A stretch of 64,000 bases of DNA, from the NCBI RefSeq assembly GCF_014696675.1, contig NZ_JACJQN010000022.1, positions 1 to 64,000 of the forward strand. The letters are read 5' to 3'. Below are positions 1 through 64,000 of the stretch, in pieces. The position numbers were made by a program, and so were the translations under genes. This DNA comes from Phormidium tenue FACHB-1052 (GTDB lineage Bacteria > Cyanobacteriota > Cyanobacteriia > Phormidesmidales > Phormidesmidaceae). The notes under the pieces are model-generated. The model did no database searches. It was given only the letters and a program-made list of their open reading frames with translations, and had not been told where the DNA came from. Numbering within the stretch: the stretch's first letter is position 1; each line of letters starts with the position of its first letter.

Positions 1-175
1 CGGTATCCCCACTAGCGGCCACATCATCAACCCTCATCCTGACGAATCCCTCAATACTGGATCCGATTCTCAGTGATGTCACATTAACCTTCCAAGTCGT
101 GACTTTGAAGCGGACTCAGACACCCCTTTTTCAGGGAGCAGGGGGGATCCCCCAGCCGTTGCCTACGCCCCGACA
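1..175. other. Window edge, no gene seen
   Basis: No convincing reading frame or RNA gene is visible before the Nudix gene. A GC-rich 12-base palindrome (GGGGGATCCCCC) lies near position 145. It is downstream of the minus-strand Nudix gene, but without a T run I cannot call it a terminator. Confidence 0.5.
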
Positions 176-709
176 TTAGCTAGCCAGTTTATCGGCCATG
201 CGGTGTAGGGCGGTTGAGCTACTGATGGTCGCTACCTCTGCCAGGGGAATCCAGGCCAGGTCGTTAGATTCCTCAGACACTACAAAGTCCACCGTCTTAG
301 CCACCAGCAGATAGCGAATGTCGTAATGCACATGGGACGGCTCTTTAGCGGTGTTGATGGGATGGTGGCCAATGTCAAAGATGGTGGCCTGTAGCGGCTC
401 AATCGCCTGGATGCCCGATTCTTCCCTGGCCTCACGCAAGGCTGCGGCCAACAAGGATTCATCTCCCTGATCCACGTGGCCACCCAACTGAAGCCAGCAG
501 TCAAACTTGCGGTGGTGGGTCAGCAGCACGTGAGATCTGGCTTGATTGACCACCCAGGCGGAGGCGGTGAGGTGACCCACGTAGTTGTCTCGCTGCCAGA
601 ATCGGCTTTGTTCTCCTAAAAACGCAAGCGTGGCGATGATGGACTCGGCCTCCTCCTGGTCAAAGGGGGTGTGGGAGGAAACGGCTTGAATACAGTTCTG
701 TGGATTCAT
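176..709 (-). CDS. Nudix hydrolase
   Basis: This 177-residue protein should hydrolyse a nucleoside diphosphate linked to another moiety; the substrate cannot be read from the sequence. The Nudix box spans residues 76-100: GGHVDQGDES followed by LREAREESGI, giving the REUxEExGU core with the metal-binding glutamates. Compared with the canonical GX5E spacing there is one extra residue between the first glycine and glutamate, as in the sub-family reading GGHxD. No signal peptide or membrane segment is seen, so it is cytoplasmic. It lies on the same strand as topA and ends close to the window edge, but the 50-base spacing from neighbouring genes does not prove an operon. The family call is secure, the substrate unknown. 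Confidence 0.88.
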   Translation of the reverse strand: MNPQNCIQAVSSHTPFDQEEAESIIATLAFLGEQSRFWQRDNYVGHLTASAWVVNQARSHVLLTHHRKFDCWLQLGGHVDQGDESLLAAALREAREESGIQAIEPLQATIFDIGHHPINTAKEPSHVHYDIRYLLVAKTVDFVVSEESNDLAWIPLAEVATISSSTALHRMADKLAS

Positions 710-758
710 GGCACTGTGGTGGTAAGCCCCCTAACAACTCCAATCCCATGATGATTAT

Positions 759-2945
759 CTAAGGGCTAGGTGCCGGTAGCTTCAAAGTACCGAATTTGGG
801 CGACCAAAACTCCCCTCGGCTCTGGAAAAAAGCGACTTCCTTACATTTGCCCCGGCGATTCTCCAGGATTGAGCAGCGCAACATGACTTTGTCTTGACCC
901 TCTTTGGTGTAGGCGTAGCGCTCCAGCAGGGCACCGCAGATAGGGCAGGGATGATCGGTAAACATCTCTGAATTGAGGGATTGGCGCTGGGCTTGGGGCA
1001 GTTCGTAACGTTTGGCCTGGGCATTCCAAAACATGACGGTGCCGCAGCCGGGGCCTGAGCATTTGAGAAAGTGCTTAGCCTTCATCTTTTTGGAACGGGA
1101 GGGCAGTTTGGTCATCGCCTCGCCGCAGGTGGGGCATTTGGTTTTGGTCGGTTGCCCGGTGGTAGGTTTGGCTGTGGTGACGGGCGATCGCTCCAATGAC
1201 ACCGCTCCTGGTACCGGGGCATGCTCGGCAAAGGTCGGCAGAGAGAGCAGTTGGGATTTGGCTTGGGCGATCGCAGGCGCAAAATAACCCCGATTCCAGT
1301 CGAGCAGATAGGCCTGCCACTCCTGGTCGCCCGTGGCGATCGCATCCAACGCCGTCTCCATCTGAGCGGTAAACTCCGGCTGAATTAGATCGGGCAGCAG
1401 TTTCTCCAAGGCTCCATCGAGTTCTAATCCCAACGCAGTGGGCTGGAGCTTGCCCTGGAGCAGATCCACATACTCCCGCTCCCGCAGGGTTTTGATGGTG
1501 GGGGCATAGGTGCTGGGGCGACCAATCCCTTTTTGCTCCATCAGCTTCACCAGCTTGGGTTCACTGTAGCGCGGCGGCGGCTGGGTCTGCTTGGCATCCG
1601 CCTGGGCCTGATCGAGTTGGAGAAGTTGTCCCTGAGTGAGGGCGGGCAACACTGAATCAGCGCTGAGGTTGTTCCAATAGCGAGTGTAGCCCGCAAATTC
1701 GAGCACCTGGCCTCGGGCTTCCCAGTAGGCATCGCCTGCCTGGGTGACAATGCGAGTTTTGCGCAGGCGCGCCGGGGCACATTGCGAGGCCACGGCTCGA
1801 TTCCAGATCAGCTCGTAGAGGCGGGCCTGCTCCGCCGAAAGTTCTCGCTGGAGGTGTTGAGGCAGGTGGTTGACATCGGTGGGGCGAATCGCTTCGTGGG
1901 CTTCCTGAGAGCCCTTGATCGCCCGGTGCTGGGTGGTTTTGCGGGGCAGGTTGGTGGGGTCGTGCTGCTCTAGGTACTGGCGCACCGCGTCACAAAAGGG
2001 AGCCGAGAGGGTGATGGAATCGGTGCGCATGTAGGTGATATGGCCCTTTTCGTAGAGAGCTTGAGCCACCTTCATGGTGTGCTCGGGACTGAAGTGGAGT
2101 TTGGAGCCAGCAGCCTGTTGCAATGTGGAGGTAACGAAGGGGGCCGGGGGCGATTGGGTGGTCTGTTTGCCTTCGATGTGGAGGACGTGGTGGGGATTGG
2201 CGCGGGCGATCGCCACCAACTGATCCGCCCGCTCCTGACTGGTCACCCGCTCCGACTCGTTCTCGGTGCCCTGATCTTCTGCGTCTTTGGCAGACTTACG
2301 CTGGGGCTTGGGGCTACTGCGGTAAAAGGCTTTGAAGCCCTCGCCGTAGGTGACCCACACGCTCCAGTAGTCTTGGGGCACAAAGGCTTGAATGGCCCGC
2401 TCACGAGCACAGAGCAAATGCAGGGTGGCGCTCTGCACTCGACCCATAGATTTTGCGCCGTTATTTAGAGGCCAAACCACATGACGACTGCCTTTGTAGC
2501 CCACTAGCTTATCGAGGCAGTCGCGGGCGCGTCCGGCGGCGACTAAGCTTTGGTCAAGGGTGCGGGGACGGGCGATCGCGGCTCTCACCGCCTGGGCAGT
2601 AATTTCGCTATAGACCACCCGCCGAGGATTCTTCAGGTTGAGCGCTTGCTGGAGGTGCCAGCCGATGGTCTCGCCTTCGCGATCGGGGTCGGTGGCGATG
2701 TAGACACAGTCGGCGGCTTTGACCGCCTGGCGCAAGTCTGACAACACTTTTTTGGCGCGGGCATCACGGGGCTGGTAGCGGCAGTCGATGGAGTTTGCCC
2801 CCAGGTCAAAGCCGAGGGCATCTTCGCCGTCATTGGCGAGTTCGCGCACGTGGCCCATGCTGGCCTTGATTACCCAGCCCGAACCCAGAATTTGCCCCAG
2901 TTTCTTCACTTTGCCAGGGCTTTCGATCAGCAGCAAATTGGTCAT
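759..2945 (-). CDS. topA: DNA topoisomerase I (type IA)
   Basis: The enzyme relaxes negative supercoils by a transient 5'-phosphotyrosine link. The N-terminal TOPRIM domain carries Glu8 (LLLIESPGK) and the metal-binding TDPDREGE at 85-92. The catalytic tyrosine is Tyr305 in GHITYMRTDS, matching the E. coli TopA motif. IGRPSTYAPTI marks the later part of the gate domain. Two C-terminal zinc ribbons remain: CPTCGEAM with a later CSGPGC pair, and CPICGALL with a later C-(x10)-C pair near the end. At 728 residues it is shorter than the roughly 860 of E. coli but normal for cyanobacterial TopA. The start ATG is followed directly by the TOPRIM strand, so no shorter start is possible. Confidence 0.96.
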   Translation of the reverse strand: MTNLLLIESPGKVKKLGQILGSGWVIKASMGHVRELANDGEDALGFDLGANSIDCRYQPRDARAKKVLSDLRQAVKAADCVYIATDPDREGETIGWHLQQALNLKNPRRVVYSEITAQAVRAAIARPRTLDQSLVAAGRARDCLDKLVGYKGSRHVVWPLNNGAKSMGRVQSATLHLLCARERAIQAFVPQDYWSVWVTYGEGFKAFYRSSPKPQRKSAKDAEDQGTENESERVTSQERADQLVAIARANPHHVLHIEGKQTTQSPPAPFVTSTLQQAAGSKLHFSPEHTMKVAQALYEKGHITYMRTDSITLSAPFCDAVRQYLEQHDPTNLPRKTTQHRAIKGSQEAHEAIRPTDVNHLPQHLQRELSAEQARLYELIWNRAVASQCAPARLRKTRIVTQAGDAYWEARGQVLEFAGYTRYWNNLSADSVLPALTQGQLLQLDQAQADAKQTQPPPRYSEPKLVKLMEQKGIGRPSTYAPTIKTLREREYVDLLQGKLQPTALGLELDGALEKLLPDLIQPEFTAQMETALDAIATGDQEWQAYLLDWNRGYFAPAIAQAKSQLLSLPTFAEHAPVPGAVSLERSPVTTAKPTTGQPTKTKCPTCGEAMTKLPSRSKKMKAKHFLKCSGPGCGTVMFWNAQAKRYELPQAQRQSLNSEMFTDHPCPICGALLERYAYTKEGQDKVMLRCSILENRRGKCKEVAFFQSRGEFWSPKFGTLKLPAPSP

Positions 2946-3009
2946 GGTGGCCTCGATGGGCGATCGGGGTGGGAATGCACTAATTTAATAGTACACTTGA
3001 ACTCAGAAA

Positions 3010-3281
3010 TTACAGCATCTCAACCCTAGCAATCGCTGCTGCCGCCGCTTTCCCGGTGTGCACGGCACCATCAAAAAAACCGGGCCAGCGATCGGCCATT
3101 TCTGTGCCCGCCCAGTGAATGCGCCCCACCAGGGCGGTCAGAGCTTCACCGTAACTCGTCCATACCCTAGCCCCTGCTTCCGCCAACAGGGGCGATCGTA
3201 GGAAACCAGCACCTTGGCGCAGCAGCCTATCGGCACTCGTTGGGTCAACTGTGCCCGCATCGGTGGCATAGGCGGGGGGTG
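3010..3281 (-). pseudogene. Remnant of flavin monoamine oxidase
   Basis: Two minus-strand fragments in different frames match successive parts of the flavin amine-oxidase family. The upstream piece (about 3275 to 3170) reads [11 protein letters not shown] followed by [16 protein letters not shown], the stretch before the substrate-binding lid. The downstream piece (about 3165 to 3010) reads [20 protein letters not shown], then [20 protein letters not shown], which is the C-terminal FAD-binding motif, and ends at a TAA stop. The roughly 100 residues that normally separate them are missing, as is the whole N-terminal half with the Rossmann fold. There is no start codon. It is therefore a decayed relic. 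Recognition rests on family motifs remembered, not on a search. Confidence 0.82.
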
Positions 3282-3291
3282 TCCCGCTAGA

Positions 3292-3429
3292 TTACAGGGA
3301 GGCGGATTGAAACAGGGTTAGCCCCAGCAGACCGACTAACCCCAGCAAACTGGGCAGGGTGACAAACAAAAGGTTGCGGGCATCGTTGTGCGATCGCAGT
3401 GGATCTTGAAGCAGCTTAGAGTCATTCAT
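3292..3429 (-). CDS. Possible 45-residue single-span membrane protein
   Basis: An open frame of 45 codons begins MNDSKLLQDPLRSHNDARNL and continues with a hydrophobic segment (residues about 20-41, LLFVTLPSLLGLVGLLGLTL) before a TAA stop. A polar N-terminus and one clear transmembrane helix make it look like a small inner or thylakoid membrane protein. It lies about 80 bases downstream of the ABC ATPase on the same strand and could be the last gene of the sulfonate cluster, or a piece linked to the amine-oxidase relic just beyond it. I see no good ribosome binding site. I do not recognise the family and the call is tentative. Confidence 0.42.
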   Translation of the reverse strand: MNDSKLLQDPLRSHNDARNLLFVTLPSLLGLVGLLGLTLFQSASL

Positions 3430-3510
3430 GGTTATCGACACCAATTAGTAAACGGTACAGCCGTTAAACGGAATGCCCCAGTCTTGCCCCAAGCTGGGGT
3501 GCCATCAGCC

Positions 3511-4272
3511 CTACTTTTTCAGAATCCGGTGGAGAATTTCTTGCTTGAGCTGAATCAGCTCTGGGTTGGCCAAGTCGCGGGGGCGGGGTAGATTCACTGC
3601 CACATCCAGCTCAATGCGACCGTTTTGAATCACCACGACGCGATCGGCCAGCACCACCGCCTCTTCGACATCGTGGGTCACCAGCAGAGCGGTAAACTGC
3701 TGCTCTTGCCACAGGGTTTCAATCAACCGCTGCATGTCAATGCGGGTGAGGGCATCAAGGGCACCCAGGGGTTCGTCGAGCAGCAAGAGATGGGGCTGCG
3801 TCACCAGGGCCCGTGCTAGGGCGACTCGCTGTTTTTGTCCCCCCGACAGCACCGTAGTCCAGTCTTTGGCGCGGTTGTCTAGGCCCACCTGCTGCAAGGC
3901 CCAGTGGCTGCGGGGGCGCGCCTGCAAACTCAGGCCCAGCGAGACGTTCTCTAGAACATTGCGCCAGGGCAGCAGGCGCGCATCTTGAAACATCACCCGC
4001 GCCTTGGCATTAAGCCCCGCCAGCCGCTGGCCATCGAGCTTGATCTCGCCGTGGGAAGGGTTTTCTAACCCAGCCAGCAAGCGCAGCAGCGTGCTTTTGC
4101 CGCAGCCGCTCTTACCGACAATAGCGACAAATTCCCCCGGCGCAATTTCTAGGGAAAAGCGATCGAGCACCGTCAGGTCGCCAAAGGCTTTGGTCAGGTT
4201 GTTGATCCAAATGTGGCTGCCGTAGGTGGTTTGGGGGTGGTTTTGGGTTGAGGGGGTTTGGGTGTAGGTCAT
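3511..4272 (-). CDS. ssuB: Sulfonate/taurine-type ABC transporter ATP-binding protein (transporter 2)
   Basis: This 253-residue ATPase powers import through the permease encoded just upstream. Walker A (GKSGCGKST) is at 53-61, the Q-loop region [10 protein letters not shown] at about 94-103, the ABC signature LSGGQKQR at 142-149, Walker B with its glutamate (LLLLDEP) at 162-168, and the switch histidine in [10 protein letters not shown]. The sequence after Walker A ([17 protein letters not shown]) is typical of the SsuB/TauB/NrtD group. Substrate specificity within that group cannot be read from an ATPase; the sulfonate call comes from the cluster. It is separated from the permease by a large inverted repeat and from the next gene upstream by that permease alone. 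Confidence 0.88.
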
Positions 4273-4307
4273 GGGAGTGGGGAGTGGGGGTAGGAAGTGG
4301 GAAAGTT

Positions 4308-4372
4308 TTGAATGTTTAGGTTTGAGTTTTGAATTAGTGCCTTGAATTCAAAATTCAAACCTAAACATTCAA
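4308..4372. repeat. 28-base inverted repeat, intercistronic hairpin
   Basis: The arms 4308-4335 and 4345-4372 pair over 28 bases with a single mismatch around a 9-base loop. The arms contain the TTTTGAATT/AATTCAAAA unit found elsewhere in this window, with TTTAGGTTTGA outside it. It sits between the permease and ATPase genes of transporter 2, so it would form a long hairpin in that message. It resembles a small mobile palindrome more than a simple terminator: there is no T run. Confidence 0.8.
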
Positions 4373-4420
4373 GGCTAAGAACTAAGAACTCAAAACTAAG
4401 AATTAAATGCTTTCTCCCTT

Positions 4421-5230
4421 TCACTTCAGGTTCTGACTGGGGTGCCAGGCAATGGTGCTCTTCTCCAGCCAACGCACGGAGGAGTCGGCGAATTTGCCCA
4501 GCAGGGCGTAGAGCAAGATCGCGACGACCACTACATCGGTCTGCATGAATTCGCGAGCATTCATCGCCATGTAGCCAATGCCGGAGCTGGCGGCGATGGT
4601 TTCGGCCACAATCAGGGTGAGCCACATGTTGCCGAGGGCATAGCGCAGGCCCACCAGCATGCTGGGCAGGGCACCGGGCAAAATAATTTGCGAAAATAGC
4701 TGGCGGCGGTTGAGGCCATAGACGCGGCCCATTTCAATCAGTCCGGGGTCGATGGCGCGAATGCCGTAGAAGGTGTTGACGTATATAGGAAACAGCACCC
4801 CCAGTGCGACCAAAAAAATGCGGGCTTCGTCACCGATACCAAACCACAAAATCACCAGGGGAATCATCGCCAGGTGGGGGATATTGCGAATCATTTGAAT
4901 GGAGCTATCGGCAAGCAGCTCGGCGGGGCGAGAGACGCCGTTCAAAATGCCAAAAAATAGGCCGATGCTGCCACCAATTAAAAACCCCACTCCGGCCCGC
5001 CAGGCGCTAATGGTCACATGCTTAAACAGCTCGCCGCTGAGGGTGAGGCGAAGGGCCGCCTGCACCACTTCGGTTGGGGCGGGCAGAATGCGGCTGTTGA
5101 TTAATCCGATCTGGGCCAAGACTTGCCACAGCAGAATTAGGGCGGCAGGCACCACCCAGGGAATGATGTGATCCCACGGGACTCTGGCGATTAGCTCAGA
5201 AAGCGGGTCTCTACGGTGGATGGTTTGCAT
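4421..5230 (-). CDS. ssuC: Sulfonate-type ABC transporter permease (transporter 2)
   Basis: This 269-residue inner-membrane protein should form the channel of the second transporter. It has about six hydrophobic spans, starting with IIPWVVPAALILLWQVLAQI, and the characteristic SsuC/TauC features: the ILPAPTEVVQA loop after the first span, a GIGDEARIFLVALGVLFPIY stretch, and the EAA-type coupling loop around FSQIILPGALPSMLVGLRYA. The C-terminal tail IGYMAMNAREFMQTDVV is also typical. It is encoded just downstream of the SfnB/DszC-like oxidoreductase. Two 8-base direct copies of CGTTCAAG lie just before its start. The ligand is unknown. Confidence 0.88.
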   Translation of the reverse strand: MQTIHRRDPLSELIARVPWDHIIPWVVPAALILLWQVLAQIGLINSRILPAPTEVVQAALRLTLSGELFKHVTISAWRAGVGFLIGGSIGLFFGILNGVSRPAELLADSSIQMIRNIPHLAMIPLVILWFGIGDEARIFLVALGVLFPIYVNTFYGIRAIDPGLIEMGRVYGLNRRQLFSQIILPGALPSMLVGLRYALGNMWLTLIVAETIAASSGIGYMAMNAREFMQTDVVVVAILLYALLGKFADSSVRWLEKSTIAWHPSQNLK

Positions 5231-5296
5231 CGTTCAAGCGTTCAAGCGTTTTTAGGGTCTGGGGAACTAACCGGGCGAGGCAATATGACTAAGGGT

Positions 5297-6493
5297 TTAG
5301 GAATAAAAATCGGGGGTGGGTAACTCCCGATTGAGCGCCCAGTTGCCCACCGAGCGAATTTTGTAGTCGACTGGGTCGTGCAGGGTGAAGGTGCGGAGGT
5401 TGCGCCAGTAGCGGTCAAAGCCGTAGTCGGCGGTGGTGGCGCGGGTGCCCATGACATCAAAAATTTTGTTGGTTAGGGCCAGGCCGTTTTGGGTGACAAA
5501 GGCTTTGGCGGTGGCGATCGCCACCGCACATTTGCCTCGCTCCTCGGCGGTGAGGTCATAGCCTTTTTCCCAGGCGGCCTGGACTAACGCGGTGGCGCGA
5601 TCGGTGAGCAGAGTAGCGGCTTCGAGGGCGATCGCCATCTCGCCGTAGTGTTGCAGGATGTAGGGATCTTCGGTGGCCGACTCGACCTTAGACCCTGGCC
5701 AGGCCCGCGTCTGGCTACGGGTGTAGGAGCGCGCCGCCTCAAAGGCTCCTTGGGCCACCCCCAGATAAATGTTGGTGAAGGTAATTTGGGTGAGACAGGA
5801 GCGAAAGGTGCGAAACGCCTCATTACCGGAAGGAGCCAAAATTTCGTCAGCCGCCACCCACACGTTGCTAAAGCGAATGCTGCCGCTGTCGGTTTGCCGC
5901 TGGCCCATGTTGTTCCAGTCGCCCTGCACCTCAATGCCCTCGCGCTGGGTGGGCACGATCGCAATCCGAAAACCCTCTACGCCTTCTTGCACCGTGCTGA
6001 GCGCAATCACATCGGCATCGACGGAGCCTGAGCAAAAGCTCTTGGTGCCGTTGATGCGAAAACCCGCGCCATCGGGGGTGAGCGTCACCCGGCGATCGAG
6101 CGGGTTAAAGCCGTTGCACCAAAACCAGTTGTGCTGGGCGGTTTGGCTGTAGTAGTGGGCGGCCTGATCGGGGGTGCCATATACCTGGGGTGTAGCTACC
6201 CCCAAATGCTGGTACGAAAACAGGTGGGCCATGGAGCTATCCACCTGGGCAAAGCGGCGGGTAATGCGCAGGGCGGTTTCCCAATCGGCCCCGAGGCCGC
6301 CGTGCTGAGTTGGGATCAGCAGCTTCAGCAGGTTGCTCTGGCGCAGGCGATCGCGCTCGGCCTGGGCGGTGCCCCCCTGGCGATCGCGCTCTACCGCCGT
6401 GGCGGCAAATTCATCCACCAGGGTGTCAACCCAGGCGTCGATAGCGTGGGCCTGACTATCAGTCTGAAGCTGAGGCGAGGTGAGCAGCGGCAT
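5297..6493 (-). CDS. SfnB/DszC-like acyl-CoA dehydrogenase-fold flavin monooxygenase
   Basis: A 398-residue protein of the acyl-CoA dehydrogenase fold. The N-terminal helical part holds LLKLLIPTQHGGLGADWETA, the middle has FSYQHLGVATPQVYG and WFWCNGFNPLDRR, then INGTKSFCSGS in the beta domain, and the C-terminal helices include IFDVMGTRATTADYGFDRYW. There is no usual CoA-dehydrogenase catalytic glutamate context that I can identify. In this setting, beside SsuE and an SsuD, the nearest known relatives are the sulfur-acquisition SfnB group and the dibenzothiophene monooxygenase DszC group, which use reduced flavin and oxygen. The organosulfur substrate is unknown. It is in line with the SsuE gene (44 bases away) that could supply FMNH2. 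Assignment to this subgroup is inference from fold and context. Confidence 0.78.
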   Translation of the reverse strand: MPLLTSPQLQTDSQAHAIDAWVDTLVDEFAATAVERDRQGGTAQAERDRLRQSNLLKLLIPTQHGGLGADWETALRITRRFAQVDSSMAHLFSYQHLGVATPQVYGTPDQAAHYYSQTAQHNWFWCNGFNPLDRRVTLTPDGAGFRINGTKSFCSGSVDADVIALSTVQEGVEGFRIAIVPTQREGIEVQGDWNNMGQRQTDSGSIRFSNVWVAADEILAPSGNEAFRTFRSCLTQITFTNIYLGVAQGAFEAARSYTRSQTRAWPGSKVESATEDPYILQHYGEMAIALEAATLLTDRATALVQAAWEKGYDLTAEERGKCAVAIATAKAFVTQNGLALTNKIFDVMGTRATTADYGFDRYWRNLRTFTLHDPVDYKIRSVGNWALNRELPTPDFYS

Positions 6494-6536
6494 AGGTAAA
6501 GATGTTGAACAACAGACTCAATATAGGGTCACCAAC

Positions 6537-7085
6537 CTAGACAGCCGTGAGCACGGCAGGGAGCGATCGCACCAACCCCTCCAGCGAACTGTGCAGACGC
6601 GCTTCTAGCTCGGGGTCGTGAAACTCAATGCCGCCCGTCTCTAGCCGTTGAAACTGCGTATCGACCAGATACACGCCCTGGAGAATGTATGTGGCCCCGA
6701 GCACCCCCAGCACCGGATTGAGGGCGTAGTCGATCGCCAGCAAATGCGCCAGGGTGCCCCCAGTGGCGATCGGCAAAACCGGCTTGCCCACCAGCGCCTT
6801 TTGGGGCAGCAGGTCGAGAAAGGCCTTAAGAATGCCGGTGTAGGCCGCCTTGTAGATAGGGGTCGAAATAATTACGGCATCGGCGGCGGCAACCTGAGCC
6901 GTGGCGGCATTGATCACCTCACTGTCAAATCTGGCGTGGAGCAAATCCGCCGCTGGCAGGTCGCGCACCAGCAAAATCTCCAGTTCAGCGCCCTGGGTTT
7001 TTAGAATTTTCTGCGCCTCCTCTAGCACCGCGTAGGAGCGGGAGGGATGGGACGGGCTACCGGCGATCGCAACAACTTTTGTCAT
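6537..7085 (-). CDS. ssuE: NADPH-dependent FMN reductase, SsuE type
   Basis: The protein (182 residues) should reduce free FMN with NADPH and hand FMNH2 to the SsuD and perhaps the SfnB-like monooxygenase. The N-terminal AIAGSPSHPSRS is the flavodoxin-like phosphate loop. STPIYKAAYTGILKAFLDLL (about 74-93) is the SsuE signature. PIATGGTLAHLLAIDYALNP (about 105-124) contains Tyr120, at the position of the pi-helix tyrosine of E. coli SsuE. A GAGGT ribosome site lies 7 bases before the ATG. It sits between the ATPase of transporter 1 and the SfnB-like gene. No membrane segment is present. Confidence 0.93.
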   Translation of the reverse strand: MTKVVAIAGSPSHPSRSYAVLEEAQKILKTQGAELEILLVRDLPAADLLHARFDSEVINAATAQVAAADAVIISTPIYKAAYTGILKAFLDLLPQKALVGKPVLPIATGGTLAHLLAIDYALNPVLGVLGATYILQGVYLVDTQFQRLETGGIEFHDPELEARLHSSLEGLVRSLPAVLTAV

Positions 7086-7140
7086 GGTTAAACCTCAGAA
7101 ATTAATTCAAAGTTCAAAATTGAAAATTCAAAATTGGGTT

Positions 7141-7890
7141 TCACAGCTTCACCAAATCCAGCTCTGGCGTCAGGTCAAGCTCGCCAATTAGCTGTTCTTT
7201 CAACCGCTGAAACTCCAGGCTGCTGCGACGGCGAGGGCGGGGCAAATCCACCACCAGCTCGCGGTGAATGCGGCCTGGGTGCGGTCGCAGCACGATGATG
7301 CGATCGCTCAGCACCAGCGCCTCTTCGACATCGTGGGTGACTAGCAGCAGGGTGGGATGGTCTTCCGCCCAGATATCTAGCAGATGGTCTTGAAGCTGGG
7401 TGCGGGTAAAGGCATCGAGGGCGCTGAAGGGTTCATCGAGCAGCAGAATGCTGGGCTGGGTGACTAAAGCGCGGGCGATCGCCACCCGCTGCGCCATTCC
7501 CCCCGAAAGCTGTCGCGGCAGGGCCGCCGCAAAGTTGGTCAAATGCACCTTTTGTAGCGCCTGCTCCGTGCGCCACTGTTGCTCTAGTCGAGGCAAATCC
7601 TTGAGGCCAAACTGAATATTTTCAGCCACCGTTAGCCAGGGCATCAGCCGAGCCTCTTGAAAAATCAGCCCCACCTTTGGGTGCGGCGCGGTAATGATCT
7701 CCCCGTCGATCAACGCCGCCCCCAGGGTGGGAAAATCTAGCCCCGCAACAATCCGCAGCAGCGTGCTCTTGCCGCACCCGCTGGTGCCGACTAAGCTGAC
7801 TACTTCCCCCGGCTTGATCGCCAGATCAATGCCCTCTAGGGCCAGCAGGCCGTTGTCGAATTGCTTGTGAACGTTCTCGATGTAGAGCAT
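7141..7890 (-). CDS. ssuB: Sulfonate-type ABC transporter ATP-binding protein (transporter 1)
   Basis: The ATPase of the first transporter. I place the start at the ATG giving MLYIENVHKQF (249 residues). The open frame runs 70 codons further upstream, but that extension translates tandem repeats into proline/serine/threonine-rich sequence and overlaps the permease gene, so it is not credible. Walker A GTSGCGKST is at 35-43, the Q-loop region LIFQEARLMPW follows, then the signature LSGGMAQRV, Walker B LLLLDEP, and [11 protein letters not shown] with the switch histidine. The order in the cluster, SBP then SsuC then SsuB, matches ssuACB operons. Confidence 0.9.
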   Translation of the reverse strand: MLYIENVHKQFDNGLLALEGIDLAIKPGEVVSLVGTSGCGKSTLLRIVAGLDFPTLGAALIDGEIITAPHPKVGLIFQEARLMPWLTVAENIQFGLKDLPRLEQQWRTEQALQKVHLTNFAAALPRQLSGGMAQRVAIARALVTQPSILLLDEPFSALDAFTRTQLQDHLLDIWAEDHPTLLLVTHDVEEALVLSDRIIVLRPHPGRIHRELVVDLPRPRRRSSLEFQRLKEQLIGELDLTPELDLVKL

Positions 7891-7904
7891 TGGAGGGGGT
7901 AGGG

Positions 7905-8066
7905 GGTAGGGAGTGGATGGGTAGAGAGTAATGGGTGGATGGGTAGATGAGTAGGGAGAGGTCAGACTGACTGGGATTGGGAGGCTTACTAGAGGTCTCT
8001 TGCGGCAGCGATGAGGGCTTGTGGACGACCCCGTAATTCCCTCACCCGCCCACCCATCCACCCTCC
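7905..8066. repeat. Short tandem-repeat tract (GGATGGGT/GTAGGGAGT type)
   Basis: Imperfect repeats of GTAGGGAG, GGATGGGT and their complement fill the gap between permease and ATPase of transporter 1, with purine-rich copies in the first half and pyrimidine-rich copies (CACCCATCC, CTCCCACTCCCTACC) at the far end. The two halves could pair. This repeat family recurs near 8900, 20540, 39070, 39430 and 62810. Confidence 0.75.
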
Positions 8067-8072
8067 CACTCC

Positions 8073-8876
8073 CTACCCCGCGCCATAGGAATCTTGCCAA
8101 TGCAGCAGCCGACCACTAACCGCCGACAGCCCTGAATCGGTCAGTTTCCCTAACAGGGCAAACAGCACAATGCTGGCGATGATCACGGCGGGGCGTCCAG
8201 TGGTTTGGCCGTCGATTAGCAGGTAGCCCAAACCCTGGCTGGCCCCCATGAGTTCAGCGGCGACTACAAACATCCAGCCCAGCCCCAGCCCATTGCGAAG
8301 CCCGACTAAATAAGCTGGCAGCGTAGCGGGGAGGAATACGCGGCGAACGAGCTGTAGCTGGCTAAGGCGATAGATTTTGCCGACCTCTACTAGCTTGCGA
8401 TCGACCCCCTGAATGCCACTCATCAGGTTGAGGTAAACCGGAAAGAACACCCCCACCGCAATCAGCGTCACCTTCGAGCTTTCATAAATGCCCAGCCAGA
8501 GAATAAACAGCGGCACCCAGGCGATCGAGGGAATGTTGCGCAGGGCTTGCAGCAGCGGATCTAAATAGGCATGGGCAATGCGGGAGTAGCCCGTCAGCGC
8601 CCCCAGCACCGTCGCCACCAGGGTGCCAATGCCAAACCCGAGCACGACTCGGTAAAAAGTGATGCCCACGTGGCGAAACAACTCGCCACTGCGAGCCATC
8701 GTCAGAATGGTCTCCAACACCGTCGTGGGGGCAGGCAGCAGGTTAGGGGCCACTAGCCCGAGCCGAGAGAGCAGTTCCCAAGCGGCTACCAGTGCGATCG
8801 GCAGTAGCCAGCCCTGGAGAGAGCGGGGAACGGCGAGGCGCTGTTTGGTTGTGCGACGGGAGAGGGAGAGGGACAT
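8073..8876 (-). CDS. ssuC: Sulfonate-type ABC transporter permease (transporter 1)
   Basis: A 267-residue inner-membrane permease. A basic N-terminus leads into LLPIALVAAWELLSRLGLVA, then the NLLPAPTTVLETI loop, five more hydrophobic spans and the coupling loop RVFLPATLPAYLVGLRNGLG. IGTLVATVLGALTGY and ILWLGIYESSKVTLIAVGVFF are family-typical. It is encoded between the SBP3 gene and its ATPase, so it most likely works with both. It is clearly a paralogue of the permease of transporter 2 but not a recent copy. The start shown follows STRR-type repeat DNA; the basic residues directly after Met fit a positive-inside N-terminus. Confidence 0.9.
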   Translation of the reverse strand: MSLSLSRRTTKQRLAVPRSLQGWLLPIALVAAWELLSRLGLVAPNLLPAPTTVLETILTMARSGELFRHVGITFYRVVLGFGIGTLVATVLGALTGYSRIAHAYLDPLLQALRNIPSIAWVPLFILWLGIYESSKVTLIAVGVFFPVYLNLMSGIQGVDRKLVEVGKIYRLSQLQLVRRVFLPATLPAYLVGLRNGLGLGWMFVVAAELMGASQGLGYLLIDGQTTGRPAVIIASIVLFALLGKLTDSGLSAVSGRLLHWQDSYGAG

Positions 8877-8889
8877 GGGATGGGGGAGT

Positions 8890-8996
8890 GAGGGGTAGAT
8901 GAGTGGGGGGTGAGGGGTAAGGGTGAAGGGTAAGGGGTGAGGCCAAATCTTTCTACCCCCTACTCCCCACTCCCTACCCCTTCACTCCCTACCCTG
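8890..8996. repeat. Short tandem repeats of GGGGTAAGG/CTCCCTACCC type
   Basis: The gap between SBP3 and the permease is made of iterated purine-rich units (GTGAGGGGTAAGGG) followed by pyrimidine-rich ones (CTACTCCCCACTCCCTACCC). The two halves are partly complementary. No gene is expected here. Confidence 0.75.
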
Positions 8997-10068
8997 CTGC
9001 AACTTTTTCAATGAATTGCGGATCAATCAAAGAGTCTACGACGGCGTTTATGTCAGTATCGGCAGGCACTACGCCGCTCTTTTTCAGCACGTCTCCGGCG
9101 GCGGTGATGGTGTCTTTGTGGATGGTGCCAATCACGCTATTTGACAGGTCGGTGCGCTCAAGCTGTTTGGCGGCCACATTTTTCTCGAGCCCTGCTGCTT
9201 CGGCCAGAATTGATTCGAGTTCTGCCGGGTTTTCGATCGCCCACTGCCGGGCTTTTTCGTAGGTGGCTAGCACTCGTTCAACGTAGGCGGGGTGAGCGTT
9301 GGCAAACTCTTCCCGCACGTTGAGAAAGCCATAGGTGTTGAGGTCGGGGTTGCGGAAGAAGAGCTTAGAACCCTGCTCTAGCTCGGTTTTGGCCATGTGA
9401 GGATCAAGGCCAGCCCAGGCATCGACATCGCCGCGCTCTAGGGCTGTTCTGCCGTCGGCGTGCTGCAGCTGCACGACTTCGATATCGGCTTCAGAGAGCC
9501 CGACCTGATCGAGGGCGCGCAGCAAGAAAATGTGGGGGTCGGTGCCCTTGGTGGCGGCCACCTTTTTGCCCTTCAGATCTTCGACTTTGCTGATGCCGGT
9601 GTCGGCACGGGTGACTAGAGCCGTCCACTCGGGTTTGGAGTAGATATAGACCGACTTGATCGGGTTGCCGTTGGCTTTGCCCAGCAGGGCAGCGGCCCCA
9701 GCGGTGGAGCCAAAGTCGATGCTGCGGCTGTTGAGCAGCTCTAGGGCTTTGTTGCTGCCCTGGCTCTGCACCCATTCCACCTTGACGTTGTCTTTGGCCA
9801 AGTCTTCTTCGAGCCAGCCTTTGGCTTTGAGCACCAGACTGACGGGGTTATAGTAGGCAAAATCGATTCGCACTACGCTGGGCGCGGCGGCAGCGGTAGC
9901 CCCTGAGCTAGCGGCGTCGCTGCTGGGGGAGGGTTGGGCGCAGCTGTTCAGCACCGCTACGCAAAAGGCGGTAGTGATGGCTAACATGCCTCGCAGCCAC
10001 TGTCGCCTACCCACCCGGCTCAAGGGACGCGGTAGGGACAAAAATCGAAGGTTATGGAACCGAAGCAT
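8989..10068 (-). CDS. ssuA: Aliphatic sulfonate-binding lipoprotein (SBP3)
   Basis: Periplasmic binding protein for the ABC system encoded directly downstream. I prefer the internal ATG giving MLRFHNLRFL (359 residues): an AGGTG site lies 7 bases before it, and it leaves a compact twin-arginine-like lipoprotein signal, GRRQWLRGM with arginines 21-22, a hydrophobic stretch, and lipobox LNSC with Cys43. A longer frame adds 41 residues of no recognisable character. The mature protein has the SsuA/NMT1 fold marks: IDFAYYNPVSLVLKAKGWLE, then DFGSTAGAAALLGKANG, DLKGKKVAATKGTDPHIFLL and ERGDVDAWAGLDPHMAKTEL. Ligand could be a sulfonate or another small organosulfur anion. Confidence 0.9.
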   Translation of the reverse strand: MLRFHNLRFLSLPRPLSRVGRRQWLRGMLAITTAFCVAVLNSCAQPSPSSDAASSGATAAAAPSVVRIDFAYYNPVSLVLKAKGWLEEDLAKDNVKVEWVQSQGSNKALELLNSRSIDFGSTAGAAALLGKANGNPIKSVYIYSKPEWTALVTRADTGISKVEDLKGKKVAATKGTDPHIFLLRALDQVGLSEADIEVVQLQHADGRTALERGDVDAWAGLDPHMAKTELEQGSKLFFRNPDLNTYGFLNVREEFANAHPAYVERVLATYEKARQWAIENPAELESILAEAAGLEKNVAAKQLERTDLSNSVIGTIHKDTITAAGDVLKKSGVVPADTDINAVVDSLIDPQFIEKVAAG

Positions 10069-10221
10069 TGCTACACCTATACTGGGTCGAAAACTGAAAG
10101 CGAAATTAGGAAATGCCGGAGCTGAAAAATAGATGGATTTCCCGGCAATACTGAGCGAAAGAGCTGTCCAGACTGGAGGCCGACCTGCCAAACTTGCTCG
10201 CCACCCCTCACCCCATTACCC

Positions 10222-11364
10222 TCAACTTGCCGGAGCGGGAACTTTATCGTTGGCCATAATTTCACCCAGCGGGCTGAGGTAGCGGCTGGGGGCTGCCGTG
10301 GGTAGGTTCTCCAGAGGCAACTTGGGGAATACGAGTTCGGCGAAGCGGTAGGCTTCTTCGAGGTGGGGATAGCCGGAGAAGATGAAGGTGTCGATACCCA
10401 GGTCGATGTATTCCTGCATGCGTTGGGCGACGGTGTCGGGGTCACCGACTAGGGCGGTGCCGGCTCCGCCGCGCACCAGGCCGACGCCGGCCCAGAGGTT
10501 GGGGCTGATTTCGAGGCTGTCGCGGCGGCCACCGTGGAGGGCGACCATGCGGCGCTGGCCTTCGGAGTCGGCGTGGGCCAGGGCTTTTTGGGCGGCGGCG
10601 ATGGTGTCGTCATCCAGGTAGCGAATCAGATCGTTGGCGGCGTCCCAGGCCTGGGCGGTGGTTTCGCGCACGATGACGTGCAGACGAATGCCGAAGCGCA
10701 GGGTGCGCCCGTGGGCTTCAGCTAGCTGGCGCACTTCGGCGATTTTTTCGGCGACTTGGGCGGGGGGTTCGCCCCAGGTGAGGTACAGGTCGACGTGCTT
10801 GGCGGCAATTTCTTTTGCGATCGCCGAGGAGCCCCCGAAATAAAGCGGTGGGTAGGGGTCTTGCACGGGGGGAAACAGCAGCTTTGCGCCTTTGACCGTC
10901 AGGTGCTGGCCCTCAAAATCCACCACTTCCTGCTGCATGACGCCGCGCCAGACTTCGAGAAACTCATCGGTGAGTTCGTAGCGCCCCTGCTTGTCGAGGT
11001 GCAGGCCGTCGGCGGCCAGCTCGTAGGGGTCGCCGCCGGTGACGACGTTGACCAGCAGTCGGCCCTTGGAGATGCGATCGAAGGTAGCCGCCATGCGGGC
11101 CGCCATGCCTGGAGAAGAAATGCCGGGGCGAATCGCCACCAAAAACTTCATGCGCTTGGTGACGGCAATCAGCGATGCGGCAGTAATCCAGGCGTCTTCG
11201 CAGGATTTGCCGGTGGGCAGCAGCGCCCCGGCGTAGCCCAACTGATCGATCGCACCGGCCAGCTGCTGTAGATAGTCGGCGGTGATGGCGCGACCCCCCA
11301 CAGCAGTGCCCAGGTAGCGGCCATCGCCGTGGGTCGGTATAAACCAGTGAATGTCGAGGCTCAT
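10222..11364 (-). CDS. ssuD: FMNH2-dependent alkanesulfonate monooxygenase
   Basis: The enzyme cleaves alkanesulfonates to aldehyde and sulfite with O2 and FMNH2 from SsuE. It aligns by eye with E. coli SsuD along its whole length (380 against 381 residues): [27 protein letters not shown] with Cys55 at the place of the conserved SsuD cysteine, [83 protein letters not shown] and [20 protein letters not shown]. It belongs to the bacterial luciferase-like TIM-barrel family. The gene is the third in the cluster after two binding proteins. This is one of the firmest calls in the window. Confidence 0.97.
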
Positions 11365-11486
11365 AGCAGTGAAAAACGCAGAGAGAACAACAAAGAGAAA
11401 AGACGTAGGAGAGAGTCAGAAGCGCATGCGCAGTGTTTGAGCTGTATCGGCCCTACGTCAAGCTTTAGTGCCTTGGTAGGCATTAC

Positions 11487-12611
11487 CTAGCCGTTCCAAA
11501 TGACGGTGGATACATCAATTTCTTTGGGAATCAGCTGTAGGTCGTAGAAGGTGTCGGCGATGTCTTGCTGGTAGGTCACGACCTCGTCGGTGATGGACTG
11601 AATGCCATAGCCGCGACGACTTTCCACCAGATCCAGCACGTCGGTGGGAATCCCCAGCTCGTTGGACAAAAACTTAGAGACCTCGGCGGGGTTTTCTTTG
11701 GCAAAGGTGCTGATCGTTTCGGCCTCTTCTAAAACCGCCTTGAGTACGTCGGGCTGGCTATCGGCAAAGGATTTGGTGGCGAGATAGAAGCCTCGATTGC
11801 GGGCGATGCCTTTGCCGTCGCGCAGCGTTCTGGCTCCCAGCTGCTTTTCTGCTGCTCCCTGAAAGGGATCCCAGATCACCCAGGCATCGACGCTATTTTG
11901 CTCAAAGGCTGAGCGAGCGTCACCGGGGGGCAGGTAGGCAGTCTCGACGTCGCTGTACTGCAAACCCGCTTCTTCTAAGGCTTTGACCAGCAGGTAGTGG
12001 ACGTTAGAGCCTTTATTGAGGGCCACCTTTTTGCCCTTCAGCTCGGCGACGCTTTGAATCGGCGAGTCTTTCTGCACGAGGATGGCTTCGGCTAGCGAAC
12101 CGACGTCTTCCCATGCGACATAGACCAGGGGGGCATCGGCGGCTTGGGCAAAGATCGGCGGGGTTTCACCCGTGTAGGCGACGTCAATGCTACCCACGTT
12201 GAGGGCTTCGAGCATTTGGGGGCCAGCGGCAAACTCGTTCCAGGTGATGGGGAAGGCCTCGGCCTCAAAGCGCTTTTCGAGGAGCTTTTGGTTTTTCAGC
12301 AGGTTCAGCACGGTCGATGACTTTTGGTAGCCCACCCGCAGCTGCTTGGTGGCAGCGGGGGCAGCACCACCGGCACCGGCTTGGGTCGCCCCAGTCTGGG
12401 CCTGAGGCGTAGACTCGCTGCTGCAAGCTCCCACCGCACCGGCCAGGGCCATGCCCCCTAAGAACATGCCGCCCTGACGCAGGAATCGGCGGCGGGAGGC
12501 TAACCCCCGCAACGCTGAGGTTTGGGACTGGCTATGGGAGTGGTTGTAGCGAGGCACAATCTGCAAAGCTTTTTCAAACTCCGGTTTTTCAAAATTCATG
12601 AATGGGCTCAA
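11487..12611 (-). CDS. Aliphatic sulfonate-binding Tat lipoprotein (SBP2)
   Basis: Substrate-binding protein of the SsuA/TauA class, 374 residues. The signal has a long polar n-region, then twin arginines in ASRRRFLRQGG (about 39-49), a hydrophobic core and lipobox VGAC with Cys63, so it is probably a Tat-exported lipoprotein. Family marks follow: LRVGYQKSSTVLNLLK, LEALNVGSIDVAYTGETPPI, ELKGKKVALNKGSNVHYLLV and ARSAFEQNSVDAWVIWDPFQ. It is a close paralogue of the gene 23 bases upstream. Neither has its own permease next to it, so both may feed transporter 1 or 2. Specific ligand unknown. Confidence 0.9.
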   Translation of the reverse strand: MSPFMNFEKPEFEKALQIVPRYNHSHSQSQTSALRGLASRRRFLRQGGMFLGGMALAGAVGACSSESTPQAQTGATQAGAGGAAPAATKQLRVGYQKSSTVLNLLKNQKLLEKRFEAEAFPITWNEFAAGPQMLEALNVGSIDVAYTGETPPIFAQAADAPLVYVAWEDVGSLAEAILVQKDSPIQSVAELKGKKVALNKGSNVHYLLVKALEEAGLQYSDVETAYLPPGDARSAFEQNSVDAWVIWDPFQGAAEKQLGARTLRDGKGIARNRGFYLATKSFADSQPDVLKAVLEEAETISTFAKENPAEVSKFLSNELGIPTDVLDLVESRRGYGIQSITDEVVTYQQDIADTFYDLQLIPKEIDVSTVIWNG

Positions 12612-12634
12612 CTTTGGTGAATGGCAGTGGGGAG

Positions 12635-13702
12635 TTAGGCGAGGAGGTTGGCAGCAGACGGCTTCAGCCGGGCCGAGGTAGCTGAGCTGGGGGTCCAGAT
12701 CACGTCTTGCACGCGCACCGCTTTAGGAATTAGCGCTAGCTCGTAGAAGGCGTCGGCAATGCGCTGCTGCTCTGCGATCGCCTCGGTCTGCACCGGGTCA
12801 AAGATCCAGGTGCGGCGGCGGGTGACCACATCTAAAATCTCTGGCTCTAGGCCGGTGATGGGGGCCAGCACCTCCACCACTTCGGCGGGGCTGTTGTCGG
12901 CCCACTGGGCAACCTCAGCGGTATCTTCGAGCAGGGCCACCAGCAGCGCTTCGTTGTCGGCCACGAAGGCTTTAGAGGCCAGGAAAAACTCTCGGTTGGG
13001 GGCTAGCCCTTCCCCGGTGGCCAGGGTGCGCGCCCCTACCTGTTTCTCTGAGGCCGCGTAGAAGGGATCCCAAATGCCCCAGGCATCGATGTTGTTTTGC
13101 TCGAAGGCAGAGCGGGCATCGGCGGGGGTGAGGTTCACCGGCTCAATGTCTGACCAGGCTAACCCGGCTTTTTTGAGCGCCTGCACCACCAAAAAGTGAG
13201 CGCTGGAGCCACGCTGAAAGGCCACCTTTTTGCCTTTGAGATCGGCTAGGGTTTGCACCGACGAATCGGCCTGCACCACAATGGCCGAACTCTTGGGTCG
13301 GGGTGCGCCGCTGCCGACATAGAAAAAGGGCGTGTCCGCTGCTTGGGCAAAAACCGGGGGGGCATCGCCGGTGCGGCCAATGTCGATGCTGCCAACGTTC
13401 AACGCCTCTAGCAGGGGCGGCCCCGACTGAAATTCAATCCACTCGACGCGGGTGCCAAAGGCCTTCAGCCGTTCCTCAAGCCCGCCCCGCGCTTTGATCA
13501 AGATGAACGGGTCAAACTTTTGGTGGCCAATGCGTAGCACCTTGGCTTTGGCGGTGGTGGCCTGGGGCTCGGTGCTGGTAGTGGAGTCGCTGCTACAGGC
13601 GGTGACTGCTGCACTCAGCCCCATGCCGCTGGCAAATAAATAGGCAAACGACTTTAGCGACTGTCGCCGAGTAAGCCCCCAAGCTGGGCGATGCTGTGCC
13701 AT
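12635..13702 (-). CDS. Aliphatic sulfonate-binding Tat lipoprotein (SBP1)
   Basis: First gene of the organosulfur cluster, 355 residues. Signal: GLTRRQSLKSFAYLFASG with arginines 12-13, lipobox VTAC with Cys36. Mature part: VLRIGHQKFDPFILIKARGG, LEALNVGSIDIGRTGDAPPV, DLKGKKVAFQRGSSAHFLVV and ARSAFEQNNIDAWGIWDPFY, the same landmarks as SBP2, showing tandem duplication. The differences lie in ligand-lining loops (GRTGDAPPVFAQAADTPFFY against AYTGETPPIFAQAADAPLVY), so the pair may bind different sulfonates. Promoter signals should lie in the 370 bases upstream, where a palindrome is found. Confidence 0.9.
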   Translation of the reverse strand: MAQHRPAWGLTRRQSLKSFAYLFASGMGLSAAVTACSSDSTTSTEPQATTAKAKVLRIGHQKFDPFILIKARGGLEERLKAFGTRVEWIEFQSGPPLLEALNVGSIDIGRTGDAPPVFAQAADTPFFYVGSGAPRPKSSAIVVQADSSVQTLADLKGKKVAFQRGSSAHFLVVQALKKAGLAWSDIEPVNLTPADARSAFEQNNIDAWGIWDPFYAASEKQVGARTLATGEGLAPNREFFLASKAFVADNEALLVALLEDTAEVAQWADNSPAEVVEVLAPITGLEPEILDVVTRRRTWIFDPVQTEAIAEQQRIADAFYELALIPKAVRVQDVIWTPSSATSARLKPSAANLLA

Positions 13703-14069
13703 GGCTGTGCCTCCACAAATGATCTATTCCTGGCGCAGACCTGACCTTGCAGCAGTTGCTCAAAGCCGAAGCCAACCCAGGATAACTACGGTAAGTCGGT
13801 AGAAATACCGCTGTTTGCTGGCGCAGTATGGCACGCAGCTTGAGTGAAGTTCAAGTAAACTCTGTTACAAATGAAATTTAATTTCATTCAACATTTACCG
13901 AAAAATTGGGACGCCTTGGTGTTAGTCTCCGGGCGCAAGATACCAATGGGGCAAAGAACCTATTGCCGCCTGAAGCCTATCAAATTCGGATCTGAACGTC
14001 AGACGTGGATCTCCCCCTAAAAACGAAAAGCCGAGGGTTTCTAGGGAGATAATTGAGGGGCGTCCCGAC
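13703..14069. other. Upstream region of the organosulfur cluster
   Basis: No gene is seen. The left part is AT-rich and must hold the promoter of the minus-strand sulfonate cluster; it contains the ATGAAAT/ATTTCAT palindrome listed separately. The right part (about 14010-14070) lies just after the glutamine-amidotransferase stop and holds a weak stem of ATCTCCC with GGGAGAT around CCCTCGGCTTTTCG on the minus strand, which may be that gene's terminator. Confidence 0.6.
13869..13889. promoter_or_regulatory. Candidate operator of the organosulfur cluster
   Basis: ATGAAAT-TTA-ATTTCAT (13871-13887) is a perfect 7-base dyad around three bases, within AAATGA-N9-TCATTC. It lies 167 bases upstream of the SBP1 start. 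A similar AAATGA-N8-TCATTT lies upstream of sbpA. The size fits a homodimer such as a Crp-family protein. Function is inferred from position and resemblance only. Confidence 0.45.
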
Positions 14070-14846
14070 TCAAGGGGTTAGATGGAGCGGTAAGCCGTCT
14101 TGAAAGACCAGCAACTCACCGGGCTGGATGGGAGTCCAATCCTCGTTGTCGGTGAGGGAAGTGGTGGCGATCACGGCGACGCGATCGCTCGGGGTGGTCA
14201 GCTCTTGAAAATCCACCGTAATGTCTTCGTCAATTAGGTGGGCGGCGGCAAAAGGTGCCTGGCGCACGATGTAGCAGAGCTTGGTGGAGCAGTGGGCAAA
14301 GCAGTGTTCGCCATCCGACAGCAAATAGTTGAAGATGCCGTGGGGGGCGATCGCCGCCGTAATCTCTTGCAGGGCGAGGTATAGGTCTTGAATGGGGGGT
14401 TTGCGATCGGGGAACCGCTGCCGAATGTGGTTGAGTATGAGGCAAAAGGCCTGCTCGCTGTCGGTTTGCCCCACCGGGCGGTAGATGCCCTGGTGGTCGC
14501 AGGGCAGCGTCGGCAGATCGCCGTTGTGGGCAAACACCCAGTAGCGCCCCCACAGCTCTCGCTTAAAGGGGTGGCAGTTTTCGAGCTTGACTGGCCCAAT
14601 GGTGGCCTTGCGAATGTGGGCAATCACGTTCGTCGATTTGATTGGGTATTGCCGAATGAAGGCGGCCACGGGCGAGGCGCTAGACGGGTTGTCGTCGAGA
14701 AACACCCGACAGCCTAGACCTTCAAAAAAGGCGATGCCCCAGCCGTCTTTGTGGTCGTCGGTTTTGCCCCCGCGCGCACAAAACCCCTCAAAGGAGAAGC
14801 AAATATCAGTGGGCACATTGCAGTTCATCCCCAACAGCTGGCACAT
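14070..14846 (-). CDS. Class II glutamine amidotransferase, YafJ/EgtC-like
   Basis: A 258-residue N-terminal-nucleophile amidotransferase. Cys2 directly after the initiator Met (MCQLLGMNCN) is the expected catalytic nucleophile. RGGKTDDHKDGWGIAFFEG, NVIAHIRKATIGPV and WVFAHNGDLPTLPC (the AHNG motif that holds the glutamine) and GQTDSEQAFCLIL are all family marks. There is no synthase domain, so the ammonia acceptor is unknown. The YafJ group is best known as stand-alone proteins of unclear function; the ergothioneine enzyme EgtC is a relative but no egt genes are here. The gene lies downstream of a DsbA-like gene on the same strand, 185 bases away. Confidence 0.88.
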   Translation of the reverse strand: MCQLLGMNCNVPTDICFSFEGFCARGGKTDDHKDGWGIAFFEGLGCRVFLDDNPSSASPVAAFIRQYPIKSTNVIAHIRKATIGPVKLENCHPFKRELWGRYWVFAHNGDLPTLPCDHQGIYRPVGQTDSEQAFCLILNHIRQRFPDRKPPIQDLYLALQEITAAIAPHGIFNYLLSDGEHCFAHCSTKLCYIVRQAPFAAAHLIDEDITVDFQELTTPSDRVAVIATTSLTDNEDWTPIQPGELLVFQDGLPLHLTP

Positions 14847-15031
14847 AGTGGCGTATCTTCACGAGTCTTTTAGTAGCTCTCAGGCTAACTCCGTTACCGC
14901 TGCGATCGATACATCATCACCAAACAGGGTTTGGCCGCTGGCGACCAGTCTAGGGTTTCGGAGTTGTAGAGCTGAACGCGGCGGCCTCGCCCACTTCCGG
15001 CTCGGCGATCGCGTCTACTCTGCCGACGGGC

Positions 15032-15718
15032 CTAGCACCAAGACTGTTCTTCAGGCGGGTTATGCAGCAATTCTCGAATATTGGCTTCGATCACGCGGTA
15101 GCCAACATTGCCGTTGAGTCGTTGCCGACCTTCATTAAAGATCAAGGTTGGGCTAACGGTAACAGCGTGCTCTTTGACCAACTCCAAGTCTTTTGAGAGC
15201 AGAGCGTAGGCCTCGCCACTGTCAATTTGCTGCTCAAGGGCGGCGATCGGCAGGCCCAACTCTTCAGCCAGGGCAAACTGTACGGCGCGATCGCTGATGT
15301 TGGCAAGTTTCGTAAAAAAGGCTTCGCGACACGACCAAACTGCCTTTTCAAAAATTTTCTCTGACTTGGGAATAACGCCTTTGGTTTCTAATAACTGAAT
15401 GCTGTAGAGAAACAGGTGGCAGGATGTCGATGATGGCGGCGTAACCCCTGTCCAAATATCAGGATCAACGGCAATGTGATCAAACTTTTGGACGGCTTCG
15501 AGCACGTGGTTGCTATAGCCTTTTAATCCTCCTTTTTCTCGCCATCGGCTCTCCAGTTTTTCTCGGGCATTGCCAAACACCGGTACAAAATGGTATTCGA
15601 TCGCAACCTGATTTTGAAAGACCGTTGTCAACTCATCCAAACGTATTTGAGCGATGTAAGCCCAAACACAGAGCACATCGGAAAAATAGGAAATCTGAAT
15701 GGGTTCCATGGGTGTCAA
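15032..15718 (-). CDS. DsbA-fold oxidoreductase/isomerase-like protein lacking CxxC
   Basis: A 228-residue thioredoxin-fold protein of the DsbA/FrnE/HCCA-isomerase superfamily. The first strand and helix read ISYFSDVLCVWAYIAQIRLD: the redox site that would be CxxC is C-V-W-A, so the second cysteine is missing. HAVTVSPTLIFN near the C-terminus holds the cis-proline loop. The helical insert between (about 60-150) is typical. There is no signal peptide, so it is cytoplasmic. The single cysteine argues against disulfide exchange and for a glutathione-dependent or isomerase role, as in GST-kappa and 2-hydroxychromene-2-carboxylate isomerase, but I cannot choose. Confidence 0.8.
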   Translation of the reverse strand: MTPMEPIQISYFSDVLCVWAYIAQIRLDELTTVFQNQVAIEYHFVPVFGNAREKLESRWREKGGLKGYSNHVLEAVQKFDHIAVDPDIWTGVTPPSSTSCHLFLYSIQLLETKGVIPKSEKIFEKAVWSCREAFFTKLANISDRAVQFALAEELGLPIAALEQQIDSGEAYALLSKDLELVKEHAVTVSPTLIFNEGRQRLNGNVGYRVIEANIRELLHNPPEEQSWC

Positions 15719-16042
15719 GAGTGCGATGAGGGGGGAGGAACGTGAGATAAAAGCGATGTAGCTAGGCGTTATTTCACCATATCGCTATTTTGCCCACCCG
15801 TTTGCTGTCTCTCTTTTTGAACCGGCTTTTTGAACCGGTAGGGTGGCCACAGTTCATGCCGACCTGGTATAACCATAGAAAAGGCGATGGAGCTCGCCAA
15901 AACCGCCCTACGTGAGTCAGATTTGACCGCCTAAGGGCTAATGGCTCCTACTCATTCCGGCTTGGGGCGGAAGGGTAGGGGCTTTTGAGTCTTTTAACTA
16001 CTGCCACAGGCCGCGCAACCCGTTCAACTTTGGCGTGGCGAC
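15719..16042. other. Intergenic region, nothing recognised
   Basis: Upstream regions of the divergent DsbA-like and antiporter genes. No reading frame of interest, RNA gene, or clear hairpin is seen. A GGTATAACC and a GGTAGGG stretch are present but not interpretable. Confidence 0.5.
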
Positions 16043-17662
16043 ATGTTAGAAAGCATAATTTGGATTTTGCTGATGGGCTTTTTCGTTGGGCAGATTGCCC
16101 GGCGGCTCAAGGCCCCTGACCTGGTGGGCATGGTGCTGGTGGGGATTCTGCTTGGCCCTCAGGTGGGCAATGTGATTAGCCCTGGGGTATTGGCGGCGGC
16201 GGACGGGCTACGCACCGTTGCCGTGATGGTGATTTTGATGAAGGCGGGCCTGGGCCTCGATCGCGAAAAGCTGGCCCAGCAGGGGTCGGTGGCGCTGCGG
16301 CTGGGGTTTTTGCCCGCCGCCTGTGAGGCGATCGCCATTGCCCTGGCCGCTGTGTGGCTATTTCAGGTTGATATTGCCACGGGGCTACTGCTGGGCTGCG
16401 TGCTCGGGGCCGAGTCACCGGCGGTGATTGTGCCCGCCATGCTGCGACTCAAAAGCCTGGGCTGGGGGGTGAAAAAAGGCATTCCCGACGCGATTTTGAC
16501 CGGCAGTGCCCTCTCGGATGTGCTGCTGCTGCTGGTGTTTAGCCTGCTGCTGGCGTTTCTGACCCAGGGTGCAGCCACCATTACCCTAGGCGGCGTCACG
16601 CTGAGCCCGCTGCAACGGCTGCCGCTGCAAATTGTTGCCCAGATTGCCCTGGGGATTTTGCTGGGGTGGCTGACGGCCCGCCTGCTGGTGTCGCTGCTGA
16701 CCCAGCAAAACTGGACTCAAAATGCGGTACAAGATGCCCTGGTGACGGCCAGCTTTGCCCTGTTACTGGTGGTGGTGGCCGACGATTTTCCGGTGTTTTC
16801 GGGCTATTTGGCGGTGATGACCGCTGGTTTTTTTCTCATTGAACTCGACGCCCCGCTGGCGCGACGGCTGCGGGGCGGCTTCGACAGCCTGTGGACGATC
16901 GCCCAGATCAGTCTATTTGTGCTGCTGGGAGCGAGCATTGAGCTCAGCGTGCTGGGCGATACCCTGGGCGTGGGGCTGCTGGTGCTGGCGATTGGCACCC
17001 TGGTGGGGCGATCGCTGGGCTGGTATCTGTCTACGGTGGGCAGCAACTGGACGTGGAGAGAGCGGCTATTTTTGCTGCCGGGCAATTCGGCCAAGGCGAC
17101 GGTACAGGCGGCGATCGGTGCGATTCCGCTGGCCCAGGGGGTCGAGGGCGGCGAGATTATTTTGGCGCTGTCAGCCCTCTCGATTTTGGTCACGGCTCCC
17201 CTGGGGGCCTGGGCGATTCCTGTTTTTGCACCGAAGCTGCTAGAGCGCGGTGAGGTTGACCCGACCAAGGTGGCCGTTGCCCGCGAAATTGTGCTGCTGG
17301 CTGCGGTGGATAGCTCGCCGCTGGCAGTAGCGGTGCTGACCAAAGCGGCTGAACTGGCCCGCCGCAGCGATGCCGATGTGGTGGTGCTGCACGTAGTGCG
17401 AGGGGACGATCCGGCGGCGGTAGAGGAGTTGCGCCAGCGAGTGCAGCGGTGCTTGGCCGACATTCGCCATCGGTTTATCACCGCGTCAGGCTCGGTGCCC
17501 GAGGAGATTGGGCGGGTGGCCCGAGAGTATGGCGCGGCTGAGATTGTGGTGGGCAAGCGTAACCACCGTCCCCTAGACAACCTGCTGGTAGGATCGGTCT
17601 CTCAAGCGGTGTTAGAGACCAGCGAGCTGCCGGTCATTGTGGTTGAATCTCAAAAATATTGA
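16043..17662 (+). CDS. Cation:proton antiporter with C-terminal universal-stress domain
   Basis: A 539-residue fusion. Residues 1 to about 400 form a CPA-type antiporter with some 12 spans (MLESIIWILLMGFFVGQIAR, GMVLVGILLGPQVGNVISPG, MKAGLGLDREKL, GCVLGAESPAVIVPAMLRLK, PGNSAKATVQAAIGAIPLA). Residues about 410-539 form a Usp domain: IVLLAAVDSSPLAVAVLTKA, VVVLHVVRGDD, and the ATP-binding GKRNHRPLDNLLVGSVSQAV followed by ELPVIVV. Such fusions couple sodium or potassium/proton exchange to an adenine-nucleotide sensor; the ion is not readable. It is followed by a TauE-type gene on the same strand. Confidence 0.9.
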   Translation: MLESIIWILLMGFFVGQIARRLKAPDLVGMVLVGILLGPQVGNVISPGVLAAADGLRTVAVMVILMKAGLGLDREKLAQQGSVALRLGFLPAACEAIAIALAAVWLFQVDIATGLLLGCVLGAESPAVIVPAMLRLKSLGWGVKKGIPDAILTGSALSDVLLLLVFSLLLAFLTQGAATITLGGVTLSPLQRLPLQIVAQIALGILLGWLTARLLVSLLTQQNWTQNAVQDALVTASFALLLVVVADDFPVFSGYLAVMTAGFFLIELDAPLARRLRGGFDSLWTIAQISLFVLLGASIELSVLGDTLGVGLLVLAIGTLVGRSLGWYLSTVGSNWTWRERLFLLPGNSAKATVQAAIGAIPLAQGVEGGEIILALSALSILVTAPLGAWAIPVFAPKLLERGEVDPTKVAVAREIVLLAAVDSSPLAVAVLTKAAELARRSDADVVVLHVVRGDDPAAVEELRQRVQRCLADIRHRFITASGSVPEEIGRVAREYGAAEIVVGKRNHRPLDNLLVGSVSQAVLETSELPVIVVESQKY

Positions 17663-17743
17663 AAGCGTACTGAAACTGTGGCATAGTTTTTGAGGGAAAC
17701 ACCGGTAATCCGATAGGCTTTTAGTGGTTTGGGCGGGTTCGGC

Positions 17744-18550
17744 ATGGTCAATGGTGCGATCGCAGCTCAGATCGAGCTCAGCTTAGGTGAGCTGGGGCTT
17801 TCCCCAACCGTGCTGGCGCTTTTGGTGGGGGTGTTTTTTCTCACTAGCGCCGTCAGCATGGTGACCGGCAGCACCTCGCTAATTACGGTGCCCGCGCTGC
17901 TGCAGGCGGGGGTCGAGCCGCAGGTGGCGATCGCCACCAATATGGCCGCTCTCACCCTGATGAGCATCGGTGCCACCCTGCCTTTTGTGGGCCAACACAA
18001 ACTCGACAGCCAGCGCGCGCCGGGGCTAATTGGCTTCACCCTGGTGGGGTCTGCCTTGGGAGCGGTGCTGCTCCAGCGGCTGCCCACCAGTGCCCTGTCG
18101 TCCTTGATCGCCGCCTCTATGCTGGTGGTGGTTGGGGTTTCTTTGACGCTGGGTGACAGTGGCCTTCAGCCCAGCCTGGCCAAACGTTCTGCCCTAGAGG
18201 TAGCGATCGGGTATCTGGCTACCTTTCTGTTGGCGATCTACGGCGGACTGTTTAGCGGCGGCTACGTCACCCTGCTCACCGCGACCTTTGTGGGCTGCTT
18301 TGGCCATAGCTTTGTGGGGGCGATCGCCACTAGCAAGCTGGTCAATATTTTTTCGTCTCTGGTGGCCACCCTAGTGTTTATCTACCTGGGGCTAGTAGAT
18401 TTTGGCCTGGGTTTGCTGTTAGGTGTGGTGATGTTCTCGGGCGCGTTTTTGGGAGGCCGGGTGGTGCTGCGCTTGCCCAACCGCTGGCTCCGCCGCATCT
18501 ACGTCGTTACCGTTATTGCCCTTGCCCTGAGACTGTTGCTAAACCCATGA
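17744..18550 (+). CDS. TauE/SafE-family anion (sulfite/sulfonate) exporter
   Basis: An 268-residue membrane protein of the TauE/TSUP family. I start at the ATG giving MVNGAIAAQIEL; a TTG five codons earlier would be in frame but has no ribosome site. About eight spans are seen, with the two half-repeat motifs GSTSLITVPALLQAGVEPQV (first half) and ATFVGCFGHSFVGAIATSKL (second half), and GGLFSGGYVT between them. Known members export sulfite, sulfoacetate or other small organic anions. Sulfite is the product of SsuD, so an export role would suit the sulfonate cluster 4 kb away, but this is inference. Its stop overlaps the next gene start (ATGA), so they are translationally coupled. Confidence 0.88.
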   Translation: MVNGAIAAQIELSLGELGLSPTVLALLVGVFFLTSAVSMVTGSTSLITVPALLQAGVEPQVAIATNMAALTLMSIGATLPFVGQHKLDSQRAPGLIGFTLVGSALGAVLLQRLPTSALSSLIAASMLVVVGVSLTLGDSGLQPSLAKRSALEVAIGYLATFLLAIYGGLFSGGYVTLLTATFVGCFGHSFVGAIATSKLVNIFSSLVATLVFIYLGLVDFGLGLLLGVVMFSGAFLGGRVVLRLPNRWLRRIYVVTVIALALRLLLNP

Positions 18551-19017
18551 TCGACATCAACGTTCCCGGCTTTCGCCACTTCCAGCTATCCCACCTGGTT
18601 TTGGACTACAACGGCACCCTGGCCATAGATGGTCGTCTCATGCCTCAGGCGGGCGAAATCTTGGCGGCACTGGCTGAGGTGTTGCAGATCCACGTGATCA
18701 CCGCCGACACCTTTGGGCTGGCCCAGGGCGAACTAGCGGGCCTGCCCCTGAGCCTGACCATTGCCCCACCCGAAAACCAGGCCGCAACCAAGCTGGCCTA
18801 CATTACCGACCTGGGCACCGAGCGGGTGGTGGCGATCGGCAATGGCCGCAACGATCGCCAGATGCTCAAAGCCGCCGCCCTGGGTATTGCCCTAGTGCAG
18901 CGCGAAGGAGGTGCGGTCGAAACCCTAGTCTCAGCCGATGTTATCGCCACCAGCATTTTGGATGCCCTTGAGCTGCTGCGCCAGCCTCGGCGACTGGTGG
19001 CTACGTTGCGATCGTAG
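18547..19017 (+). CDS. HAD-family hydrolase, soluble P-type-ATPase-like
   Basis: A 156-residue HAD phosphatase. Motif I is VLDYNGTLA, in which the second Asp of DxD is replaced by Asn (D-Y-N-G-T), as in the soluble P-type ATPase-like group. Motif II corresponds to VITADTFG, motif III to the lysine around NQAATKLAYI, and motif IV to AIGNGRNDRQMLKAAALGIA. The substrate is unknown. It overlaps the TauE gene by four bases (ATGA) and is followed three bases later by a membrane-protein frame, so it is in an operon. Confidence 0.88.
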   Translation: MIDINVPGFRHFQLSHLVLDYNGTLAIDGRLMPQAGEILAALAEVLQIHVITADTFGLAQGELAGLPLSLTIAPPENQAATKLAYITDLGTERVVAIGNGRNDRQMLKAAALGIALVQREGGAVETLVSADVIATSILDALELLRQPRRLVATLRS

Positions 19018-19058
19018 GTTTGCAGTTCCTCTGCTTAGCGTTAACCCCCATAGTTAGG

Positions 19059-19601
19059 ATGAACCCCTTGTCACTCCTTCAGTCCGATACCAAGTTGAAT
19101 GCTGATACTGAGTTAGACACGGCTACCGCCGCCGCAGACAGCGCATCTATATCTATAGCGGATGCCCCCCAAGCTGCCGCCCCCTGGCTGCGGCGGCTGG
19201 GGGGCGGCAGCCTGGTGGTGGTCGGCTACCTGCTCTCACCCCTGTGCTGGTGGAATGATCTGGTGATCAATCTGCCCCTGGCTTTGGGCTTTGGCTACTT
19301 GGTCAGTCGCCCCTTTCCCGATGCCCTGGTGCCTATGACCGGGCTGGGCTACTGGCTGACTAACGTCGTCGGCTTTGTGCTCATGCAGCAGGGAGCGGTC
19401 ACCGCACTGCAAAAAGGGGGGCAGGGCAGCAGTGGTCACTCGCTGCGCAACGGCTTGATCACCTCCACGGTGTATACCCTGGCGATCGTGGTGCTGCTAC
19501 AGCTGCACATTCTAGAGGTGCCCGATTTTCTCACGGGTGACCTGCTCACCAATCTCAACGCCGTGCTGCCTAGCTGGCTCATGACCTGGATTTCAGCCTA
19601 A
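19059..19601 (+). CDS. Hypothetical membrane protein with four spans
   Basis: I do not recognise the family. I start at the ATG giving MNPLSLLQSD (180 residues); the frame runs 13 codons further back without a better start. The first 50 residues are polar and Ala/Thr/Asp-rich. They are followed by LLGGGS-like glycine and then hydrophobic spans near GSLVVVGYLLSPLCWW, LVINLPLALGFGYLVS, LGYWLTNVVGFVLMQQ and LITSTVYTLAIVVLLQLHIL. It is encoded between a HAD phosphatase and a PAP2 phosphatase with short gaps on the same strand, so it probably belongs to the same operon. Confidence 0.7.
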   Translation: MNPLSLLQSDTKLNADTELDTATAAADSASISIADAPQAAAPWLRRLGGGSLVVVGYLLSPLCWWNDLVINLPLALGFGYLVSRPFPDALVPMTGLGYWLTNVVGFVLMQQGAVTALQKGGQGSSGHSLRNGLITSTVYTLAIVVLLQLHILEVPDFLTGDLLTNLNAVLPSWLMTWISA

Positions 19602-19616
19602 GTTAACCCTATTCCG

Positions 19617-20306
19617 ATGGAACAGTCTGCTCGCCCTTCAGCCCCCGGCCCCCTCTGGCTGGGAGTGATTTTACCGCTGCTGGCCCTGGTGATTTTGATT
19701 GGCCTGGGGCTGCTGGTGGCGGCCTACCCGACCCTACCTGCCTGGGATGCGGCTTTTTTGCTGCGCCTGCACCGCTACGCCACCCCAGCACTAAATCGAG
19801 ATGTGGCGATCGCCACTGACCTGGGCACATTTTTGGGCGTGCTGCCCGCTTCCCTAGGGCTGATGGCCCTGGGCCTCTGGCGGCGTCGCTGGCAACCGGC
19901 CAGCTATTTGGCCTTTGTGATGGCGGGCAGCGCTGGGCTCAACCAAGTCGCTAAGCTGCTTTGGCACCGGGTGCGCCCCGCCCTGTGGGAAGGCATTCCG
20001 CCCCACGCCGACTTTAGCTTTCCGAGCGGCCACGCGACCTACTCGATGGCCTTCGTGCTGGCCCTAGTTTTGCTCAACTGGGATAGTCCTAAGCGCCCTT
20101 GGCTGCTGGGATTAGGCGGTCTATTTGTGCTCTGCATCGGGGCGAGCCGGGTTTATCTGGGGGTGCATTTCCCCAGCGATATTTTGGGGGGCTGGCTGCT
20201 CGCGATCGCCTGGGCGCTGAGCCTGCACCAGGCTATGTTTCGCTGGCTACCGCTGCTGTCAGGGTTAACGACCGAAGCCAAAGGGCAACCCGTTCAACCT
20301 CGCTAG
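19617..20306 (+). CDS. PAP2-family membrane phosphatase
   Basis: A 229-residue integral membrane phosphatase of the phosphatidic acid/undecaprenyl-diphosphate type. The three catalytic signatures are intact: KLLWHRVRPAL (KxxxxxxRP), FPSGHATYSM (PSGH) and SRVYLGVHFPSDILGGW (SRxxxxxHxxxD). About five to six spans surround them. It would dephosphorylate a lipid phosphate at the outer face of the membrane; undecaprenyl diphosphate or phosphatidate cannot be told apart. It is the last gene of the 16.0-20.3 kb plus-strand run, 15 bases after the previous gene. Confidence 0.93.
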   Translation: MEQSARPSAPGPLWLGVILPLLALVILIGLGLLVAAYPTLPAWDAAFLLRLHRYATPALNRDVAIATDLGTFLGVLPASLGLMALGLWRRRWQPASYLAFVMAGSAGLNQVAKLLWHRVRPALWEGIPPHADFSFPSGHATYSMAFVLALVLLNWDSPKRPWLLGLGGLFVLCIGASRVYLGVHFPSDILGGWLLAIAWALSLHQAMFRWLPLLSGLTTEAKGQPVQPR

Positions 20307-20318
20307 CGCAGGGGTGAC

Positions 20319-20513
20319 TCACCCGTCTACTCGCTGCGATCGCCAGGCCAAAAACGCCTCAGCGGTGGGAAAGTAGCGCACCACCTCATCTAGCCCCGTC
20401 GGCCTGCCAGAGCGATAGCCATCCCAGTAGTCGGCGTCGGTGCTTTGGGGCAGCAGGCCCGCATCGCGATCGCAGCACCCCCACGCAAAGAAACGCTCTC
20501 GTCGAGTCTTCAT
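20319..20513 (-). CDS. Small hypothetical protein
   Basis: A short protein of 64 residues if translation begins at MKTRRERFFAWGCCDRDAGL; the frame extends 16 codons upstream through repeat-like DNA (CATCCACCCATC) that encodes unconvincing sequence. It contains a Cys-Cys pair, and YWDGYRSGRPTGLDEVVRYF followed by PTAEAFLAWRSQRVD. I do not recognise it. No signal or membrane segment. It is on the strand of the CadD gene, which lies just upstream, and converges on the PAP2 gene. Confidence 0.5.
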   Translation of the reverse strand: MKTRRERFFAWGCCDRDAGLLPQSTDADYWDGYRSGRPTGLDEVVRYFPTAEAFLAWRSQRVDG

Positions 20514-20523
20514 AATCATCTCC

Positions 20524-20585
20524 CATAACTCATCGACCCATCCACCCATCGACTCATCCACCCCGTCACTCTTCCACCCTACCCT
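20524..20585. repeat. Short tandem repeats of CATCCACCC type
   Basis: Imperfect iterations of CATCGACCCATCCACCC fill the gap between the CadD gene and the small hypothetical gene. They are the pyrimidine-strand form of the GGATGGGT family seen in several other gaps and twice inside cobN. Confidence 0.65.
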
Positions 20586-20594
20586 CGCACTCCG

Positions 20595-21272
20595 CTACAA
20601 CCCAGGAGCCAGGGCATAGAGCAGCTGATAGCTGCCGTTTTCGAGCACAATTGAAGCCCCCAGCCAGATCAGCACAAAAGGAAACGCGCGCCGCACGTAG
20701 TTGGCCATCACAAATGCCGCCTGGGGCTGGCGAGTCAGGCTGTAGGACAAGGCCAACCACAGGCCAATCGCCGCGTAGCACACCGCCAAAATAATGCTGA
20801 GGCGAGGCAGGGTGCTGCTGGCAAACAGGGGAATGTAGATGGCGATGTTGTTGCCGCCGTTGGCCAAAGTGACCGCCGACACCCGATAGGTTTGAGGGTC
20901 GCGCAGGGTGTGCCCCAGCGACTGGCGGCACACCTGCCGGTAGTGGGAACGGGTAGGGTTGGCCACCGACACAGCCACGGTCTCGTCTTCGGCGATGGTT
21001 TGGCGGCTGAGCAAGGCGTTGACGCCGATGGCAATGGGCAAAAAGCCCAGTAGGCCAACCCAAATATGAGGAATCATGAGTCCAGCAAAATAGCCAATCA
21101 GGCTAATGCCCACCAGCCCAGTAAAGCCCACAAACTCACCCACCACAATGTGGCGAGGCCGAAAGGTGCGGTTGGTTTTGCTAAAAAACATCGTCAAGTA
21201 GATGTTGTCATCGAAGGTAGTGGCCGTAGCGGTGGCTAACCCAAGCATAACGGTCGGTACAATCCAGTCCAT
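20595..21272 (-). CDS. CadD-type cation (cadmium) transporter
   Basis: A 225-residue membrane protein of the cadmium-resistance transporter family. It opens with VMLGLATATATTFDDNIYLT, the family N-terminus with the TFDDN motif, followed by FFSKTNRTFRPRHIVVGEFV. A second half has RVSAVTLANGGNNIAIYIPL, again with a polar NGGNN motif in a membrane setting. About six spans are present. Family members act in cadmium or other divalent-cation efflux; substrate here is unproven. The start ATG directly precedes the first span. Confidence 0.85.
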   Translation of the reverse strand: MDWIVPTVMLGLATATATTFDDNIYLTMFFSKTNRTFRPRHIVVGEFVGFTGLVGISLIGYFAGLMIPHIWVGLLGFLPIAIGVNALLSRQTIAEDETVAVSVANPTRSHYRQVCRQSLGHTLRDPQTYRVSAVTLANGGNNIAIYIPLFASSTLPRLSIILAVCYAAIGLWLALSYSLTRQPQAAFVMANYVRRAFPFVLIWLGASIVLENGSYQLLYALAPGL

Positions 21273-21666
21273 AGGTCATTACCCCTGAAGGAAGAGCACC
21301 CTCAATTTACGGGGCACCAAAAATAAGAGCAAACGCTATTTTTTGTAGAATCAATAAATTGAAGTTATGGATGCAGCACAAGGGCTGAAACCTTTATCTA
21401 GCAACGGTTCTATCACAGGAGCTGAGCCTATTAGCAGTACCCAGACGGGTCATTTTTGAAAGGCAAATTGGCGATTTTTGAATGCGATATAGCTACTTGG
21501 TAACGCGCAGAAGCTGACCCGCAATGTTGTCTTGGCAGCTCAAAACACGACGAATTTGGGTGGTGTCAGATCCCAATCTAAGTTTTTGGAGCACACAACA
21601 ATGCTTGCGTGGGCAGAAGACCGGTCGTGGAACTTAGCAAAATCTCGCCGATTTTGATCGGGCGAC
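21273..21666. other. Intergenic region without a recognised gene
   Basis: About 390 AT-richer bases between two minus-strand genes. A 30-codon plus-strand frame (from about 21367, MDAAQGLKPLSSNGSITGAE) has no ribosome site and no family I know. Its text and the following CAGACGGGTCATTTTTGA look like the kind of DNA left by an insertion-sequence edge, but I cannot identify one. The promoter of the CadD gene should be at the start of this gap's left side. Confidence 0.45.
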
Positions 21667-22059
21667 CTACTCCTCAAAGCGACTTGTGGGGTCGCGATCG
21701 CACTCATATTGTTTTGTCAGCGAAAACGGCGGCAACCAAGCCTCGCGACGGATAATCCAGTTTTCGTAGGTTGGCACCAGTTGATTGGGGGCATCTAGAG
21801 AACCTAGATACACTTCGATTTCGTCTGCGGTACGGGCGAAAACGGACGAGCCACAGCGGGGACAGAAAAACCGCCCTTCGTAGTCGCGGGTTTCGCCAGC
21901 GATCGCCACCGCATCTTGAGGGAAAATCGCGGAGGCGTGAAAAAGAGCCCCATGATGCTTGCGACAGTCCAGACAGTGACAAAGGCCGACTCGGTACGGG
22001 CGTCCCGTCGCCACAATTCGCACGTTGCCGCACAAACAACCGCCATGGAATTGCTCCAT
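21667..22059 (-). CDS. GFA-family (CENP-V fold) zinc protein
   Basis: A 130-residue protein of the glutathione-dependent formaldehyde-activating-enzyme-like family. It shows the family's zinc-ligand pattern: GGCLCGNVRIVATG (CxC), LCHCLDCRKHHGALF (CxxC with preceding Cys) and FFCPRCGSSVFAR (CPxCG). LVPTYENWIIRREAWLPPF is the family C-terminus. The beta-tent fold binds two zinc ions. Whether it truly acts on S-hydroxymethylglutathione is unknown; many members have no shown activity. It stands alone with long gaps at each side. Confidence 0.9.
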   Translation of the reverse strand: MEQFHGGCLCGNVRIVATGRPYRVGLCHCLDCRKHHGALFHASAIFPQDAVAIAGETRDYEGRFFCPRCGSSVFARTADEIEVYLGSLDAPNQLVPTYENWIIRREAWLPPFSLTKQYECDRDPTSRFEE

Positions 22060-22735
22060 ACTGCGTCTCCTCTAAAATTAAGCGGGCAGGCACGGTGAAT
22101 GCTAACAGTGTGTTTGAGCGGATCGAGTGGGCTCTTCCGCCTTAAAGGCGTTGTTTGTCGGGTTGAATAGGGTGATTTGAGCTACAGGCTCTTGCTATAT
22201 ATCCCTCAAACGAAGGGCCAATCGGAGTTTAGTTTCTGTCCTTAGGGCGAAGGAGATACCCAGTTATTCTCCTAAGCTGAATCCATACTCAACCCGCACA
22301 TTCCTGAAATAATAAGACCTGATCAGCAATAGCTGTGACAATTCAACTCAAGCTAATTGTTGAATTCCTCAAATTTGCTGCCTCCATTTTTTTGTTGGTG
22401 AGCAAATGAATATCACGTTATGAAAATAAAGGAAACACGACGTTACTCCTTCTCTCGAGGACACGCTTACCCTTCTACCAAAAGAATAAGCGATCGCGCT
22501 ATGGGTCGCCTATTTTAAGGGTAGAAGGGTAAGCTTTTTTAGTATGAATTTTGTTGGCAGCAATGCTCTGCCCAATATCTGCCAGCAAAATTAATCTTGG
22601 CCAACAGCCATAACTGACAACAGCTAGCAGATTCTCGCAAAAATTGAGTTCAACAAAAGTCTATCTAGAGGATGTTTTAATGGCCAAGGCCAGCAGGATA
22701 AAACTAGATAGTTAAATTCTGTAAGGACTATGTCT
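22060..22735. other. Long AT-rich intergenic region
   Basis: No gene seen in about 670 bases. The left edge carries the promoter of the GFA gene (minus) and a small palindrome GCCTTAAAGGC at 22139-22149. A weak dyad AATTCAAC/GTTGAATT lies near 22340-22365. The main feature is the large hairpin element at 22465-22540. The right end holds the promoter and AAGGA ribosome site of the exported hydrophilin gene. Confidence 0.55.
22465..22540 (+). repeat. Long hairpin element with T run, possible RNA or miniature mobile element
   Basis: A perfect 15-base inverted repeat (GCTTACCCTTCTACC at 22465-22479 with its complement at 22520-22534) encloses 40 bases and is followed by six T. The inner flanks AAAAGAATAAGCGA and TCGCCTATTTT can pair imperfectly, extending the stem, and a HIP1 octamer sits at its tip. 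No gene ends just before it on the plus strand, so it is not an ordinary terminator of a known gene. Confidence 0.7.
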
Positions 22736-23182
22736 ATGAAGTCTAATCGTTTCATGAACCAACTTTCGGCCCTAGGTCGTAGAGTGACTGCAACCCTAGT
22801 CTGCCTAGTTGCGATCGCCTTCGTCTGGCAGAGCCCGGCGCTCTCAAATATTTCAGCCATGGCTGCCCCTGGTGGAACCCTAATTGCAGCCGCAGACGCT
22901 GGCAACCAGGTCAAAGGGGCTGCTGAGGATGTGAAAGGGGCTTCCAAAAATATCATCCGCACTGCGGAAGACAAAGTTAAAGACGCCGCCAGAAGCAACG
23001 CTGCGAAAGTCGATCAGGCTGAGGACACGGGGAGCGCTGTTGAGCGCAAGGCCAAGCGCGATCGCAACCGCATTGAGCAAAAAGCAAGCAAAGATGCCGA
23101 TCGCACCGAGCAAGCAGCTGAAAAATCCATGAATGCTGTTGAGCGGGCCGTAGATAACATCAAAGGTGCTTTTAGCGACTAG
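22736..23182 (+). CDS. Exported hydrophilin (CsbD/LEA-like), lysine-alanine rich
   Basis: I choose the ATG at which AAGGA lies 8 bases upstream; an ATG two codons earlier is too close to it. The 148-residue product has a signal sequence (basic NQLSALGRRV then VTATLVCLVAIAFVWQ) with probable cleavage after an Ala-x-Ala-like site near AMAA. The mature part is nearly free of large hydrophobics: NQVKGAAEDVKGASKNI, ERKAKRDRNRIEQKASKDAD and AVERAVDNIKGAFSD. The KGAAEDVKG units recall CsbD and LEA group proteins, which protect against stress or desiccation. It should be periplasmic, amphipathic-helical and highly charged. It ends before a clear terminator hairpin. Confidence 0.72.
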   Translation: MKSNRFMNQLSALGRRVTATLVCLVAIAFVWQSPALSNISAMAAPGGTLIAAADAGNQVKGAAEDVKGASKNIIRTAEDKVKDAARSNAAKVDQAEDTGSAVERKAKRDRNRIEQKASKDADRTEQAAEKSMNAVERAVDNIKGAFSD

Positions 23183-23262
23183 CGTTAGTAAGTGGGAGGA
23201 CGAATAGTTAAGGTACTGAACACCTTAAACGCACGATTTAACCACATTACTAAGTTCTAGTT

Positions 23263-23290
23263 GCCCTCCAACCCGATCGGGTTGGGGGGC
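23263..23290 (+). terminator. Hairpin after the hydrophilin gene
   Basis: GCCCTCCAACCC (23263-23274) pairs with GGGTTGGGGGGC (23279-23290) over 12 bases with one T-G pair around a GATC loop. It lies 80 bases after the hydrophilin stop and 118 before ilvD. No strong T run follows, as is common in cyanobacteria. Confidence 0.65.
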
Positions 23291-23408
23291 ATGCCTTATT
23301 TATGTGAACCGTATAGTCAGCTATTGTGGTTATTACGCTTACAGTCTCGCCCATGCTTTCAAGATGCTGGAGCCAGACCCTAGCCAATCCTTTAGACTAG
23401 AACGTGCC

Positions 23409-25304
23409 ATGCCGACCTATCGCTCTAAAACCTCCACCCATGGACGCAATATGGCCGGAGCCCGCGCCCTCTGGCGCGCCACCGGCATGCAAAGCGAGGA
23501 CTTTGAGAAGCCCATCATCGCGGTGGCCAACTCCTTCACCCAGTTTGTGCCGGGCCACGTGCATCTAAAGGATCTAGGTCAGCTGGTGTGCCGCGAGATT
23601 GAGGCCGCTGGCGGCGTCGCCAAAGAATTCAACACCATTGCTGTTGATGACGGCATCGCCATGGGTCACGACGGCATGCTCTATAGCCTGCCCTCACGGG
23701 AGATTATCGCCGACTCCGTCGAGTATATGGCCAACGCCCACTGCGCCGATGCCCTGGTCTGCATTTCCAACTGCGACAAGATCACCCCCGGCATGCTGAT
23801 GGCGGCCCTGCGGCTGAATATTCCCGCTGTGTTTGTCTCGGGCGGGCCGATGGAAGCGGGCAAGACCAAGCTCTCCGAGCACAAGCTCGACCTGGTCGAT
23901 GCCATGGTGGCCGCCGCCAGCGACACCATGAGCGACGCGGATGTCGAAGAGTATGAGCGCTCCGCCTGCCCCACCTGCGGCTCTTGCTCAGGCATGTTTA
24001 CCGCCAACTCGATGAACTGCCTGACAGAGGCGATCGGCCTGTCGCTGCCGGGCAACGGCACCACCCTGGCCACCCACTTCGATCGCAAAGACCTGTTCCT
24101 CACCGCCGCCCGCACCATTGTCGATATCACCCGGCGCTACTACGAGCAGGGCGACGAGTCGGTGCTGCCCCGCTCCACCGCCAGTTTCAAAGCCTTTGAG
24201 AATGCCATGATGCTGGATATCGCCATGGGCGGATCTACCAACACCATTCTGCACCTGCTGGCGGCAGCCCGCGAAGCCGAGGTGGACTTTACCATGGCCG
24301 ACATCGATCGCCTGTCGCAGCAAGTGCCCCAACTGTGTAAGGTGGCTCCCAACACCCCCAACTACCACGTCGAAGATGTGCACCGGGCGGGGGGGGTATA
24401 CGCCATTTTGGGCGAGCTCGACCGGGCCGGGCTGCTGCACAGCGACGTACCCACGGTTCACAGCCCCACCCTGAAGGAAGCTCTGGATCGCTGGGACGTG
24501 ACCCGCACGACCGACGACACCGTGCACACCTTCTTTCGAGCTGGCCCGGCGGGCATTCCCACCCAGGTGGCCTTCAGCCAAGACACGCGCTGGCCTACCC
24601 TCGATCTAGATCGGCAGTCAGGTTGTATCCGCAGTGTGGAGCATGCCTATTCGCAGGTCGGTGGCCTAGCCGTGCTCTACGGCAACCTGGCCGTCAATGG
24701 CTGCGTCGTCAAGACCGCAGGCATCGACGAAAGTATGTTTGAGGCGGAGCAGTTACGCTACACCACCAGCGTTCCGACCTCGACTTTGCGAGTGTTTGAA
24801 GGGCCAGCCCGCATCTTTGAAAGCCAGGATGCCGCCGTCACCGCCATTCTCAATGACCGGATACAGGCGGGGGACGTGGTGATCATCCGCTATGAGGGGC
24901 CAAAGGGCGGGCCGGGGATGCAGGAAATGCTCTACCCCACCAGCTACCTCAAATCTAAGGGGCTGGGCAAAGTTTGCGCCCTGCTCACCGACGGGCGGTT
25001 CTCGGGCGGCACCTCGGGGCTCTCCATTGGCCATGCCTCACCCGAGGCGGCAGCGGGGGGCAATATTGCTTTGGTCGAAGAGGGCGATCGCATCGTGATC
25101 GACATCCCCAACCGCACCATTAACGTCGATCTATCGGCAGAAGAGTTGGCCAATCGCCGGGTGGCCATGGAGGCTAAGGGCAAAGCCGCCTGGAAACCCG
25201 CCCAGCCCCGCCAGCGGCGGGTGACTGCGGCCCTCAAGGCCTACGCCCTACTGGCCACCAGCGCTGACCAGGGGGGCGTGCGCAACCTAGAGATGCTGGA
25301 GTAG
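23409..25304 (+). CDS. ilvD: Dihydroxy-acid dehydratase
   Basis: Third enzyme of valine/isoleucine synthesis, dehydrating dihydroxy-isovalerate and -methylvalerate. I use the ATG giving [20 protein letters not shown], which matches the E. coli start; the frame runs 35 codons further up without homology. Landmarks over 631 residues: [51 protein letters not shown] with the iron-sulfur ligand Cys122, [54 protein letters not shown] and [20 protein letters not shown]. Length is close to the 616 of E. coli. No leader or T-box element is seen. It converges on the GGDEF gene with a 10-base gap. Confidence 0.97.
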
Positions 25305-25314
25305 ATCCTCCCGC

Positions 25315-28300
25315 TTAGCAGGCTCCGTTGCCCAACCCGGCCTGGCCTTGCCCTAGGTGAAACACTCGGTAGCGATCGCGCCCCTGCTGCTTGGCCAGGT
25401 AAAGGGCCGCATCGGCTTGGTCAATCAGAATCTGGGCCGACTGCTCCTGACGGGGAACCAGGCTGGCAATGCCCAGGCTGAGGGTAATGCGCTGGCCCAG
25501 GGGCGAGGCCCCGTGAAACAGGGCTAGCTCGATCAAAGTCTGCTGAATGGCGCGGGCGATCGCCTCGGCTCCGGCCCGGTCGGTGTCGGGCAGCACCAGG
25601 GCAAACTCTTCGCCGCCGTAGCGGGCCACCAGGTCAGCGGGGCGCTGGGCCACCTGCTCTAGGGCCTGGGCCACCCGCTGCAGGCACACATCTCCCGCCG
25701 GGTGCCCGTAGGTATCGTTGTACAGCTTGAAGTGGTCAATGTCGCACAAAATCAGGCTCAGGGGAATCTGGTCGCGCAGCAGACGCCCCCACTCCTGCTG
25801 AAGATAGGTATCAAAGCTGCGTCGGTTGGCCACCTGGGTGAGGCCGTCGTGGGTGGCCAGGTGTTCGAGCTGGCGATTGACGGTTTGAATGTGCTGGTAG
25901 AGCTGCGACTGCTGAATCGCGATCGCCAGCTGAATGGCCAATCGCTTGAGCACATCTAGCTCAGAGGGTTCCCAGGGGCGCGGCCCCTGGTTTTGGTAGG
26001 CAATCAGCATGCCCCACAGCCGGTTGCTCTGCACAATCGGCACCACCACCAAAGCCTGGGCCTGGGTGAGGCAATCGAGGGGGCAGAGGCGATCGGGTTT
26101 GGCCTGAAGATCGGCAACCGCCTCCAGGTGGCCTTGTTGTAACTGCACCTGCCGCGCCTCAGCGAGCGGACTGTGCCCTTGGTGCCCCAGCAGCGGGGGG
26201 TAGCCAGCGGTGACGGCCTCGGCAATGACCACGCCCTGGCCACTGGCCTCTAGCTGATAGATCAGCACCCGATCGGTGCGCAAAAACTGCTGCACCTCGG
26301 TCACGGTCGTGGTGAGAATCGCTTTGAGGTCGAGGGTTTGACGAATGCGCTGGGCAATTTCACTCAGCAGTCGCTCCTGCTCAGCCCGCCGCCGCAGGGC
26401 CGCCACCTCCGATCGCCTCAGTTCAGTAATGTCGGTAAACGACAGTACCACCGCATAGGGCAGGCGTTCGTTGGGATGAAAAAGGGGGCGCGTATTGCAG
26501 GAAATCCAGGTCGTGCCGTCGGGTTTAACCAGACCCATCACCTGGTTGTGAACGGGCTGTCCCGTGCTCAGGGTGAGAACAGCTGGATGGGCCTCCTGGG
26601 GGTAGGGAGAGCCGTCTTCCCCAATCATGTACAGTTTCATATCGGCCAGAGAGCGACCAACAATCTGCCAACTTTGCAGCCCGACAATCTTGGCCGCACT
26701 GGCGTTGCAGGTCAGCAGGATGCCGTCTGCCTGCACCACAGCCACCCCCTCAGAAAGGGCCGCAACCACCGAACGATAGCGCTCCTCACTGTCTCGCAGC
26801 TCTTGCAGCAGGGTGGTTTTGGCCTCAAACTCCCGCGCTGAGTGTAAGCTAGCCGCCAAAAAGCCCGCCATCAGCTGTAGGGTTTGCTGATCAGACCCGG
26901 TAAAGGCGCTGGGCTGGCGCGAGAAGACTTTGATCACGCCGACCTGTTCTGATTGATAGGTCAAGGGCACCACCACCAGCGATCGCAGCCCCAGAACCTG
27001 AATAATGGGAGAATTGACCCATCCCTCACGCTCCACATCGGCGCAGTACAGCGTGCGGCCCTCGGCAAGGCACTGGCCGCCCAGGCTGTCAGCCAGGGGC
27101 AGTCGCCAGCCCAGGTGGGCCTGGGCGATGCCGCTACCGGCCTTACACACCAGCTCGGTACCTTCGAGGAGTTCAACGGCGGCCCCATCAGCACGGGTGA
27201 GCGATAGCGCACCTTCTGCGATCACCGTCATCACCTGCTCTAGGTGGGGGTTGACCAAGGCAACTTTTTGCTGGGTATCGACCACCTCAGACAATCGTTC
27301 TAACTCCTGTTGCAGGGCATTTTCGGCCTGCCTACGCTCGGCTTCGAGCTGGGCTCGTTCGCTAATATCCTTCATAAAGCAGTAGTGGCCCTGGCGCTGC
27401 TGCTGGTCATCGTAGGCCGTCACCATAAACAACTGTTTATGGAAAATTGAGCCATCTTGACGGATTCCCCGGGCTTCAACGTTGACCTTGCCCTCGGCTA
27501 GCATGTGCTCGTAGGCTAGGATGACTCGCTTTAGATCGTCAGGGTGAACAGTAATTTGCCAGTTTTGGCCCACCAGTTCCTCGGGGGTATAGCCGACCAT
27601 AGCGGCATAGGCCTGGTTGACGCTGACATAGCGCCCGGCGTTGTCCAAGCGAGAAATGCCCTCGACGGCGTGGGCCAGGGCGGTGCTGATTTCGCGCAGC
27701 TCACGCTCGGCCTGCACGCGATCGCTAATATCTTGAGCAATGCCGTACAGGCGCACGACCTCACCCTGGGCGTTGCATTCAGCCTGACCCCGGTCATCCA
27801 GGTAGCGAATTTTCCCATCGCTGTGGGTACACCGAATTCGAATGCTGTAGGGCTGGCCAGTCGTTAAGGCGTTTTCCACTGCCTGACGCAACCGATCGCC
27901 ATCGTCGGGATGGTAAAGCCGCAGCAGTTCGTCGAAGCTGGGTTCGCCCAAGGCGGGGTCGCGCCCCAAGATGCGAAATTTTTCGGCGGACCAGGTGACC
28001 TTCTGGGTGGCAACGTCATACTCCCAACTGCCAATGCGGCCCACGCTCTGGGCTTTGATCAGCATGGCTTGGCTTTTGCGCAGGGCCAGCTCTGACTGCT
28101 TGCGCCCGTTGATATCTTGAATCTGAGATACAAAGTACAGGGGTTCTTGCTGGAGGTCGCAAACCACCGAGCAGCTGAGCAAAATCCAGATCCAGTGACC
28201 CTGCTTGTGGCGATAGCGCTTTTCGAGGTGGCAGCAACGAATCTTGCGATTGATGAGCTGCTCCGTGAGATCTAAGTCAGCCTCCAGATCGTCGGGGTGA

Positions 28301-29028
28301 GTTAGGGACTGAAAATCGATGGTCAGCAGCTCAGCCTCAGTGTAGCCGGTGATCTCACAAAGGGCGTGATTGACCTCTAGCCAGTGGCCCTCCAAGCTGA
28401 CCAAAGCCATACCGATGCCAGCATAGTCAAAGGCGTTGCGAAAGCGCTGATTGCTCAGGTGGAGGGCCTGGTTGCTGGCCTCTAGCTCGGCGTTGCGCTC
28501 GGCTAGCTCAGCGGCGCGCAAGGCTGCGTTGACCGCTAGCGACTGGTTGAGCTGCCGCAGCTCTAGCTGATCCATCACTAGGCTGGCCAGATCGACTAGG
28601 GTTTGAGTTTCGTCGGCGGTCAGCTGGCGGGGCTGGCGATCGAGAATGCACAGGGTGCCGAGGGCATGGCCATCGGGAGTGGTGAGGGGAACGGCGGCGT
28701 AAAACCTCAGGCCCATCTTGCCCTGCACCAGGGAATGGGACACCGTGCGCGGGTCTTGGCGGACGTCGGCAATGGCGTAGACCTCGCCCTGCAAAATCGC
28801 CGAGGCGCACAGCCCCAACTCCCGGTCGATTTGCTCTAGGGTCACCCCATAGCGCGACTTAAACCAGATGCGATCGCGATCGACCACCGTAATCAGTGCC
28901 ATCGGAACCTGGAATAGTCGGGCGGCGAGGGCGGTTATGCGGTCTAGAGCTCCATCCGGCGGCGTATCTAAGATGTGATATCGCTGCACCGTCGCTAGCC
29001 GCTCAGCCTCGTCGGTGGAGTCATTCAT
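25315..29028 (-). CDS. Multi-sensor diguanylate cyclase (GAF-PAS-GAF-PAS-GAF-GGDEF)
   Basis: A roughly 1237-residue sensor that makes cyclic-di-GMP. I start at MNDSTDEAERLATVQRYHIL; a start 15 codons earlier would place an inverted repeat inside the gene. Order by eye: GAF (about 25-155, MALITVVDRDRIWFKSRYGV), a helical linker, PAS (about 195-315), PAS (325-440), PAS (450-565), GAF (590-740), PAS (755-875), GAF (900-1050) and GGDEF (about 1065-1225). The catalytic loop is RYGGEEFALVLPDT and the inhibitory I-site RPAD lies five residues before it, so both activity and product inhibition are expected. It has no membrane span and is cytoplasmic. Ligands of the PAS and GAF domains are unknown. 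The gene follows a REC-EAL gene on the same strand. Confidence 0.9.
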   Translation of the reverse strand: MNDSTDEAERLATVQRYHILDTPPDGALDRITALAARLFQVPMALITVVDRDRIWFKSRYGVTLEQIDRELGLCASAILQGEVYAIADVRQDPRTVSHSLVQGKMGLRFYAAVPLTTPDGHALGTLCILDRQPRQLTADETQTLVDLASLVMDQLELRQLNQSLAVNAALRAAELAERNAELEASNQALHLSNQRFRNAFDYAGIGMALVSLEGHWLEVNHALCEITGYTEAELLTIDFQSLTHPDDLEADLDLTEQLINRKIRCCHLEKRYRHKQGHWIWILLSCSVVCDLQQEPLYFVSQIQDINGRKQSELALRKSQAMLIKAQSVGRIGSWEYDVATQKVTWSAEKFRILGRDPALGEPSFDELLRLYHPDDGDRLRQAVENALTTGQPYSIRIRCTHSDGKIRYLDDRGQAECNAQGEVVRLYGIAQDISDRVQAERELREISTALAHAVEGISRLDNAGRYVSVNQAYAAMVGYTPEELVGQNWQITVHPDDLKRVILAYEHMLAEGKVNVEARGIRQDGSIFHKQLFMVTAYDDQQQRQGHYCFMKDISERAQLEAERRQAENALQQELERLSEVVDTQQKVALVNPHLEQVMTVIAEGALSLTRADGAAVELLEGTELVCKAGSGIAQAHLGWRLPLADSLGGQCLAEGRTLYCADVEREGWVNSPIIQVLGLRSLVVVPLTYQSEQVGVIKVFSRQPSAFTGSDQQTLQLMAGFLAASLHSAREFEAKTTLLQELRDSEERYRSVVAALSEGVAVVQADGILLTCNASAAKIVGLQSWQIVGRSLADMKLYMIGEDGSPYPQEAHPAVLTLSTGQPVHNQVMGLVKPDGTTWISCNTRPLFHPNERLPYAVVLSFTDITELRRSEVAALRRRAEQERLLSEIAQRIRQTLDLKAILTTTVTEVQQFLRTDRVLIYQLEASGQGVVIAEAVTAGYPPLLGHQGHSPLAEARQVQLQQGHLEAVADLQAKPDRLCPLDCLTQAQALVVVPIVQSNRLWGMLIAYQNQGPRPWEPSELDVLKRLAIQLAIAIQQSQLYQHIQTVNRQLEHLATHDGLTQVANRRSFDTYLQQEWGRLLRDQIPLSLILCDIDHFKLYNDTYGHPAGDVCLQRVAQALEQVAQRPADLVARYGGEEFALVLPDTDRAGAEAIARAIQQTLIELALFHGASPLGQRITLSLGIASLVPRQEQSAQILIDQADAALYLAKQQGRDRYRVFHLGQGQAGLGNGAC

Positions 29029-29051
29029 CCTGGGCCTGTGTGACGATTTAC

Positions 29052-29073
29052 ATGCGAATGTGTAAATTTGCAT
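29052..29073. promoter_or_regulatory. Dyad upstream of the GGDEF gene
   Basis: ATGCGAAT-GTGTAA-ATTTGCAT: 8-base arms with one mismatch around 6 bases, lying 24 bases upstream of the chosen GGDEF start. Next to it CATTATAAAG on the minus strand could serve as a -10 box. Candidate operator only. Confidence 0.35.
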
Positions 29074-29227
29074 GCTTTCTTTATAATGCCCTTACATAGC
29101 CGTGGGCGATCGGCGCTGCCTTAGCCTTCATAGTTTGTAGTTAACGGGCTGTAGTAACGGGCCTGGGCAACCCAGCTCTGAGGACACCCCCTGGTTGAAC
29201 TTTAAATTTAAGGCTCGGTGCGATGGC

Positions 29228-30460
29228 TTAGCTCTCCCTCAGGGCATAGCGATCGCGAGCGGCCAGCCAGGGCCAAAAATCGTCGCCAGCCAGGGGGCGA
29301 GCGATGTGGTAGCCCTGGGCCAAGTCGCAGCCAATGGCGGTCAAATAATCGAGGGTTTCAGCGTCTTCAACCCCCTCAGCAGTGCAGCGCAGCCCCAGAC
29401 TGTGGCCCAGGTCAACAATAAACTTCACCACCGTGCGCGACTCGGGGGAGGTCATCGCCGTCATCACAAACGACTTGTCCACCTTGATTTCTGAAAAGGG
29501 CAGCCGCACCAGCTGCAGCATCGACGAAAACCCGGTGCCAAAGTCGTCGATCGACAGGTGAAAGCCAATCATGCGCAGCCGGGTGAGCAGATCGAGGGAG
29601 GCCACCGGGTCATCCATGGCGCTGGTTTCGGTGAGTTCAAAGATCAGCCGAGCCGGGTCAACGCCGTGGGCACCGCAGCGCTCCTGCACGCGCTCAAACA
29701 GCGCCCCGTTGCCCAGGGTGCGGGCCGAAATATTCACCGACAGCATCAGGTGCTCGCAGATCGCCGTAGACAGCGGTGTCGCCCCCGCCGTGCAGAGCGG
29801 CCCAAACCAGGCCAGGGCCTGCTCAATCACCTGATCGGTGAGGGGGTCAATCAGATCGCAGCTCTCCACCAGGGGAATAAACCGCCCCGGCGGCAGCAGG
29901 CCATAGACAGGGTGAGCCCACCGCACCAGAGCCTCAACCCCGGCCAGTTCGCCTGTGGTGCAGAGCACCTTAGGCTGGTAAGCCAGCACAAACTCACGGC
30001 GATCGAGGGCCTGGTGCAGGTCGGCTGGGGTCAGCTCCGGCGGCTGAATGGGAGCACCGGCAACCGGGGGCGCTAGGGGCGGGCTGGCAACTTGGCCCAG
30101 CAGCATTTCTCGCAGCTGGGGCAGCGAAAAGGGCTTGGCCAACACCCCGGCAATGTCGAGGCCGTGCTCGACCGCCGATCGCCCAGCGGCATCGAGCACT
30201 CGACTGCCGACGCCGCTGGTGATGATGATTCTGGCCCGGCAGGACAGCTTGGCCAGCCGAGCCATGACCTGAACCCCATCCATGGTGGGCATCACTAGGT
30301 CGAGGGCAATGTGGGTGGGCCGCCACTCGTGGAGCAGAGTAAAGAACCGGTCGGGGTCGGGGGTGAAACGCACCTCCAGCCCGGCAAATTCAGCGATCCG
30401 CTGAATGGTCTCCCCGGTCATGGGGTCGTCATCTAAAATCAACAGTCGGCGATCGCCCAT
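29228..30460 (-). CDS. REC-EAL response regulator, cyclic-di-GMP phosphodiesterase
   Basis: A 410-residue two-domain protein. The receiver (1-120) has the acidic pocket in LLILDDDPMTGE, the phosphoacceptor Asp in HIALDLVMPTMDG, Ser/Thr in IIITSGVG and Lys in VLAKPFSLPQL. A short linker with PPLAPPVAGAPIQPPELT leads to the EAL domain (about 150-400): VEALVRWAHPVYG, LMLSVNISARTL, LIFELTETSAMDD, SIDDFGTGFSSMLQLVRLPF, SEIKVDKSFVMTAM and CTAEGVEDAETLDYL. All metal and base residues I can check are present, so it should break down cyclic-di-GMP when phosphorylated. It is encoded directly upstream of the GGDEF gene and downstream of two hybrid kinases, all on one strand. Confidence 0.92.
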   Translation of the reverse strand: MGDRRLLILDDDPMTGETIQRIAEFAGLEVRFTPDPDRFFTLLHEWRPTHIALDLVMPTMDGVQVMARLAKLSCRARIIITSGVGSRVLDAAGRSAVEHGLDIAGVLAKPFSLPQLREMLLGQVASPPLAPPVAGAPIQPPELTPADLHQALDRREFVLAYQPKVLCTTGELAGVEALVRWAHPVYGLLPPGRFIPLVESCDLIDPLTDQVIEQALAWFGPLCTAGATPLSTAICEHLMLSVNISARTLGNGALFERVQERCGAHGVDPARLIFELTETSAMDDPVASLDLLTRLRMIGFHLSIDDFGTGFSSMLQLVRLPFSEIKVDKSFVMTAMTSPESRTVVKFIVDLGHSLGLRCTAEGVEDAETLDYLTAIGCDLAQGYHIARPLAGDDFWPWLAARDRYALRES

Positions 30461-30823
30461 GCCTTGTCACTTGCTCCCCTCGACCCGTCCCTGTACTGCC
30501 ATGGCCTAGCTAGTCATCTCTCAGCCTGCCCGCCCACGTTTGCCCAGTCAGCACAGGGCATTTTTAGGCCAGGTTGGCTGCCCTGGGAGAACAATAGCTT
30601 GCCCTAGATGGTTGCCAATGCAGCCGGGCTACGGCTAGCTACTGCCACCCGATACCCTGGCTATAGCTGATTTTGCCCGTAACTGTGCGCTAGGTCATCG
30701 TTTTCGACCAAGAGAATCTGTGCTTGACCCATCGCAGAGCTGGAATCTGCCCGTTGGACTGCTTGGCAAACCCGTACACTATGCTAAGCCCTAACCTAGT
30801 GCCCTGGCCCGGATTTTTTGGGG
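30461..30823. other. Intergenic region, nothing recognised
   Basis: About 360 bases between the second hybrid kinase and the REC-EAL gene. No reading frame, hairpin with T run, or repeat is evident. It should hold the promoter of the REC-EAL gene. Confidence 0.45.
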
Positions 30824-33487
30824 TCATGGGTGGGGGGAGACAGCCAGCGCCTCTCGAATTTTTTGCGAGAGTTCGGTGCGGCCATAGGGCTTGCTGAGCA
30901 GCAGGATGCCCGCATCTAGCCGACCTTGATGAACGATCGCATTGTCGCTGTAGCCCGAGGTGTAGAGCACCCGCAGCCCCGGCCTAATCTGCTGGGCCAA
31001 CTCAGCGAGGTCGCGCCCGCTCATGCCGCCGGGCATGACCACATCGGTAAACAGTAGGTCAATGGAGTCTGGCTGAGAGAGCAGGGCCAAAGCGGCTGGC
31101 CCACTCGTGGCCACCAGCACCCGGTAGCCCAGGTCAACCAGCTGATCGTGGGCGTAGCGGCGCACCAGCTCGTTGTCTTCCACCAGCAAAATGAGTTCTG
31201 AGTGGCCTGGCACCACTCCCTCTGAGACGGGCAGGGCGGGCTGAATATCGCCCCAAAACCGGGGGAGGTACATTCGGATGGTGGTGCCGTGGCCGAGTTC
31301 GGAGTCGAGCTTGATGTGGCCCCCTGACTGCTTGATAAAGCCGTAGACCATGCTCAGACCGAGGCCGGTACCCTTACCCTTTTCTTTGGTGGTAAAGAAC
31401 GGCTCAAACACCCGCTCTAGATGCCTGGGGTCAATGCCCACGCCTGTGTCGGATACCGACACCATGACGTACTGCCCCGGCACTACATCTCCATGCTGGC
31501 TGGCGTAGTCTAGGTCGAGGTGGACATTGGCGGTTTCGAGGGTGAGTTGCCCCCCCTGCACCATGGCGTCGCGGGCGTTGAGGCAGAGGTTGAGCAGGGC
31601 GTTTTCGAGCTGGGCCGAGTCGATCAGGGCGGGCCACAGATTGGCTGCCCCCACGATGCCGATGTCGATGTGCTCGCCCAGGGTGCGTTGCAGCAGCTCA
31701 TCCATGCGGGTCATGAGCTGATTGATATCCACCGCCTCAGGGTTGAGGGCCTGGCGACGGGCAAAGGACAACAGCCGCTGGGTGAGTTCGGCCCCCCGCT
31801 GGGCGGCGCTGCCAATCATCTTTGCCAGGGGGTGCAGGTGAGGGTCGGCTTCCAGCATTTCGCTCAGTAGCTCGGCGTTGCCCAAGATCACGGTGAGCAG
31901 ATTGTTAAAGTCGTGGGCAATGCCGCCGGTCAGCTGACCGACTGACTCTAGCCGCTGCGACTGGTGCAGACGCTCTTCCAGGGCGATGCGATCGGTCACA
32001 TCTTGAAAGTACACGGCCAGGCCCTCGCTGGAGGGATAGGCCCGCACATCCAGCCAGGCGTTTAGCGGGGGATAAAACTCTCGAAACTCGACCGATCGCC
32101 CCTCGTCTACCGCTTTTTCGAACTGCTGCTGAAAGACACTGCCGATCGCTTCTGGAAACTCCTCCCACACACACTTGCCCAGCAGATCGGCTCGCTGACG
32201 CTGCCAGAGTTGCTCAGCCTGGCCGTTGACAAAGGTAAAATTCCACTGGCGATTGAGGGTAAAAAAGCAGTCAGTGATGCTCTCTAGGGTGGTGTTGAGG
32301 CGATCGGCGATCTGGCGGGCCTCCTGTTCGAGCTGCTTTTGGTCGTGGATTTCGATCGCTGTGCCGTACCACTTAACAATTTGCTCAGCTTCGTCACGAA
32401 TGGGCACCGCCTGCACCAGGTGCCAGCGGTAGTCGCCATCGTAGCGCCGCAGCCGAAACTCAAATCGATAGGGGCTAGCGGCCTGCACGGTCGCCGTCCA
32501 CATGGCCAGGCAGGGGTCAACATCGTCGGGATGCAGTAGGGTCATCCAGATCTGGCTGGGGGGCGTGGCTGGATCGTAGATGCCGGTGTAGACCCGCAGG
32601 GCGTGGCTGGCGTAGTCAACGGTGCCGTCGGGCTCGGCAGTCCACACAATCAGGGGCATGGCGTCGGCTAACTGGCGAAACCGCTGCTCGCTGCGCTCCA
32701 GGGACGCTTCGGCCCGCTTTTGAGCCGTAATGTCTTGGAACGCGCCCTGCACGGCCACGATGGTGCCCCGGTCGTCCCGTACGGGCTGGCCGATGGCGCG
32801 TACCCACACCCGGCGCTGGCGGGCGGTGATGATTTGCAGCTCTTCGTCAAAGGGGTGGCCGGTGGCGGCACAGGTGGCAAAGACGCTGGCAATGCGATCG
32901 CGGTACTCAGGGGCATAAAACTCGATGCCCTGGGCCACCGTGGGGGCGAAGCCAGGCTCCACCTCATGGATGCGGCAGACCTCCTCAGACCAGATCGCCG
33001 CCTGGTCATCAAGGCGGGCCAGCCAGCCGCCCAGGTGGCCAATCTCGCTGGCGATTTGCAGCAGAGTCTGCTGCGATCGCAGGGTGTCGTGGGTTTGGCT
33101 GAGCATTCGCTGGGCCACTTGCACCCGGCTGAAATACCGCACCACCGCCAGGGTGAGACAACCGGTGATAGCGGTCGCTAGGGCTGCCACCACCCGATTG
33201 GCGATCGCGTAGGCCAGGGCCACCCCGGTTAGCGTCGAGGGTGACACAAAAAAGCCTATCGCCGTCAGCACCACCCCCGCCACGGTTGCCACCACCACCC
33301 ATCGGCTGCTGTGAGATAGCCCTGATACCGCCACTAGAGGCAGATACAGCATGCCGTGGGCAAACCCCAGGGGGGTGACGATATCGGCCAGAAACACCGC
33401 CACAAAACCGGCCATGGTCGCTCCCCGCACGCAGCGGGGCGCGGCATACAGCATTTGAAACGTCATAGCTGGGCCGCGAGCAGACAT
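30824..33487 (-). CDS. Membrane hybrid histidine kinase with PAS domains and C-terminal receiver
   Basis: An 887-residue kinase. The N-terminus has four hydrophobic segments (about 22-120, e.g. GFVAVFLADIVTPLGFAHGM and VVVATVAGVVLTAIGFF), a membrane sensor. Three PAS domains follow (about 140-275, 280-400, 405-510). The dimerisation/phosphoacceptor region is [20 protein letters not shown], with His in AHDF. ATPase motifs: [14 protein letters not shown] (N box), [40 protein letters not shown]. The receiver (about 765-885) has LLVEDNELVRRY, Asp in LLFTDVVMPGGMSG and Lys in LLLSKPYGRTEL. It starts 8 bases after the stop of the previous hybrid kinase gene and shares its C-terminal half, so the two are paralogues likely co-expressed. 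Confidence 0.92.
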   Translation of the reverse strand: MSARGPAMTFQMLYAAPRCVRGATMAGFVAVFLADIVTPLGFAHGMLYLPLVAVSGLSHSSRWVVVATVAGVVLTAIGFFVSPSTLTGVALAYAIANRVVAALATAITGCLTLAVVRYFSRVQVAQRMLSQTHDTLRSQQTLLQIASEIGHLGGWLARLDDQAAIWSEEVCRIHEVEPGFAPTVAQGIEFYAPEYRDRIASVFATCAATGHPFDEELQIITARQRRVWVRAIGQPVRDDRGTIVAVQGAFQDITAQKRAEASLERSEQRFRQLADAMPLIVWTAEPDGTVDYASHALRVYTGIYDPATPPSQIWMTLLHPDDVDPCLAMWTATVQAASPYRFEFRLRRYDGDYRWHLVQAVPIRDEAEQIVKWYGTAIEIHDQKQLEQEARQIADRLNTTLESITDCFFTLNRQWNFTFVNGQAEQLWQRQRADLLGKCVWEEFPEAIGSVFQQQFEKAVDEGRSVEFREFYPPLNAWLDVRAYPSSEGLAVYFQDVTDRIALEERLHQSQRLESVGQLTGGIAHDFNNLLTVILGNAELLSEMLEADPHLHPLAKMIGSAAQRGAELTQRLLSFARRQALNPEAVDINQLMTRMDELLQRTLGEHIDIGIVGAANLWPALIDSAQLENALLNLCLNARDAMVQGGQLTLETANVHLDLDYASQHGDVVPGQYVMVSVSDTGVGIDPRHLERVFEPFFTTKEKGKGTGLGLSMVYGFIKQSGGHIKLDSELGHGTTIRMYLPRFWGDIQPALPVSEGVVPGHSELILLVEDNELVRRYAHDQLVDLGYRVLVATSGPAALALLSQPDSIDLLFTDVVMPGGMSGRDLAELAQQIRPGLRVLYTSGYSDNAIVHQGRLDAGILLLSKPYGRTELSQKIREALAVSPHP

Positions 33488-33495
33488 TCCCTGGA

Positions 33496-35925
33496 TTAAC
33501 CTTTGGCGAGGGCTTGACGAACATGGCGAGCCAGCTCAGCCCGCTGGTAGGGCTTGGCTAGCAGAAGGATCTCAGGCTCCTGAGCCCCCTGAGGAATCAG
33601 GGCATTTTCGGTATAGCCAGAGGTATATAAAACCCGCAGCTGTGGACGCAGCCGGTGGGCCGCAGCCGCCAGGTCACAGCCATTCATGCCGCCGGGCATG
33701 ATCACATCGGTAAACAGCAGATCGATGGCGGGCCACTGATGCAGCAGTTCTAGGGCAGCCGGGCCGTTTTCGGCGGCCAACACCTGATATCCCAGGCTTT
33801 CGAGCTGCTGCTGGGCATAGTCGCGCACCAGAGTATTGTCTTCGACCAGCAAAATCAGCTCTGAGCCGCCAGGACAGCCGTCTACCTCGGCAGAGAAATC
33901 GGGGGCACGGCGGTCTAAGGCCGGTGGGGGGCGATCGCGGCAGCGGGGCAAGTATAGCTGCACTGTGGTGCCCACCCCCGGCTCAGAGTCAATGTTGACG
34001 TAGCCGTTAGACTGACGAACAAAGCCATAGACCATGCTCAGGCCTAGCCCGGTGCCTTTGCCCTTGGCCTTGGTGGTAAAAAATGGCTCAAACACCTGGC
34101 TCAGCAGCTCTGGCCCCATGCCCACCCCATTGTCTGAGACAGTGACCATGACATAGTCGCCAGGGTAAAAGCTTGCTTGAGAATCGTCAACCATCGAAAT
34201 GATGCAGGTGTGGGCGGTCGTAAGCGTGAGGCGGCCCACGCCGTCCATGGCATCGCGGGCGTTGAGGCAGAGGTTGAGCAGGGCGCTCTCTAGCTGGCTG
34301 GCATCGACGAGGGCTAGCCCCAGGTCAGCGGCGTAGCTACAGCGCACCTCGATCTGTTCTCCCAGGGCACGGCGCAGTAGCGCATCCATGTGGGCAATCA
34401 GCTGGTTGACATCGACGGGCTTGGGGTCGAGGATTTGGCGGCGGGCAAAGACCAGCAGGCGCTGGGTGAGGTCGGCCCCCCGCTGGGCCGCACTGCTGAT
34501 CAGATCGGCCAGCGATCGCAGCCGGGGCTGGGTGTCGAGCAGTTCGACCAGCAGCTCGGCATTGCCCAAAATCACCGTCAGCAGGTTGTTAAAGTCATGG
34601 GCAACCCCACCAGTCAGATGGCCAATGGCCTCCATTTTTTGGCTTTGCAACAGCTGGGCCTCCAGATTTTTTTGCTCAGTCAGGTTGAGCATGCCGCCAA
34701 TCATCCGGATCGCCTGCCCCTGGGCGTTTCGCATCACATAGCCCCGATCTTTGACGTAGGCATAGCGACCATCGCGGCAGCGAAAGCGATACTCCTCAGT
34801 CCAGATGGTGGCGTCTCCCTCTAGGGCCGTCTGAATTGAGGCCAGCAGCCGCTGACGATCGTCAGGGTGCAGGCGATCGCGCCACCAGTCGTTAGAGGTC
34901 GCAAGATCCTCTTTGCCATAGCCAAACAGGGTTTTGTAGCCCTCGCCTCGCCAGGTGACATCGGAGAGCAAGTCCCAGTCCCAAATCGCGTCGTTGGTGG
35001 CCTTTGAAACCAGCCGAAACCGTTCCTCACTGGCCCGCAGGGTGGCCTCCGCCGTCTTTTGAGCAGTTACGTCGATCACCGTGCCCAACTGCCGACAGGG
35101 TTGCCCTTCGTCATCGACTTCGATGTTGCCCCGATCTGCCAACCAGCGAATCTCGCCATCGGGGCGACGAATGCGGTAGTTGACCTCCAAGATTCCGCGC
35201 AGCGTACCGACGTGGGCGTGGTTGTGCAGCAGTTGGGGCCGATCTTCGGGCAGCACCCGCTCGATAAACCGCTCAAAGCTCTCAATCGGTTCCTCCGGGC
35301 GCAGGCCAAATAGGCGATAGGTGCCCGCCGACCAAACCAGGTGATTCGTAGTCAGGTCGAGGGCCCAACTGCCCATGTTGCCAATCAGTTCGGCGCTGGT
35401 GAGCAGCATGGCTTGCTGCCGAATGCAGGTGGTCAAGAGCGCCTCGTTTTGTCGACGTTCAGCGTCAAGCTGCACCTGTTCGCCAGTGTTGCCCCCTGTC
35501 GCCAACTCCGATCGCAGCCGATGGCGGCGGGCTAGGGCGCAGTCCAGCGCGCGCTTGATGTCGGCGGCGACGGCTTGCCCCATAACCAGGTAGTCTTCGG
35601 CCCCAGCCCAAACAGCCTCCAGCCCCAGGGTGGCCTGGGTCGGGTTGACTAGCACAATCACCGGCAGGTCGGGGGCTAGGGCCTGAAGCGCCCCTAGCGG
35701 CCCTAGCCCCACCGGAGCTGAGCTGGCCAAATTTAGCACAATGCCGTCAACTTGATGGCCAGCGGCGAGGTGAGCCAGGGCGGCATCCACCGAGTCTAGG
35801 GCAACGATTTCCTCGGGTATGGTCAGGTCGGTCAGCGGGCGATCGCGCCCCCATGCAGCAGGCTCACCTACCCAAAGAATCTGCCTGGTTAGCGGCCCGG
35901 TCATAGAATATCTCTCAGCCTCCAT
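33496..35925 (-). CDS. Soluble hybrid histidine kinase with degenerate N-terminal receiver
   Basis: An 809-residue kinase. Residues about 15-140 look like a receiver fold without its phosphoacceptor: [13 protein letters not shown] has Asn where Asp is expected, and [20 protein letters not shown] lacks the usual lysine-proline. Two PAS domains follow (about 180-305 and 310-435), then the phosphoacceptor region [20 protein letters not shown], ATPase motifs [32 protein letters not shown] and [14 protein letters not shown], and a full C-terminal receiver ([39 protein letters not shown]). No membrane span, so cytoplasmic. It is the first gene of the 36-25 kb signalling run. An alternative start lies seven codons in ([10 protein letters not shown]). 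Confidence 0.9.
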
Positions 35926-36254
35926 GGCTGTGGCCCCCTTGCTGTGGGCGACTTGATCGCCATGGCTCCCTCGCGATCGGCCAACAAAATCCTATTTCTA
36001 TTATGGTAAGCACCGAGCCCCCGCTGAAACCATCGATGACAACAATTATTATCGAGCCGTGGGCTACCGTTCCCCAGCCGATGAGTCTGGGTCGAGACAG
36101 CCCAAAATGGCAGAATTCAAGTTGAGCGGGCATTTTTTCCCATGGCTCACGCTTCTGTGCCTGCGTTCTGGCATGATCTCCAGCATCGCCGCCGGGGATG
36201 GTTGCCCGAACAGGTTATTCTGAGCATGATTTTGCATTCAAAGGGCAGCTCCCG
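35926..36254. other. Divergent upstream region of the hybrid kinase and wecB
   Basis: No gene is seen. Near 36097-36122 lies a 26-base sequence that recurs at 43984-44009 with four differences (ACAGCCCAAAAT, then TTCAAGT at the end). The rest should hold the divergent promoters of the hybrid kinase gene and wecB. Confidence 0.5.
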
Positions 36255-37400
36255 ATGATTCCACCGTTTAAAGTCTGCATTGTGTTGGGCACTCGCCCTG
36301 AGGCGATTAAACTTGCGCCGGTGATTCAGTGTTTTCGGCAGTGCCCCGACTTTGACACCCAGGTGCTGCTCACCGGCCAGCACCGGGAGATGGTGGATCA
36401 GGTGATGGCGCTGTTTGACCTCAGCGCCGATCGCGACTTGGCAATTATGCAGCCCCGCCAAACCCTGACCGACATCACCTGTCGCAGCCTTCAAGGGTTG
36501 GAGTCCCTGTTTCAAGAGCAGCGCCCCGACATGGTGCTGGTGCAGGGCGACACCACAACGGCCTTTGCCGCCGCCCTGGCAGCCTTCTATCAAAAAATTC
36601 CGGTGGGCCACGTCGAGGCCGGGCTACGTACCGACAACATCTATAACCCCTTCCCGGAGGAGGCCAACCGGCGGCTGATCTCCCAAATCGCCCAACTGCA
36701 CTTTGCGCCCACGGCCCTGTCGGTGCAGCATTTGGAGCGATCGGGGGTAACCGGCAATCTGCACCAGACCGGCAACACCGTGATCGACGCCCTGCTGTCG
36801 GTGGCCGATCGCCACCCGGACTGCGAAGTGCCGGGGCTAGACTGGAGCCGCCACCGGGTGATTTTATCGACGGTGCATCGGCGGGAGAATTGGGGAGCGC
36901 CTCTGGGGGCGATCGCCCAGGGGTTTCTCAAGGTGCTCGAACGGTTTCCCGATACCGCCCTGCTGCTGCCCCTGCACCGCAACCCCACCGTGCGAGAACC
37001 GCTCCAGGCCGCCCTCGGCGATCATCCCCGCGCCTTTTTGACAGAACCCCTCGACTACACCCAGCTGGTGGGCGCAATTCAGCGCTGCTATCTGGTGATG
37101 ACTGACTCGGGTGGCCTGCAAGAAGAAGCCCCTAGCCTGGGCAAACCAGTGCTGGTGCTACGCGACAATACCGAACGCCCCGAAGCCGTGATGGCGGGCA
37201 CTGCCAAACTGATCGGCACCGATGCCGATCGCATGCTGACGGAGGCCGAAACCCTGCTGCTACACCCCGAGGCCTACCAGGCCATGGCCGAAGCGATCAA
37301 CCCCTTTGGCGATGGCCAGGCCTCCCAGCGCATTCTTGAGATTACGCGGGCCTACCTACAACAGACCGCAGCGGCGGTGCGGCAGCCCCTAGCGTGCTAG
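36255..37400 (+). CDS. wecB: UDP-N-acetylglucosamine 2-epimerase (non-hydrolysing)
   Basis: The enzyme interconverts UDP-GlcNAc and UDP-ManNAc for surface polysaccharide. I start at the ATG giving MIPPFKVCIVLGTRPEAIKL (381 residues), because the GTRPEAIKLAP motif should be near the N-terminus; the frame extends 19 codons up. Further marks: VLLTGQHREMVDQVM, VLVQGDTTTAFAAALAAF, GHVEAGLRTDNIYNPFPEEA, NRRLISQIAQLHFAPT, NTVIDALL, STVHRRENWG, MTDSGGLQEEAPSLGKPVLV and RDNTERPEAV. All are catalytic or UDP-binding segments of the family. The neighbouring genes are unrelated, so there is no polysaccharide operon in view. Confidence 0.95.
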   Translation: MIPPFKVCIVLGTRPEAIKLAPVIQCFRQCPDFDTQVLLTGQHREMVDQVMALFDLSADRDLAIMQPRQTLTDITCRSLQGLESLFQEQRPDMVLVQGDTTTAFAAALAAFYQKIPVGHVEAGLRTDNIYNPFPEEANRRLISQIAQLHFAPTALSVQHLERSGVTGNLHQTGNTVIDALLSVADRHPDCEVPGLDWSRHRVILSTVHRRENWGAPLGAIAQGFLKVLERFPDTALLLPLHRNPTVREPLQAALGDHPRAFLTEPLDYTQLVGAIQRCYLVMTDSGGLQEEAPSLGKPVLVLRDNTERPEAVMAGTAKLIGTDADRMLTEAETLLLHPEAYQAMAEAINPFGDGQASQRILEITRAYLQQTAAAVRQPLAC

Positions 37401-37441
37401 CCGTGATCCCCCTGGGCGTTGCTGATCAACGGTATGATTTG

Positions 37442-37650
37442 CCCCCCTAGCCCCCCAATCCTGGGGGGAACCAGACGACTTCAAAGCCCCCCAAATTTGG
37501 GGGGTTGGGGGGCGATGCAGCAACTGTTGCTTTTGCAGATTCATTCCTCAATTCAGCAACACCCCCCCTGTTTGGGCTGCCCTACATACAAATGCATCTT
37601 GGCTGTCTTGCCCCAGGTCGATCCCCCCAACCCCCTTAAAAAGGGGGGCA
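37442..37650. repeat. C/G-run hairpin repeats between wecB and cobN
   Basis: The convergent gap carries several G/C-run hairpins: CCCCCC-AATCCT-GGGGGG (37451-37468), the perfect palindrome CCCCCCAAATTTGGGGGG (37487-37504), and CCCCCTT-AAA-AAGGGGG (37632-37648). Such CCCCCC/GGGGGG units are familiar as intergenic repeats of cyanobacteria. They may end transcription for both convergent genes. Confidence 0.75.
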
Positions 37651-37661
37651 ACAACTTCCCT

Positions 37662-40600
37662 CTACTCGGCCTGGGGTTGGCCGCGATCGAACTGCTGGGT
37701 TTCTAGCACCCCTTCCGCCTGGTTGGCGAGCTGTCGCAGGCTATCCAGCATCTCAGCCGTGGCCGTGGCCCACAGCCCCCGCTGGTTAGCTTCGAGCAGT
37801 CGCTCGGCCATATCCCTCAGTGCCCAGGGGTTTGAGGTTTGCACAAAGGCCTGCACCGCTGGATCGAGCAGGTAGGCCTGGGCCACGCCCTCGTACATGT
37901 GGTCGGCGACGCAGCGGGCGGTGGCATCGTAGGCAAACAGATAATCGACGGTGGCGGCCATCTCAAAGGCTCCCTTATAGCCGTGGCGCATGACGCCCTC
38001 GATCCACTTGGGGTTAACCACGCGGGAGCGGTAGACCTTGGCAATTTCGGCGTCGAGCGATCGCACCTTGGGCTTGGCCGTCACCGCGTTGTCGCCAAAG
38101 TAGGTGGCAGGCTGCTGCCCCTGGAGGGTGCGGGCCGCCACCGTCATCCCTCCCTGAAACTGGTAGTAGTCGTCGGAGTCGAGCAGGTCGTGCTCGCGGT
38201 TGTCCTGGTTGTGGAGCACCACTTGCAGGTGCTTGAGCCGCTGCTCAAAGGCTTCGGGCATGGCGTGGCCCTGGGCGTTACGGCCATAGGCGTAGCCGCT
38301 CCAGTTCAGATAGGCGCGGGCTAGGTCTTCGTCGGTAGTCCAGTTTTGTGATTCGATTAGCCCCTGCAAACCAGCTCCGTAGGCCCCCGGTTTAGAGCCA
38401 AAGATGCGGTAGCGCGCTCGCAATTCTGCCTGCTCTGCTGTCAGCCCCTGGGCCTGCCACTCGGCGCTCTCCTGGCGCGATCGCGCCGCCAAAGGATTTT
38501 GCTCCGGCGGTTCGTCTAAATCTGCCACTGCCGCTACAGCCTGATCCACCAGGTCGATCAGATTGGGGAACGCATCGCGAAAGAAACCCGAAATCCGCAG
38601 GGTGACATCCACGCGAGGTCGCCCGATCGCCGACAGCGGCAGCACCTCAAAATCAACCACCCGCCGCGAGGGGCCATCCCACACTGGGCGCACCCCCATC
38701 AGAGCCAGAGCTTCGGCGATGTCGTCGCCACCAGTCCGCATGGTGGAGGTGCCCCACACCGACAAGCCTAGGGTTTGGGGATACTCGCCATAGTCTTGGG
38801 TGTACTGTTCCACCAACACTTCCGCCGCCCGCCGTCCCACATCCCAGGCACTTTCTGTAGGAATAGCGCGAATATCTACCGAAAAAAAGTTGCGCCCAGT
38901 GGGCAGCACGTCAGGACGGTTGCGGGTTGGGGCTCCAGCAGGGCCGCTGGGTACGTAGCGCCCGTCGAGGCCAGCCAGCAGGTTGGCGATCTCGTCGGTG
39001 GTGCGGCTCAAGGCGGGAATGAGGGTGTGCTGAATCCAGTGGAGTTCGGCGGCGAGGGGGGTGGGAGGGTGGATGGGTGGATGGGTGGATGGGTGGATGG
39101 GTGGGGGAGATGGTTGCAGGATGGACTCTACCAAGCGAGACGCTTCTTCCTCCAGCGCCTCGATCGCATCCCCCACAATCCGACAGCCCTCCAGGTCGGT
39201 AAAAGCTTCACCAGGCTCGGCGGTGAGGGGGTCGAGGTCGAGGTTCCAGGATTCGGCGATCGCTCGCGTCAATCCCTGGCGACCGGGGCCGGGGTGGCGG
39301 GCGATCGCCACGATCAAGTCCCGTAGCTGTCGGCCATCGGGGCACTGGCCAAAGATGTGTAGGCCGTCGCGGATTTGGGCTTCTTTGAGGTCGCAGAGGT
39401 AGGTGTCGAGGGTGGGGAGGAGAGTGGGGATGGGTGGATGGGTGGATGGGTGGATGGGTGGATGGGTGGGGGAGATTTCGGAGAGGAGGCTGGTTTCGGT
39501 GAGGAGGGTGAGGATGCGATCGCCAATCAGCCCCAGCCGTGAGGGATCTAAGCTCTGGGCCTCGTAGTATTCGTCCACCAGACCTTCCAGCTTTTCGAGG
39601 GGGCCGTAAAGTTCAGCGCGGGTGAGGGGCGGCGTCAGGTGGTCGAGAATCACGGCTTGGGCGCGGCGCTTCGCCTGGGAGCCTTCACCCGGATCGTTGA
39701 CGATAAACGGGTACAGATGCGGCATGGGCCCAAACATCGCCTCGGGGTAGCAGTTTTGCGACAGGCCGACGCCCTTGCCGGGCAGCCACTCCAGGTTGCC
39801 GTGCTTGCCCAGGTGAACGATCGCCTGCGCCCCAAAACTCTGCCTCAGCCAGGTGTAAAAGGCAAAGTAGTCGTGGGTTGGCTCCAGATCAGGCGAGTGG
39901 TAGTTGAGGGAGGGGTCAAGGTCATAGCCTCGGCTGGGTTGAACACCGATGAAGATGTTGCCGAGTTGGATGCCGGGAATGGGGAAGGAAGAGAGTGGGG
40001 TGGGGGGGGTAGGGGGTAAAGAGTTTTGAATTTTGAATTTTGAATTTTGAATTTCTCCCCCACCTTCTCCATCTTCCTCACCGTCCCCATCTCCTCTAGG
40101 AAGGCCCCAACGATCGCTTATACCGACGCGCACCGCTTCCGGCAGAGTCTCAAAATGCTGACAGTAATCAGCCAGAGTTAGGAACTGGCGAACTTCCCGA
40201 AAATCGCGGCCCTCGAGATCGTTAGTCACCCCGGCAGTGAGCCGACGAATCAGGTCATCGCCATCGGTGGGAATGTCATCCAGGGTGTAGCCTGCCGCCT
40301 TGAGGGCGTGGAGAACTTCGATCGCACTCTGGGGCGTATCTAAACCAACGCCATTTGCCAGGCGACCGTCGCGGTTGGGGTAGTTGGCGAGAATCAGGGC
40401 GATGCGGCGATCGCCCACGGGAGTACGGCGCAGGCTGGCCCACTGGGCCGTTAGATCGGCGACAAAGGTGATGCGATCGCTCACTGGCTCATAGGTCACC
40501 ACATCGGTTTCTAGCGTCTCGCTGCGCTGGTGAACCGATTTAAACGAAACCGCGCGGGTGATAATACGCCCATCCACCTCGGGCAGAGCCACATTCATGG

Positions 40601-41561
40601 CGATATCGCGGGGCGAGAGGCCCAGACTTTGGCTTTCCCAGGCGGCTTTGGTGCCGCCGCTGAGAATCACTTGCAGCACTGGCACGTCGAGGGTTTCCCA
40701 CAGATCTAAATTGGGCGTGGCACCATCCAGCTTCGCCACCGAAAAGCTGGTGGTATTCAACAGCACGTCAATGCCTTGCCCCGCTTTGGGTTTGAGCAGC
40801 GCAACCAAATCCTCCTGCACCTCCGGGTCTTGCAGCGACGATACAAACACAGGCACCGGATGCAGATGCCGTTCTGCCAAGGCCGCGCACAGAGCATCAA
40901 TAGGCGCAGTATTGCCCGCCAGATAGTGAGCCCGGTAGAAGATCAGACCAATTCTGAATTTTGAATTTTGTTCGCGTAGCGTCTCTAAAGGAGAAATTTT
41001 GAATTTTGAATTGATAGGATATACCCCAACTTTAGGAATTTCCTGAGGCTCGGGGGGGTGGTAGGCGGTATGAAGCAGGCGATCGCACACCCACATCAAC
41101 CCATAGGCCATATTCTCAACACCGCCCTCGTTGAGGTAGCGCCAGAGCTGGTTGGCCACCGTCAGCGGCACAGTGGAATGGCTGATCAGATCAGGGGCAG
41201 GGCGATCGTCGCCGGGCAGCACAATCAGCGCCGCTCCGGTTTCGGTGGCCACATCTCGGACGACTTCTAGACCGTAGGGCCAGTAGGCACGACCCCCCAA
41301 CAGCCGCACCACGATAAGTTGGGCGTGGCGCAGCACATCGTCGGCGTAGGTGTCGATCGCCAACTGCTGCTGAAGCTGAAGCAGGTTGGCCACCCGCAAG
41401 GCCGGAAAATCGGCGGGAAAACTAGCCCGAGTCAGGCTTTGAATTTCGGTATCGGCGGCGGTGAGAAACACCAGTGGGGCCGGGGTCTGTTCGACAAAAA
41501 TGACGCCCTCGGTATCCGGCGTCCAGCCGCCGGGGGTAGCGGCTAAGCGGTGCATGGGCAA
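37662..41561 (-). CDS. cobN: CobN-type cobaltochelatase large subunit, with repeat insertions
   Basis: The 1299-residue subunit inserts cobalt into a corrin (hydrogenobyrinate-type) ring with an AAA+ partner not encoded here. Family marks: MAYGLMWVCDRLLHTAYHPP, KIGLIFYRAHYLAGN-like text after residue 205, LQVILSGGTKAAWESQSLGL, NIFIGVQPSRGYDLDPSLNY, HLGKHGNLEWLPGKGVGLSQ, YPFIVNDPGEGSQAKRRAQA and ALMGVRPVWDGPSRRVVDFE. The HxGKHGNLEWLPGK motif separates CobN from ChlH. Four segments read as translated intergenic repeats: residues 183-205 (NSKFKI/EQNSKFR), 503-513 (IQNSKFKIQNS), 699-712 and 820-831 (PPIHPSTH). All sit between conserved blocks, so the protein may be functional with extra loops. 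Partners may be ChlI/ChlD-like (inference). The start could also be MHRLAATPGG two codons in. Confidence 0.93.
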   Translation of the reverse strand: MPMHRLAATPGGWTPDTEGVIFVEQTPAPLVFLTAADTEIQSLTRASFPADFPALRVANLLQLQQQLAIDTYADDVLRHAQLIVVRLLGGRAYWPYGLEVVRDVATETGAALIVLPGDDRPAPDLISHSTVPLTVANQLWRYLNEGGVENMAYGLMWVCDRLLHTAYHPPEPQEIPKVGVYPINSKFKISPLETLREQNSKFRIGLIFYRAHYLAGNTAPIDALCAALAERHLHPVPVFVSSLQDPEVQEDLVALLKPKAGQGIDVLLNTTSFSVAKLDGATPNLDLWETLDVPVLQVILSGGTKAAWESQSLGLSPRDIAMNVALPEVDGRIITRAVSFKSVHQRSETLETDVVTYEPVSDRITFVADLTAQWASLRRTPVGDRRIALILANYPNRDGRLANGVGLDTPQSAIEVLHALKAAGYTLDDIPTDGDDLIRRLTAGVTNDLEGRDFREVRQFLTLADYCQHFETLPEAVRVGISDRWGLPRGDGDGEEDGEGGGEIQNSKFKIQNSLPPTPPTPLSSFPIPGIQLGNIFIGVQPSRGYDLDPSLNYHSPDLEPTHDYFAFYTWLRQSFGAQAIVHLGKHGNLEWLPGKGVGLSQNCYPEAMFGPMPHLYPFIVNDPGEGSQAKRRAQAVILDHLTPPLTRAELYGPLEKLEGLVDEYYEAQSLDPSRLGLIGDRILTLLTETSLLSEISPTHPPIHPSTHPPIPTLLPTLDTYLCDLKEAQIRDGLHIFGQCPDGRQLRDLIVAIARHPGPGRQGLTRAIAESWNLDLDPLTAEPGEAFTDLEGCRIVGDAIEALEEEASRLVESILQPSPPPIHPSTHPPIHPPTPLAAELHWIQHTLIPALSRTTDEIANLLAGLDGRYVPSGPAGAPTRNRPDVLPTGRNFFSVDIRAIPTESAWDVGRRAAEVLVEQYTQDYGEYPQTLGLSVWGTSTMRTGGDDIAEALALMGVRPVWDGPSRRVVDFEVLPLSAIGRPRVDVTLRISGFFRDAFPNLIDLVDQAVAAVADLDEPPEQNPLAARSRQESAEWQAQGLTAEQAELRARYRIFGSKPGAYGAGLQGLIESQNWTTDEDLARAYLNWSGYAYGRNAQGHAMPEAFEQRLKHLQVVLHNQDNREHDLLDSDDYYQFQGGMTVAARTLQGQQPATYFGDNAVTAKPKVRSLDAEIAKVYRSRVVNPKWIEGVMRHGYKGAFEMAATVDYLFAYDATARCVADHMYEGVAQAYLLDPAVQAFVQTSNPWALRDMAERLLEANQRGLWATATAEMLDSLRQLANQAEGVLETQQFDRGQPQAE
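39071..39102. repeat. Four GGATGGGT octamers inside cobN
   Basis: Four perfect units of GGATGGGT. On the coding strand every frame of this octamer encodes the same cycle of Pro, Ile, His, Pro, Ser, Thr, His, Pro and no stop. The unit is not a multiple of three, so a change of one or two copies would shift the frame of cobN. Confidence 0.9.
39428..39467. repeat. Five GGATGGGT octamers inside cobN
   Basis: Five perfect units of GGATGGGT, the same unit as 350 bases away and as in several intergenic gaps. It encodes part of a PPIHPSTH-type linker. As with the first tract, slippage by one unit would shift frame. Confidence 0.9.
40024..40051. repeat. Four TTTTGAA heptamers inside cobN
   Basis: Four perfect units of TTTTGAA, read on the coding strand as IQNSKFKIQNS. 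The same heptamer flanks the dispersed repeat 900 bases away in the same gene and occurs between genes near 4330, 7110 and 62730. Confidence 0.9.
40951..41013. repeat. Small dispersed palindromic repeat inserted in cobN
   Basis: A 26-base core (40971-40996) matches, in reverse complement, the intergenic copy at 62740-62765 except for the tip TTTA/TGCG and one base. Both cores carry TCTCC/GGAGA arms and CGC(T/A)ACGCGAA. Both are flanked by TTTTGAA/AATTCAAA units. Here it is read in frame as SPLETLREQNSKF, adding about 22 residues to CobN. Confidence 0.85.
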
Positions 41562-41746
41562 TCCTTAGGGCAACAACAAGACGGCAATAGCAAATCTGAA
41601 GGAACTCTAGCGTAAGTCAGGGTAGACCCAAAACGAAAGCTACCATGGGGACTCGCTTGGATAGACTCCTCAAACCTTAAGGCTTTCTTTGGCAACTCCC
41701 CGTCTCGAACCACCGCAGTGGGCGCCCTCGGCCTCAAAATATAGAA

Positions 41747-43918
41747 ATGCCTGACTTTATAACCCGTGGCACCGAACAGGTCATGCCCAAGGCTGCTCTA
41801 GTTTTGCTGGGGCAGTTTTTGCGTCAGTACTGCCAGCAGTACCAGCTGACCCTGCTCACCAAAGCTGACCTCCCCGCCGACATCCCTAACGACGGCATTT
41901 TTTGGTGCCTAGAGGGCCAAGACCTGGCGGTGGTAATCACGGCGCGCCCTCAAAATGACGATCGCATCGTGGTCGATCTCACCGCCGAGGCGGCAGAGGT
42001 AGAGTCGTTTTTAGCCCAGCGGGGCCTGGGTCGGCCCGTACCGACCACCAGCCTCAGCGCCCTCAGCCAGTTTATGCTGGCCTGGCTTCAGGCCTGTGCT
42101 GAGGTGCCGGCCCAAAGCTTCATCAATCGGCAGCGAGAGCGTCGCCTGCTGCTCAACCAGGTGATCACCAAAATTCAGGGCAGCCTGGAGCTGGGCGAAA
42201 TTTTAGAAACCACCGTGGCTGAGGTGCGCCAGTTCCTCCAGGCCGATCGGCTGCTGATCTACCAGTTTGACCAGGTGCCCGACACCCCAGTTCAGCCTAT
42301 GGATAGCGCTGCCTCTGCCCGCTCCAGCCAGCCAGGCCCGATCGGCTACATCACCTACGAGTCGCGATCGAGCGATCGCTTCGCCTCGGTGCTCCACTAC
42401 ACCGAAGACCTCTGCTTTCACGACCACCCCGACTACCCCCACCAGGAGCGTCGCTACCGCCACGGGCACCCCCTCGCCATTGACGACGTGGCCCAAGCCT
42501 ACCCCCATGCCCCCTGCATGGCCACCTTTCTCCGAGAAATGCAGGTGAAGTCAAAGGCCGTGGCTCCCATTCTGGTGGGTCAGCAGCTCTGGGGGCTGCT
42601 GATTGTGCACCAGTGCGACGACCTGCGCCAGTGGCAACCCTGGGAAACGGAGTTTTTGCAGCACATTGCCGAACACTTGGCGATCGCCATTAACCAGGCC
42701 CAGCTCTACCACCAGCTCCAGCAGCAGACCCAAAACCTGGAGGTCTGCGTCGTCGAACGCACCCAAGACCTGCGCGATGCCCTGGTGGCCGCCGAAGCCG
42801 CCAACCGGGCCAAAACCGAGTTTCTGGCCACCATGAGCCACGAGCTGCGCACCCCCCTCACCTACATCATTGGCATGTCGGCTACCCTGCTGCGCTGGTC
42901 ATTGGGCGAGCTCACCCCCCGCCAGCGCGACTACCTCGCCACCATTCAGACCAGCGGCGAGCATCTGCTGCGCGTCATCAACGACATTCTCGACGTGTCA
43001 AAAATTGAGGCCGGGCGCACCGTTTTAGAAGTGCGTCAGTTTTCCCTCACGTCCCTGTGTCGCCAGAGCGTCGATGCCTTTCGCACCGAGGCCACCCAAA
43101 ACGATATCGACATCGCCCTCGACCTCAAGCTGCCCAACGGTCAAGATACCTTCTTGGCCGACCCCCGGCGGGTGCGACAAATTCTCGCCAACCTGCTCAG
43201 CAATGCCGTCAAGTTTACCGATGCCGGTGGCAAAATTGTGCTGCGCGTGCGGCGCGAGCAAAACGATGCTGTCTTTCAAGTCGAAGACACGGGCATTGGC
43301 ATTTCGGCTGCCGCCCAATCCTTGCTGTTTAGCAAGTTTCAGCAGCTTGAAAGTGTGCTCCAGCGAGAACACGCGGGCACGGGCCTGGGCCTAGCCCTCA
43401 CCAAGCAGCTAGTCGAACTCCACGGCGGCTCCATCAAAGTCAGCTCAGAGGCCGGTAAGGGTTCAATTTTTACCGTCAGAATTCCGCTCCAGCGCTTGAG
43501 CGAACCCCTCGTAGCTGAGCCAGCCCTCACGGCTGAACCGATCGTGGGGCGCATTGTGCTAGTCGAAGACAACGAAGAAACCGCCAGCGTCATCTGCGAC
43601 ATGCTCACCGCCGCTGGCTACCAGGTGATCTGGATTGTGGACGGATCGCGAGTGCTCGACCAGGTAGAGCTGCTTCAACCCGCTGCCATGATCACCAGCC
43701 TCAGCCTCGCCAGCGCCGATGGCCGCGATATCATTGCCACCCTGCGCCAGGGATCAGGCTCCCCAGGGCGAAAAATTCTGGCCCTAGTCGATCTAGACAG
43801 CCCTGAGCAAACCGAGCAAGCCCTTAAAGCCGGGGCCAACGACTGTATTAGCAAACCCATTGACCCCCGACAACTACTGGCAACAGTCAATGCCGTTATG
43901 GCCGCCCAGCCGGTGTAG
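41747..43918 (+). CDS. GAF hybrid histidine kinase, cyanobacteriochrome-like, with degenerate receiver
   Basis: A 723-residue soluble kinase. Residues 1-130 have no family I know. A GAF domain (about 140-325) resembles cyanobacteriochromes: DRLLIYQFD, then EDLCFHDHPD with a DxCF motif, a second cysteine 34 residues later in HAPCMATFLREM, and VAPILVGQQLWGLLIVHQCD. The canonical Cys-His is Cys-Met and six extra residues lie between the cysteines. After a coiled linker (LVAAEAANRAKTEFLATMS) come the phosphoacceptor SHELRTPLTYIIGM, NLLSNAVKFTDAGG, VEDTGIGIS and GTGLGLALTKQLVELHGG. The C-terminal receiver (about 600-720) keeps VLVEDNEE and the SKPIDP lysine but has Ser (MITSLSLASADG) in place of the phosphoacceptor Asp. 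The gene is divergent from cobN. Confidence 0.9.
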   Translation: MPDFITRGTEQVMPKAALVLLGQFLRQYCQQYQLTLLTKADLPADIPNDGIFWCLEGQDLAVVITARPQNDDRIVVDLTAEAAEVESFLAQRGLGRPVPTTSLSALSQFMLAWLQACAEVPAQSFINRQRERRLLLNQVITKIQGSLELGEILETTVAEVRQFLQADRLLIYQFDQVPDTPVQPMDSAASARSSQPGPIGYITYESRSSDRFASVLHYTEDLCFHDHPDYPHQERRYRHGHPLAIDDVAQAYPHAPCMATFLREMQVKSKAVAPILVGQQLWGLLIVHQCDDLRQWQPWETEFLQHIAEHLAIAINQAQLYHQLQQQTQNLEVCVVERTQDLRDALVAAEAANRAKTEFLATMSHELRTPLTYIIGMSATLLRWSLGELTPRQRDYLATIQTSGEHLLRVINDILDVSKIEAGRTVLEVRQFSLTSLCRQSVDAFRTEATQNDIDIALDLKLPNGQDTFLADPRRVRQILANLLSNAVKFTDAGGKIVLRVRREQNDAVFQVEDTGIGISAAAQSLLFSKFQQLESVLQREHAGTGLGLALTKQLVELHGGSIKVSSEAGKGSIFTVRIPLQRLSEPLVAEPALTAEPIVGRIVLVEDNEETASVICDMLTAAGYQVIWIVDGSRVLDQVELLQPAAMITSLSLASADGRDIIATLRQGSGSPGRKILALVDLDSPEQTEQALKAGANDCISKPIDPRQLLATVNAVMAAQPV

Positions 43919-43968
43919 ACGGTTGTGCAGAATGTCTTGACCGAGGGGGCGATCGCTCCATCACAGAT

Positions 43969-43997
43969 GTATTTTGGGCTATAACAGCCCAAAATAC
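43969..43997. terminator. Hairpin after the GAF hybrid kinase
   Basis: GTATTTTGGGCT (43969-43980) pairs perfectly with AGCCCAAAATAC (43986-43997) around ATAAC. It lies 50 bases after the kinase stop and before a convergent gene. There is no T run, so termination is likely but not certain. Confidence 0.6.
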
Positions 43998-44061
43998 CAA
44001 AGTTCAAGTCTGCCGATTATTCTTCAGTCCTGCGCCCCAGTTCCCATTCCCAAAACAGCGC

Positions 44062-44087
44062 GGGCATCGTTCTGACGAACGATGCCC
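44062..44087 (-). terminator. Hairpin after the Psb32-like gene
   Basis: GGGCATCGTTC (44062-44072) pairs perfectly with GAACGATGCCC (44077-44087) around TGAC. On the minus strand it follows the Psb32-like stop by about 40 bases and is followed by a TGTTTTGG stretch. Confidence 0.6.
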
Positions 44088-44127
44088 ACATCCACATCTC
44101 TTGCCGCTTAAACAAAATCCCTCGCCT

Positions 44128-44919
44128 TTAGGTCTCAGAATTGGAGGCTTGATTACCCAGGATTGGCGTGAGGAAGGCCACCAGTGCACCAATCAAAAAG
44201 CCTGCGATGTTACGAGTTAGGGGCAGCCAGTCACTGGTACGGGTCACCACTGGGCCAATGCCAAAGGCAAAGAACAAAATCCCCCACAGCGGCGAGAAGA
44301 TCAGCACCCACTGCCAGGCAAAAATCTGATCGGGTTTGCGAGGATGGGCCGCGAAACCACAGATCACGCCGCCGACGATGGAGGTGATGAGCGTTAGCAC
44401 CCACTGCTCCTGGGGCAGACCAGGCACCACGTTGCAGCCCCCCTGGCGCAGGCAGCCCTGGATCGACTCAAGGGCGCTGAGAATAGAGTTGTCTTCGCCG
44501 TTTTCGCGCACAAAGAACTGATTGCCGTAGCGGGTTTGCAGCTCAATCCAGAAGGTGCGGGGCAGCAGGTCGTAGACGGCATCACCCACGCTGAAGTTGA
44601 GCAGGTTGCCGCCGCGAGGGTCAGCCACCAGCATGATGCTGCGGTCATCAAGGCCCCAAAAATCTTTTACCGCGCGGCCTGGGGTTTGGTCGTACTGGGT
44701 CAGCACCCGCAGCTTCCAGCCGGTTTCGGCCTCAAAGTCGTTGAGCTTAGAGTCGAGACTCTCCTCTTGGCGGGCGCTGAGCGACTTGGCCAGGTCGATG
44801 ATGGCGGTCTGGGTGTCGGGTAGGAGTTCGGGGTTGTCGTAGGCCAAAGCCGGTGCCATCGGCAGCCAGGCGCAGAGGCTTACTACACAAATGACCAAAA
44901 TGTTTAGCGCGTGTCTCAT
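44128..44919 (-). CDS. psb32: TPM-domain protein, Psb32/TLP18.3-like
   Basis: A probable thylakoid-lumen or periplasmic protein with a TPM fold, related to the Psb32/TLP18.3 family that aids photosystem II repair. I start at MRHALNILVICVVSLCAWLP (263 residues), which gives a normal signal peptide ending MAPALAYDNP; earlier Mets in frame are possible. The TPM part (about 30-180) holds LPDTQTAIIDLAKSLSARQE, TGWKLRVLTQYDQTPGRAVK, DFWGLDDRSIMLVADPRGGN and FSVGDAVYDLLPRTFWIELQ. The C-terminal third adds two to three membrane spans (WVLTLITSIVGGVICGFAAH, WQWVLIFSPLWGILFFAFGI, IAGFLIGALVAFLTPIL). The Psb32 identity comes from memory of the family; no search was possible. Confidence 0.8.
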   Translation of the reverse strand: MRHALNILVICVVSLCAWLPMAPALAYDNPELLPDTQTAIIDLAKSLSARQEESLDSKLNDFEAETGWKLRVLTQYDQTPGRAVKDFWGLDDRSIMLVADPRGGNLLNFSVGDAVYDLLPRTFWIELQTRYGNQFFVRENGEDNSILSALESIQGCLRQGGCNVVPGLPQEQWVLTLITSIVGGVICGFAAHPRKPDQIFAWQWVLIFSPLWGILFFAFGIGPVVTRTSDWLPLTRNIAGFLIGALVAFLTPILGNQASNSET

Positions 44920-45197
44920 ACTGACTTGCCGTAAGAACATGGAACTGACAACGACGAAGGCGGCCCACCGCTGGCCCAAGGTAAAGCCAATAGTGGAGTA
45001 TTTTCCTTAATTTAGTCTATACCTTTGTTAACAGTTGTTTACATAACTCTAATATTTCTCTGCTCTTCGGGCAAGGCTACCCTTCACCTTGGCCAGACCT
45101 AGACTTGCAGCTTTGTAGGCTGGGTGGAGCGCTGGCGGAACCCAAGCAGGCCCATCAAGGTTGGGGCGCACTGCGTTTCACCCAACCTACGGGAGCC

Positions 45198-46625
45198 CTA
45201 GTTTTTAAGCTTGGCAACGGACTTGGTATCGGGCAGGTGCAGATCAAACCGGGCCTCTCCATCGGGGCTAGGGGCCAGCACCAGATCGCCGCCGTGGGCT
45301 CGGGCGATTTCGCGGGCGAGGCTCAGGCCCAGGCCCAGCCCTTCGGTTTGGCGATCGCGGGCAGGCTCGCCGCGATAAAAGCGATCGAACAGGCGGCTGG
45401 CCTCGGTGGCGGTGAGGGGCGTGGTGGCGTTAGTCAATGTGATCTGCACCTGGGACTGAGCACGGCGGGCTTGGACTCGTACCCAGCCCTGGGGCAGGTT
45501 GTATTTGGCCGCGTTGGTGATCAGGTTTTGAATCAGCTGGGCCAGCAGGTCGCGATCGCCCATTACCCTCAGGCCCGGCTCAATCTCAGCCGTCACCGTC
45601 AGGTCGGGGGCCAGCAGCGAGAGATCCTCCAGCTGATCTTGCACCAGGGCGCTGAAATCGACCGGCTGGCGCTGAATGCTCATTTGCCCGGCATCGGCCA
45701 GCGACAGCAGCAGCAGCTTGCGCACAATCCCGCTCAGGTGGCGCACTTGGTCGAGCAGTTGGCTGAGGGTTTGCTGGGCCGCTGAGCCGGTTTCGACCTG
45801 CTGAATGGCCCGCTCTAGCTCGCCCTGGAGAATGGTGAGGGGCGTCTTGAGTTCGTGGGCGGCGTCGCCGCTGAAGCGGGAGGCCTGCTGAAAGCTGCGC
45901 TCTAGCCGCTCCAGCATGGCGTTGAAGGCGGCAATCAGCGGCGCAAATTCGGGGTCGGGGTCGGCGGGCACCCGCTGGTGCAGCCCCTGGGCCGTCACCT
46001 GGCCAATGCTCTGGCTGAGCTGGCGCACGGGCCGCAGCGCTTGACCGGCGATCGCCCAGGCTCCGCCCCCAATCACCAGCAGCAGGCCGGGAATGGTCAG
46101 GGCGTAGATGCGGCGCAGAGTCACCATCTCTTGGCGTAGAACGTCGAGGTTGGCGGCGATCGCCAGCTGCCCCAAAGGCGTAGTCCGCACCGCCACGCGC
46201 CAAGGCCCATCGGGCGTTCGCACGGTCATCAATCGACGTGGCCCCCGCCGTCCCGGGGTTGGACTGGGCACAGGGGAAATCTGGGCGATCGCGCTGGGCC
46301 ACTGGGGCGACTGATAGACCACTTCCCCCGTGCGGCCCACCAGCAACAGCCCGACTTCGGCATCGGCGGGCAGGCCCAGGTCTTGGGCCAGGGCCGATTC
46401 TGGGTTCGGGGGAATGGCGGGGCGATCGGGCCGTTCCCCACGATCGCCGGGGCGACCCAGGGGAGTAATACGCTCCAGCCGGGCATCGAGGCTGTCGAGC
46501 TTGGCCTGGTAGATCAGCCAGCTCGACAGCAGGGCAAACCCCAGCAGCGCCCCTCCGGCTAGGGCGGCAGACCACAGCGCCAGCCGCAGCCGCAGGGAAA
46601 GTCGGGGCAGCGGCGATCGCGTCAC
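45198..46625 (-). CDS. Sensor histidine kinase, two-span periplasmic sensor
   Basis: A 475-residue inner-membrane kinase. Span 1 is LRLALWSAALAGGALLGFAL, the periplasmic part runs to about 175, span 2 is IYALTIPGLLLVIGGGAWAI. HAMP follows (QALRPVRQLSQSIGQVTAQG), then HisKA with SGDAAHELKTPLTILQGELE, and the ATPase with NLITNAAKYNLPQGWVRVQ and GLGLGLSLAREIARAHGGDL. In the periplasmic part, APS/RPDG-type loops rich in proline and arginine do not reveal the signal. Its start overlaps the response-regulator stop by four bases (translational coupling). A 329-codon frame in the same DNA is a high-GC shadow. Confidence 0.93.
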   Translation of the reverse strand: MTRSPLPRLSLRLRLALWSAALAGGALLGFALLSSWLIYQAKLDSLDARLERITPLGRPGDRGERPDRPAIPPNPESALAQDLGLPADAEVGLLLVGRTGEVVYQSPQWPSAIAQISPVPSPTPGRRGPRRLMTVRTPDGPWRVAVRTTPLGQLAIAANLDVLRQEMVTLRRIYALTIPGLLLVIGGGAWAIAGQALRPVRQLSQSIGQVTAQGLHQRVPADPDPEFAPLIAAFNAMLERLERSFQQASRFSGDAAHELKTPLTILQGELERAIQQVETGSAAQQTLSQLLDQVRHLSGIVRKLLLLSLADAGQMSIQRQPVDFSALVQDQLEDLSLLAPDLTVTAEIEPGLRVMGDRDLLAQLIQNLITNAAKYNLPQGWVRVQARRAQSQVQITLTNATTPLTATEASRLFDRFYRGEPARDRQTEGLGLGLSLAREIARAHGGDLVLAPSPDGEARFDLHLPDTKSVAKLKN

Positions 46626-47332
46626 GGGCGTTCCCCTCTGGAACTTGCCGAATTGCTCTCGTCAGGGGGGCGAAAGCGGTAGCCCACCCCGCGCACGCTC
46701 TCGATCCAATGGGCGGCCTCTAGGGGGTCGAGCTTTTTACGCAGCCGCTGAATGGCCACATCGACGACATTGGTGCTGGGGTTAAAGTCGTAGCCCCAGA
46801 CATGCTCCAAAATTTGGGTGCGGGTTAGCACTCGACCGGGCGATCGCATCAAATATTCCAGCAGGTTAAACTCCCGCGCCGTCAGCTCGACCTGGTGCCC
46901 GCCGCAGGTGACTTCGCGGGTGATGCGATCGAGGCGCAGGGGGCCAGCGGCCAAAAAATTCTGCCGTTCACCGCTGCTGCGCCGCACCACCGCGTGCATG
47001 CGGGCCACCAGTTCTTCGACGTAGAAGGGCTTAGCGATGTAGTCGTCAGCCCCCAGATTTAGCCCGGCCAGGCGATCGTCTAGCTCGTTGCGGGCGGTGA
47101 TTAAAATTACCGGCACGGCGTAGCCCGCCCCCCGCAGCGCCTTGAGAATGGCCAGCCCGTCCATGCCCGGCACCATGATGTCGAGCAGCACCACGTCGTA
47201 GGTGCGATCGGTGGCCAGGGCGTAGCCCTCGGTGCCGTTAGGGCAGGTATCCACCACAAAGCCCTGTTCTTGCAGCCCCTGGGCCACAAAACTGGCAATT
47301 TTGGCCTCGTCTTCGACTAATAAAACGTTCAT
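46622..47332 (-). CDS. OmpR-family response regulator
   Basis: The partner of the kinase that follows it. The receiver (1-120) has LLVEDEAKIASF, Asp in VVLLDIMVPGMDG, ITARNE and Lys in YIAKPFYVEELVARM. The winged-helix DNA-binding domain (about 130-225) has GHQVELTAREFNLLEYLMRS, then TRTQILEHVWGYDFNPSTN, VVDVAIQRLRKKLDPL and ESVRGVGYRFRPP. It is divergent from the LGVS-repeat secreted protein gene with a 129-base gap, so that gene is a likely target. Confidence 0.95.
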   Translation of the reverse strand: MNVLLVEDEAKIASFVAQGLQEQGFVVDTCPNGTEGYALATDRTYDVVLLDIMVPGMDGLAILKALRGAGYAVPVILITARNELDDRLAGLNLGADDYIAKPFYVEELVARMHAVVRRSSGERQNFLAAGPLRLDRITREVTCGGHQVELTAREFNLLEYLMRSPGRVLTRTQILEHVWGYDFNPSTNVVDVAIQRLRKKLDPLEAAHWIESVRGVGYRFRPPDESNSASSRGERP

Positions 47333-47461
47333 AGATGTTCACAACCTAGCACCGCCAGCGGGTCACAAAAATGACAAAGCTGTAATTTGGTGGCCATGGT
47401 TTTGCCATAGTGCCCAGGCTTAATAGGAATCGTCAACCTCAATCACCGGAGCCAATTATCC

Positions 47462-48031
47462 ATGGCAATGCATCGTTCACTGCTGACCGCTGCCCTGGCC
47501 GCTGCCCTGGTAAGCGGTCTGGGCTTGGCCGCCTTTAGCCAAACCACCCAAGATCAACCCACACCCCCTGAAGCCACCCCAACCGAGCCCGGTCAGCGGC
47601 CCGAGGGCCGGGGTCGAGGTCACGGGGAAGGGCTGGCCAATGCCGCAGCGGATCTAGGCGTTAGCGAAGCCGCGCTGCGGGAAGCCCTGGGCCTACCTGC
47701 TGAACCGCCGCCGCGCCCTGACCTAGCCGCCGCCGCCGCCACTGAGCTGGGGGTAAGCGAAACTGAGCTGCGGGAAGCTCTGCGCAGCGGCAGAGATGGC
47801 GATCGCGGTCAAAGACTGGCCACCGCCGCCACGCAGCTCGGCGTCACTGAAGCCGCTTTAAAAGCCGCCCTGGGCCTGCCCGCCGAGCCGCCCGCCCGGC
47901 CTGACCTGGCCGCTGCTGCCGCCGAACTAGGCGTCAGTGAAACCGATCTCCAGGAGGCCCTGCGCAGCAACATGGGAAGAGGCCGGGGGCCAGGAGGCTG
48001 CGCCCCCGAGGGCAGTCCCCCAGCGCAGTAG
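47462..48031 (+). CDS. Secreted LGVS-repeat protein
   Basis: A 189-residue protein with a signal peptide (MHRSLLTAALAAALVSGLGL, cleavage likely after AAFS or near) and then four copies of a roughly 22-residue helical unit: LGVSEAALREALGLP, LGVSETELREALRSG, LGVTEAALKAALGLP, LGVSETDLQEALRSN. Units are joined by DLAAAA linkers, AEPPPRPD and AEPPARPD, so units 1-2 and 3-4 form a duplicated pair. An acidic proline-rich lead (TPPEATPTEPGQ) and a glycine/arginine stretch flank it. I do not recognise a named family; LGVS units of this kind are seen in other secreted bacterial proteins. Its position opposite a response regulator suggests two-component control. A strong terminator follows. Confidence 0.72.
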   Translation: MAMHRSLLTAALAAALVSGLGLAAFSQTTQDQPTPPEATPTEPGQRPEGRGRGHGEGLANAAADLGVSEAALREALGLPAEPPPRPDLAAAAATELGVSETELREALRSGRDGDRGQRLATAATQLGVTEAALKAALGLPAEPPARPDLAAAAAELGVSETDLQEALRSNMGRGRGPGGCAPEGSPPAQ

Positions 48032-48065
48032 TTCCTGGCCATAGTCAATCGTCACTTCCCCGGCT

Positions 48066-48106
48066 GCACCCTGGCTATCTCGGCGAGATGGCCAGGGTGC
48101 TTTTTT
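48066..48106 (+). terminator. Strong rho-independent terminator
   Basis: GCACCCTGGC-T-ATCTC (48066-48081) pairs with GAGAT-G-GCCAGGGTGC (48085-48100) around GGC, a 16-pair stem with one T-G pair, followed by six T (48101-48106). It follows the LGVS-repeat gene by 35 bases and directly abuts the stop of the convergent minus-strand gene. Confidence 0.93.
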
Positions 48107-48108
48107 AG

Positions 48109-48498
48109 CTAGTCAATGCGGTAGCGAATTAGGGCGCGCACGTCGGCGGGCTGGAGGCCCAGGTCGTCGGCTAGGGCCTGCTCGATGTCGGCGTAATCTA
48201 CCAGGGGGTACTCAAACTCCATTTCTTGCAGCGACGAGCCGCTGGTGCGGACACTAATTTCGGTCACTTGAGACTGGAGGTCGATTTCGGCATCGAGGGC
48301 GAGCACGGTGACATCAAAGGAGACGGTCACCGGCTGGACACCAGTGGTGTCGATCTGGCGATCGCCGCCGTAGGTTTGACTCAGCACGCGGCCAGTGAAC
48401 CAACCACTGCCCACCCACACCGCCCCACCAGTCAGCACCAGGGGAGCGACAAACCCCAGGCCAATTTTCAGGTAGCGCTGGAGGTGGTGCATGGGCAT
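48109..48498 (-). CDS. Hypothetical membrane-anchored protein
   Basis: I do not recognise the family. I start at the ATG giving MPMHHLQRYLKIGLGFVAPL (129 residues), because the longer frame overlaps the divergent response-regulator gene. One span (LGFVAPLVLTGGAVWVGSGW, about 13-32) anchors a soluble part outside: GGDRQIDTTGVQPVTVSFDV, SVRTSGSSLQEMEFEYPLVD, and YADIEQALADDLGLQPADV. Its last helix-like unit resembles the LGVS-type units of the neighbour. Position between the secreted repeat protein and a two-component system suggests a shared envelope function. The signal of the divergent two-component system may be sensed here (speculation). Confidence 0.6.
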   Translation of the reverse strand: MPMHHLQRYLKIGLGFVAPLVLTGGAVWVGSGWFTGRVLSQTYGGDRQIDTTGVQPVTVSFDVTVLALDAEIDLQSQVTEISVRTSGSSLQEMEFEYPLVDYADIEQALADDLGLQPADVRALIRYRID

Positions 48499-48557
48499 AG
48501 CTGGCCTTAAAGTAGGTAACTGGATGACAGGGTTCGCCCCTGGGAGAACCACCGCCG

Positions 48558-49247
48558 ATGAAGATTCTACTGGTTGAAGACGATCTGGCGCAGCTTCACC
48601 CGCTTCAGCAAGCACTGATGAAAGCCAACCATCGAGTCGATGCGGTGGCAGATGGGCTGGTGGCGCAAACGCTGATGGGCGATCGCCCCTACGATCTGCT
48701 GGTGCTCGACTGGATGCTGCCCCAGGTGAGCGGCCTAGAGCTGTGCCAGGGCTACCGCCGCCTGGGCAAGACCGCTCCGGTGCTGCTGCTCACCGCCAAA
48801 GACACCACCGCCGATAAGGTGATGGGGCTCGATGCCGGGGCCGACGACTACCTGGTAAAACCGGTAAACCTCAGCGAATTTTTGGCGCGGGTGCGGGCGT
48901 TGGGGCGCAGGTCGCCCCTGTGGCTGGGCGATCGCCTCACCCTAGACGATCTTGCCCTCGACCTCAACACCCTGATTTTGGAATGCCCCCAGGGCTCGGT
49001 GCAGCTCTCAGGGCGAGAGTTTCAGCTGATGGAATACCTGCTGCGCCATCCCCAGCAGGTGCTGACCCGCGACCAAATCGAGCAGGCCCTGTGGGATTGG
49101 GATATGGCCCCCGAGAGCAAAGCCGTGGCCATGCTGGTGCACCGGCTGCGCCAGCGCTTGCAGACCGTGGGCGCAGACGCCTGGCTGCAAACCATCTACG
49201 GCATGGGGTATCGACTGGCCAAGCCCGCCCAGGAGCCCCATGTTTGA
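48558..49247 (+). CDS. OmpR-family response regulator
   Basis: A 229-residue regulator. Receiver: LLVEDDLAQLHPLQ, Asp in DLLVLDWMLPQVSG, LLTAKDTTADKVMGLDAGAD and Lys in YLVKPVNLSEFLARV. Effector: SVQLSGREFQLMEYLLRHPQ, TRDQIEQALWDWDMAPESKA, VAMLVHRLRQRLQT and YGMGYRLAKP. The GADDYLVKPVNLSEF form resembles the cyanobacterial RppA/NrsR group, but the match is not close enough to name it. It overlaps its kinase by eight bases and is divergent from the hypothetical membrane protein with a 60-base gap. Confidence 0.94.
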   Translation: MKILLVEDDLAQLHPLQQALMKANHRVDAVADGLVAQTLMGDRPYDLLVLDWMLPQVSGLELCQGYRRLGKTAPVLLLTAKDTTADKVMGLDAGADDYLVKPVNLSEFLARVRALGRRSPLWLGDRLTLDDLALDLNTLILECPQGSVQLSGREFQLMEYLLRHPQQVLTRDQIEQALWDWDMAPESKAVAMLVHRLRQRLQTVGADAWLQTIYGMGYRLAKPAQEPHV

Positions 49248-50529
49248 GCGCAGTCGTCTCAGCTTGGCCCGCTGGTTTACCCTATCGATGGGCGGCATTT
49301 TGGTGCTATTTGCCGGGCTGCTCTACGTTCGCGAAGCCCGCGATCGCCTCCGCACCTTCGACCAGGCTCTCTACACCACCGGCCAGGTGATCTCCTCAGG
49401 GGTCGAAGAAATCAGCCACGGTGACCGCCGCCGCATCGATCTCGAAGACGCGCCCCTCTTGGGCAGCGACGCCATCCGCATCGACACCAGCATCGTCCTT
49501 GCTCGGTGGTATACCCCTGAGAAAACGCTGATGCAGTTTATGGGGCCAATCCCACCGCCCACGCTGGAGGATGACCTGGGTTTTCAAACAGTTTTAGACC
49601 CGGCTTCAGCTCGTCAGCTGCGGCAGCTCACCCTGCCGGTATACCGCGATGGGCAAATTTTGGGCTATCTCCAGGTGGCAGCCGGGCTCGACCCGGTGGT
49701 GCAGCCCCTGCAAAACCTGCGCTGGTTTTTGGCCCTGGGGGTACCGGCGGCCCTGGGGGCGATCGCCGCCGTGGGCTGGGGGCTGGGGGGCATGGCGATG
49801 CAGCCGATTCGCGCCGCCTACCAGCGATTGCAGCAGTTTACCGCCGATGCGTCCCACGAGCTGCGTGCCCCCCTGGCGGCGATCGTCAGCCACGCCCAGC
49901 TCGGCCTGATGGAACCTACCTCGCCCCAGGAGCAAACCGCCTGCCTGCAAACCATTTCTGAGGTGGGCGAGGGCATGAGCACCCTAGTGGGGCGGCTGCT
50001 GTTTTTAGCTCGCCACCAGGGCCAGCAGCCCTGGCAGATCGGGCCGCCCATTGACTTGGTGGCCATTCTCACCCCGCTGGTGGCCGACTATAGCGCGGTC
50101 ATGGCAGCCCAAAACCTCACCTTTACGGCCACCCTGCCGCCCGCGCCCCTGTGGCTGCGGGCAGAACCCGACCTGCTGCGTCAGGCGCTGATCAATTTGT
50201 TAGACAATGCCCGGCGCTACACCCCCGCTGGCGGCACCGTTGCCCTGCGTGGCGAGGTGCAGCACCGCTGGGTCGTACTGCGGGTAGAAGATTCAGGCAT
50301 TGGCATTGCCGCCGCCGACCTACCCCACATTTTTGAGCGTTTTTACCGGGTCAGCCCGGAGCGATCGCGCCAGTCGGGCGGCGTCGGCCTGGGACTAGCC
50401 ATTGTGCAGCAAATCATTGCCCTCCACGGTGGGCAAATCCAGGTGAGCAGCCAGCCCCAGGTGGGCACCCAGTTTGAGATTCGGCTGCCGCTGGCGACAC
50501 CGCCCCGCCAGTTTCCCAAAAGACCCTAG
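49240..50529 (+). CDS. Sensor histidine kinase of the RppB/NrsS type
   Basis: A 429-residue membrane kinase, partner of the overlapping upstream regulator. Span 1 is WFTLSMGGILVLFAGLLYVR, the outer part (about 35-160) has IRIDTSIVLARWYTPEKTLM and PVYRDGQILGYLQVAAG, span 2 is LRWFLALGVPAALGAIAAVG. The kinase core reads ADASHELRAPLAAIVSHAQL, LINLLDNARRYTPAGG, VEDSGIGIAAADLPHIFERF and GGVGLGLAIVQQIIALHGGQ. It starts with a GGAG site 4 bases before the ATG inside the regulator gene. Its outer domain is short, and the signal could be redox or metal as in RppB/NrsS, but that is analogy. Confidence 0.93.
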   Translation: MFERSRLSLARWFTLSMGGILVLFAGLLYVREARDRLRTFDQALYTTGQVISSGVEEISHGDRRRIDLEDAPLLGSDAIRIDTSIVLARWYTPEKTLMQFMGPIPPPTLEDDLGFQTVLDPASARQLRQLTLPVYRDGQILGYLQVAAGLDPVVQPLQNLRWFLALGVPAALGAIAAVGWGLGGMAMQPIRAAYQRLQQFTADASHELRAPLAAIVSHAQLGLMEPTSPQEQTACLQTISEVGEGMSTLVGRLLFLARHQGQQPWQIGPPIDLVAILTPLVADYSAVMAAQNLTFTATLPPAPLWLRAEPDLLRQALINLLDNARRYTPAGGTVALRGEVQHRWVVLRVEDSGIGIAAADLPHIFERFYRVSPERSRQSGGVGLGLAIVQQIIALHGGQIQVSSQPQVGTQFEIRLPLATPPRQFPKRP

Positions 50530-50623
50530 CGCGCCGTCGCCGAAACCCTGGTGTTACTTTTGGCCTGCACACTGGGGAAGAACGCCGCAGACCGCGAGGT
50601 CTGCCCACAGGAGGTGGTTAGTG

Positions 50624-51076
50624 ATGACACGCCTAGGCCGTACCTTAGCCCTGGTAGCCGATCGGCAACTGACTAGCGATGCCCCAGGGCCGCGATCGCC
50701 CCGCATTTTGGTCACCGCCAACCGTCTGCGTCTAGCCGCCCTACTCGAAAAAGCACTGTGTCGTCAGGGTTGGTTGCCCACGGTGGCCCCTAGCCCCCAC
50801 GCAGTGATTGAGGCCATGCAGCACGCTACCTTTGACCAGATTTTGCTCGATGCCGACCACTTTCAAGCCGATATTATTTCCCTGGTGGCGGCGGTTGATC
50901 GACAGCGGTCTGAGGTGCTTGTGCTGGCCCAAGATTACTGCGTCGGTGGCCTCAACCTGCGTACCCTAGTGCCTGCCCAAGATATTTTTCTCAAGCCCTT
51001 CTCGACCCAGCACCTAGTGGGGGTGCTAAAGCAGCGACAGGCTCAGCGGCTCTTCCCCAGCGCGATCGGGGCTTAG
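50624..51076 (+). CDS. Stand-alone receiver-like protein
   Basis: The start is decided by an AGGAGGT 8 bases before the ATG (a GTG three bases earlier would share it); the open frame 50 codons longer overlaps the kinase gene in another frame. The 150-residue product reads [20 protein letters not shown], a receiver-like first strand without the usual acidic pair, then [15 protein letters not shown] with a possible phosphoacceptor Asp, and [14 protein letters not shown] with Lys. It has no output domain. It is downstream of the two-component pair and could be a competitor or shuttle for its phosphoryl group. Its stop overlaps the lgt stop from the other strand. Confidence 0.75.
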
Positions 51077-51942
51077 CCGCCTTTGATGACATCGGGCAGC
51101 GATCGCCGCCCGACATAGAGCCACAGCAACCCAGCCACCCCCAAAACAATCCCCGTCAAACTCACCACCTGAGCCATGCGCAGCGGCCCCAGCATGAGGC
51201 TATCAAGGCGCAGACCCTCAATCCAAAGGCGACCCAGGCTATAGGTGGCGAAGTAGACCAAAAACAGCGTGCCCGTCTTCAGCCGTTCGGGATGGCGCAA
51301 TCCCCAGAAAAATAGCCACAGCACCAAGGCAAACACCCCCAAGTTCCACAGCGATTCGTAGAGAAAGGTGGGGTGATAGTACTCCACCGCCTCCAAGCCG
51401 AGGGGGCGCTGGGCGGGGGGAATGTAGACTCGCCAGGGTAGATTGGTCGGCCTGCCAAAGGCTTCGGAGTTAAAGAAATTGCCCCAGCGGCCAATGGCCT
51501 GGCCCAGCACCAGGGCCGGGGCCACCACATCCGCCAGCGCCCAAAATGACAGTCGATTGAGGCGGGCAAACAGCAGTGCCGCCAGCATGCCGCCCAAGAT
51601 CGCGCCATGAATGGCAATGCCCCCCTGCCAGATGGCAAAGGCACTCAGCGGGTTGTCAGCATAGCGATCCCACTCAAAGGCGACGTAGTAGAGGCGGGCA
51701 GCGGGCAAAGCCCCCAGCACCAGCCAAATCGATAGGTCGGCAACCGCCTCGGGGTCAAGGCCGCGCCGCTGGGCCAGCCGTTGCGCCAGGGTAATGCCAA
51801 TCGCCAGGGCGATCGCAATCAGCAGCCCATACCAGCGAATGGTCAGGGGTCCCAGCTGAAAGATAATCGGCCCCGGCGACGCCAGTTGCGCCAATCCGCT
51901 GACCGCCATCTCCAGCCCCAGTTCTATACCTGCTAACTCCAT
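51073..51942 (-). CDS. lgt: Prolipoprotein diacylglyceryl transferase
   Basis: The enzyme adds diacylglycerol to the lipobox cysteine of lipoproteins in the inner membrane. In 289 residues it has about seven spans and the Lgt signature [20 protein letters not shown] followed by [10 protein letters not shown], preceded by [12 protein letters not shown] (the conserved His-Gly-x-x-x-Gly-Gly) and ending with [14 protein letters not shown]. Its targets include the lipoproteins encoded in this window (SBP1-3 and SbpA). It is convergent with the receiver-like gene; the two stop codons overlap. Confidence 0.96.
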
Positions 51943-52064
51943 GGCCCGCCCACCTGCTTACGTCTTGGCCCCCGGCTCGGGGCCAAAACCACTATGACAT
52001 TATATTGAGGCTCCCTGGCGAGCGATCGCCAGGCTAAACACTGGTTTGAGGCCAAGACAGCAAG

Positions 52065-52108
52065 TTGCCGGGGAAGGTTTTTGGTGCCGTCAAAACCTTC
52101 CCCGGCAA
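52065..52108 (-). terminator. Hairpin after cysA
   Basis: TTGCCGGGGAAGGTTTT (52065-52081) pairs perfectly over 17 bases with its complement (52092-52108) around a 10-base loop. It lies 59 bases after the cysA stop on the minus strand. There is only a weak T-containing stretch beyond, but the stem is strong enough to suggest termination or transcript protection. Confidence 0.65.
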
Positions 52109-52166
52109 ACTAGAACTGCGCATTTAACCGGTTCACTGAGTCTAGGGGCAACCAGACCTTTGGGGG

Positions 52167-53198
52167 TTAAGCCACCGACGGCGCAAAACCCGACGCAGTG
52201 GCAAAGCTGCGAATCAGCTTGGCCCGTAGGTACACTGTCTGCCCTGTCTCAATGCCTAGGTCGCGATACTGCTCGCGGTTAATGTGGGCGGTGATGGGGT
52301 GGCCATTGTCGAGGGTCAGCTCGATGCGAATCGTCCAGCCTAGGTGAATGATGTGGTTGATCGTGGCGGCGACGCTGCCGTCGCGATGGCCGGTGAAGAT
52401 CTCGATATCATGGGGCCGCAGAAACACCTCGCCGTGGGTAGGGGCATCGCGGTGGAGCGACTTCCACGTGTTGTCGGGGGAGAGCACGTTGACCGCGCCG
52501 ATAAAGCTCATCACAAAGGGAGTGGCGGGATTTTCGTAGATCTCAGCGGGGGAACCGACCTGCTCAACCCGGCCATGGCTCATCACCACGATTTCATCGG
52601 CAATCTCCATTGCCTCCTCCTGGTCGTGGGTGACGAAGACGGTGGTGACATGGACATCGTTGTGGAGGCGGCGCAGCCAGTCGCGCAGATCTTTGCGCAC
52701 CTTGGCATCGAGGGCACCGAAGGGCTCGTCGAGCAGCAGCACCTGGGGCTCGACGGCAAGGGCCCGCGCCAGGGCCACCCGCTGTCGCTGCCCGCCCGAC
52801 AGTTGAGCGGGGTAGCGATCGCCCAACCCATCGAGCTGCACCAGATCGAGCAGGGTATCGACCCGATTCTTGATGCGCTCTGGGGGCCACTTTTGCAGCT
52901 CTAGGGCAAAGGCCACGTTTTTGCGCACGGTGAGGTGCTTAAACAGCGCGTAGTGCTGAAACACAAAACCCACCTGGCGATCTTGCACCGTTTTGTGGGT
53001 GGCATCTTGGGCCGAAATGTAGATTTTCCCGGTATCAGCCTTTTCTAAACCGGCTATCACCCGCAGCAAGGTCGATTTACCCGAGCCCGATGGCCCCAGC
53101 AGAGCTACCAGAGAACCACTCTTGATATCCAAAGTGATGGGCTCCAGGGCCTGAAAATCCCCAAACCGCTTTGAAACGTTGTCTACTCTAATTCCCAC
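52167..53198 (-). CDS. cysA: Sulfate/thiosulfate ABC transporter ATP-binding protein
   Basis: The ATPase of the sulfate importer whose other subunits are encoded divergently. In 343 residues: Walker [30 protein letters not shown], signature [16 protein letters not shown], Walker [36 protein letters not shown], then [20 protein letters not shown] and a C-terminal TOBE-type region ([33 protein letters not shown]). The [17 protein letters not shown] segment and GAVNVL are typical of CysA. Separation of cysA from sbpA-cysTW by a shared intergenic region is common in cyanobacteria. Confidence 0.95.
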
Positions 53199-53547
53199 GG
53201 GTGTTTTCCAAAATCTACAGTGTGCTTCGACCAGGGCGCGATACCCCAGTGAAGCGGTGTCGCTTTCCCCAGGGTCGCTTGGAACCTAAACCTCGGCAGC
53301 CGGGGCCGGACATGACTGAGTCTTACAGGGGCGATCGCCCATTCACCGAGCTGCAATGTGACCCTACGCTACCCCACTCACAATAAAAATGCAACTCATC
53401 CAAAAACAGGGGTGAGCTAATTTTAGAAAAATGTACAAATGACTTCAACTTCATTTTGAATCTAAGTTCAAAATTTTGTGATACAGTCCGTAAACGTAAT
53501 CCTCGAAAACCCTATCGAGATACCGGAGATTCTTTGGAGAGCTACCC
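53199..53547. other. Divergent promoter region of cysA and sbpA
   Basis: About 350 bases between two divergent sulfate-transport genes. The left half is GC-rich and shows nothing; the right half, from 53390, is AT-rich and holds the candidate operator at 53437-53456 and AAGTTCAAAATTTTGTGATACA, which may include promoter elements of sbpA. A GGAGAG site lies near 53536, before the sbpA ATG. Confidence 0.6.
53437..53456. promoter_or_regulatory. Candidate operator upstream of sbpA
   Basis: AAATGA-CTTCAACT-TCATTT is a perfect 6-base dyad around eight bases, 92 bases before the sbpA start. It resembles the AAATGA-N9-TCATTC dyad before the organosulfur cluster. Dimensions fit a Crp-family dimer such as CysR, encoded 3.4 kb away. 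No experimental site is known to me. Confidence 0.45.
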
Positions 53548-54624
53548 ATGACCTCACCTCAACGTTATATTTCGCGGCGATCGGCAATCTTATTTGCGGC
53601 TGGCCTGGGGCTAGCGGGCACCCTGGCCGCCTGCGGTAGCACCACATCGACCCCCGAGGCCAGCACGGGCGACGCGACCACCGCTGCCGCTGGCCCCGTA
53701 GAGCTGACCCTGGTTTCCTACGCCGTGACCCAGGCCGCCTACGAGCAAATCATTCCTAAATTCGCCGAGAAGTGGAAAGCCGAAACTGGCCAAGAGGTCA
53801 CCTTTAGCCAGAGCTACGGTGGCTCAGGCTCCCAAACCCGAGCCGTGCTCGACGGCCTAGAGGCCGATGTCGTCGCCCTGGCCCTAGCCGGAGACACCAA
53901 AAAAATTGAAGAAGGTGGCCTGATTGAACCCGGTTGGGAAGGCGAAGCTCCCAACAATGCGATCGTGCATTCCTCCGTGGCGGCGCTCGTTACCCGGGAG
54001 GGCAACCCCAAAAATATTCAGGGTTGGGAAGACTTGGCCCGCGACGACGTGCAGGTAGTCACCGCCAACCCCAAAACCTCCGGCGGGGCCAAGTGGAACT
54101 TTTTAGGGGCCTGGGGTTTTCAGACCCAAACCGGTGCCGATGACGCCGCTGCCCTAGACTTCGTTACCAAGGTCTATCAAAACGTGCCGGTACTGCCCAA
54201 GGATGCGCGGGAATCCACCGACGTGTTTTTCACCCGAGGCCAGGGAGATGTGCTGATCAACTACGAAAACGAGGTACTGCTGGCCGCCCAAAATGGCGAA
54301 GAGCTGCCCTTTGTGGTTCCCGATGTGAATATTTCCATCGATAACCCCATTGCGGTTGTCGATGCCAATGTGGATAAGCACGGCACCCGCGAGGTCGCTG
54401 AGGCCTTTGTGGAGTTCCTGTTTACCCCCGAGGCCCAAGAAGAATTTGCCAAAGTGGGCTTCCGCCCCTCTGACCCATCGGTGGGTGAAAAGTTTGCCGA
54501 TCAGTTCCCTAAAGTTACCACCTTGTTTACGGTGGCTGACCTGGGCGGTTGGGAAGAAATCGACAAAAAGTTCTTCGCCGATGGGGCAATCTTCGACCAG
54601 ATTCAATCGAAGGTCGGCAAGTAG
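53548..54624 (+). CDS. sbpA: Periplasmic sulfate-binding lipoprotein
   Basis: The ligand-binding subunit of the sulfate importer, 358 residues. The signal has twin arginines 10-11 (ISRRSAILFAAGLGLA) and lipobox LAAC with Cys29, so Tat export and lipidation are likely. The mature protein shows family landmarks: LVSYAVTQAAYEQIIPKFAE, GGSGSQTRAVLDGLEADVVA, GLIEPGW, VVTANPKTSGGAKWNFLGAW and FFTRGQGDVLINYENEVLLA. SGGAKWN and GSGSQ contact the anion in known sulfate-binding proteins. A hairpin after the gene may allow more of this subunit than of the permeases. Confidence 0.96.
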   Translation: MTSPQRYISRRSAILFAAGLGLAGTLAACGSTTSTPEASTGDATTAAAGPVELTLVSYAVTQAAYEQIIPKFAEKWKAETGQEVTFSQSYGGSGSQTRAVLDGLEADVVALALAGDTKKIEEGGLIEPGWEGEAPNNAIVHSSVAALVTREGNPKNIQGWEDLARDDVQVVTANPKTSGGAKWNFLGAWGFQTQTGADDAAALDFVTKVYQNVPVLPKDARESTDVFFTRGQGDVLINYENEVLLAAQNGEELPFVVPDVNISIDNPIAVVDANVDKHGTREVAEAFVEFLFTPEAQEEFAKVGFRPSDPSVGEKFADQFPKVTTLFTVADLGGWEEIDKKFFADGAIFDQIQSKVGK

Positions 54625-54642
54625 GTAGATGGCCCTTACCTA

Positions 54643-54665
54643 GCCCGCTCTAAACGAGAGCAGGC
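54643..54665 (+). terminator. Hairpin between sbpA and cysT
   Basis: GCCCGCTCT (54643-54651) and AGAGCAGGC (54657-54665) pair with one mismatch around AAACG, with CCTA/GGGG flanks adding weak pairs. It lies in the 92-base gap between sbpA and cysT and is not followed by T. A partial terminator or stabiliser of the sbpA part of the message is the likely role. Confidence 0.5.
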
Positions 54666-54716
54666 TGGGGTGAGGGTCGCTCGGGATTGACTAATCGACC
54701 TGTTTTCTCTGCACCC

Positions 54717-55562
54717 ATGACTTCATCCCCACCGTCTTCATCCCCAGGTCTTTGGCACCAGATTGTTCACGCCTCCTGGACCTGGCGGGTCACCTGGCTC
54801 TATCTCACCCTGTTTTTGCTTTTGCCGATGGCGGCGCTCGTGCTCAAGGCTCTGACCCTAAACCCGGCAGAGATTTGGCGCATTGCTACCGATCCGGTAG
54901 CCATCTCGACCTACAACGTCACCTTTTTTACAGCGCTGGTGGCCAGCATTATCAACGGCTTTGCTGGGCTAATTATTGCCTGGGTGCTGGTGCGCTACGA
55001 GTTTCCGGGCAAGCGATTCTTAGACGCCATCATCGACTTGCCCTTTGCTCTGCCGACGGCGGTGGCCGGTTTAACCCTATCGACGATCTACAGCAGCAAC
55101 GGCCTGATTGGCGGCTTTCTAGAGCCCTTTGGCATCAAGGTGTCGTTTACCCGTCTGGGGGTGCTGGTGGCGATGATCTTCATCGCGCTGCCCTTTTCGG
55201 TGCGGACGGTGCAGCCAGTGCTGCAAGACATGGAGTCAGAAATGGAAGAGGCCGCCTGGTCGATGGGGGCGTCCCAGTGGCAGACCTTTTGGCGGGTAAT
55301 TTTGCCGCCGCTGATGCCTGCCATTCTCACCGGAGTGGCCATGGGCTTTTCGCGGGCGGTGGGTGAGTACGGCTCCGTGGTGATTATTGCGGGCAATATT
55401 CCCTTTCAAGACTTAATCGCCCCAGTGCTGATCATTCAGCGTTTGGAGCAGTTTGACTACGCCGGGGCCACGGTAGTTGGCACGGTGCTGCTGCTGATTT
55501 CGCTGTCGGCACTGCTGGTGATCAACCTTATTCAGGCCCGAGGGAGGCGCTTCTATGGCTGA
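54717..55562 (+). CDS. cysT: Sulfate ABC transporter permease CysT
   Basis: One of two permease subunits. I start at the ATG giving MTSSPPSSSPGLW (281 residues); a TTG ten codons earlier is in frame but has no better ribosome site. About six spans are present with family marks: WLYLTLFLLLPMAALVLKAL, VASIINGFAGLIIAWVLVRY, EFPGKRFLDAIIDLPFALPT, AVAGLTLSTIYSSNGLIGGF and the EAA loop EAAWSMGASQWQTFWRVILP followed by GFSRAVGEYGSVVIIAGNIP. It overlaps cysW by eight bases. Confidence 0.95.
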   Translation: MTSSPPSSSPGLWHQIVHASWTWRVTWLYLTLFLLLPMAALVLKALTLNPAEIWRIATDPVAISTYNVTFFTALVASIINGFAGLIIAWVLVRYEFPGKRFLDAIIDLPFALPTAVAGLTLSTIYSSNGLIGGFLEPFGIKVSFTRLGVLVAMIFIALPFSVRTVQPVLQDMESEMEEAAWSMGASQWQTFWRVILPPLMPAILTGVAMGFSRAVGEYGSVVIIAGNIPFQDLIAPVLIIQRLEQFDYAGATVVGTVLLLISLSALLVINLIQARGRRFYG

Positions 55563-56430
55563 TTCATCTTTAAACCAACCTATTGCCGCCCCAGGATCCA
55601 AGGCTCGGGATGCAAGCAGGTTTCAGTGGGGCAAGTGGCTGCTGGTGGCCTTTGTCTTTGGCTACCTGGCGCTAATTTTGCTGGTGCCGGCCCTCAACGT
55701 ATTTATTCAGGCGTTTAAGGCGGGATTGCCTGGGATACTTGACACGTTTAGCAGCAAGTTCTTTTTACATGCGGCGAAGCTGACGTTGATTACGGCAGTG
55801 ATCACGGTGCCGCTGAACACGGTATTTGGGCTCTGTGCGGCGCTGTCGTTGGCCAACAAAAATTTTCCGGGGCGATCGCTGCTGATCAGCATCATCGACC
55901 TGCCCTTCTCGATTTCGCCCGTGGTGGCGGGTCTGATGCTGGTGCTGCTGTTTGGCAACCGGGGCTGGTTTGGGCCATTGCTTGATGCCAACGGCATCAA
56001 GATTATCTTTGCGCTGCCAGGCATCGTTATGGCCAGTATCTTTATCACCATGCCCTTTATTGCCCGCGAGGTGCTGCCCGCCCTCGAAGAAAACGGCATC
56101 CAGCAAGAAGAGGCCGCCGCCACCCTGGGGGCCACCCAGTGGCAGACCTTCTGGCGGGTCACGCTGCCGTCAATTAAGTGGAGTTTGCTCTACGGCCTAA
56201 TTTTAACTAATGCACGCACCATGGGTGAGTTTGGGGCGGTGACTGTGGTCTCGGGCAACATCGTGGGCAAAACCCAAACCCTGCCCCTCTTTATTGAAGA
56301 GGCCCATGTGCAGTACAACAGCCAGGCGGCCTACACCGCCGCCCTGTTGCTGGCGTGTTTGGCGGTGGTCACCCTGGTGCTGAAGTATCTGCTGGAGCGC
56401 AGTGCGGGCATTCAGCATCGAGGGCATTAG
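55555..56430 (+). CDS. cysW: Sulfate ABC transporter permease CysW
   Basis: The second permease subunit, 291 residues. A GGGAGG site lies about 8 bases before the ATG inside cysT, so the two are coupled. Family marks: LLVAFVFGYLALILLVPALN, VFIQAFKAGLPGILDTFSSK, FFLHAAKLTLITAVITVPLN, FGLCAALSLANKNFPGRSLL, SIIDLPFSISPVVAGLMLVL, LGATQWQTFWRVTLPSIKWS and NARTMGEFGAVTVVSGNIVG. VVSGNIVGKTQTLPLFIEEA is typical of CysW rather than CysT. Confidence 0.96.
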   Translation: MADSSLNQPIAAPGSKARDASRFQWGKWLLVAFVFGYLALILLVPALNVFIQAFKAGLPGILDTFSSKFFLHAAKLTLITAVITVPLNTVFGLCAALSLANKNFPGRSLLISIIDLPFSISPVVAGLMLVLLFGNRGWFGPLLDANGIKIIFALPGIVMASIFITMPFIAREVLPALEENGIQQEEAAATLGATQWQTFWRVTLPSIKWSLLYGLILTNARTMGEFGAVTVVSGNIVGKTQTLPLFIEEAHVQYNSQAAYTAALLLACLAVVTLVLKYLLERSAGIQHRGH

Positions 56431-56520
56431 TCCAGTTTAGGGTTGAGCGCCAGGTCTTGGGTCGGTCAGAGCGATCGCCCGATCGCCAAATTTTGCAGCT
56501 TACAGTTCAGGAGGTTCCCC

Positions 56521-56832
56521 ATGTCATCTGTTTCTCCCGACTACGGTCTTGAGGCTTTGCACCTGAAAGACCCTGAAAGCCTGATTCACACCGAAGTTAA
56601 GATCCGTATTCCCAAGGCGCGCCACCCCGACCCGGTGATCTCAAACCTGATCAACCGCTACGGTCTCAAGGTAAATATTTTGGGTGCCCTGCTCGGGGCC
56701 AACGGCCAGGAAGACGGCTGGTTTGATTTGGCGATCGAGGGGCGCGCCGCCACTGTCCACGAGGCGCTGCTAGATTTGGTGGAGCTAGAGGCCGATCTGT
56801 GGTTCAACACCGATGCCGACGACGGCTACTGA
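56521..56832 (+). CDS. NIL-domain protein
   Basis: A 103-residue protein that is essentially a single NIL domain. The start is decided by AGGAGGT a few bases before an ATG giving MSSVSPDYGLEAL; the frame is open 26 codons further. Marks: KIRIPKARHPDPVISNLINR, YGLKVNILGALLGANGQEDG and WFDLAIEGRAATVHEALLDL. NIL domains are ferredoxin-fold modules best known as regulatory tails of methionine-importer ATPases. Here, between cysW and cysR, it may sense a sulfur metabolite or control the importer; this is inference from place. Confidence 0.85.
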   Translation: MSSVSPDYGLEALHLKDPESLIHTEVKIRIPKARHPDPVISNLINRYGLKVNILGALLGANGQEDGWFDLAIEGRAATVHEALLDLVELEADLWFNTDADDGY

Positions 56833-56915
56833 AATAATCGAGATTGCGGTCAAGAATTCTTGAGCAAGCGTAGTTTTCGAGGGACAATGGCGGGGTAACA
56901 AACCCGTAGTGCAGT

Positions 56916-57716
56916 ATGGCAAGGCAAAAAGGCCAGGTTTCGGCGACCGATGCCGTCGAAACTTTGACCACGAAGAGCTTTTTGTTTCAGGGACTGGAGG
57001 GCAAAGACCTGCTCAAGGGGTTAGATCCCAGCGTCCTGGTTATAGAAAAGCTGTACTCCAACCGGCCAGTGTATACGGCCTTTCGTCCGCAGACCTGGCT
57101 AGAGCACCTCTACGTAGTGGTTGAGGGCGGCCCAGTAATTATGCGCAGTACTCCCCTCGACCGGGTGATGGCCATGACCTATCCGGGGGCCTGTTTTGGC
57201 ATGCGCAATTTGCCGGTGGGGTTTGGGCCGGTGGTGCGGGCGTTCCCCAGCCTGGTAGAAGCTTATAAGACCACCGACGTGATCAAGGTGCCGGTGGCGG
57301 TGGTGCAATCGCTGTACGACCAGCATGAAATCTTTCGCGATCGCTACTCGCTGTTATTTGAGCTGCGCGAAAAGTTTCAGTACCACCTGCTCAATTGCAG
57401 CACCTATCCCCCCCAGGCAGTGGCGGCACTGCTGCGGGCGCTGATCTATCAAGAGCGCAGCTTGGGCAGTCAGCCAAGCCGGGGCGGTAGCCCCACCTAC
57501 TGCTTTGATCTGCCCATTGATCTGATCGCTCGGGCCTGCCAGCTCAACCACCGCACCGTCGAGCAGGTCTTAAAGGGACTAACGAAGGCAGGCTATATCA
57601 AAACCAGCAAAACCGCCGAGTCGGCCAACGACCAGGTGCACGTAGTCGACCCCGAAGGGCTAAAGGAAGTGTACGGAGCCACCCGCGATAAGGTGTCGTG
57701 GTGGCCTTTAAAGTAA
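56916..57716 (+). CDS. cysR: Crp/Fnr-family regulator CysR
   Basis: A 266-residue regulator with an N-terminal cyclic-nucleotide-type beta barrel (about 25-150; LYSNRPVYTAFRPQTWLEHL, YVVVEGGPVIMRST, MTYPGACFGMRNLP) and a C-terminal winged helix (about 185-255; YQERSLGSQPSRGGS, FDLPIDLIARACQLNHRTVE, QVLKGLTKAGYIKTSK). The place next to sbpA-cysTW fits CysR, the Crp-family factor known from Synechococcus as needed for sulfate-transport genes. The barrel lacks the RxS motif of cAMP binding that I can see, so its effector is unknown. It ends the sulfate gene run; the next gene is 30 bases on. Confidence 0.88.
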   Translation: MARQKGQVSATDAVETLTTKSFLFQGLEGKDLLKGLDPSVLVIEKLYSNRPVYTAFRPQTWLEHLYVVVEGGPVIMRSTPLDRVMAMTYPGACFGMRNLPVGFGPVVRAFPSLVEAYKTTDVIKVPVAVVQSLYDQHEIFRDRYSLLFELREKFQYHLLNCSTYPPQAVAALLRALIYQERSLGSQPSRGGSPTYCFDLPIDLIARACQLNHRTVEQVLKGLTKAGYIKTSKTAESANDQVHVVDPEGLKEVYGATRDKVSWWPLK

Positions 57717-57746
57717 ATCCCTACATTGCGCTGAACCCGATCGCCT

Positions 57747-58169
57747 ATGCAGATTAGACCCGGCCAGGCGACAGACAGCGGTGCGATCGCGGCCCTGCTT
57801 ACCGACCTCGGCTACCCCGTCACCGCCGAGTTTGTCACCCACAGCCTCCAGCGGCAGTTGCCCCATGCCGATGCAGCCATTCTCGTCGCTGTGGAGCAAG
57901 ACACCGTCGTCGGCCTGATCTCGCTGCACTTTATTCCGCAGCTAGCGCTGCCGGGTGACTTTTGCCGCATCAGCTACTTTTGCATTGCCCCGGGGGCACG
58001 GGGGCAGGGGATCGGGACGGCGCTGGAGACAGCGGCCAGTGAGCTGGCCTGGGCGCGGGGGTGCGATCGCATTGAAGTGCACTGCCACAGCCGCCGCGAG
58101 CAGGCCCATCGGTTTTACAACCGGCAAGGCTACATTGAGTCGCCCAAATATTTGATCAAGTCCGCCTAG
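57747..58169 (+). CDS. GNAT-family N-acetyltransferase
   Basis: A 140-residue acetyltransferase. It starts QIRPGQATDSGAIAALLTDL, has the core strand CRISYFCIAPGARGQGIGTA with the acetyl-CoA binding loop RGQGIG, and then ELAWARGCDRIEVHCHSRRE and AHRFYNRQGYIESPKYLIK. The substrate is unknown. It is 30 bases after cysR on the same strand and may be read through with it. No special sulfur link is evident. Confidence 0.9.
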   Translation: MQIRPGQATDSGAIAALLTDLGYPVTAEFVTHSLQRQLPHADAAILVAVEQDTVVGLISLHFIPQLALPGDFCRISYFCIAPGARGQGIGTALETAASELAWARGCDRIEVHCHSRREQAHRFYNRQGYIESPKYLIKSA

Positions 58170-58233
58170 CTCTGAGCCAGAGTCATGGGCTATAGCTCAG
58201 GCGTGAGCCGCTGTGGATTGATTGAAGGTCAAC

Positions 58234-59532
58234 TCACCGGACAGAATTAGATCCTTGCCGCCCCAGCTGGGCCAGGCGAGGCACTCGCCCAAGGCGACCG
58301 GTCATCAGCCGTAGGGCCAGCCGTTTGACGGGGGGAACGTGGCTGAGCACCCAGAGCCCACTGCGCCGCAGCACTACTACAGGCAGCAACCGGTTTGAGA
58401 AAATGCGGGTCAGTCCATCGGTAAAACTGAGAATGACCCAGTTTTCTAAGCGTCGCCAGCGTTCATAGCGGCGCAGCACAGAAAGACTGCCCAGGTCTTG
58501 GCCCTGCTGATGGGCAGCCGACAACACGTCTGCCAAAGCCGCTGCGTCACGAATACCCATATTTAGCCCCTGCCCGCCGACGGGGTGGCAGCTATGGGCC
58601 GCGTCTCCCACCAGGGCCAGGCGAGGCAAAACGTAGCGATCGCACTGCATTAGCTGCACCGGAAACATCGCGGGCGCAGTCAATCGCCTGAGCTGCCCCA
58701 TCTGGTGGCCATAGCGCTTTTGTAGCTCAGCGATAAACTCGGCTTCGGGCAGGTGCAAAATGGCCTCGGCCTCGGCGTGGGGGACTGTCCACACTACCTG
58801 GCAGCGCTGGCCGGGCAGGGGCAGAATGGCGAAGGGGCCGCTGGGCCAAAAGCGCTCGTAGGCGGTGTTTTGGTGGGAGTGCTCGGGGGCTAGTACTGCC
58901 GTGACACAGGACTGACGGTAGCGCCAGCCAAAGCTGCCAATGCCCGATCGCCGCCGCAGCAGCGAGCCCTTGCCATCAGCGGCAACGAAAAGGGGCGATC
59001 GCACCGTGACATCGCCCTCGGGCATACTCACCGCCGCTACTGTGCATTCCCCCTGGTCGTGGATTTCCCCCAGGGTGGCTGAGCAGAGGTAGTGAACGTT
59101 GGAGAAGGTGGCGATCGCCCCCTGGAGTGCCGCCATCAACACCCCATGTTCAGCTCCGTAGTAGACCGCATTGGTGCCCAAATCGCTGGGCAAAAACCGC
59201 ACAACCTTGCCGTAGTCGCCATCGGAGAGCTGCACCTGGTCAAAATGACAGATGTGCGGCCCAACCTGCGGCCATAGCCCTAGCCCCTTAAAAATATCCG
59301 CCGAGGTGAGCGAGAAAGCATAGGCCCGCTGCCGCGAAGCCGCCGCCGCCGCTGTCTGAGCCTCAATCACAGCAATCTGCATGCCGCTGGGGGCAAGGGC
59401 TGCCGCCAAGGTTAGCCCAACTATACCGCCGCCAACAATGGCCACATCTACCGTTAAATCCGCTGGTTGAAGAGCTAGCTGAGGGTAATCGGATGGGGAA
59501 GGCGAGCTAAATTGCGGAGTGGTAGCGGTCAT
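58234..59532 (-). CDS. UbiH/UbiF-type FAD-dependent hydroxylase
   Basis: A 432-residue flavoprotein monooxygenase. The FAD-binding Rossmann motif is VAIVGGGIVGLTLAAALAPS (about 28-47), the DG-type motif is PLFVAADGKGSLLRRRSGIG, and the second FAD motif is RLALVGDAAHSCHPVGGQGL followed by NMGIRDAAALADVL. It may hydroxylate an aromatic ring in quinone synthesis; in cyanobacteria this would be plastoquinone or another prenylquinone, but this is not proven. It is convergent with the GNAT gene and upstream on the same strand lies sqdX, with a 72-base gap. Confidence 0.9.
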   Translation of the reverse strand: MTATTPQFSSPSPSDYPQLALQPADLTVDVAIVGGGIVGLTLAAALAPSGMQIAVIEAQTAAAAASRQRAYAFSLTSADIFKGLGLWPQVGPHICHFDQVQLSDGDYGKVVRFLPSDLGTNAVYYGAEHGVLMAALQGAIATFSNVHYLCSATLGEIHDQGECTVAAVSMPEGDVTVRSPLFVAADGKGSLLRRRSGIGSFGWRYRQSCVTAVLAPEHSHQNTAYERFWPSGPFAILPLPGQRCQVVWTVPHAEAEAILHLPEAEFIAELQKRYGHQMGQLRRLTAPAMFPVQLMQCDRYVLPRLALVGDAAHSCHPVGGQGLNMGIRDAAALADVLSAAHQQGQDLGSLSVLRRYERWRRLENWVILSFTDGLTRIFSNRLLPVVVLRRSGLWVLSHVPPVKRLALRLMTGRLGRVPRLAQLGRQGSNSVR

Positions 59533-59604
59533 AGGTGCAGAGGTTCGCCGTTGTTATAGCTTTATTCTGACCCGATTATCTGGAAGAAATCAAGGTAAAA
59601 CGCC

Positions 59605-60738
59605 TTAAGCGGCCATGGGCAGCGATCGCTGCGCCAGCACCTGCCGATAAAACTGTTGCAGCTGTCGAGTAGCGGCTGCCCAGCCCCACTGCTCGGCCTC
59701 GGCCACGGCATTGCGACGCATCAGCTCGTGTTCGGCTTTGGATTCGATCAGTCGGCGGGTGGCGGCGATTGCCCCTTCCTCATCGGTGGGGTCAAACAAA
59801 AAGCCGTTGACGCCGTCGGTGACAATGTCGGGAATGCCGCCGGAGTTGGCCGCCACCACTGGGCAGCCCGCCGCCATCGCTTCGAGCAGCACCAGGCCCA
59901 GGGTTTCGGTGCGGGAGGGAAACACAAAGGCATCGGCAGAGGCATAGGCCGACGCTAGGTCTTCGCCGCCCAGGTAGCCGACAAAGTTAGTGGGGGTATC
60001 GGCGAAGTGGGCCTCTAGCTCGGCGCGGTAGGGGCCGTCGCCCACCAGGGCCAATCGGGCACCGGGGATGGCCTGGAGCACGGGCTTGATGCGATCGATT
60101 TCTTTTTCGGCGGAAAGGCGACCGATATATAGGAGTAAGGGCGCTTCGGGGTGGCCGCCCGAGAGGCGATCGCGCATCGCGGCACTGGCCAGCTCAGGGC
60201 GAAACAGCTCGGTATCGACCCCACGCTGCCACACCTCAATATTGTCCACACCATGCTCTGACAACTCAGACTTCATGGCGGTGGAGGTAACCAGGTTGAT
60301 CTGGGCCTGGTTGTGCATGGCTTTGATTAGCTCCCACATCAGCCCTTCGAGCATGCCTAGGCCATAGTGCTCTAGGTATTTGGGGAGGTGAGTGTGGTAC
60401 GACGCCACCAGCGGCAGATCTAAGGTTTTGCTGTAGTAAATGCCCGCCAGTCCGAGGACTGCCGGGTTTACAACATGGACTAGGTCAGGCTGAAAGTTCT
60501 CCAGCGCTTCGCCAATGGACGGTCGCGGCAAAGCCAGCTTTAGCTCTGGGTAGAGCGGCAGCGGAAAGCCAGATACGCCGTGAATTTTTGCCCCTCGATA
60601 CTCGGTTAAGCCTCCCTCTGGGGAGAACACTAAAACCTGGTTGCCCTGGCGCTGCAAGTGATCAACGGTGTGCTTAAGACGGGTCACAATGCCGTCTACT
60701 TTCGGCAAAAAGGTCTCGGTGAAGAGAGCAATCCGCAT
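59605..60738 (-). CDS. sqdX: Sulfoquinovosyltransferase (sulfolipid synthase) SqdX
   Basis: The enzyme transfers sulfoquinovose from UDP-sulfoquinovose to diacylglycerol, giving the thylakoid lipid SQDG. A GT-B, family 4 fold in 377 residues: ALFTETFLPKVDGIVTRLKH at the N-terminus, HVVNPAVLGLAGIYYSK, SYHTHLPKYLEHYGLGMLEG, NIEVWQRGVDTELFRPE, LLYIGRLSAEKEIDRIKPVL and FPSRTETLGLVLLEAMAAGC with the E-x7-E motif. YHTHLPKYLEHYGL and WQRGVDTELFRP are close to the SqdX and plant SQD2 sequences. It follows sqdB on the same strand. Confidence 0.95.
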   Translation of the reverse strand: MRIALFTETFLPKVDGIVTRLKHTVDHLQRQGNQVLVFSPEGGLTEYRGAKIHGVSGFPLPLYPELKLALPRPSIGEALENFQPDLVHVVNPAVLGLAGIYYSKTLDLPLVASYHTHLPKYLEHYGLGMLEGLMWELIKAMHNQAQINLVTSTAMKSELSEHGVDNIEVWQRGVDTELFRPELASAAMRDRLSGGHPEAPLLLYIGRLSAEKEIDRIKPVLQAIPGARLALVGDGPYRAELEAHFADTPTNFVGYLGGEDLASAYASADAFVFPSRTETLGLVLLEAMAAGCPVVAANSGGIPDIVTDGVNGFLFDPTDEEGAIAATRRLIESKAEHELMRRNAVAEAEQWGWAAATRQLQQFYRQVLAQRSLPMAA

Positions 60739-60787
60739 AAAAATTGAGGGGGCTAAAGAAGATGATTGAAACTAGAAAAACAAACCT

Positions 60788-60828
60788 GTAAATGGGCCAA
60801 AATTACGCTGTAATTTTGGCCCATTTAC
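60788..60828 (-). terminator. Perfect 19-base hairpin between sqdB and sqdX
   Basis: GTAAATGGGCCAAAATTAC (60788-60806) pairs perfectly with its complement (60810-60828) around GCT or AGC. On the minus strand it follows the sqdB stop by 11 bases and is followed after a few bases by GGTTTGTTTTTC. It may be an intrinsic terminator of sqdB, an attenuator before sqdX, or a stabilising 3' stem for the sqdB message. Confidence 0.7.
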
Positions 60829-60839
60829 TCACGTAATCA

Positions 60840-62003
<1,164 letters not shown>

Positions 62004-62209
62004 TCAATCTCTTTGCCGATACCAAGACAATCTACCAGGTTTGGAGGCCCTGTAAACCATCGAACGAAAGATTGGGGAACCGGAAAGATTTTTTTACAGA
62101 AGACAAGTTGAGCATCAGCTTGAGGCCATTCCTGAGGTTTTAGAGCTTCTTCAATCGGTGGGCTTGACTGAGCTACAACTGCCCCACAATTTGCAGATAT
62201 TCAGCTAAG

Positions 62210-62236
62210 CTAACTGTTAGTTAAACTAACTATTAG
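62210..62236. promoter_or_regulatory. Operator-like dyads before the MarR gene
   Basis: GTTAGTT-A-AACTAAC (62216-62230) is a perfect 15-base palindrome, overlapped on both sides by CTAAC-TG-TTAG-like (62210-62220) and CTAAC-TA-TTAG (62226-62236). Three overlapping half-site pairs lie directly before the start of the MarR gene (13 bases to its TTG). Autorepression is the expected role. Confidence 0.65.
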
Positions 62237-62248
62237 TCGAGAGCCTAT

Positions 62249-62716
62249 TTGCCTGTGGTTACCCAAGCCCTAACCCCAACCCAGTGCGCGGCAAACATAA
62301 TGACGACGGTGCCGGCGGTGACGCGGTTTTTGCGTGCGGGCATTCGTCGCCACGGCAAGCCCCATCTATCGCTGTCGCAGCTGCGAGTGCTGTATTTTTT
62401 GCGGCGGCGATCGCAGTCCTCCCTGTCAGAGGTGGCTGACTATTTAGATGTCACCCGGCCCACCATGTCAGTCATGGTCGAGCGCCTGGTGCAGCGGGGG
62501 CTAGTCAACCGCATTAGTGATCCCGTTGAGCGACGGCGCATCATTCTCACCCTGACCCCCGCAGGCGCGGCGGAGATGGAGCGGGTTTACGACGCCACCC
62601 TGCAAACCGTGGCCGATCGCCTAGAGGGGCTGTCTGAGGAGCAACTTCAGCAAGTGAGGGCGGGGCTGGTGATTTTGAGCGCTCTGTTTGATGAGCCGAT
62701 GGGGGTGGGGGGGTGA
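62249..62716 (+). CDS. MarR-family transcriptional regulator
   Basis: A 155-residue winged-helix dimer. The frame begins at a TTG (MPVVTQALTP) with a GAGAG five bases before; a GTG two codons on is equally possible. The next ATG (residue 18) would cut into the first dimer helix, so a non-ATG start is favoured. DNA-binding part: LSLSQLRVLYFLRRRSQSSL, SEVADYLDVTRPTMSVMVER and LVQRGLVNRISDPVERRRII, with the wing at DPVERRR. C-terminal dimer helix: GLSEEQLQQVRAGLVILSAL. It lies directly upstream of an ABC exporter, its likely target with its own promoter. Ligand unknown. Confidence 0.9.
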   Translation: MPVVTQALTPTQCAANIMTTVPAVTRFLRAGIRRHGKPHLSLSQLRVLYFLRRRSQSSLSEVADYLDVTRPTMSVMVERLVQRGLVNRISDPVERRRIILTLTPAGAAEMERVYDATLQTVADRLEGLSEEQLQQVRAGLVILSALFDEPMGVGG

Positions 62717-62727
62717 CGGGAAGAATG

Positions 62728-62790
62728 CAAAATTCAAAGTTTCTCCTGCGGAGACGCTGCGCGAACAAAATTTTGCCTTTTACATTTTGA
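62728..62790. repeat. Intergenic copy of the cobN dispersed repeat
   Basis: TTTCTCC-TGCG-GAGACGCT (part of 62740-62765) continues GCGCGAA, flanked by AAAATTCAAAG and CAAAATTTTG. It is the reverse-oriented twin of the element inside cobN at 40971-40996. A pyrimidine-rich short-repeat tract (CACTCTCCACTCTCTCACTCC) follows up to the exporter gene. Confidence 0.85.
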
Positions 62791-62857
62791 ACTTTTCACT
62801 TTCCACGCCCCTACTCCCTCACTCTCCACTCTCTCACTCCCCACCCCTCTCAGACCT

Positions 62858-63661
62858 ATGCCGATGATTGAAATTCAAGAACTAACGAAGCGCTTTGGCA
62901 CCAAAACAGCCGTCGATGGTTTCTCCCTCACCGTAGAACCGGGGGAAATCTTTGGTCTGCTGGGGCCAAATGGGGCGGGCAAAAGCACAGTGATTAAAAT
63001 GCTCACCACCCTGCTGCCTGCCAGTAGCGGGCGGGCCGCGATCGCTGGATACGACCTTGGCCGCCAGCCCGCCGGGGTGCAGCGCAGCATTGGCTACGTG
63101 CCCCAGGCCCTCTCGGTAGACGGCAACCTGACCGGCTATGAAAACCTGCTGATTTTGGCCAAGCTCTATAGCGTGCCCCGGCGACAGCGGCTCGATCGCA
63201 TCCACGCTGCTCTGCACTACGTCGGACTCGACCCGGTGGCGAATCGCCTGGTCAACACCTACTCCGGCGGCATGATTCGGCGGCTAGAGATCGCCCAGGC
63301 CACCCTGCACCGGCCCCCGGTTTTATTTCTCGACGAGCCCACGGTAGGGCTTGACCCAGTAGCCCGCAAGACCATGTGGGATCTGATTTTGCAGCTGCGG
63401 CGCGACTACCAGACCACCGTGTTTCTCACCACCCACTTTATGGAAGAGGCGGATGTGCTGTGCGATCGCATCGCCATGCTCTATCAGGGGCAACAGGTGG
63501 CGATCGGCACCCCCGCTGCCCTCAAGGCCACCGTGCCCCACCCCGAAGCGACCATGGATGATGTCTTCATCCACTACACCCAAAATCCACTCACTACAGA
63601 TAACGAAGGAAGCTATCGTGACACGTCAACCACACGCCGCACCGCTAAGCGGTTGGGCTAG
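62858..63661 (+). CDS. ABC exporter ATP-binding protein, DrrA/ABC-2 type
   Basis: A 267-residue ATPase of a drug or lipid exporter. Walker A GPNGAGKST, then MLTTLLPASSGRAAIAGYDL, GYVPQALSVDGNLTGYENLL (Q-loop region), signature YSGGMIRRLEIAQA (with SGGM as in the DrrA group), Walker B LFLDEPTVGLDPVARKTMWD, and LTTHFMEEADVLCDRIAMLY. The C-terminal tail has MDDVFIHYT. The next gene, a permease, starts inside its last codons. MarR control is likely from place. Substrate cannot be inferred. Confidence 0.93.
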   Translation: MPMIEIQELTKRFGTKTAVDGFSLTVEPGEIFGLLGPNGAGKSTVIKMLTTLLPASSGRAAIAGYDLGRQPAGVQRSIGYVPQALSVDGNLTGYENLLILAKLYSVPRRQRLDRIHAALHYVGLDPVANRLVNTYSGGMIRRLEIAQATLHRPPVLFLDEPTVGLDPVARKTMWDLILQLRRDYQTTVFLTTHFMEEADVLCDRIAMLYQGQQVAIGTPAALKATVPHPEATMDDVFIHYTQNPLTTDNEGSYRDTSTTRRTAKRLG

Positions 63662-64000
63662 CCCCAGCCGAGTTACCGCCCCCGTGGGGGACTTTATTGC
63701 CAAGGCCTTAGTCGCCGCCGAGCTAGAAATTCGCAAGCTGCGCCACGACCCTATTCAGCTATTTACCCGCGCCGTGCAGCCAGTGCTGTGGCTGACCATC
63801 TTTGGCCAGGTGTTTACCCAGGTGCGGGGCATCCCCACCGGCAACCTCAGCTACATCGACTTTATGACGCCGGGCATTTTGGCCCAAAGCGTTCTATTTA
63901 TGTCAATTTTTACCGGGCTGCTGGTGATTTGGGAAAAAGACCTCGGCATTTTGCACAAGCTGATGGTCAGCCCAGCGCCCAAGGCGGCGCTGGTGCTGGG
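63618..64000 (+). CDS. ABC-2 type exporter permease, N-terminal part
   Basis: The frame starts at a GTG inside the ATPase gene, with AAGGA seven bases before, and runs off the window end. It reads PVGDFIAKALVAAELEIRKL, DPIQLFTRAVQPVLWLTIFG, QVFTQVRGIPTGNLSYIDFM, TPGILAQSVLFMSIFTGLLV and IWEKDLGILHKLMVSPAPKA. The DFMTPGILAQS, EKDLGILHKLMVSP segments are ABC-2 permease hallmarks, including the coupling helix. About 127 residues with two spans are visible; normal length is about 250-280. It forms the exporter with the ATPase just before it. Confidence 0.9.
   Translation, partial: MTRQPHAAPLSGWASPSRVTAPVGDFIAKALVAAELEIRKLRHDPIQLFTRAVQPVLWLTIFGQVFTQVRGIPTGNLSYIDFMTPGILAQSVLFMSIFTGLLVIWEKDLGILHKLMVSPAPKAALVL

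Follow-up and report, generated by a model that had tools for sequence, protein, structure and literature searches.

MsuC is reported to convert methanesulfinate to the substrate of MsuD, and the resulting MsuC-SsuD line is described from proteobacteria (PMC8234197, PMC13352529). The Pseudomonas msuE-msuD-msuC (msuEDC) genes encode an FMN reductase, SsuD/MsuD and MsuC; in P. aeruginosa msuE, ssuD and msuC are consecutive, and in Methylocystis the order is ssuD-msuC-ribA-msuE. The substrate of MsuC is unsettled, having been questioned in 2026: for the A. baylyi enzyme, a low kcat and a deletion without significant growth defect are reported, the authors suspect another substrate, and reduced flavin in free form is itself reported to oxidise methanesulfinate (PMC13352529). 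One cyanobacterial SsuD has been connected with plant symbiosis: the alkane sulfonate monooxygenase Npun_F5882 of Nostoc punctiforme, predicted to share an operon with sulfonate transporter genes, is reported as a requirement for colonising moss (PMC7784912). A text search of the open literature returned no paper naming both methanesulfinate and cyanobacteria.

The window analysed here (64,000 nucleotides of a contig of Phormidium tenue FACHB-1052, a Nodosilinea-like cyanobacterium) contains the same three enzyme kinds as Pseudomonas msuEDC within an island of ten genes, all present on the minus strand between positions 3511 and 13702 (Table 1). Gene identities were assigned from NCBIfam and Pfam profile matches and their cut-offs, and these confirmed the original prediction of an organosulfur island with two importers and three binding proteins on one strand. 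Since the gene frame is repeated in Nodosilinea and Leptolyngbya relatives, the island is not a chance arrangement. The start of SsuB1 was corrected to the ATG at 7890 instead of the TTG at 8100; the SBP3 reading frame opens at 10191, but its likeliest start is an ATG at about 10068, a position counted visually in the translated frame. The N-terminus of SBP1 shows, by eye, a twin-Arg motif and a lipobox, and its closest solved structure is the E. coli-type SsuA 2x26. Promoter and terminator scans showed no excess over shuffled sequence, with 2 promoter-like sites (3.2 expected from shuffles) and 12 terminator-like sites (11.3 from shuffles). The island is modular: at fixed slots, related strains carry additional taurine-type importer genes as well as a second ACAD-fold and a DmoA-family enzyme.

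Table 1. Genes of the organosulfur island, listed in gene order, with window positions and the main evidence for each assignment.
Gene	Assignment	Position	Strand	Evidence
SBP1	SsuA-type sulfonate-binding lipoprotein	12635..13702	-	PRK11553, 300.7 bits (cut-off 299)
SBP2	SsuA-type binding lipoprotein	11487..12611	-	PRK11553, 315.9 bits (cut-off 299)
SsuD	SsuD/MsuD, FMNH2-dependent alkanesulfonate monooxygenase	10222..11364	-	TIGR03565, 619.3 bits (cut-off 518.2)
SBP3	Binding lipoprotein of diverged type-1 importer	8989..10068	-	TIGR01728, 267.5 bits
SsuC1	Type-1 permease	8073..8876	-	Profile matches below equivalog cut-offs
SsuB1	Type-1 ATPase	7141..7890	-	Profile matches below equivalog cut-offs
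SsuE	NADPH-dependent FMN reductase	6537..7085	-	TIGR03567, 226.9 bits (cut-off 164.05)
MsuC-like	ACAD-fold (group D) two-component flavin monooxygenase	5297..6493	-	Sequence, fold, alignment, tree
SsuC2	Type-2 (ordinary SsuC) permease	4421..5230	-	PRK11365, 357.5 bits (cut-off 347)
SsuB2	Type-2 (ordinary SsuB) ATPase	3511..4272	-	PRK11247, 332.4 bits (cut-off 395)

For the distribution of these genes, 386 cyanobacterial genomes were searched at phylum scale, and all counts out of 386 refer to the best 4 to 6 candidates scored per genome. In the searches within the genus Nodosilinea every candidate was scored; three of these genomes are 83-86% complete. The stretches L051, L061 and L077 and the fragments L104 and L105 end at contig ends.

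The ACAD-fold protein is closest to MsuC (methanesulfinate monooxygenase), with 51% identity over 374 residues. In the PDB sequence search, MsuC 6u76 was the top match with 421 bits, followed by DszC (336 bits) and 8cda (220 bits), whereas chains annotated as acyl-CoA dehydrogenases gave at most 64.1 bits; on these scores an identity as acyl-CoA dehydrogenase was rejected. A fold search with the predicted model, built on 6 rows only and with a mean pLDDT of 70.5, returned two MsuC entries, 6uug and 6u76, as the best matches. His372 lies in the motif TLHDP at the position of DszC His391; this segment has no Glu, with the ACAD glutamate column placed by motif, and the one ACAD-family protein aligned also lacks Glu there. 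Together, the PDB scores and His372 bore out the expectation that the protein is a two-component-flavin-type sulfur monooxygenase.

A different assignment, to a DszC-, Dms- or SfnB-type S-oxygenase that would act on neutral sulfides, sulfoxides or thiophenes in a branch apart from SsuD, is considered unlikely. The enzyme does score on the DszC and SfnB models, but below their cut-offs (NF043015, 370 of 850 bits; TIGR04022, 278.7 of 430.9 bits), and P. aeruginosa MsuC reaches similar values (349 and 274 bits); a plasmid DszC passes NF043015 at 865 bits. The weak DMSO activity reported for ADP1 MsuC (PMC13352529) would also fit this assignment, as would the residue at DszC position 96, which is Tyr in DszC and in MsuC-I (the clade of the window enzyme and its relatives, 20 rows) and Phe in six MsuC references, together with six further residues common to DszC and not to MsuC. 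The window residue, Y94, was read from a 54-row alignment with gap-free surroundings, a smaller alignment having given Q. Since this seven-residue signature also occurs in two unassigned Rhizobium rows, it is not specific to MsuC-I. Against the S-oxygenase assignment, 27 columns are common to the window enzyme and MsuC but not DszC, compared with 7 for the reverse (only two DszC rows), and the three-residue stretch of DszC after NASS is missing, as in MsuC. DszC-type thiophene desulfurisation was rejected on the score below cut-off, the separate clade and the absence of DszA and DszB among the ten genes. SfnB identity was likewise rejected: SfnB rows, 21-32% identical to the window enzyme, have Gln at position 92 (12/12) and Tyr at 161 (11/12), where the window enzyme has His and Phe, and they form a separate clade. 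No SfnB or NtaA/DmoA member above cut-off was found in this genome, nor was SfnG at the threshold used.

In the tree, MsuC-I forms its own clade (support 100/98, 20 rows), separate from both the DszC and SfnB clades. Its grouping with proteobacterial MsuC has a support of only 69/82, and the AU test firmly rejects neither a joint clade of MsuC-I and DszC (p 0.055) nor one of MsuC-I and CyanoII (p 0.20); the tree does not resolve whether MsuC-I is part of MsuC. A second Methylocystis ACAD, L060 (odd sequence) and L051 (partial gene on a 4-kb contig) were left out of it, while L058 was kept and falls outside every named group. MsuC-I is present in 15 of the 386 genomes, one of which (G376, locus L051) was counted by identity alone.

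The FMN reductase and SsuD/MsuD genes are clustered with the MsuC-like gene, ssuD being five genes upstream of it. The best PDB matches of SsuD are MsuD 7jv3 and E. coli SsuD, and it keeps 12 of the 15 MsuD site residues checked, including R296, Y330 and E368. SsuE is the sole TIGR03567 match above cut-off in the whole genome. SsuD above cut-off was found in 31/386 cyanobacteria, including all 15 with MsuC-I, which also argues against an S-oxygenase branch apart from SsuD. Given the published MsuE-MsuD-MsuC route, the two oxygenases most likely work one after the other and share SsuE. The original prediction had instead suggested a branch of its own for an SfnB/DszC-like enzyme and held that ACAD-fold enzymes are missing from ordinary ssu operons, thereby overlooking msuE-msuD-msuC.

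The island thus probably scavenges sulfur from small organic sulfur compounds via two linked oxidation steps. More specifically, a sulfur-scavenging line for small alkanesulfonates and alkanesulfinates, with the MsuC-like enzyme followed by SsuD and two importers feeding the one line, is reasonably probable. SsuE would supply FMNH2 to both oxygenases. The MsuC-like enzyme would oxygenate the sulfur of a sulfinate, for which methanesulfinate is the best guess, to the sulfonate, and SsuD would cleave the C-S bond of both MsuC-made and imported sulfonates to give sulfite and an aldehyde. This shared line would be fed by the ordinary ssu importer, made up of SBP1/SBP2 and SsuC2B2, and by a second ABC importer, made up of SBP3 and SsuC1B1, which is present alongside an ACAD-fold oxygenase. 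Since SfnG was not found in the genome, methanesulfinate would need uptake or another source.

The importers were classed as type 1 (SBP3-SsuC1-SsuB1) and type 2 (SBP1/SBP2 with SsuC2/SsuB2). SBP1, SBP2 and SsuC2 exceed the SsuA/SsuC model cut-offs, and PRK11247 is the best of the 190 families matched by SsuB2, yet below its cut-off (332/395 bits); on these matches and its distribution, SsuC2/SsuB2 is the ordinary ssu importer. The type-1 set is below the SsuABC cut-offs (SBP3 134.5/299 bits on PRK11553, SsuC1 207.5/347 on PRK11365, SsuB1 213.7/395 on PRK11247), SBP3 passes the broad TIGR01728 only, and it is found alongside SsuC1 in relatives.

The earlier proposal that the ACAD-fold enzyme receives its substrate through SsuC2/SsuB2 is now very improbable. 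The pair adjoins the MsuC-like gene in the window, and a type-2 permease is present somewhere in 12 of the 15 MsuC-I genomes. However, among the 30 of 386 cyanobacteria with a type-2 permease (4 to 6 top candidates scored in each), 26 have SsuD over cut-off and 18 lack MsuC-I, a distribution that contradicts the proposal. In the congeneric strains G397 and G401 (loci L103 and L104), ssuC2 is the next gene after ssuE and no MsuC gene separates the two, and SsuC2 itself exceeds the curated E. coli-type SsuC cut-off.

The diverged type-1 set is the MsuC-linked importer, with a link that is not strict. Its permease was found in 6/386 cyanobacteria of 5 families (again scoring 4 to 6 top candidates in each), always clustered with MsuC-I; G033 and G045, which have no type-2 permease, carry a compact ssuD-SBP3-ssuC1-ssuB1-msuC cluster. 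A strict one-to-one coupling was ruled out by G397 and G401, which have the type-1 importer and another ACAD-fold enzyme but no MsuC-I.

That the type-1 importer serves SsuD with another sulfonate range, the MsuC link being shared inheritance of a composite island, is quite possible, if somewhat short of probable. It would agree with G397 and G401, with the 9 of 20 MsuC-I rows that have no type-1 permease within the stretch read, and with the alphaproteobacterial type-1 relatives, which are near ssuD in 4 and adjoin tauD in 2 (both Azospirillum) of the 8 loci read from 113 records matched; no MsuC of >40% identity was present in any of these 8 loci. It agrees less well with the restriction of type 1 to MsuC-I genomes (6/6) beside the 18 genomes with type 2 and no MsuC-I, and with the same-genus G403, which has ssuD and type 2 but neither type 1 nor an MsuC relative at E 1e-60. 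A beta-proteobacterial MsuC is also flanked by a divergent type-1-like importer (SBP 53%, permease 48% identity).

A narrower role, with SBP3-SsuC1-SsuB1 as a dedicated importer of methanesulfinate or small alkanesulfinates supplying MsuC in cyanobacteria that lack SfnG, is doubtful. Of the 15 MsuC-I genomes among the 386, 6 have the type-1 importer, 5 have SfnG, 4 neither and none both. Since the genomes are related and the chance of such a split without overlap is about 0.08 (hand count), it is only suggestive. A sulfinate-specific importer, if confirmed, would provide a handle on the unsettled substrate of MsuC. If the MsuC-SsuD line operates as proposed, some cyanobacteria would use it to scavenge sulfinates and sulfonates, which are dimethyl sulfide oxidation products. 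G000, G397, G401 and G403, members of one genus in which the MsuC gene or the type-1 importer is kept or missing, form a natural test panel.

Compared with Pseudomonas msuEDC, the window has a reductase of the SsuE and not the MsuE type and a different gene order, and none of the ten genes encodes a sigma-54 regulator. No sulfonate transporter is annotated in the 14-kb P. aeruginosa stretch, whose gene table is incomplete, whereas the window has two importers and three binding proteins. The available part of the Npun_F5882 account mentions neither an MsuC-like gene nor a second importer type (PMC7784912). In a 25-kb plasmid region of Synechococcus elongatus UTEX 3055 (L078), SsuD and SsuC2B2 are found as in the window, as is SBP-SBP3-SsuC1-SsuB1 followed by MsuC-I. 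Unlike the window, this region is split into two runs by arylsulfatase and sulfatase maturase genes and has a methyltransferase gene between ssuB1 and msuC; no SsuE match was found within the stretch. SBP1/SBP2, SsuD, SsuE, SsuC2 and SsuB2 correspond to the SsuA, D, E, C and B of E. coli ssuEADCB; the MsuC-like gene and the type-1 importer set have no counterpart there. The enzymes are of known kinds, but the importer that goes with the MsuC-like enzyme is not the one originally predicted.

The genome holding the window is 5.82 Mb. By identity of the ACAD-fold protein (92-93%), Nodosilinea are its nearest named relatives. The organosulfur island was seen correctly in the original prediction. 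Its intergenic gaps do not exceed about 180 bases, with the SsuB1 start corrected to 7890, so that one putative transcript for all ten genes is plausible. A promoter and terminator scan gave no signal above shuffled sequence. The three binding proteins carry, by eye, an N-terminal twin-arginine motif followed by a lipobox, which suggests Tat-exported lipoproteins.

Features of the island and of related loci (L, fetched loci; L103 is from genome G397)
Feature	Location	Remarks
Island, ten genes	13702 to 3511, minus strand	order: SBP1, SBP2, ssuD, SBP3, ssuC1, ssuB1, ssuE, ACAD-fold gene, ssuC2, ssuB2
SBP1	12635-13702
SBP2	11487-12611
ssuD	10222-11364
SBP3	8989-10068
AT-rich hairpin	4308-4372	ssuC2-ssuB2 spacer; near-perfect, 28-nt arms 96% complementary, 9-nt loop
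Related inverted copy	7103-7133	between ssuB1 and ssuE
CCCTACCCACTCC-like short repeats	4258-4301, 7893-7930, 8057-8081, 8957-8997	island spacers
CCCTACCCACTCC-like repeats	L103 7477-7631	ssuE-ssuC2 spacer, msuC absent
Upstream gene	14070-14846	glutamine amidotransferase-like (by eye)
Gene between ssuB1 and msuC	L041 10559-11380	methyltransferase by weak model matches
Gene between ssuB1 and msuC	L044 6987-7814	methyltransferase by weak model matches
Gene between ssuB1 and msuC	L078 11047-11874	methyltransferase by annotation
Added slot, L107-L109	after ssuD	CyanoII enzyme
Added slot, L107-L109	between SBP3 and ssuC1	taurine-type importer genes
Added slot, L107-L109	after msuC	NtaA/DmoA-family enzyme; own SBP next in L108, L109

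The ACAD-fold protein is best taken, as predicted, for an oxygenase and not a dehydrogenase. Its best solved relative is Pseudomonas fluorescens MsuC, a methanesulfinate monooxygenase (PDB 6u76, 421 bits); other PDB chains scored 336 bits (DszC), 220 (8cda) and at most 64 (annotated acyl-CoA dehydrogenases). Like P. aeruginosa MsuC, it reaches neither the DszC nor the SfnB cut-off of NCBIfam. The top two fold matches of the predicted structure (six-row alignment, mean pLDDT 70.5) were MsuC entries at 50% identity and TM 0.86-0.87, followed by DszC and TdsC (42-43% identity).

A tree of 52 ACAD-fold enzymes placed the protein in a 20-row cyanobacterial clade, MsuC-I (support 100/98), separate from SfnB (12 rows, 100/100), DszC (2 rows, 100/100), proteobacterial MsuC (6 rows, 97/99), a further cyanobacterial clade named CyanoII (9 rows, 100/98) and two Rhizobium rows. 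The node joining MsuC-I to proteobacterial MsuC has a support of just 69/82, and the AU test gave p = 0.055 for DszC and 0.20 for CyanoII as alternative sister. Seven presumed active-site columns were compared, at DszC positions 92, 96, 129, 161, 163, 205 and 391. The signature is HYNFSWH in 20/20 MsuC-I, 2/2 DszC and 2/2 Rhizobium rows, HFNFSWH in all six MsuC references and QNNFTWH in 9/9 CyanoII rows; SfnB has Gln at 92 (12/12) and Tyr at 161 (11/12). Of the seven positions, His391 alone is taken from a paper (PMC11134501). Columns that MsuC-I shares with one of these two families but not the other number 27 for MsuC and 7 for DszC. Taken together, the evidence favours MsuC-type chemistry, short of proven MsuC membership. 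Several of the CyanoII loci (L052-L057, L059, L082), with QNNFTWH, lie near a divergent SsuA-type binding protein.

MsuC oxidizes methanesulfinate to methanesulfonate, which MsuD converts to sulfite with FMNH2 from MsuE, as described in PMC8234197. The window SsuD is over the SsuD/MsuD cut-off and about equally close to MsuD (564 bits) and E. coli SsuD (547 bits). It keeps 12 of the 15 MsuD site residues checked, with Lys for R51, Lys for H123 and His for R262. Lys at 123, an FMN-phosphate residue in MsuD, also occurs in 4/31 other aligned SsuD rows.

Among 386 cyanobacterial genomes searched, 20 had a relative of the window enzyme at E 1e-60 or better; 15 of these hold MsuC-I (14 placed by the tree, and G376, whose gene is partial, by identity). 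SsuD is present in all 15, versus 31/386 over the cut-off overall, and the two genomes without it among the 20 (G060 and G328) do not hold MsuC-I. A branch apart from SsuD, as originally proposed, is less likely for the window enzyme than action in series with it. Counted against the series are results on A. baylyi MsuC in PMC13352529: a low kcat, a deletion without significant phenotype, and free FMNH2 being able to oxidize methanesulfinate without enzyme, with another MsuC substrate suspected. A single SsuE exceeds the cut-off in the window's genome, and SfnG was not found in it, nor SfnB or an NtaA/DmoA-family enzyme over the cut-off. SfnG occurs in 6/386 genomes, five of them MsuC-I. At the cyanobacterial loci L039, L040 and L043, SfnG, an SfnB-type gene and MsuC-I share one locus, likely a dimethyl sulfone route; the SfnB-type gene is over the cut-off in L039 and assigned by grouping with it in the tree in the other two.

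SsuC1 and SsuC2 are about 40% identical and form two separated groups by identity and tree: type 1 permeases are 66-100% identical to SsuC1 and type 2 61-100% to SsuC2, with cross matches of 37-42%. Type 2 was found in 30/386 genomes (26 with SsuD over the cut-off), including 12 of the 15 with MsuC-I. The idea that the second SsuC/SsuB pair feeds the ACAD-fold enzyme is contradicted by the 18 type 2 genomes without MsuC-I, of which G191 and G382 hold a more distant ACAD-fold relative, and by G397 and G401, where ssuC2 directly follows ssuE. Among 17 ssuD-centred stretches (from 39 rows with an SsuD match), 10 had a type 2 permease and none type 1.

Type 1 was found in six of the 386 genomes, always in one gene cluster with MsuC-I. 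Its permease lies within the stretch read in 11/20 MsuC-I rows and is absent from it in 9/20. The cluster order in G033 and G045 is ssuD-SBP3-ssuC1-ssuB1-msuC, and no type 2 permease was found in them. Flanking a MsuC gene of Paraburkholderia lies a divergent importer nearer type 1 than type 2 (SBP 53/34%, permease 48/32%, ATPase 46/42% identity).

Some results speak against a tight link of type 1 with MsuC. Thirty near relatives were examined, 19 of the window's genus. Six of the 19 have type 1, and two of these, G397 and G401, lack MsuC-I; instead, a CyanoII enzyme follows their ssuD (in the fragmented G401, with ssuD and SBP3 on a separate contig). G403 holds SBP2, ssuD, taurine-type importer genes, ssuE, ssuC2 and ssuB2, with no type 1 and no MsuC relative at E 1e-60. 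Of 411 distinct genomes, 11 have type 1, always together with an ACAD-fold oxygenase: MsuC-I in nine of them and CyanoII in two. Eight alphaproteobacterial plasmid loci with type 1 relatives were read, of 113 records matched; four relatives are near ssuD, two adjoin tauD and two do neither. None of the eight has MsuC above 40% identity; in one, an ACAD-fold gene of 38% identity lies nearby. From G397 and G401, the 411-genome count and these loci, type 1 is best called a putative sulfonate-class importer whose cyanobacterial version accompanies ACAD-fold oxygenases; sulfinate as its substrate is a guess.

Same-genus islands (L103, L105, L107-L110) differ in optional modules (taurine-type importer genes, the CyanoII enzyme, the NtaA/DmoA enzyme), with or without MsuC. 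Three of them, L107-L109, have the window's frame with parts added at fixed slots; L108 and L005, on contigs of equal length, seem to stem from a single strain. G397 and G403 share the window's upstream gene; the other stretches end short of it. The fixed slots and this common gene suggest that remodelling of the island takes place in situ. The CCCTACCCACTCC-like repeats may mark slots where modules enter and leave. Neither permease type was found at E 1e-50 in 12/19 genomes of the genus, so the island is patchy there, though some of these 12 genomes are incomplete.

None of the enzyme kinds is new; as a variant, the island is novel in joining them to a second importer, in its modular layout and in being found in cyanobacteria. 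The open literature, outside which most subscription papers lie, gave no paper with both 'methanesulfinate' and 'cyanobacteri', and searches for MsuC, SsuD and operon, or methanesulfinate and ABC transporter, gave none on cyanobacteria by title. In a P. aeruginosa record, msuE, ssuD and the MsuC gene are consecutive, with sigma-54 regulators, and in Methylocystis the order is ssuD-msuC-ribA-msuE, with sfnG close by.
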